Translations under genes and position numbers: made by a program
Virus record (IMG/VR): IMGVR_UViG_3300005617_000751
Span: 1 to 23,793 of that record
Source: a virus
Length of the DNA stretch: 23,793 bases
Reading direction: 5' to 3' (one strand)
In this document: in pieces, positions 1-23,793 of the stretch
How positions within the stretch are numbered: the stretch's first letter is position 1
Layout: the number at the start of each line of letters is the position of its first letter
Notes under the pieces: generated by a model
The model's database searches: none
Told to the model about the DNA's origin: nothing
What the model saw: the letters and a program-made list of their open reading frames with translations, nothing else

Positions 1-397
1 GTACTGCCCAAATACCGTCACCACGCCAGAATGTAGTGGCAGAAGCGCTCGTTCCTGCATTTAAACTACCAATAGCGACTTGAACCGCCGTGGGTAATGA
101 AGTGGTAAATCCAGGAATACCCGATCCATTCGTTGCTAAAATGGAATTATTGGCTGTTGTAAGACCTGTTATCGTATTGGTCGCTGAAGAATAGAGCAAT
201 TGATTGGCTGTCGTTGTAACAGGATAGGTTGCCGTTGACCAACTCGGAGCTGCCATATTGCCAGATAAAAGCACCTGATTTGCAATGCTTGTGCCAGCTA
301 ATGTCAACATCTGAGTTGCCGTAGAATAAGGAATACCACCGGCCTGATAGGTAAGACCGGTCAGATTAATACTATTGATGGCGTTATTTTGGGACAC
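1..397 (-). CDS. Tail-fibre-like protein, N-terminal part (runs off left edge)
   Basis: The frame stays open from a GTG at 397-395 to the window edge, giving 132 codons of N-terminus. GTG is chosen because an AGGA lies 6 nt upstream, and because the opening residues SQNNAINSINLTG align with PGQNNAINGITLTG at the start of the 799-aa fibre, which also begins with GTG. An overlapping ATG two bases upstream reaches a stop after 12 codons. The translation resembles the neighbouring fibres: GGIPYSTATQMLTLAG, a SWSTATYP segment, and near the edge a TSASATTFWRGDG stretch typical of modular phage fibres. It is probably a structural fibre or receptor-binding component. Its C-terminus, which would decide specificity, lies outside the window. 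Confidence 0.8.
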   Translation of the reverse strand, partial: MSQNNAINSINLTGLTYQAGGIPYSTATQMLTLAGTSIANQVLLSGNMAAPSWSTATYPVTTTANQLLYSSATNTITGLTTANNSILATNGSGIPGFTTSLPTAVQVAIGSLNAGTSASATTFWRGDGIWAV

Positions 398-408
398 ATT
401 AAATCCTT

Positions 409-960
409 TTAAAGAGATAGCTCATTGACACTTGCAATACTATTTGTTCCTGTTCCTGATTCGATTAATTTATAAGTCGCGCCCACTGGCACAATAAAGC
501 TTAATGTTGTTGTGTAATTTGCTGCAATCGTCATATTTGAAGCAGATGCAACGGTCACAAATCCAGAACCCGTATCGACTTGTGCTTCAACGGTACTTGA
601 TTGCAATGCCGTTATCTGAATATTAATGGTCGCATTCACAAACACATCGTGAGCAGAACTTGGAATTCTATTCGTATTAAATGTTAATGAAACAGAAGAA
701 TAGCTTCGACTGGTATTTATTTTCCATCCAATGGCATCGAGCATCGAGGAAAAATTGGATGAATCGGCCATTTCATGCCAGACTAATGCATCGGCTGTTA
801 AATCAAAACACATCCAATAAGTACTGTTTGTTTGATTCCACCATCCTATTAACCAATCGGATGGAAAGGGAATCGAACTAACGATCGGTTCACTTGCGGT
901 TGGATCTCGATCACATAAAAAATAACTGGGATTTGCACCAACATAAACGGGATCTGCCAT
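409..960 (-). CDS. Small fibre-cluster protein of unknown function (183 aa)
   Basis: The ORF lies between two fibre genes, 11 nt from the next and 17 nt from the previous one, and has AAGGAG 5 nt before its ATG, so it is part of the same late transcript. I do not recognise its family. Residues 1-80 are rich in Trp and other aromatics (WLIGWWNQ, YWMCFDL). The C-terminal half is Thr/Ser/Val-rich and looks all-beta, with alternating strands such as SVSLTFNTN, INIQITAL and TTLSFIVPVG. No signal peptide or transmembrane segment is visible. Position and beta composition suggest a virion protein, perhaps a baseplate or fibre accessory or a small receptor-binding subunit, but this is inference. Confidence 0.75.
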   Translation of the reverse strand: MADPVYVGANPSYFLCDRDPTASEPIVSSIPFPSDWLIGWWNQTNSTYWMCFDLTADALVWHEMADSSNFSSMLDAIGWKINTSRSYSSVSLTFNTNRIPSSAHDVFVNATINIQITALQSSTVEAQVDTGSGFVTVASASNMTIAANYTTTLSFIVPVGATYKLIESGTGTNSIASVNELSL

Positions 961-977
961 AAAAACTCCTTTTAAAT

Positions 978-3377
978 TTAAATATAATATTCACGAATAA
1001 CAATAACACCATCAGCACCGGCACCACCCGATCGGGTGGCTCCGCCATTTACGGTTGTCCCACCACTTCCACCTCCACCATATTGACGACCGACTGCACC
1101 ATTTTGTTGAGCTGTTCTTGCAATGCCGCCGCCGCCGCCCAAAGGGCCTGCTCCCATTCCGCCCACTCCGCTGACCGCATTCGTACCCGAGAGGATGATA
1201 CCGGCAGCCCCATATTGTCCGGTAACATTAATATCACCACCTGTCACAATGGTCACTAAACCACCCGCCCCACCAATCGCAATAGCAATAGAGGCAGCTG
1301 ACCCACCACCTGCTCCGCCACCAGCCGCGCTCATCGTATCAAATGTCGTATCATCACCTGCTGTGCCTGCATTATTACCCGCCGCGCCTCCTGCGCCTCC
1401 TGCACCCACAACATAAGCAAATACTTGAGAGGCTGTCGGAAAATAACGTTTTCTTGAATAGTTTCCGCCAGCGCCACCACCTGCTGCTGACGAACTTGAA
1501 GCGGTACTCGCTGAACCACCGCCACCACCACCACCCGAAATAATTTCGACATCAAAATAAAGTACTTTGGCAGGGGTGGTGTAATTGCCACTAGTCCCAC
1601 CCGCAAAAGTGGTTGTTGTTGGAGAAAAAGCACTAATAGCAATATCAGTTGGCGCGGCTGTACTGGTCGTGAAATTTCCTTTAATGGTCAAGGCGCCCAT
1701 CGTAGCCAACATGGCATTTGTGACCACGCCTGCTCCAATCGTTAGAACACCGCCTGATGTGATCGTCGCATTACCAGACATGGCAACACTTGCAAAATTT
1801 GTGCCATCACTGATGAGTAAATTTCCAGCCGTGCCTGCTGTTGCAGGATAGGTTGCTGTTGACCAAGTGGGCGCCGTACTGGCGCCGGACCGCAATATTT
1901 GTCCAGCGGTCGCGGTTCCCGATAATATCGCTAATGCAGAAGCTGTACTATACACAATGCCGCCATTAGAGGCTGTTAAGGAAGCAGCGGTGCCCCCTCT
2001 CGTTAATCCAAGCTGCCCTGTCCAACCTAATGTAAGAGAAGTCGCGGCAAGTAATGAAACAGTCGGAGAACCCCCTAACGTCAAAGTCACATTAGTATCA
2101 TCTGTTTTAGTGAGAGCCGCGGGCGTAATCGTTGCTTGGTAGCCAGGAATAGTTAAACCACTTGGTAATGTGCTACTAATACTGGGCACACCTGTGCCGG
2201 ATGTCACCAAGACACCATTATTGGCGGTGGCGAGCGCGCTCATCACGTTGGCGGCCGAGGCATAAAGTAATGTATTAATAGCGTTTGTAGCGGGATAAGT
2301 GGATGTTGACCATGTGGGTGCAGCACTTGCACCTGATCGAAGAATTTGTCCGGCGGTTGCCGTTCCTGCTAAAATAGCCAAGGCTGAAGCGGTGCTATAG
2401 ACAATCCCACCATTTGAAGCAGTAAGAGAAGCCGCCGTTCCTCCTCGTGTTAATCCCAGTTGTCCTGTCCACCCGACTGTAATGGAAACCGCTTGAAGTA
2501 AAGCAGTTGCAGGTGTGCCGCCTAATGTTAACGTGACATTAGTGTCGTCTGTCTTAGTCAACGCTGCAGGTGTTGGTAGTTGTGTTGTAGTCGCTAATGT
2601 GCCGGCTGTTGGAAAAGTAACAGAGGTTGTTCCTGTTAAAGTTCCTGTGAAACCAAAAGCACCGCTGAATGTAACATTTCCTCCAACTGTAATAAGACTC
2701 GCTCCATTATTAACGCCTGTTCCGCCATTCGCACTCGGTAATATTCCGGTGACTTTCGTTGTAAGGTCAATTGTTGTATTTGCAATCTTTGCATTTGTAA
2801 TGGCTAGATTTGAAATTGTGAGAATGCCTAAGTTAGTAATAGCTGCATCGCCTGAAAGCGCTACATCAGTTGCCACATTAGAAGCATTACCTACAAAAAT
2901 ATGAGTGTCAGTCAGAGAAGGCGTTAAACCTGTTATAGCAACACTAGAAACAGCCGTGATTCGGCCTTTGGTATCAACAGTAATAGCTGGTACATGCGTA
3001 CCATCGCCATAAGAGCCTGCGGGTGGATTTAGAATTTGAAGCGTTGTTGCATTTCCAACACTGGTGACATCGCCTGTTAAGTTGGCATTCGTTGTAACGG
3101 TGGAGGCATTTCCTGTGATCGATATGTTCCAAGTGCCCGTTGCACCTGTCCCTGTGGTAGTAGGTGCTCCAATCGCTGCGGGTGTAATCAATATATCGCT
3201 TGCTGCTGTAATGAGTCCTTTGCCATTGACTACAATTTGAGAAACATGCGATGAATCGCCAAAGGTCCCTGTATTTGAGTTCACTGTGGCAAGTGTCGTT
3301 GCAACAACATTTGACCCAACGCCTGTCACATCGCCGGTAAGTGTTATTCCATTAATCGCATTATTCTGTCCAGGCAC
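978..3377 (-). CDS. Long modular tail fibre with glycine-rich C-terminal domain (799 aa)
   Basis: A GTG start at 3377 is preceded by AAGGA 9 nt upstream. Residues 1-200 hold two copies of the common fibre motif G-T/S-(F/Y)-G-D-x-x-H-V-x-x-I-x-V-x-x-K-G-x-I-T. Residues about 268-363 and 416-513 are two near-identical modules (ALTKTDDTNVTLTLGG through APTWST) also found in the 737-aa fibre upstream. From about residue 590 to the end the protein becomes extremely glycine-rich, with GGGGGGG and repeated GGAGG blocks, ending DGVIVIREYYI. This matches the glycine-rich fibre-tip type seen in phage tail proteins; polyglycine-II helix packing like that of the S16 gp38 adhesin is possible but not demonstrable here. 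It has no T7-gp17-like anchor domain, so it probably attaches to another fibre or tail protein. Likely role: receptor binding. Confidence 0.85.
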   Translation of the reverse strand: MPGQNNAINGITLTGDVTGVGSNVVATTLATVNSNTGTFGDSSHVSQIVVNGKGLITAASDILITPAAIGAPTTTGTGATGTWNISITGNASTVTTNANLTGDVTSVGNATTLQILNPPAGSYGDGTHVPAITVDTKGRITAVSSVAITGLTPSLTDTHIFVGNASNVATDVALSGDAAITNLGILTISNLAITNAKIANTTIDLTTKVTGILPSANGGTGVNNGASLITVGGNVTFSGAFGFTGTLTGTTSVTFPTAGTLATTTQLPTPAALTKTDDTNVTLTLGGTPATALLQAVSITVGWTGQLGLTRGGTAASLTASNGGIVYSTASALAILAGTATAGQILRSGASAAPTWSTSTYPATNAINTLLYASAANVMSALATANNGVLVTSGTGVPSISSTLPSGLTIPGYQATITPAALTKTDDTNVTLTLGGSPTVSLLAATSLTLGWTGQLGLTRGGTAASLTASNGGIVYSTASALAILSGTATAGQILRSGASTAPTWSTATYPATAGTAGNLLISDGTNFASVAMSGNATITSGGVLTIGAGVVTNAMLATMGALTIKGNFTTSTAAPTDIAISAFSPTTTTFAGGTSGNYTTPAKVLYFDVEIISGGGGGGGSASTASSSSAAGGGAGGNYSRKRYFPTASQVFAYVVGAGGAGGAAGNNAGTAGDDTTFDTMSAAGGGAGGGSAASIAIAIGGAGGLVTIVTGGDINVTGQYGAAGIILSGTNAVSGVGGMGAGPLGGGGGIARTAQQNGAVGRQYGGGGSGGTTVNGGATRSGGAGADGVIVIREYYI
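1836..2130 (-). repeat. Fibre module copy B (in the 799-aa fibre)
   Basis: This stretch encodes residues about 416-513 and repeats the module at 2287-2575 with only a handful of amino-acid changes. The differences cluster in the segment SPTVSLLAATSLTL (copy A reads TPATALLQAVSITV). A third copy lies in the neighbouring fibre gene at about 4003-4300. The copies differ at many synonymous positions, so the duplication is not very recent. Boundaries are approximate. Confidence 0.8.
2287..2575 (-). repeat. Fibre module copy A (in the 799-aa fibre)
   Basis: This stretch encodes residues about 268-363 of the 799-aa fibre. It shares GWTGQLGLTRGGTAASLT and SNGGIVYSTASALAIL exactly with copy B. Its N-terminal part (TPATALLQAVSITVGWTG) instead matches copy C in the 737-aa fibre, so copy A looks intermediate. 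Boundaries are approximate. Confidence 0.8.
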
Positions 3378-3393
3378 GCGTTAAATTCCTTTT

Positions 3394-5607
3394 TTAAGTC
3401 CAGTTCGGATTCCCTTGTACGGCACTAATCACATAATCTGTATCCGCTATAATACAAGTCAATTCTAAGCAATCATATCGATTCGAAGAGGAGAGTCCGC
3501 CTGTGACACCGGTTGTTGTATTGAATGTGCCGAAATGAATAGTCACACCGGCTGGTTGTGCAATCGCCCAACCACCTGCACCTGATCCACGGATGAGCAA
3601 TCGCCTACCGACTGCGATGGTTGCGGGCAACGTCAAAGTCACTAATGCCGCGTTATTTGTTACATAAAGATTATCTGCCGCCATTACCGCGGAAGTTCCT
3701 GTTACGTTATTAACAGCAATACCACCAGAAATAGCCACGTTTGAAATAGCGGTAATTCTACCTTTCGTATCAACTGTCACTTGAGGAACATTTGAGCTAT
3801 CTCCGAACGTTCCTCCTGCAATAATAGGAGTCAGCGATAAAGCGCCCGTATTCGCAATCGTTGCATCGCCAGACATTGCAACATCCGTTGCGACATTCGA
3901 TGCATTACCGACAAAGATATGGGAATCCGTTAGAACAGGCGTCGCAACAGGCGATGAAATCCAATTAGTTCCATCACTTGTTAAAATATTTCCAATCGTA
4001 CCGGAGGTGGAAGGATAAGTTGCAAGAGACCAATTAGGAGAGGTGTTCGACCCTGATCTCAGTATTTGTCCAGCAGTTGCTGTGCCTGGCAAAATGGCAA
4101 GTGCGGTTCCTGTACTATAAACAATGCCACCGTTAGACGCTGTCAGACTGGCAGCTGTTCCGCCACGCGTTAGAGAAAGAGTTCCTGTCCAGCCAACTGT
4201 AATAGAAACAGCTTGAAGTAAAGCCGTAGCAGGAGTTCCACCTAATGTTAATGTCACGTTAGTGTCATCCACATCCGTTAATGCTGCAGGTGTTATGGTT
4301 GTTTGATAACCGGGAATCGTTAACCCACTTGGAAGAGTCGTGCTGATACTTGGAATACCAGCACCTGATGTGACAAGTACTCCATTGTTTGCAGTAGCTA
4401 ATCCGCTGACTGTTGTGCCAGAAGCCGCATACCATGCGAGTTGATTAATTAATCCACTATTGACAGTCCCTGATCCTGTTGCACTCACAAAAGATAAATT
4501 ACCAGAACCATCTGTCGATAAAAATTGTCCGGCCGTTCCATCCATCGCTGGCAGCGCAAAGGTCAATGAAGCACTGAGAACAGGGGCTTTTAATCCCACA
4601 TAAAATGTGTTTCCTGCATTACCATATCTCGTTTCTGCCGAAACCGTATTGGCATTATCATTAAAAAATATAACACCGCCTTTCGAACCCAAAAATAATG
4701 AAACATTTGCATCGGATCCTGTTGCAGAAATACCAGGCTGGCCATCCGTCAGTCCATTAATGATATTGATATAATTAACTGAAGCAGCACCTGCTGTGAC
4801 AAATCCAACAACAATATTTCCATTAGCATCTTTTATACCTAATGGAAATTGCAGATATCCTGTTAACCCCGTCATCGAGGTAATGTTTGTATTAACGGGA
4901 GCATTGGCAAATCCAGGAATAGTCAGTCCTGTTGGAAGTGTTGTACTGATGCTGGGGACACCACCTGCACTAGTGACTAATACACCATTCGGAATAGTAG
5001 GAAGACCATTGACTGTTGTGCCAGAAGCCGCATACCACGCGAGTTCATTGATTAATCCTGTATCAACTGTCCCTGATCCACCACCACCGGATGACCGATC
5101 AACCGCAATAATGGCAGTATTTGCACTATTTTTAACCCAAATCTGGTCAGGCCCAAGAATAGGTAAAATGGTATCAACAATAGAAATAATGGTGGCTGAA
5201 TAATTATACCGAGGCGAAATGGATTGATTAACGAGGACATCTTCTTGATCGACTAATGTCAAAATCCCGAAATCATTGTTTAACATCGTCGGAACGAAAT
5301 TCGTATTGGTATAGAGATTTTCTCGATCTGCAGGAGTCATTCGAGTGATAGTCACAATATCACCGAGTGCACGAGGCGTCACTAATGTCACTTGAACCTG
5401 TTGGAGTGCTCCCACAAATGACACAGAATATTGACTCGGATAAGATAATATTTGAGTCGCATCATTGGGAGAAAAACCCACGGGGGTGACATAGACAATG
5501 ACGTCTGATGCAAAATTAGCTGTCCAGTTTGTACCAAATACAGTTTGTCCCGCAGAGGCGGATGCCTGCGTATACGGGGGGACATCATTGATGATGACCT
5601 GACTCAT
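3394..5607 (-). CDS. Tail fibre with T7 gp17-like N-terminal anchor domain (737 aa)
   Basis: AAGGAG lies 8 nt before the ATG. Residues 1-140 resemble the phage T7 tail-fibre N-terminal domain, which docks on the tail tube: an opening beta region, YSVSFVGALQQVQVTLVTP, GDIVTITRMTPADREN, then a region where T7 fibres move into the shaft. Residues about 438-533 carry the module shared with the 799-aa fibre. Near residues 595-620 is a GTFGDSSNVPQVTVDTKGR motif. The last ~110 residues (TLTLPATIAVGRRLLIRG, GAGGWAIAQPAG, then IHFG) match a C-terminal fibre domain I recognise from many tailed phages. This is probably the primary fibre that links the others to the virion. It follows the 1348-aa ejection protein after 27 nt, as gp17 follows gp16 in T7. 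Confidence 0.9.
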   Translation of the reverse strand: MSQVIINDVPPYTQASASAGQTVFGTNWTANFASDVIVYVTPVGFSPNDATQILSYPSQYSVSFVGALQQVQVTLVTPRALGDIVTITRMTPADRENLYTNTNFVPTMLNNDFGILTLVDQEDVLVNQSISPRYNYSATIISIVDTILPILGPDQIWVKNSANTAIIAVDRSSGGGGSGTVDTGLINELAWYAASGTTVNGLPTIPNGVLVTSAGGVPSISTTLPTGLTIPGFANAPVNTNITSMTGLTGYLQFPLGIKDANGNIVVGFVTAGAASVNYINIINGLTDGQPGISATGSDANVSLFLGSKGGVIFFNDNANTVSAETRYGNAGNTFYVGLKAPVLSASLTFALPAMDGTAGQFLSTDGSGNLSFVSATGSGTVNSGLINQLAWYAASGTTVSGLATANNGVLVTSGAGIPSISTTLPSGLTIPGYQTTITPAALTDVDDTNVTLTLGGTPATALLQAVSITVGWTGTLSLTRGGTAASLTASNGGIVYSTGTALAILPGTATAGQILRSGSNTSPNWSLATYPSTSGTIGNILTSDGTNWISSPVATPVLTDSHIFVGNASNVATDVAMSGDATIANTGALSLTPIIAGGTFGDSSNVPQVTVDTKGRITAISNVAISGGIAVNNVTGTSAVMAADNLYVTNNAALVTLTLPATIAVGRRLLIRGSGAGGWAIAQPAGVTIHFGTFNTTTGVTGGLSSSNRYDCLELTCIIADTDYVISAVQGNPNWT
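4003..4300 (-). repeat. Fibre module copy C (in the 737-aa fibre)
   Basis: This stretch encodes residues about 438-533 of the 737-aa fibre. It shares TPATALLQAVSITVGWTG with copy A, and GGTAASLTASNGGIVYST and GTATAGQILRSG with both other copies. It has private changes (DVDDTN, GTLSLTRGG, SNTSPNWSLATYPST). Boundaries are approximate. Confidence 0.8.
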
Positions 5608-5634
5608 GGTTAACGCTCCTTGTTAAAAATCCTC

Positions 5635-8600
5635 TTACTCCTCTTTTGAAGCTTTTGCCTGACGTCTCGTTTTCGGTAATCCTAAACTTTCAACGATATA
5701 TTGACTCATGAGTGTCGTCCAACTCGCATTCGCACCAGGAATCATTCTTGCCATTTTTTTGGCATCCGCTTCATTCATTTCATTACTGGATAAGGCATCT
5801 ATTATATCAATCATTCGGTTGACTGTCCCCCAAGTTGGACCTAATAGACCAGCCCTTGTTCTATTCTTATATTTATCACTTCTTAAATTACCCATTAGGT
5901 TTCCGCCAGAAATTAAATTGGCATTGGCTAATACATTGGCAAACCAACTAAAATAACCCGAGTTATTAATAGTTGCCCATAGAATTTCTTTTTCAGACAT
6001 TGATTCAGGAAATATTTCCTCACCACGTGCTATACGACGCATCGGATCGACTAAATAACCCGTTCCCAACATAAAGAGAACACCAATTAACTTTTCGCCA
6101 TCAGCCGCTTGTAAAGAAGGAATCACATATCGATTGATAGATGCAAAAGCCCATCCATTGAATCCACGAAGAAAAGAACCCATAATTCCGATAGGCCCAT
6201 TATCATCTGTCCATAAAGGCGCATCAATGATGCCTGCTTGAATTTGAGTATCTTTGACAGACCTAAAAACAGCCGAACTAAATTTGTTAGCCGCTTCCAT
6301 ATCTTCCCATTGCCAAAAATGACTTTGATAACCGCCTAATTTTGTTTTTCCACCCCCATTTTTTTTGAAGGCTTCTGTCATTCGTTCAGACCAGACTTTA
6401 GGATCAATCCCATATTTTAAAGCATAGCGATAATCTCTTTTACTTAAAGTCCCTTTTTGGAAATCATGCATAATTCGCATGAGTTCACCTTGAGCGACAG
6501 CGCCCGTAATATGTTGCAATCCATTATCAATATAATTTGTTCCCGTAAAATTAGATGAAAATTGGGCTATTTTTTGTAATGAATTAACAAACCGACCTAA
6601 ATTCAAATAAGGATTTGTCTGTCTTGACCAGTTTCTTTCGGCATATCCCATCATTCTGTCTTGTAAGGCAAGGTGAATAGAAGGCGCTGTTTTTCGTAAA
6701 GCTTCACTGTCTTTCGTTTTCAGAATGCCGCCTAAACTTTCAATAACCGGATATAGACCATCACGAATAAAAGCAAACATCCCATGTTGTAAGCCAATCG
6801 CTGATAAATCATTCACCTGAGTTAATGGGACAAAAGGAAGATTAACCCAGGCCGTTATTGACATCACAGAGGCTTTAATTTTTTGAGCATTCCGGCTTGT
6901 TTTTTGAATACCCATCATCTTGTCGTATAAATGATTTAATACATCTTTATTTTTATCAAATTGGTTCCTTAGTTTTGAAAGATCTTTATCCACTTTTTTT
7001 AATTTTTTTTCTTCAGATCTTTTTTCTTTTAATGATAAATTTTCATTTGTTATTTTATTTTCCAACTCTGTTTTTCTTTGACTGAGTGAAATATGTTCTC
7101 TTTCAAATTCTTTTCCGAGTTCTGCCACAACCGGTTCAAAGCCACCATCGATTGTGACATCATTAAAAACATTTTTTAAATGCGTGCGTCTTGCAAGATA
7201 AGTAGAATAGTTCCATGTTTTAGCCATTACATCATTCGTTAAAAATTTATTATCGTATAATAATTTATCAGGCAACAATAATGTTCGTGCTTTTAATGGA
7301 TTTTCTCGACCATTTCCTGTTAATCTTCCCATCGTTTGATTAATGGTATCTTCCGGTGTTTGATTTAAAATAGTGTCATAATACGCTTTAGCATGTTGTT
7401 TTCTAAAAAAATTAGGATCTTCAAGAGAACCTTCTTGATAAACTTCACGAAATCTCAATCTTTCATTCGGATTTTTGAAAACAACAAATTCAGCACCTCG
7501 TTCTTTTTTAAAGAATCGTTTATTCATTTTACCGCTATGGGCTAATTCTTGAAGGTTAAATCTTTCTTCTTCCAATTCTTTTTCAAGAATATTTAATTTT
7601 TCTTCTTCTTGTTTTAACTTTTGTTGAGCCATTTCTGATTTCTTTTTATTGTTTTTTGCTGTTTCAACTGTCTTATTTTTAAGCGCTGTCTTTGAAAATA
7701 GATTCATTTCTGTTTTCATTTTAGAAATGATCGATTTCAATTCATCGACTTGTTTTTCAACCGTGTCTCGTTTCTTTGTTAATTGAATCAACTCTTTTGC
7801 TTCATTAGCAGAAAGCGCATTATAATCTTCGGCATGTAAAACGAAATCTGGATTTTCTCTAATTTCATTTTGTAAGTTTTCTTCTAAGGCTTTCTTTTTA
7901 GCACGCAATGCAAGCAACTCATCTGCATATTGTTTTTTTTGTTTGTTTGTCGCATTAGGCCGAGTGAGTAATACTTCTTGTTCCGCTATATTTTGTTCGA
8001 TTTGTTTTGTTACCGTTTTAATGGGTTCCATTCTTTGCGTAATAATGTCATCAGCTTCTTTCAGCCAATTGGCGATGACATCTTCCCATTTACCGCGATT
8101 TAAATTCATGTAAGGTGTATCGTATACGCGTGAAAGAAATCCATCCGCTGTAAGAGGGGGTAACCAATCTTCAGGTAAGTCATATGCCTTTCTTAAATTC
8201 TTATAAACGGTATCTTTTTGTTCTCGAATCAAGGCGGCTGCTTGATTAACTTCAGATCGTTCACTCGGTTTTGTGGAATAGAGCACTTCTTGTACTTTGT
8301 CATTAAATTCTTCTCTTGACATATAATTTTCTTTATTTGATTTTTGAGAGAATAATTCTGCCGATTTATTTTTTAAATAGAGGGCTTTTTCAACTGCATT
8401 GGCACCTATCCTATTTTTTATATTAATCCCATTCACTTCATGAAATAACGAATCATATTGAACGCCGATGGATAATAATTTTTGATGCTCTTGATTCATT
8501 AAGGATGCAAATTTTTGAGGGGCTTCTTTTCCTTCTTCAAGACCTTTCGTAAAAAAATTATGATCTGCTACTCGATCAATGACAGCACGAACGACTTGAG

Positions 8601-9681
8601 ATTTTGAATTAATCAGATTAATTAAGGGAGAACCAAATACTGGCATTCCCGCTAATTTTATAATGCCTTCCCCGACATAAGGTATTTTAAATACACCACT
8701 TCGATAGAAAGTGGAATCGGCCATATCCTGATAGTAACTTAATTTTGCAGCACTTAAATTACCGCCCGATTGATCGATCATTTTATAACCGTCGATTTCG
8801 CCTTTTTCATTCAATTTAAATTTAAAGTCAATGCCATCGACATGCGCTTTGGTTAAGTTGCGTAATTCCCAAAGACTTAATCGTTCTGTCAAAGAACTGG
8901 CGGCACCCAATCCTCCAAAGAGAACGGTTGAAAAAGCCGTTCTAACAAAGGAATCCACCACAAAGTCATGTACATTCCCATTCACTTTATCTAATTGTTC
9001 AGCCCCTGCCGAAAGTACGCCATAAGCGCCACCGCCGGGAACGGCTTTCATTGCACTTTTAAAAAAGGAAGAAGATATTTTTGCATATTTGACCCATCCT
9101 GCAATCGGAATATAGGTCATAGGATCGGTTATCATACCGAATGCGCCACCTAGTAACCACGCAAGCCAAGAACCATTATGGACATCATCTGCTCTTTTTT
9201 GTTCTTCATATATTTTATTTAATAATAATTGTTGTTGTCGACGACTTTTTGCATTGAGTAAAGCCGGCATATATTCATCACGAACATTGATAAAACTATC
9301 TGCATCTGAAGTGGGGGTCCAACCATCCTCTTTTACATCAAGCAATGGATTATGGGCATCCCACAAATCATCAATGACATTCAATCCTTGAGCCGTATAA
9401 TTCATGTTATACGCTTGGGCTTTGAATGTAGAAATAAAAGAAGGCTTTTCTGTTTTTCCTTCTAAGGAAGGTGAACTCGTAAAACCACCGGGATAAACCG
9501 TGACATATGAATTGGGTAAATCATATCCTACATTGACATCGATGGGCGTTTTATTTTTTTCAATCAATTCTTTAACAAAATCAGGTGCATTCGGATTAAT
9601 AGTTTGACGTTTGCTCCCTGGAAGATAAGGAGTGACATCATTATTCGTTGTTTCAGAATTTGAATCAGTGATTTCGTCCAT
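5635..9681 (-). CDS. Large internal virion (ejection) protein, T7 gp16-like (1348 aa)
   Basis: The ATG at 9681 is chosen over one 27 nt upstream because AGGA lies 8 nt before it; the upstream ATG has no Shine-Dalgarno. The start overlaps the 3' end of the preceding gene by 17 nt. Length is close to T7 gp16 (1318 aa), and the order gp14-, gp15-, gp16-like then fibre is the T7 order. A hydrophobic stretch near residues 175-195 (WLAWLLGGAFGMI) could contact membrane. Residues roughly 540-760 are strongly charged and coiled-coil-like. The C-terminal ~250 residues contain FWQWEDMEAANKF and FLRGFNGWAFASINRYVIPS, typical of this family. The N-terminus lacks the lytic transglycosylase domain of T7 gp16: no E-S-x-F/G plus GPLGMMQF-like motif is present. 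In T7 such proteins are ejected and form the trans-envelope DNA conduit. Confidence 0.85.
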   Translation of the reverse strand: MDEITDSNSETTNNDVTPYLPGSKRQTINPNAPDFVKELIEKNKTPIDVNVGYDLPNSYVTVYPGGFTSSPSLEGKTEKPSFISTFKAQAYNMNYTAQGLNVIDDLWDAHNPLLDVKEDGWTPTSDADSFINVRDEYMPALLNAKSRRQQQLLLNKIYEEQKRADDVHNGSWLAWLLGGAFGMITDPMTYIPIAGWVKYAKISSSFFKSAMKAVPGGGAYGVLSAGAEQLDKVNGNVHDFVVDSFVRTAFSTVLFGGLGAASSLTERLSLWELRNLTKAHVDGIDFKFKLNEKGEIDGYKMIDQSGGNLSAAKLSYYQDMADSTFYRSGVFKIPYVGEGIIKLAGMPVFGSPLINLINSKSQVVRAVIDRVADHNFFTKGLEEGKEAPQKFASLMNQEHQKLLSIGVQYDSLFHEVNGINIKNRIGANAVEKALYLKNKSAELFSQKSNKENYMSREEFNDKVQEVLYSTKPSERSEVNQAAALIREQKDTVYKNLRKAYDLPEDWLPPLTADGFLSRVYDTPYMNLNRGKWEDVIANWLKEADDIITQRMEPIKTVTKQIEQNIAEQEVLLTRPNATNKQKKQYADELLALRAKKKALEENLQNEIRENPDFVLHAEDYNALSANEAKELIQLTKKRDTVEKQVDELKSIISKMKTEMNLFSKTALKNKTVETAKNNKKKSEMAQQKLKQEEEKLNILEKELEEERFNLQELAHSGKMNKRFFKKERGAEFVVFKNPNERLRFREVYQEGSLEDPNFFRKQHAKAYYDTILNQTPEDTINQTMGRLTGNGRENPLKARTLLLPDKLLYDNKFLTNDVMAKTWNYSTYLARRTHLKNVFNDVTIDGGFEPVVAELGKEFEREHISLSQRKTELENKITNENLSLKEKRSEEKKLKKVDKDLSKLRNQFDKNKDVLNHLYDKMMGIQKTSRNAQKIKASVMSITAWVNLPFVPLTQVNDLSAIGLQHGMFAFIRDGLYPVIESLGGILKTKDSEALRKTAPSIHLALQDRMMGYAERNWSRQTNPYLNLGRFVNSLQKIAQFSSNFTGTNYIDNGLQHITGAVAQGELMRIMHDFQKGTLSKRDYRYALKYGIDPKVWSERMTEAFKKNGGGKTKLGGYQSHFWQWEDMEAANKFSSAVFRSVKDTQIQAGIIDAPLWTDDNGPIGIMGSFLRGFNGWAFASINRYVIPSLQAADGEKLIGVLFMLGTGYLVDPMRRIARGEEIFPESMSEKEILWATINNSGYFSWFANVLANANLISGGNLMGNLRSDKYKNRTRAGLLGPTWGTVNRMIDIIDALSSNEMNEADAKKMARMIPGANASWTTLMSQYIVESLGLPKTRRQAKASKEE

Positions 9682-11977
9682 TATAATGTTCCTGAATAGA
9701 TTGGACATTGGGCGACACTGTCATAATGCCGAGAGAAGGATCTTCGAGAAAAAGATTTCTCATACCTGATTTTGTTTGGATAGCGACATCATAATTCCCA
9801 AAAGGATTCCCAATGAGAACAACATCAAATGTTTCTATTCTTTCTCCTCTTTCGCCCTGTATTCCTCTTATATGTCTTTTCATCCGAATCGGATCATACG
9901 TATGAAAAAAGAGACCATGCTCACTACTAGGCGTCACTGTCATTTCTTTTTTAGATGTTTCTAACTTTAATAATCGTTCACTTGCCATTCGTAATTCTTT
10001 AATCGATTGATATCGTTCAGGAAGCGTCACAGGCACGACTTCCCAATAATTATTAATTTGTTTTTTATCATACTGTTCTTTTAAAGATCTTGTCTTTTCT
10101 TCAAGCTGTTGAGCAATATTATATTGAATGTAAGGGACCGCATCTCGAGAAGAAAGACCGACTCTTTTTTCTATGGGGTGTAATGTTTTATATTTACTGC
10201 CATTCACAAATGTATTGCCATAATTTTCATCCACCCACCGTTGGGTTGATTCGACAGCTTCTTTTTCATTCCCAGAGATAGAATAAAAGTTAGAAAACTT
10301 TTCAAAAATATTCATTCCATAAGCGGTTGCAAGGGTTGGATTTAAAAAATCACTCTTTTTAAGTCCTACTTTATCTAATGCGTAATTATCTCGAGTCATA
10401 TCGGATTTATGTATAAGAGATACGAGCTTTTCTTTATTTAATTTTTCAATCGCTGGATCTTGATTATAGATTCTATTATGCGCATCCTGATTTGCTTTAA
10501 TCGGATCGGGTGAATCTCTCAAAGCAGTGGCAGCCGATACCATTGATTCATCTTGATCACTTAATCCTTTTAATGCTTGACCATTTCCATTTTCACGTAA
10601 TAAATGGATTTGTTGAATAGCCGATTCCACCATCATCGGATCGGGACTCATTAATTTATTTTTTAAAGATTTTGTAAAAACGGGTATTTGGCCCGCTGCA
10701 TTGGATGCGACCATCACTTCTGCTTCATCTCGACTTAATGGCGCTCTGGGTTTTAATGGAACAACATTTTTTTGACTTTCTTCAACAGCATAGTTCACTT
10801 TATCGTTAAAGGCTTTATTGATATCTTTTTCAGATGCATTCGCAAAGGCTAAAGGGTTTGCCCAATTTTGGCTTAATGCATTAGAGGCAGCATTATCACC
10901 TAATTGTTTTTTTATGGCTTGTAATAAACTATGTTTTACCTGTTCTGCAACAAGAGGGGATACTTGCGATGCAAATGAATCAAATTCAGCACCTGTAATA
11001 TCGCCTGGCGATGAAACAATCCGATTTTGCATAAGTTGTGCTTGATATTGATCATTCATTGATTTTAATTGTTGTTGTTGAGAAACAGATTGTATGACAT
11101 TTCTATAGACAGCATCATGATCTGTATTACTGATGTCACTGGGCGGATTTTCAGCCAATGATTTTAAATAGGCAGGTAATTTTTTTTGTCGATCAGCATC
11201 CAACGCTTCTCTTGTGTATTTACCCGACAGCATAGAAATTCTTGCCGTATCAATTCTATTTTTAGCATCAAGTGGTGTAATATCATGACGAGCCGCCGCC
11301 GCATTCGCCGCATCGGTTGTTGCTTTCAGCGCCGCTAGACTTCCCCCTATATTTCCATTCATTGCTAAAGAATACGCATTTTCTGCATTAATCTTTGAGG
11401 ATACATCGAGCGCGGCTTGTCTATCTTCTTTTTGTTCTCCTATCATTCTTTTTACTAACGTTTCATTCTGGGAGATCATTGCCGAACCATAATGCATTTC
11501 CATATTGGCACGAATGGAACTCGGCGCCATTGATAGAATTTTTTCTAATCCTTCTGTTGTTGATTGCTGTGTCTTTGCAATCATCTCTTTTGATAAGCGA
11601 GGTTCTTGTGCCAATTCAAGGTTCGAGTTCACAATCAGTTTTTGCGCTTGTATGCCAAGCGTTGCTTGTGCTTGTTGGTTATAACTTTCTTTCATGACTT
11701 TATCAAAGTCAGTAAAGGTCGGTCCTATATCTCCATGTGGATCTTTCCCTAATTCACCCCCAATACGAGTTGCAATCTCATTAGAAGCTTTCATTGCCAC
11801 AGCTGATCCTAAGGCGGACATCCAATTGGTGCTTTCACCATAGTTTTCTAATGATTTTTGAAAATCAGGAATGTGGCTTACTTCGGCTTTTTCTCGACGA
11901 GCAAGTGGTTGAGGTAATTCTTCTCCTTTTCCAACACCGGGTACTCGCCGTTTAAAATCCGATTGTATATCTGCCAT
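9665..11977 (-). CDS. Internal virion (ejection) protein, T7 gp15-like (770 aa)
   Basis: AGGA lies 8 nt before the ATG. Length (770 aa; T7 gp15 is 747 aa), position between the gp14- and gp16-like genes, and a mostly alpha-helical, Gln/Asn/Lys-rich composition support assignment as the middle ejection protein. No signal peptide or transmembrane segment is visible, and I see no enzymatic motif. The stretch from about residue 130 to 480 is long amphipathic helix with many QQ and KS pairs. The C-terminal 120 residues look more globular (HGLFFHTYDPIRMKRH, then VVLIGNPFGNYDVAIQ). Its last codons carry the Shine-Dalgarno and start of the next gene, so the two are translationally linked. The family call rests on synteny, length and composition, because these proteins diverge fast. 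Confidence 0.75.
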   Translation of the reverse strand: MADIQSDFKRRVPGVGKGEELPQPLARREKAEVSHIPDFQKSLENYGESTNWMSALGSAVAMKASNEIATRIGGELGKDPHGDIGPTFTDFDKVMKESYNQQAQATLGIQAQKLIVNSNLELAQEPRLSKEMIAKTQQSTTEGLEKILSMAPSSIRANMEMHYGSAMISQNETLVKRMIGEQKEDRQAALDVSSKINAENAYSLAMNGNIGGSLAALKATTDAANAAAARHDITPLDAKNRIDTARISMLSGKYTREALDADRQKKLPAYLKSLAENPPSDISNTDHDAVYRNVIQSVSQQQQLKSMNDQYQAQLMQNRIVSSPGDITGAEFDSFASQVSPLVAEQVKHSLLQAIKKQLGDNAASNALSQNWANPLAFANASEKDINKAFNDKVNYAVEESQKNVVPLKPRAPLSRDEAEVMVASNAAGQIPVFTKSLKNKLMSPDPMMVESAIQQIHLLRENGNGQALKGLSDQDESMVSAATALRDSPDPIKANQDAHNRIYNQDPAIEKLNKEKLVSLIHKSDMTRDNYALDKVGLKKSDFLNPTLATAYGMNIFEKFSNFYSISGNEKEAVESTQRWVDENYGNTFVNGSKYKTLHPIEKRVGLSSRDAVPYIQYNIAQQLEEKTRSLKEQYDKKQINNYWEVVPVTLPERYQSIKELRMASERLLKLETSKKEMTVTPSSEHGLFFHTYDPIRMKRHIRGIQGERGERIETFDVVLIGNPFGNYDVAIQTKSGMRNLFLEDPSLGIMTVSPNVQSIQEHYNGRNH

Positions 11978-11989
11978 AATGATTTTCCT

Positions 11990-12493
11990 TTAAGCCATCT
12001 GTGTTAAACCAAATCCTTGTTTCGTTTGTTTTACTAGACTATTCCATCCTTCTAAATTACTGGGGAAACGATTAATGGTACGTGATGCGAATCCTTGCCA
12101 GAGTTTTGAATTATTTGCTGATTGATTGAGTTGAGCCAATGTCCCACCGGCTCTTAATTCATTCTCACGGCCTAATAGATTCATACGACGCATTCTTTCA
12201 TCGGATTCAAAATTTCCAATCGATTCTTGGAATAATGAAACAGAACTACCTCCAATCATACTCGTTCCTCTGGCTGCAAAGACCGCAATCTGTGTGCCTA
12301 AATTTTTTCTTAAATCAATCATCGCTTGTAAACTTTCATCTTCCGATTGTAAGCGTGTTTGATAGATATTGGCCTCAATACCCGCTTGTTGTATTTTAAG
12401 ACCCATTTTACTGAATTGCTGTTGTTGTTTCATTCCAAAAAAATCGGTAATCATGCCCGCCGCTTGCATTGCTAACAATAAACCAAATGGCAT
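11990..12493 (-). CDS. Internal virion protein, T7 gp14-like (167 aa)
   Basis: AGGA lies 7 nt before the ATG. The N-terminus (MPFGLLLAMQAAGMITDFFG) is hydrophobic and is followed by a helical segment rich in Gln. The middle contains NLGTQIAVFAARGTSMIGGSSVSLF, where a helical Q-rich lead followed by G-T-S plus SGGS-like residues is characteristic of gp14-type virion core proteins. It lies directly after tail tubular protein B and 12 nt before the gp15-like gene, as in T7. In T7 gp14 is the first ejected protein and forms a pore in the outer membrane; the hydrophobic N-terminus would fit. At 167 aa it is slightly shorter than T7 gp14 (196 aa). Confidence 0.8.
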   Translation of the reverse strand: MPFGLLLAMQAAGMITDFFGMKQQQQFSKMGLKIQQAGIEANIYQTRLQSEDESLQAMIDLRKNLGTQIAVFAARGTSMIGGSSVSLFQESIGNFESDERMRRMNLLGRENELRAGGTLAQLNQSANNSKLWQGFASRTINRFPSNLEGWNSLVKQTKQGFGLTQMA

Positions 12494-12508
12494 AGTTTTT
12501 TCCTCTCT

Positions 12509-15040
12509 CTAAATTTCAACTGAATAGAATACACCTAATAATATTATATTGAATGGATCACTATGGGTAATAGTATAGGTCGGATTATTAAAATCGTCCC
12601 ATCCGCTCATGACCATCATTTCAAAAAAACCTCTGGCAGGAAAAGGTGGCTCACCAATCATGGCTTGATCAAATTTATTTAATGCAATGGGCACATCATT
12701 TATTTCACCCCCAATCGTTTGATTAAACATGAATCGAACGCTTCTTATATGTTTAGGTTGTGTGAGGGTCGTATTTTTTGCAGACGGCCCATTCGCAATT
12801 GTTAAAGGCATCGGTTCCATAATCGTATGAATAGGAAAACCGACATAACCTATATTAACAGGAACCAGTTCGCCATGAGATTTAAAAATAACTTGATTAC
12901 TTGAACCAATTGCATCAAACCCAAAGCCATCACCGACCATTTTAACATTTTGTGCATTGAATAATTGGCCTGTTGTAATCGTACTGGCTAATACGCCATT
13001 ATTATTGAATTGAACGGCACAATCTAAAAAAGTATCTTGTGTTAATTCTTCGAGAAAAAATCGTGTTGTTAAAGGCCAAGGTGTCACAACCGTTGTATCA
13101 CCAATACTTTGCCACGTAATAGCATTCACATCTGCTAAAGCATCTGCTTCTGTCAAATAAACTTTAAAATTATCCACCGTTAATCCAACAGCCCAATAGT
13201 ATTGTCCAACGATAATTTGAGGTGTACTCGTTGCTAATGTGACTGAAGAAGAGAATGTAACAGCTGTTGGTTCTCCAATCGGGAAATTTACTCCTAAGGC
13301 TTGTAAAACTTCGGGCGAAACAATGTCATTAAATCCAACCGGTGCTGTTGCAACAGCAATTTCTCTTTGAGTAACAAACCATGCTCTTCCATCCGAGCTA
13401 CTCGCGGCTTGTAGGAAGGATGCATTTCCATAAGATTGTTCTAAAATAGCAGGGGTAAAGCCGGCGACATTTTGAGATATTAATGTTTGAAAAATAGCCA
13501 TCGAACCATTTTCATTGATAATAAAAATGTATCGACTGCCTGCCCGTCGCAAATCGATAAAAGCGCATTCATCCACTGGATTTCGAATGGTTTGTTCGCT
13601 AATAATGGAAACAATATCACTGGTATAAGAGTTATTAATGCCGTCCCAGACCATTTGATGGGCATCATCTCCTGACAATACAACGACCTGATTATCAACG
13701 GCTTGTGGTAATACCGTATCTGCTGGCGTTGAATCTTGTAATTGTAAAGTAAAATTACTGGGGGTGATGGCGGATGTTTCAGATAAAGGACTCGAATAAA
13801 TACCTGTATTCGTATGCACAGTGAGAGATCGATAAGGCACAATAAAACGAATGTAATTCACATTGTTTGAAGTAGGATACCAACTAATGGCATCATCATC
13901 ATCTGTATTTAAATCATTGAAATCTGAATAATCATTAATGGCACTTGCCCAAAAACCATTGGGAATACTGACTGTGTTCGCAAATAAAGCTCTATTCTGA
14001 TAACTTGAACAAACTTGAGGAAACCCTCTGGCGACACTCCAAGCCGGTTCTGCTAGAAAAGCTAAACTGCCTTGTATCCCAACCCCTGCTGTCGTGAAAG
14101 GTGTTTGTGTCGCAACAACAAATTGACTGGTATTTGTTACACTGATAATTCTTGAAATACCACCTCCTCCAACAAAAGCACCTCCCACATAAGCAGAAGT
14201 CAGTAAGGAGTAAGGTGCACTTAAGTTGATAACAACACCGACACCTGAAACGCCAGTTGGTGTAAAAGTGATAGAATCATATGAAACAACATTTCCATTA
14301 AAATCAAAAACAGGCACATTTTTAAATTTGGTGGGATCAAAGGTGAAAGTATTTAAAACGATTAAGTTACTCGTCGTTCCTGCATTCGTTAATGTAAAGG
14401 CATTTCTTTTTGCTTTTGCATCGGGTGCTGTTTCATAAAGGGATGCAGTTGTGGCGGATTCTGTAAATATAAAATAAGTGACGCCTAATACAACTTGTGG
14501 ATCCGTCACTGGCAATGTACCTGTCGTTGTAAATCGAACAGGCAGTACAACGCCAACAGGTAATGCAGCCCCACTGACTGTAAAAATATTGGAAGCTACC
14601 GATACAATGGGATTGGCTGCATTCGGTATACGTACCATATCCCGAGGCGCAATACCAAATGTCGCTACTCTAAATGTACTTCCAAGAACGGTCGTACTAA
14701 TCGAATCTACTTGATTGGCATTATATAATGTGGCAAACGCATAAACATTTAATCCTTCTAAATAGATATAAACAGAACCGGGTGTAAATACCAATTGATA
14801 AATACATTCATTCAGATATTGCCAAGTCTCAAAAAAAAGTCCTTTCGAATTGGTGACTGAGACAAGTTGTGATTGATAAAGTGTTCCAAATCGTTTGCCA
14901 GCGGCGCCCGTCGGATAAGTTAAAACATTTTGTGCTGTTTTAAGTCCATTGCCATATTCATTGACGGTGGCACGACCATACATAAAGGGTGAAAGTTCAC
15001 CCTTTGAAAAAATATCCTGTGACCATAATTGATATGCCAT
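12509..15040 (-). CDS. Tail tubular protein B, nozzle (T7 gp12-like, 843 aa)
   Basis: The N-terminus is diagnostic: SQDIFSKGELSPFMYGRATV and then YGNGLKTAQNVLTYPTGAAG followed by KRFG, the conserved opening of gp12-type nozzle proteins (GxLSP, xGxxxxxNxxxxPxGxxxxRxG). The central part (LSGDDAHQMVWDG, RYIFIINENGSMAIF, GRAWFVTQREIA) fits the beta-propeller-like body of this family. The C-terminus (FMNQTIGGEINDVPIALNKF, PARGFFEMMVMSGWDD) fits the conserved end. Length is close to T7 gp12 (794 aa). It sits 18 nt after tail tubular protein A; a GAG about 7 nt before the ATG is a modest Shine-Dalgarno. It forms the distal tail tube through which DNA leaves. Confidence 0.93.
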   Translation of the reverse strand: MAYQLWSQDIFSKGELSPFMYGRATVNEYGNGLKTAQNVLTYPTGAAGKRFGTLYQSQLVSVTNSKGLFFETWQYLNECIYQLVFTPGSVYIYLEGLNVYAFATLYNANQVDSISTTVLGSTFRVATFGIAPRDMVRIPNAANPIVSVASNIFTVSGAALPVGVVLPVRFTTTGTLPVTDPQVVLGVTYFIFTESATTASLYETAPDAKAKRNAFTLTNAGTTSNLIVLNTFTFDPTKFKNVPVFDFNGNVVSYDSITFTPTGVSGVGVVINLSAPYSLLTSAYVGGAFVGGGGISRIISVTNTSQFVVATQTPFTTAGVGIQGSLAFLAEPAWSVARGFPQVCSSYQNRALFANTVSIPNGFWASAINDYSDFNDLNTDDDDAISWYPTSNNVNYIRFIVPYRSLTVHTNTGIYSSPLSETSAITPSNFTLQLQDSTPADTVLPQAVDNQVVVLSGDDAHQMVWDGINNSYTSDIVSIISEQTIRNPVDECAFIDLRRAGSRYIFIINENGSMAIFQTLISQNVAGFTPAILEQSYGNASFLQAASSSDGRAWFVTQREIAVATAPVGFNDIVSPEVLQALGVNFPIGEPTAVTFSSSVTLATSTPQIIVGQYYWAVGLTVDNFKVYLTEADALADVNAITWQSIGDTTVVTPWPLTTRFFLEELTQDTFLDCAVQFNNNGVLASTITTGQLFNAQNVKMVGDGFGFDAIGSSNQVIFKSHGELVPVNIGYVGFPIHTIMEPMPLTIANGPSAKNTTLTQPKHIRSVRFMFNQTIGGEINDVPIALNKFDQAMIGEPPFPARGFFEMMVMSGWDDFNNPTYTITHSDPFNIILLGVFYSVEI

Positions 15041-15058
15041 TCCATTCTCACTTTTTCT

Positions 15059-15664
15059 TTATCCTATCTGTGGCCCAATAATGCCTGTGATATTCCGCTT
15101 GGTAAGCATGGGAATATCCCATTTGACAAATTGCGGTCTATTCTGTGCATCTGTTGCGGCAGCGATTGATAATTGAAGTGTCCTTTTTGCTTCAAGGGCT
15201 GAAAAATATTCCGGCTTTTGAGCACTCGCCAGTGAATTAAAACAAGCAATTTCATAAATGAAATAATTAATAAAATAAGCTGGGAAAGTGGCTATCACAG
15301 GTAAATAAGCAAATTCCATAAAGACAGGCGATTGTGTTCCCCAGTTGCACCATATCTGACTATTGGAATAAATTTCATAGACATAATTTTGGGGAATGAT
15401 CCGAATATTTTTAAGATAACCGGCTGGCAGTAAATAAATTTGCTGCCAACCTGTTTGAACAGGAGGGATTTCTGTCGACAAAACCAATTGTTCAATCTTA
15501 ATTGAAAAACGCCAATTACCTGTAGATAGAACACTTGGCAATAATATATCAAATGCCTGTTCAGCGGATGTGACCATATCATCGGCATCATCGAGTGTTT
15601 GTATAGGACGATGGCCCAAAAGTTGTACAGCAAGACTGATAATACTGGTTTTGCTGTATGCCAT
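15059..15664 (-). CDS. Tail tubular protein A, adaptor (T7 gp11-like, 201 aa)
   Basis: AAGGAG lies 7 nt before the ATG. The opening MAYSKTSIISLAVQLLGHRP and then LLPSVLSTGNWRFSIK, LPAGYLKNIRI and INYFIYEIACFNSLASAQ are the typical succession of gp11-type adaptor proteins (helix, W-R/F motif, PxDxLxxxRV-like strand, C-terminal helix with a charged end). Length matches T7 gp11 (196 aa). It sits between the 291-aa head/decoration gene and tail tubular protein B. In T7 the protein forms a dodecameric ring between portal and nozzle and carries the fibre attachment sites. Confidence 0.9.
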   Translation of the reverse strand: MAYSKTSIISLAVQLLGHRPIQTLDDADDMVTSAEQAFDILLPSVLSTGNWRFSIKIEQLVLSTEIPPVQTGWQQIYLLPAGYLKNIRIIPQNYVYEIYSNSQIWCNWGTQSPVFMEFAYLPVIATFPAYFINYFIYEIACFNSLASAQKPEYFSALEAKRTLQLSIAAATDAQNRPQFVKWDIPMLTKRNITGIIGPQIG

Positions 15665-15690
15665 GAGTCAACTCCTTATACAGTTGTGCA

Positions 15691-16566
15691 TTAGGTAGTC
15701 GGAATGACCGCATACCAGATATGCATCACCATCGCAGAATTTCCAGTTGTAAATGCCCCAGTGATATTGCTTAAATACAAGCCTTTGTTAACTGTTGTTG
15801 TAAATGTTTCAGGAACAACGCCGGGATTAAAGTTCCAACCTGTGCTTGCTGCTGCTTGGAAAGTTGCTGCAGAGAACGTCGTTGATGCAATAACGCCTGC
15901 ACCATTCGCAGTGGAATCCCATTGAATGGCAGCAACACCACCGGCTGCATAAGCCGCTGAGTTATATGTCATCAATAGTTGAGCTTGTTTTAAGACAAGT
16001 AACGTATTTGCACCAGCTGCGGCGACAAGTAGTTTTGGCGCTGCATACATACCGTTAAATTCAGCGGCTGTAATTGCAACAGAGGCATAACGAAGATTTG
16101 TTGCAGGCACAAGTAATGTCGTTCCACTAAAGGCAAGACCCGATCCCAACGTGATTTCAGAGACTTCCGTTGTCCCACCGGTTGGATTACCTAATAGAGT
16201 CACCGTTGCGATTTCTTGAATCTTTGCAAAAGTCACTGCATTATCCAGAATATCCGCGGTTCCTATACTTGTTGTAAGACCCGTACTTTCAACGGTCACA
16301 GACGTTGAAGAAACGGCCGTCACAACAACTGCAAAACTGGCATCTGTTCCATTACCGAGAATCCAATCGCCTACATTTAAGTTGAGATATTCAGGCAAGA
16401 AATAATTAGCGGCTGAAATGGTTGCAACCGTATCACCCGGACTCCCATAGATAAAAATATTCGGTGCATTTAAAACCGTGGATGAACCACCAAAAGGAAC
16501 AACCGTTTCTTGTCCTTGGTTTAAAGAGGACGATATGCATGTCCAGTTTGAAATTGTAAAAGCCAT
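15691..16566 (-). CDS. Head decoration or head-fibre candidate (291 aa)
   Basis: GGAG lies about 9 nt before the ATG, 25 nt downstream of the capsid stop. The protein is Ala/Thr/Val-rich and probably all beta. Residues 1-150 include GTADILDNAVTFAKIQEIAT and LGSGLAFSGTTLLVPA, phrases common in phage fibre shafts. Residues about 160-291 form a second domain (AEFNGMYAAPKLLVAAAGAN ... GNSAMVMHIWYAVIPTT) that I have seen in phage head-associated or fibre proteins. In BPP-1-like phages the slot after capsid carries a cement protein, and other podoviruses place head fibres here. No enzymatic motif is visible. Structural role is likely; capsid decoration rather than tail fibre is inferred from position only. 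Confidence 0.75.
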   Translation of the reverse strand: MAFTISNWTCISSSLNQGQETVVPFGGSSTVLNAPNIFIYGSPGDTVATISAANYFLPEYLNLNVGDWILGNGTDASFAVVVTAVSSTSVTVESTGLTTSIGTADILDNAVTFAKIQEIATVTLLGNPTGGTTEVSEITLGSGLAFSGTTLLVPATNLRYASVAITAAEFNGMYAAPKLLVAAAGANTLLVLKQAQLLMTYNSAAYAAGGVAAIQWDSTANGAGVIASTTFSAATFQAAASTGWNFNPGVVPETFTTTVNKGLYLSNITGAFTTGNSAMVMHIWYAVIPTT

Positions 16567-16591
16567 GTTGTCATTCTCCGAAAAAAATTAA

Positions 16592-17425
16592 TTAGATTGA
16601 GGTCTCATCACAATTCACTTGAATGATACCCAGATTATCAATACTGATCGCGCCTGCTGAAAAAATACCATTAATAAGCCAGGATGTTTCTCGCGGCAGA
16701 TAATTAATTTCAGTCCTGAAATCATGTCCGATACCCATACCGGTTGATTGTTTATGCCATGCATAGGTTTCTCTTACGGCGCCGGCTAAAGGCAATCCAC
16801 CTTCTGCCATCTGCGGAATGATAATGATATTGATACCTAAAAATTCACGTATAAACCCTTTATCTAATACACGATTTTGAGTATAAAAAGTGGATGTAAA
16901 ATGATCATCTGCTAAAAGAGAAGCAAAATTACTCGCAGACATTGCCCAGAATCGTTCAGGTAAGGGAACCGCATTATTATCGAAGAATTGAATGACTTGA
17001 CGATATTTTGTATAAGTCATATTGGCCCCACCATCAACAATCGTTTGACCGGGTGAAACGCCTAATGAATCAATAATGATTTGATCTGAACGACGGCCAA
17101 GCGCATTGGCGACTAACATGGCGTTTTCCATTTTCGCATCAAAATTGACTGTTAATTCCTGTACGGTATCAACGGCTGTTGGAGCAGTATATTTTTGTAA
17201 GAGAGCTTGTACCTGTGAATAAGTGGGATCTTGGATCACAACCGTTTGTAAATAACCGGTTGGGACCGCTTGTATTTGGTTTACTTTTCTAAAAGAAACA
17301 GAAGCACCAATCACATCACGTCGAACACGAATGGTATCGCGTAATAAAAAACCGAGTGACTGATATTGTGCTTTTACTAACGCATCAAATTCTATTTGTT
17401 GCACGGCCGTCAAAGAGATAGACAT
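16592..17425 (-). CDS. Major capsid protein (277 aa, Phage_capsid_2/BPP-1 type)
   Basis: The ATG at 17425 is chosen; a TTG 15 nt upstream would extend the frame but sits on the GGAG that serves as Shine-Dalgarno about 9 nt before this ATG. The opening QQIEFDALVKAQYQSLGFLL followed by VIGASVSFRKV, VQELTVNFDAKMENAM and ALGRRSDQIIIDSLG is the pattern I associate with HK97-fold capsids of the BPP-1-like podovirus group. It is shorter than T7 gp10A (345 aa). It follows scaffold and portal, as expected. The gene has a 147-nt gap to the scaffold stop containing a promoter with consensus hexamers, fitting its need for very high expression. No slippery sequence for a gp10B-like frameshift is visible at its 3' end. 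Confidence 0.9.
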   Translation of the reverse strand: MSISLTAVQQIEFDALVKAQYQSLGFLLRDTIRVRRDVIGASVSFRKVNQIQAVPTGYLQTVVIQDPTYSQVQALLQKYTAPTAVDTVQELTVNFDAKMENAMLVANALGRRSDQIIIDSLGVSPGQTIVDGGANMTYTKYRQVIQFFDNNAVPLPERFWAMSASNFASLLADDHFTSTFYTQNRVLDKGFIREFLGINIIIIPQMAEGGLPLAGAVRETYAWHKQSTGMGIGHDFRTEINYLPRETSWLINGIFSAGAISIDNLGIIQVNCDETSI

Positions 17426-17499
17426 GGCTAAAATCTCCAAAATAAATGAATGAAACTTCCTATTTCACCATTGTGCTTTGGGCTTTAAGACAGTCAGAT

Positions 17500-17512
17500 T
17501 ATCTCTGAGATA
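17500..17512. other. 13-bp palindrome in the capsid mRNA leader
   Basis: TATCTC-T-GAGATA is a perfect inverted repeat with 6-bp arms and a 1-base centre, in the untranslated leader between the candidate capsid promoter and the capsid start. A second short inverted repeat, CCAAT/ATTGG with a 6-nt loop, lies at 17536-17551. They may be protein-binding sites or small mRNA hairpins; no U-tract follows, so neither looks like a terminator. Confidence 0.4.
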
Positions 17513-17561
17513 GAGGTCTTTGCTTAAAAAGTTGTCCAATTGAACGATTGGTATTGATCAA

Positions 17562-17592
17562 ATTATATCACATTAAGAACCCACTTTGTCAA
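17562..17592 (-). promoter_or_regulatory. Capsid promoter, sigma70-type with consensus hexamers
   Basis: On the minus strand TTGACA (17592-17587) is followed after 19 bp by TATAAT (17567-17562), directly preceded by TGA, giving an extended -10 (TGnTATAAT). Both hexamers match the consensus exactly; the 19-bp spacing is longer than the optimum of 17, which the extended -10 may offset. The -35 box lies inside the last codons of scaffold. Transcription would begin near 17555, leaving a leader of about 130 nt before the capsid ATG. This is one of the few untranslated gaps over 100 bp in the structural block. Confidence 0.7.
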
Positions 17593-18256
17593 CATATCCG
17601 GGATGATTCTTTGCCGCTATTTCTAATCGGCTTTGTAAGTCTTTTCTATAATTGGGATCTGTTTTATATTTTTCAAGATTGTTCGATAACTCTAATTTAA
17701 TATCTTCTAAGGAAGCCGCATTCGTAATGCCTCCTGTATTGCCATTTGGAATTTGTGGATTGGTCGACATCATTTTGCTCCTTAGTTCTTCTAATGCTTT
17801 AACCGCATCAGCACTTCTTAAATTATCTGTTAATGCTTCAAAGGATTCTTGTGATAAATTAGCTTTCGCCCAATTGTTTAAAGTCATTAATCGATCTTTT
17901 GCATCAGGCCCTAATTTCTCGATTTCTTCTTTTTCATCCGTCCCAAATTCATCCATATATTTATCGACGGAGTCGAGCATTTTATCAATGACATCTTGAG
18001 GGACTCGCCTGTCTTTTGCAATCTGTCTAAATTCTTCAAAAGGAACATAATCCGGATCAAGATATTTTGATTTAGAAAAATCATATTCATCAGGGACAGT
18101 GCCTAATCGTTTCTCAAGTTCATGATGGCTTTTAGCGAGATCGGCCGTTGATTTAAATTTTTCATTTAACCATGTGGGCCTTTGACCCATTCCTGGAATC
18201 CCTTCATCGATATACCATAATGGAACTTCTGGTTTTGTTTCTTCATTTTCAGACAT
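17573..18256 (-). CDS. Scaffolding protein (T7 gp9-like, 227 aa)
   Basis: AAGGT lies 7 nt before the ATG, embedded in the last codons of the upstream gene, which stops 1 nt before. The protein is acidic and helical, with an early IPGMGQRPTWLNEKFKST followed by LAKSHHELEKRLGTVPDEYD, the typical G-x-RP-x-WL-x-x-KF opening of podovirus scaffolds. The C-terminus (KYKTDPNYRKDLQSRLEIAA) is helical and basic, as needed to contact capsid. Length is somewhat shorter than T7 gp9 (307 aa). Position between portal and capsid supports the role: it directs procapsid assembly and leaves the particle before packaging. The end of the gene also carries the -35 element of the capsid promoter. Confidence 0.88.
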   Translation of the reverse strand: MSENEETKPEVPLWYIDEGIPGMGQRPTWLNEKFKSTADLAKSHHELEKRLGTVPDEYDFSKSKYLDPDYVPFEEFRQIAKDRRVPQDVIDKMLDSVDKYMDEFGTDEKEEIEKLGPDAKDRLMTLNNWAKANLSQESFEALTDNLRSADAVKALEELRSKMMSTNPQIPNGNTGGITNAASLEDIKLELSNNLEKYKTDPNYRKDLQSRLEIAAKNHPGYVDKVGS

Positions 18257-18257
18257 A

Positions 18258-18569
18258 TTAACTACCTTGTGCTATTATTCTTTGTTTATGTGATGTCACA
18301 CAATTTAAAATCATTCTTGCAAAATCTTTAAATCCTTCTTGCCATAAGACATCTAATTGATAGGTTGGATTTCCTTTACTGACCATCGAAGGAATTAAAT
18401 ATTTTTCCATAATAATTTTTATAAACCGTCTTCCTGCTTCTTGATGTTCAAATAATTCATAACAGAGTTTATCAAATTCGAGTAACTCTGGATTATTTTT
18501 TAAATCATTAATACTTTTTTGGTATCCTTCAAAATAATTTTCTGGTTCTATTAATGGGTTTTTTTCCAT
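18258..18569 (-). CDS. Small protein between portal and scaffold (Bbp19-like?, 103 aa)
   Basis: AAGGA lies 6 nt before the ATG, and the stop is 1 nt ahead of the scaffold start, so it is part of the head operon. The sequence is helical and amphipathic: CYELFEHQEAGRRFIKIIME, then a Pro-containing linker, then LWQEGFKDFARMILNCV. The pattern of an early F/H-x-x-x-G-R/K-x-(F/V) and a later EG-(F/R)-x-x-x-A-x-x-I resembles the small BPP-1 Bbp19-type proteins encoded in this slot in related podoviruses. I cannot confirm this without a profile search. No transmembrane segment or signal peptide is visible. Function unknown; presumably head assembly or a minor virion component. Confidence 0.7.
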   Translation of the reverse strand: MEKNPLIEPENYFEGYQKSINDLKNNPELLEFDKLCYELFEHQEAGRRFIKIIMEKYLIPSMVSKGNPTYQLDVLWQEGFKDFARMILNCVTSHKQRIIAQGS

Positions 18570-18585
18570 TTAATTTCCTTATCCT

Positions 18586-20241
18586 TTATTCAACAGCAGG
18601 TGCAATAGGCGATTGTGCTGGGTTTTCAGGTTGTTCTGGCATCATGCCAGCGGATTGTGCAAGCTTCATTTGGCTATGTTCATCTTGAACTTGTTGCATG
18701 ACGCGTTTAACATCCTCTGGTTTATTTAAGAAACGTTCATCAATTTGTAACATTTCAGCTAACATATACGGTGTTGTTTTTGGATTAATATAAAGTTGTG
18801 TAGCTTCTGGTCCCATAATACCTTGCATAAGTTGAACATACTGTGTAAATGATTCAACATCAGCACGTCCTTTTACTTTAGCGAGGGGTGATTTATATCG
18901 AAATATAATAGGAACACCCCCTACATTGGGATAGGGTAATTTTCCCATTGAATGTAATATATACGCAAATCGTTTAATAACAGGCCATAAAAATTCTTGT
19001 TGCATACGTGAAAATAAAGGCCCTATTTTTTCTGCTAAACTTTGTTGTTTGATCGATAATTCATACGTCGATTTTGGTTGAACACTTAATGAATCTTCTG
19101 GTTGGTCCGCAAATAAAAGTGTTTTAATTTGCATACGTAGATCAGCCATTGTCATCTGCGCAAAGTTTGGATCCGCACTGTTAGGTAACGGTATAAGAGG
19201 GACTTGACCGTTTGTACCGATAGGAGCAATTGGAATAATAGTAAATGGTTCAAGTCTAAATGTATGAGGATTGAATACCGCATCACTAAATCCCATGTAA
19301 GGTCTGAATGTATTGAGATTGGCTGAAGCAAGTTCAACCCTCGCCATTTCATTTAAACTGATAATAGTGGGCAGGGCTTCCATTACCGGCCCCCGTCCCC
19401 ATGTTTCATTGTTGGTTTTCTTAAACCGCCACACAATGCCGGGATTGGATTCTAACCATTGAGTATACAATAAATCATTGTCAGCCCATACCGCATAACA
19501 ATATTTTTTGGGTTGATTCGGAAAATAGGCAACGCCTTCATAAATATTTCTAATTTTAGCATCCGGATCACCCGCTAATAATTGTTGTAAATTAAGTGTC
19601 ATTGTAATACCGGGCCATCGCGTATGTAATTCAGCAATTTTTAAATTTTGCCAAGTACGAAACCATGATTCAATATTTCCATTGACGGCTTCTTCAATGG
19701 CAAGTTTATCCATTGGGATGGATGTACAAAGAAAAGGTTGATCGTCTGTATGTTGATTAATAACAAGTGCGGATGTACCAATGGATAAATCGTAATAACA
19801 TTCATTAATGACGACATCAAAATTAGAAGCATGAATATAAGTAAAGAGTTGTCGCATATAAGCATTTAAAATTAATTGCGATTCTTCAATAATCGCTAGA
19901 TTTTCATCACTCGTTGGATCATCGACTATACTATCATCGACTTCAAGATATCCCCATTGCACCTGAGGCGGCGTCATTGTGCCATGAAGTTTTGATACAA
20001 AGGTTGTAACGCCTTCAACAGCTGTCGTGTCATAAACGCGTGTATTTTGAGTGGTTCCTTGAAATTCTTTTCCAGGCAAATAATAACGATTACGAAAAGG
20101 AACTGCATAAAAGAAGGCGGCTTGCATAATCGGTATCCATAAGTCAGCGACATATTTTGCTGAATTATATCGTTTACGCAATACCTCTAATAAAGATCCA
20201 TCGGGCATGGGTAATGGCGGCATTCCTTGCGTTGTATCCAT
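18586..20241 (-). CDS. Portal protein, head-tail connector (T7 gp8-like, 551 aa)
   Basis: AGGTGG 7 nt before the ATG overlaps the last codons of the preceding gene, which ends 3 nt upstream. Characteristic portal segments include EVLRKRYNSAKYVADLWIPI near the N-terminus, VYDTTAVEGVTTFVSKLHGT followed by MTPPQVQW (the conserved D-T/S-x-A-x-x-A-x-x-x-L-x-S/G-x-L-x-P element), YYDLSIGTSALVIN, NETWGRGPVMEALPTIISLN and EKIGPLFSRMQQEFLWPVIK. Length fits T7 gp8 (536 aa). The C-terminal ~50 residues are Pro/Gln/Glu-rich and probably disordered. It forms the dodecameric ring at the packaging vertex, binding terminase, scaffold and the tail adaptor. Confidence 0.95.
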   Translation of the reverse strand: MDTTQGMPPLPMPDGSLLEVLRKRYNSAKYVADLWIPIMQAAFFYAVPFRNRYYLPGKEFQGTTQNTRVYDTTAVEGVTTFVSKLHGTMTPPQVQWGYLEVDDSIVDDPTSDENLAIIEESQLILNAYMRQLFTYIHASNFDVVINECYYDLSIGTSALVINQHTDDQPFLCTSIPMDKLAIEEAVNGNIESWFRTWQNLKIAELHTRWPGITMTLNLQQLLAGDPDAKIRNIYEGVAYFPNQPKKYCYAVWADNDLLYTQWLESNPGIVWRFKKTNNETWGRGPVMEALPTIISLNEMARVELASANLNTFRPYMGFSDAVFNPHTFRLEPFTIIPIAPIGTNGQVPLIPLPNSADPNFAQMTMADLRMQIKTLLFADQPEDSLSVQPKSTYELSIKQQSLAEKIGPLFSRMQQEFLWPVIKRFAYILHSMGKLPYPNVGGVPIIFRYKSPLAKVKGRADVESFTQYVQLMQGIMGPEATQLYINPKTTPYMLAEMLQIDERFLNKPEDVKRVMQQVQDEHSQMKLAQSAGMMPEQPENPAQSPIAPAVE

Positions 20242-20244
20242 TCA

Positions 20245-20517
20245 TTAACCACCTAATTGAGCAGATTCGCCTAGTTGTTCTTCGGATGAAGTACCGAGAA
20301 ATCCTTGCGCCCGATTAGAGCGTCGAAGTGCTCTAATTTGCTTTTCATCGATTCGTCTTTTTTCAGCCGCTTGCTGATCTTTTTTTGCAGCAAGTTCACT
20401 TTTTGCTAATTCTGTTTGATCTCGATAAGCTTTAATCTGGGCGTTCATCAATTTTTGTTGTTTCTTTGATGGACCACCTAGTCCTAATATTTTAGCGATA
20501 CCACTAAATATACCCAT
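20245..20517 (-). CDS. Small basic helical protein upstream of portal (90 aa)
   Basis: GGAG lies 8 nt before the ATG. The N-terminus MGIFSGIAKILGLGG is a short hydrophobic or amphipathic segment, followed by a long charged helix (residues about 17-65) and an Arg-rich patch (IRALRRSNRAQGFLG) ending in a Gly/Ser tail. Small proteins of this build, with a C-terminal R-rich, G-F-L-G-like motif, occur next to portal genes in many podoviruses. T7 gp7.3, a minor tail protein, has a comparable Arg/Lys-plus-Gly/Ser tail, but I cannot show homology. Its stop lies inside the portal Shine-Dalgarno region, indicating coupling. Function unknown. Confidence 0.75.
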   Translation of the reverse strand: MGIFSGIAKILGLGGPSKKQQKLMNAQIKAYRDQTELAKSELAAKKDQQAAEKRRIDEKQIRALRRSNRAQGFLGTSSEEQLGESAQLGG

Positions 20518-20529
20518 TGAATTTACTCC

Positions 20530-20664
20530 TTAAATCCAAATATGAACATAAATCGTTTTTTCTTCAAAATCGTCGGCGAGTATTTCCTTGTCGACATAGA
20601 CAATACGCCATGCGATTTTAATTTTTTTACGCAGGTCCTTTATTTGAGACAGTATGGTTGCCAT
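20530..20664 (-). CDS. 44-aa mini-gene overlapping the 3' end of small terminase
   Basis: An ATG inside the last codons of the terminase gene, in the +1 frame, opens a 44-codon ORF that crosses the otherwise unexplained 109-bp gap and stops with a TAA whose bases run into the GGAG used by the next gene. The translation begins MATILSQIKDLRKKIKIAWR, continues with VYVDKEILADDFEEKTIYVH, and looks like a real soluble protein: a basic amphipathic helix followed by two strand-like segments with balanced charges. No Shine-Dalgarno precedes the ATG, so translation would depend on ribosomes finishing terminase. The overlap with terminase is 38 nt. No family recognised. The case rests on protein-like composition and the neat fit between neighbours. 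Confidence 0.55.
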   Translation of the reverse strand: MATILSQIKDLRKKIKIAWRIVYVDKEILADDFEEKTIYVHIWI

Positions 20665-21220
20665 TGTTATTTGTTAACATCGTTGCTAAATCTGATTTTA
20701 ACTGATCTATTTCCTTTTGTAACTCGAATACTTGGTGCGTTCTTAACCCAATATTGACCGCTTCCATCAATTGTTTTATTTCACTCGCGGTAAAATCACC
20801 ATTGGCTGCTTGTAATAGTAATTGACTGTAATGTTTGCTCGGATTGCCAGTCGGATCAAGATCTAATTTTATTCTTGAATTCTTACTGATACCAAAACGT
20901 GACCAACCCATCATCTTCCAATGATCAAATTTGTGATTTACCATACCGACGGGAGTGACCTCCTCTCTCAATTTATATCCTTCTATTTCCCATTCTTCAC
21001 GAGCAAACATTTTTCCTAGTTCATAACATTCACGAAAAATAGGAAAATCTTTTACCCATTCGTAAAAAGTGGTTTCACAAATATGAACTTCGGTACAAAA
21101 AGCCGTATAGCGTCCCTTTTGTAGCATGATTTTTAATATTAACGGACAGTGTGCTTCTTCATCAAATTTACTCTTTTTCCATCGTAATTTTTTGTAAAGA
21201 GCAATAACATCGATTGCCAT
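20627..21220 (-). CDS. Small terminase subunit, DNA-recognition (197 aa)
   Basis: Residues about 38-58 (TAFCTEVHICETTFYEWVKD) form a helix-turn-helix of the small-terminase type, followed by FPIFRECYELGKMFAREEWE and a KFDHWKMMGWSRFG region common in phage DNA-packaging proteins. The C-terminus has an oligomerisation-type coiled coil (HQVFELQKEIDQLKSDLATM). It would bind the viral packaging site and load the large subunit. The large terminase is not in this window, which is unusual for a gene so close to portal. The AAGGA is 12 nt from this ATG; an out-of-frame ATG 7 nt upstream is better placed, so translation may be inefficient. It heads the structural block, with the lysis cassette diverging 74 nt away. 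Confidence 0.8.
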   Translation of the reverse strand: MAIDVIALYKKLRWKKSKFDEEAHCPLILKIMLQKGRYTAFCTEVHICETTFYEWVKDFPIFRECYELGKMFAREEWEIEGYKLREEVTPVGMVNHKFDHWKMMGWSRFGISKNSRIKLDLDPTGNPSKHYSQLLLQAANGDFTASEIKQLMEAVNIGLRTHQVFELQKEIDQLKSDLATMLTNNNGNHTVSNKGPA

Positions 21221-21237
21221 AAGTCATTGTATTCCTT

Positions 21238-21263
21238 TTGATTTGTATTATTAATGGTATACT
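21238..21263 (+). promoter_or_regulatory. Candidate promoter of the plus-strand lysis cassette
   Basis: TATACT at 21258-21263 is a good -10 hexamer 30 nt before the first gene of the cassette. TTGATT at 21238-21243 could be a -35 but is only 14 bp away, so the -35 is weak or an activator is used. The complementary strand reads TATACC here, so divergent transcription toward small terminase could share this spot, but I see no convincing minus-strand -35. The 73-nt region between 21221 and 21293 is the only divergent gene start in the window. Confidence 0.4.
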
Positions 21264-21293
21264 CTTATCACTTTTAAATCTAGAGGGATAATT

Positions 21294-21638
21294 ATGACCA
21301 CAGAAAAACGGAAGAAAGAACCAAAAAAGAATGAAGAAATTGCTTCGCCTGATCTTGTTCTTATTTCTGAAACGATTAAATCACAATTACAAAACATCAA
21401 TAAAAGATTCGATGAATTATTAGAATTATCTAATATTTCCTTGGATGATGTAAAAAGTAAAATAAAAGAGGTGCACGTGTGTCATGCTGCTCAAATGCAA
21501 CAAATACTAAATGCCTTAATCATTCAAAAAGATTTTGCTCGTGATCAATCTTTGAACCAATTTAAAGTCACCGCTCTTGGGCTTGGATTATCTTTGACTG
21601 TTTTGTGCGCAATCAGTGTAAAAATCTTTTTTGGATAA
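21294..21638 (+). CDS. Tail-anchored coiled-coil protein, holin/XhlA-like topology (114 aa)
   Basis: GAGGG lies about 8 nt before the ATG. Residues 1-15 are very Lys/Glu-rich, residues ~20-90 are a helical coiled-coil-like stretch (ISETIKSQLQNINKRFDELL), and residues 92-114 are one transmembrane segment (VTALGLGLSLTVLCAISVKI) at the extreme C-terminus. This N-in, C-terminally anchored build is seen in XhlA-type hemolysin/holin accessory proteins and some phage holins. It opens a four-gene plus-strand unit ending in an endolysin candidate, which supports a lysis role, but there is no sequence motif proving holin function. A membrane-tethered regulator or superinfection protein is an alternative. 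Confidence 0.7.
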   Translation: MTTEKRKKEPKKNEEIASPDLVLISETIKSQLQNINKRFDELLELSNISLDDVKSKIKEVHVCHAAQMQQILNALIIQKDFARDQSLNQFKVTALGLGLSLTVLCAISVKIFFG

Positions 21639-21642
21639 AAAA

Positions 21643-21831
21643 ATGACAATAAATGATCAGGTAAAATTTGTAGATCAAAAATCACGCATAATATTCCTTC
21701 TTCTTGATAAAATTTTGAGCATAATGTTGGATAAAAATAAAACAATACAAGATTTTGAACATTTCCAGGATATATGTAATTATTTTATTCAGAAGTTAGA
21801 GGGGTTTGCTAAAGATTTAAACAATGTCTGA
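21643..21831 (+). CDS. Small helical protein in lysis cassette (62 aa)
   Basis: The ATG at 21643, 4 nt after the preceding stop and with GGA 7 nt upstream, is preferred over an in-frame TTG at 21631 that overlaps the previous gene. The sequence is almost entirely helical (VDQKSRIIFLLLDKILSIML, then FEHFQDICNYFIQKLEGFAK), with an amphipathic hydrophobic patch in the first half but no full transmembrane segment. No family recognised. Tight spacing on both sides indicates cotranscription with the tail-anchored protein and the endolysin candidate. It could be a lysis-timing partner (antiholin-like), but that is conjecture. Confidence 0.6.
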   Translation: MTINDQVKFVDQKSRIIFLLLDKILSIMLDKNKTIQDFEHFQDICNYFIQKLEGFAKDLNNV

Positions 21832-21878
21832 TAGTTACCACTACTAGACTTTTGAAACCAGATTAATAGGAAAATACC

Positions 21879-22049
21879 ATGTCCACCTATCACGAAGGAT
21901 TTAATGATGCAACTCACAGAATAATGTATTTATGTGATAAAGAAATAGAACGGCATTCTATAAAAGAAAATGGCGATAAAGGATTAGCTATATTAGAATT
22001 CAAACTTTATTTGGAACAATTGCTTTTAAAGGAAGATAAAACAATTTAA
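21879..22049 (+). CDS. 56-aa small protein in lysis cassette
   Basis: A short ORF with AGG 8 nt before its ATG fills the gap between the 62-aa gene and the endolysin candidate. Its stop abuts the AAGGA of the next gene, leaving 8 nt to that ATG. The translation (MSTYHEGFNDATHRIMYLCD and so on, ending LEQLLLKEDKTI) is charged and helical with no membrane segment. No family recognised. Position, ribosome site and codon use like its neighbours support a real gene; function unknown. Confidence 0.65.
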   Translation: MSTYHEGFNDATHRIMYLCDKEIERHSIKENGDKGLAILEFKLYLEQLLLKEDKTI

Positions 22050-22057
22050 GGAATGGC

Positions 22058-22528
22058 ATGTTTAATTCAATTCAACTCCGTGAGCTTATTATACGGCCTG
22101 TTCTTCATGATCTCATTGCTTATTCAGAAGATGCCGTAGAACTACTCATTTTTACTTGTGCTGTCGAATCCGATGGTGGAACTTATATTAAACAAATAAA
22201 AGGGCCTGCATTAGGTATTTATCAAATGGAGCCGGATACTTACAATGATTTGTGGATGAACTATATAAAAAATAAACCTGATCTTATCATGAAATTATTT
22301 TCAAACTTCGGTATTAATTTAATCCCACCAGAAGATAGAATGATTTATGATCTTCGTTTTGCAACCGCTATGGCAAGAATTTTTTATATGAGAACAGCTG
22401 AAGAAATCCCTCGCTCAAAAAATAGAGAGGCTGTTTGGGACTACTATAAAAAATATTGGAATACAAAAGACGGTAATTCTAAAAAAGATGCTTCCATCAG
22501 AAAATACTTATCTTTTATGACTAATTAA
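22058..22528 (+). CDS. Endolysin candidate, lysozyme/transglycosylase-like fold (156 aa)
   Basis: AAGGA lies 5 nt before the ATG. Residues 34-41 read CAVESDGG, placing a candidate catalytic Glu at position 37 in an E-S-x-x-G context. Residues 49-59 read GPALGIYQMEP, the second motif of soluble-lytic-transglycosylase/goose-lysozyme-like folds. Further on, YDLRFATAMARIFYMR and VWDYYKKYWNT match a widespread phage family I recognise by the GPALGxxQMEP and YWKxxYNT-like signatures. It has no signal peptide, so release to the wall would need a holin, consistent with the membrane protein at the head of this unit. It is the last gene of the cassette and meets the opposing operon with an 8-bp tail-to-tail overlap. 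A virion-associated muralytic role is the main alternative, since the gp16-like protein lacks this domain. Confidence 0.75.
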   Translation: MFNSIQLRELIIRPVLHDLIAYSEDAVELLIFTCAVESDGGTYIKQIKGPALGIYQMEPDTYNDLWMNYIKNKPDLIMKLFSNFGINLIPPEDRMIYDLRFATAMARIFYMRTAEEIPRSKNREAVWDYYKKYWNTKDGNSKKDASIRKYLSFMTN

Positions 22529-22733
22529 TTTCAGGATATCTTTCTAATAAAGTAGAAATAGAAATATTTCTGAAACAGGTTCGGCAAAGCAAACGAGTTA
22601 CTCGCTCAGTCATTTCTATTTTCACCCATTGAATAGGAATATAATCATGTGGCCCTCTATTCTTTCCACATAATTCTATCGCTTCTTTTTTTTCTCTTTC
22701 CATTCTTTCATCATGCGCTCTATTTAGACTCAT
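22521..22733 (-). CDS. 70-aa Cys/His protein, possible zinc ribbon
   Basis: The ORF starts 14 nt inside the 3' end of the LptE-like gene, so the two are coupled; GAG about 8 nt before the ATG is a weak Shine-Dalgarno, and Met11 is an alternative start. The N-terminal third is a highly charged helix (RAHDERMEREKKEAIELCGK). C22, H29, C50 and C53 (LCRTCF) could form a metal site, with HDYIPIQWVKIE between them. Short phage proteins with C-x6-H-D-(W/Y)-x-P-I and a later C-x2-C are common, so this looks like a phage gene rather than a host lptE neighbour. Function unknown. Confidence 0.65.
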   Translation of the reverse strand: MSLNRAHDERMEREKKEAIELCGKNRGPHDYIPIQWVKIEMTERVTRLLCRTCFRNISISTLLERYPEIN

Positions 22734-23271
22734 TAATTTTTCTCGATGATAATTGATATATTATAGATATAATAACATCTTGTCTTAATTTTTCATATCT
22801 TCCTTCTGCTTGAGTATCCATGGCTAATTTATTTTTAAAAGAGCCTGAAACAGATTGGTTCCTCATTATTTTCCTTTCATTTATTATTTTTTCTCCAGAA
22901 GGACTATAAAGAGAATAAGTTACATTAACAGAAACAAATATAGTCTCTACCTGAAATTTAGGATCATAATGAGACATAGAAATCTTTTCTGAAAAATTAA
23001 TTATTTCTAAGGTGTAACTTCCATTTGATACATCATCAATTCTAATATTTGAAAGTAATAAAATATTCTTTAACTCTTTTGTGAATTTATTATAGGGATC
23101 ATACGTTTTAATATAAATACTATTAAAATCTTTAGGAAAAGAATATTCGCTCCGTAACTGAAATCCACAGCCGGATAAGAATAAAAAAATAAGAAGCCAT
23201 CCATGGCTAAGGATTTTAATAAGAACGGAACTTATTCTTGTAAACACAGGGAGCCATAATATTTTTGTCAT
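22720..23271 (-). CDS. lptE: LptE-like LPS-assembly lipoprotein (phage-linked)
   Basis: A lipoprotein signal ends in L-S-G-C (Cys35 from this ATG), preceded by a hydrophobic WLLIFLFL. The mature protein opens CGFQLRSEYSFPKDFNSIYI followed by TYDPYNKFTKELKNILL. This parallels LptE (E. coli CGWHLRDTTQVP, then a DPN...LSRAVRNQLRLNGV region). It continues with a middle strand region with VETIFVSVNVTYSLYSPSGE and a C-terminal AMDTQAEGRYEKLRQDVIIS helix, again the LptE layout. Mature length (~149 aa) is somewhat short because the Ser/Thr-rich tail is missing. LptE plugs LptD at the outer membrane to insert LPS. The start is uncertain: ATG at 23271 or GTG at 23247 (27-residue signal), neither with a Shine-Dalgarno and both inside the upstream gene. 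Host lptE normally sits between leuS and holA; neither is here. Confidence 0.8.
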   Translation of the reverse strand: MTKILWLPVFTRISSVLIKILSHGWLLIFLFLSGCGFQLRSEYSFPKDFNSIYIKTYDPYNKFTKELKNILLLSNIRIDDVSNGSYTLEIINFSEKISMSHYDPKFQVETIFVSVNVTYSLYSPSGEKIINERKIMRNQSVSGSFKNKLAMDTQAEGRYEKLRQDVIISIIYQLSSRKINESK

Positions 23272-23638
23272 GCACAGACACACTCGTTTTGGCATATGTT
23301 TTAAAATGTCCCTTATCAGGTGTGCTAAAAAAACCAGAAATCTGTTGTTGATCTGAAAAAGTTTGACCCGGCTCAATGACACGAGAAATATGTTTAGACG
23401 CGACTTCCTTTTCCCCATTTCCTTGATCAAGAGAAGAAGAATAATAAATATGATACGTGTAACTTTTATTTGTGTCGTTTGTAATATGAACACCGTGATT
23501 ACTTGCAACATTTAATCCATTACTATGACGAGATTCATAATATGGCATTTCACAAACCAATGTGCCGCCACCCGGACCTGATGCAAATGAAGATAAACTA
23601 GATAAAATTAAACTAACAGCGCATAAAGTTTTTTTCAT
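23216..23638 (-). CDS. Secreted protein of unknown function (140 aa)
   Basis: The ATG at 23638 is preferred: AAGG lies about 9 nt upstream and it begins a classic Sec signal (MKKTLCAVSLILSSLSSFAS, cleavage probably after Ala19 or close by). The frame continues 19 codons further upstream but without a ribosome site. The mature part opens GPGGGTLVCEMPYY and contains two Cys, near the start and at APCVYKN near the end, which could form a disulfide. The rest is polar and strand-rich (KSYTYHIYYSSS, HISRVIEPGQTF, KGHFKTYAKTSVSV), suggesting a small periplasmic or secreted beta-sandwich. No family recognised. Its 3' end overlaps the LptE-like gene, so the two are cotranscribed and probably act together in the envelope. 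Confidence 0.75.
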   Translation of the reverse strand: MKKTLCAVSLILSSLSSFASGPGGGTLVCEMPYYESRHSNGLNVASNHGVHITNDTNKSYTYHIYYSSSLDQGNGEKEVASKHISRVIEPGQTFSDQQQISGFFSTPDKGHFKTYAKTSVSVHDKNIMAPCVYKNKFRSY

Positions 23639-23663
23639 TATATATACCTTATTATTAATAAAT

Positions 23664-23690
23664 TCGCCGACAGTGTAAGATACCTCGCCG
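23664..23690. repeat. Direct repeat TCGCCG, 21-bp period, over the operon promoter
   Basis: TCGCCG occurs at 23664-23669 and 23685-23690, start to start 21 bp apart (two helical turns). One copy lies in the spacer of the candidate promoter and the other at about the transcription start. This is the arrangement expected for a tandem repressor site, but the hexamer is short and could be coincidental. Confidence 0.35.
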
Positions 23691-23700
23691 TTCAATACAA
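23672..23700 (-). promoter_or_regulatory. Candidate promoter of the secreted protein/LptE operon
   Basis: On the minus strand TTGTAT (23700-23695) is followed after exactly 17 bp by TACACT (23677-23672). The match to sigma70 consensus is partial (3/6 and 4/6). Transcription would start near 23665, leaving a leader of about 27 nt that contains AAGG ahead of the ATG at 23638. No other promoter-like pair is apparent in the 155 bp upstream of the gene. Confidence 0.4.
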
Positions 23701-23733
23701 GCGTCTCTACGCGGTGCCCATGGGGCCAGGAAC

Positions 23734-23770
23734 CTATAGCACAAGCCTATAGCAAAGACTATAGCAAAGA
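23734..23770. repeat. Tandem CTATAG repeats (12-13 bp period)
   Basis: CTATAG occurs at 23734, 23747 and 23759. The last two belong to perfect tandem 12-mers, CTATAGCAAAGA at 23747-23758 and 23759-23770; the first is a degenerate 13-bp unit (CTATAGCACAAGC). The period is slightly more than one helical turn. The array lies upstream of the envelope operon, next to a GC-rich patch (23702-23730) unlike the surrounding AT-rich DNA. It may be a protein-binding array or a small mobile-repeat remnant. The bases from 23771 to the right edge show no gene I can support. Confidence 0.5.
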
Positions 23771-23793
23771 GTAATCCATAACCTACATAACAT

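Follow-up and report, generated by a model that had tools for sequence, protein, structure and literature searches.

The window, by which we mean the whole stretch of DNA analysed here, is a linear IMG/VR virus record of 23,793 bp. Its ORF list and profile matches show that the minus strand carries the virion block of a podovirus, containing genes for the terminase small subunit, portal (PF12236), capsid assembly protein (T7-type, PF05396), major capsid protein (PF19821), tail and internal proteins, and fibres. The terminase small subunit gene is the first of this same-strand block; the terminase large subunit (TerL) was recognised by PHROGs and went undetected by PF17289. At the right end of the window, the virion-block strand carries a secreted-protein gene, lptE and a gene for a Cys/His protein, all overlapping. 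Conservation counts in the following list refer to 81 viral loci in total, 80 of which were gathered by a major capsid protein search.

20627-21220, minus strand: terminase small subunit (phrog_309, E=6.4e-5), conserved in 62 loci.
22058-22528, plus strand: endolysin-like ORF (phrog_3108), conserved in relatives (59 loci), convergent with the Cys/His gene.
22521-22733, minus strand: conserved phage Cys/His protein of 70 aa, present in 48 loci, its N-terminus aligned from Met1 in relatives.
22720-23271, minus strand: lptE homologue, a 183 aa lipoprotein (evidence: ORF, NCBIfam, PDB sequence matches, profile, models), with a signal peptide at about residues 1-34, a predicted lipidated Cys35 and a predicted LptE fold.
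23216-23638, minus strand: secreted-protein gene, 140 aa, with a signal peptide-like start (evidence: ORF, distant homologue in the relative G009).
23663-23752, plus strand: inverted fragment of the TerL gene 3′ end, its last 29 codons plus stop (evidence: blastn and tblastn to relatives).

A first-pass annotation of this DNA had placed an LptE homologue at 22720-23271 with no strand given; an ORF occupies exactly this interval on the minus strand, and the plus strand across it is riddled with stops. The overlaps claimed on both sides are also there: 56 bp (23216-23271) are shared with the secreted-protein gene at the lptE start, and 14 bp (22720-22733) are shared between the lptE stop region and the start of the Cys/His gene. 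Promoter and terminator scans gave results at chance level only. The neighbouring ‘phage lysis cassette’ holds up in part: the ORF at 22058-22528 has, by eye, a lysozyme/transglycosylase-like motif, but only one profile matches it significantly, namely phrog_3108, a PHROG without an assigned function. Three small ORFs (114, 66 and 56 aa) lie on the plus strand at 21294-22049, between the small terminase and endolysin-like genes; the first ends in a hydrophobic segment, and all three are absent from all relatives examined.

Both flanks of the lptE region are conserved phage DNA. On one side the Cys/His gene begins with a conserved stretch, inside which the lptE stop codon falls. On the other, 23663-23752 encodes the last 29 residues of TerL on the strand opposite to lptE, and blastn and tblastn detect this inverted fragment, identically placed, in over 30 relatives. 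Three near-full-length relatives have it as a perfect inverted copy (69-119 bp) of their own terminase 3′ end. The inverted fragment and the Cys/His gene are separated by 0-530 bp in the relatives and by 930 bp here. In relatives the gap holds variable small ORFs of several kinds and here it holds the secreted-protein gene and lptE, so that these two genes are cargo in a variable slot between conserved flanks. The GC3 values of lptE (0.19) and its secreted partner (0.23) are close to those of neighbouring phage genes (0.21-0.30). The only IMG/VR match to the secreted protein is on the contig of the relative G009 (L089:14412-14882; 31% identity over 94 aa, E=3e-6 in a small database), which indicates that the secreted-protein family belongs to these phages. 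That homologue sits near the other end of the early region.

Because conserved phage DNA brackets it on both sides, the region is not the end of a host chromosome carrying the only lptE copy, the outcome that would have undone the original proposal, and the location of lptE inside phage DNA is well supported. It is very improbable that the locus is an artefact, with a host lptE fused to a phage contig by mis-assembly or lying in a prophage flank. The gene does sit near a contig end, on one contig, with no second copy in IMG/VR; but phage-specific DNA continues on its outer side, its stop is embedded in the Cys/His start, leuS and holA are not nearby, its GC3 fits the phage genes, and its partner gene has a phage homologue. 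Host-contamination and chimera readings are largely rejected on the evidence of both flanks.

The inverted TerL ends have some features of their own. Repeats of the TerL 3′ end were located at L092:8926-9027, L089:1717-1779 and L090:11848-11895, with the corresponding TerL ends in L093, L088 and L091, and in the window at 23663-23793. The inverted copies adjoin the Cys/His gene and are 100% identical within a phage, though from phage to phage TerL ends diverge by 20-30%. They bracket a virion module of ~24 kb, and many IMG/VR contigs break there; they could mark an invertible module or a genome-end link. The terminase and tail genes of one relative (G005) have a tyrosine recombinase gene between them (L202:1389-2354), close to the inverted repeat; its product might act on the repeats, or its presence might signal temperate life. 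With that exception, a search for tyrosine integrase (Phage_integrase) gave no match in the window or in the other 10 of 11 relatives searched, several of these records being fragments. A role in shielding the lysogen surface, one of the functions first suggested, consequently has little support.

LptE is the plug of the LptD translocon, which exports LPS to the bacterial surface. The minus-strand ORF at 22720-23271 encodes an LptE homologue. It is matched by the NCBIfam model for LptE, NF008062 (E=4.5e-7, 30 bits), and a sequence search of the PDB returned eight matches up to E=10, all of them LptE/RlpB, led by Shewanella RlpB (2r76, E=2.9e-5). A search of 369 gammaproteobacterial genomes gave matches at E<=1e-3 in 140, in nearly all cases a single one, which usually spans the entire protein (best E=1.7e-16), and in 64 of 71 retrieved chromosomal loci both leuS and holA lie beside the match, the usual neighbourhood of lptE. 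A profile of chromosomal LptEs scores 117 bits against the phage ORF, compared with 8.9 bits for the next best of ~3750 phage ORFs and 4.5 bits for the best of 1000 shuffles; its members were chosen partly by similarity to the phage protein, and the NCBIfam and PDB matches are therefore the independent sequence evidence.

Homology to LptE extends over the mature protein, which is complete from lipobox through strands to C-terminal helix. The sequence elements on which the identification was first based are present: the lipobox LSGC followed by Gly at +2, the CGFQLR opening, the DPY...L-x-N-x-L-L-x-x-x-I segment (DPYNKFTKELKNILLLSNI) and the C-terminal helix, at residues 146-181 of the model. 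The lipoprotein signal carries outer-membrane sorting (LSGC-G, +2 not Asp), with both the Cys and Gly columns conserved in the alignment. The proposed check against the LptE family thus found NCBIfam, PDB-sequence and predicted-structure matches, while the Pfam LptE/RlpB model (PF04390, gathering threshold 23 bits) gave none, as follows from a divergence that leaves at most about 30% identity. The 30 bits from NF008062 also fall short of that model's equivalog cut-off (235 bits). Such cut-offs are scoring thresholds and not biological features; missing them classes the protein as a divergent homologue and not as an equivalog.

By prediction the phage protein has the LptE fold, a four-stranded sheet packed on two helices. 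AlphaFold2 with LptE relatives in the alignment gave a model of pLDDT 79, for which Foldseek ranks 1-33 were all LptE/RlpB (2r76: target TM 0.91, 1.8 Å). An alignment-free AlphaFold model was of low confidence (pLDDT 55), and its Foldseek ranks 1-12 were still LptE. The phage protein is like LptE/RlpB (PF04390, NF008062) in its near-full-length homology, lipobox with Gly at +2, CGFxLR motif and predicted fold. It differs in being phage-encoded and divergent beyond the reach of the Pfam model, most of all in its C-terminal half, and in lying outside leuS-lptE-holA, with phage genes on both sides; that gene order is usual in the family, not essential to membership.

Divergence is uneven along the protein. 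Its identity to any chromosomal LptE sampled is at most about 30%. The N-terminal signature keeps 13 of 19 consensus positions, about the same as in chromosomal copies, and the C-terminal half keeps 5 of 20, fewer than any other of the 42 proteins in the comparison, against a consensus that was built from most of those 42 and so favours them. The positions matching Escherichia coli R91, T95 and K136 are changed, those of R91 and K136 being variable among chromosomal LptEs too. In a tree, the phage LptE forms a long branch among gammaproteobacterial sequences, joined to another long branch from a 2.4 Mb genome of a large order (G038); this pairing of two long branches may be false. The best chromosomal matches come from gammaproteobacteria with 1-2 Mb genomes. 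The gene was not copied recently from any of the LptEs in this sample.

These comparisons bear on what the protein might do. Phages often carry cargo genes of host origin, and this one retains all the elements of LptE (lipobox, fold and length), as would suit a working helper copy that maintains LPS assembly during host shut-off, or shifts LPS density, with no part in exclusion. We consider such a helper unlikely, since the host LptE is stable and present already, the E. coli LPS-contacting positions are not kept, and no chromosomal LptE in the sample lies close to the protein. It is similarly improbable that an old LptE fold has acquired a new target, binding some other envelope protein or working with the secreted partner without any link to LptD. 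The diverged C-terminal half and a partner of no assigned function would fit such a change, but the N-terminal LptE signature and the whole fold are kept, and chromosomal LptEs differ widely among themselves.

The proximity of an endolysin-like gene raises lysis as another possible role. Outer-membrane spanins (Rz1-like) are, like the phage LptE, phage lipoproteins encoded near a lysis-like gene; however, the protein here has 183 aa and the LptE fold, and no inner-membrane spanin partner gene overlaps it, the overlapping genes being those for the secreted and Cys/His proteins. No spanin was recognised elsewhere within the window. A divergent LptE made with the virion genes might itself aid lysis and release, competing for LptD, jamming LPS export and so weakening the outer membrane. 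This would accord with the position of lptE upstream on the virion-block strand, the lack of a recognised spanin and the strong C-terminal divergence. A stop in LPS export is slow relative to a lytic cycle, however, and relatives manage without lptE; we regard a lysis aid as rather unlikely.

In the collections searched, no second viral gene of this type came to light. Direct searches of IMG/VR and of the genome collection found no close relative of the phage LptE. Pattern scans with three LptE alignments (mixed, enteric-type and small-genome-type) gave no confirmed viral LptE, with the proviso that such scans need short conserved stretches and could miss distant viral LptEs. PHROGs has no LptE family. 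The full records of 29 relatives gave no LptE match; one locus (L060) has a weak lptE-like match (E=0.036). In BFVD there was one weak structural match (E=7e-4), an ‘LPS-assembly protein’ labelled as from virus sp. ctd0M1 (A0A8S5REG3), which shares the LPS-assembly description with LptE but has a TM of only 0.33-0.35 and 9% identity. No phage-encoded LptE was found in the open-access literature. The remark in the first-pass annotation that a phage LptE is not known to have been described survives within these searches of IMG/VR, GenBank phages, PHROGs, relatives and literature, for a protein that is itself beyond Pfam's reach. The phage LptE is a singleton on a single metagenomic contig.

The 50,697 GenBank phage records yielded one LptE match, in ‘Pseudomonas phage Y3, complete genome’ (L200, OQ572405.1). 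It was ruled out as a viral LptE: leuS and holA flank the gene and the record is marked UNVERIFIED. From its leuS-lptE-holA order the record looks like a piece of Pseudomonas-like chromosome deposited as phage.

We infer that the phage LptE functions as an outer-membrane lipoprotein that docks in the LptD of the host. By analogy with known LptE families, it would be exported and lipidated at Cys35, the Lol pathway would send it to the outer membrane by virtue of Gly at +2, and it would insert, LptE-like, in the periplasmic lumen of host LptD. Less certainly, it might displace the host's LptE from some of the LptD molecules, giving a hybrid translocon whose surface loops or LPS output are altered. 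The most likely benefit would be superinfection exclusion, whereby the infected cell or its debris would cease to capture sister phages whose receptor is LptD or LPS, or else the phage's own progeny. The co-encoded secreted protein may help in the envelope.

There is a precedent for phage action at this site. In the closed state of the LptDE structure, LptE T95 contacts the extracellular loop EL4 of LptD, and an unrelated phage lipoprotein, Rtp45, binds LptDE and moves EL4/EL5, causing superinfection exclusion (PMC12685063). Rtp45 (acting on LptDE) and Llp of phage T5 (acting on FhuA) are, as the phage LptE would be, phage lipoproteins on the periplasmic face of the outer membrane. Rtp45, however, is a protein of about 6 kDa that binds alongside LptD, LptE and LptM, whereas the LptE homologue described here would be expected to stand in for LptE itself. 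The PDB sequence search up to E=10 gave LptE chains only, from a set that included LptDE-Rtp45 entries, and so no sequence relation to Rtp45. An altered plug of phage origin could, in place of the host subunit, bring about exclusion by a route other than that of Rtp45, and the searched literature held no description of exclusion or surface remodelling by subunit replacement.

The competition with host LptE and the superinfection exclusion suggested by the first-pass annotation are plausible. Our favoured reading, held tentatively and at somewhat less than even chances, is that the phage LptE is podovirus cargo that replaces host LptE in LptD, most likely for superinfection exclusion. It is supported by the LptE homology and fold, the phage location, the N-terminal signature combined with a diverged C-terminal half, and the Rtp45 precedent. 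It is weakened in that known exclusion lipoproteins are small and not LptE-like, that R91 and K136 vary in chromosomal LptEs, that Pfam does not reach the protein, and that one contig carries it with no second phage carrier. The fuller proposal of a virus-made LPS-translocon subunit that replaces the host plug in LptD and, with its secreted partner, alters receptor display or LPS output is a possibility we would put at about one chance in three.

If true, a viral LptE would mean that phages can act on LPS export by swapping a core subunit, unlike O-antigen modification or receptor capping, and it may give the virus a means of interfering with its host's outer surface. A divergent natural LptE would also offer a way to probe plug control of the LptD loops and gate.

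A capsid search of gammaproteobacterial genomes gave distant relatives only. Two major capsid proteins ~40% identical to that of the window are encoded in one 1.9-Mb gammaproteobacterial genome (G133; L169, L171), a possible clue to the hosts of the wider phage group.
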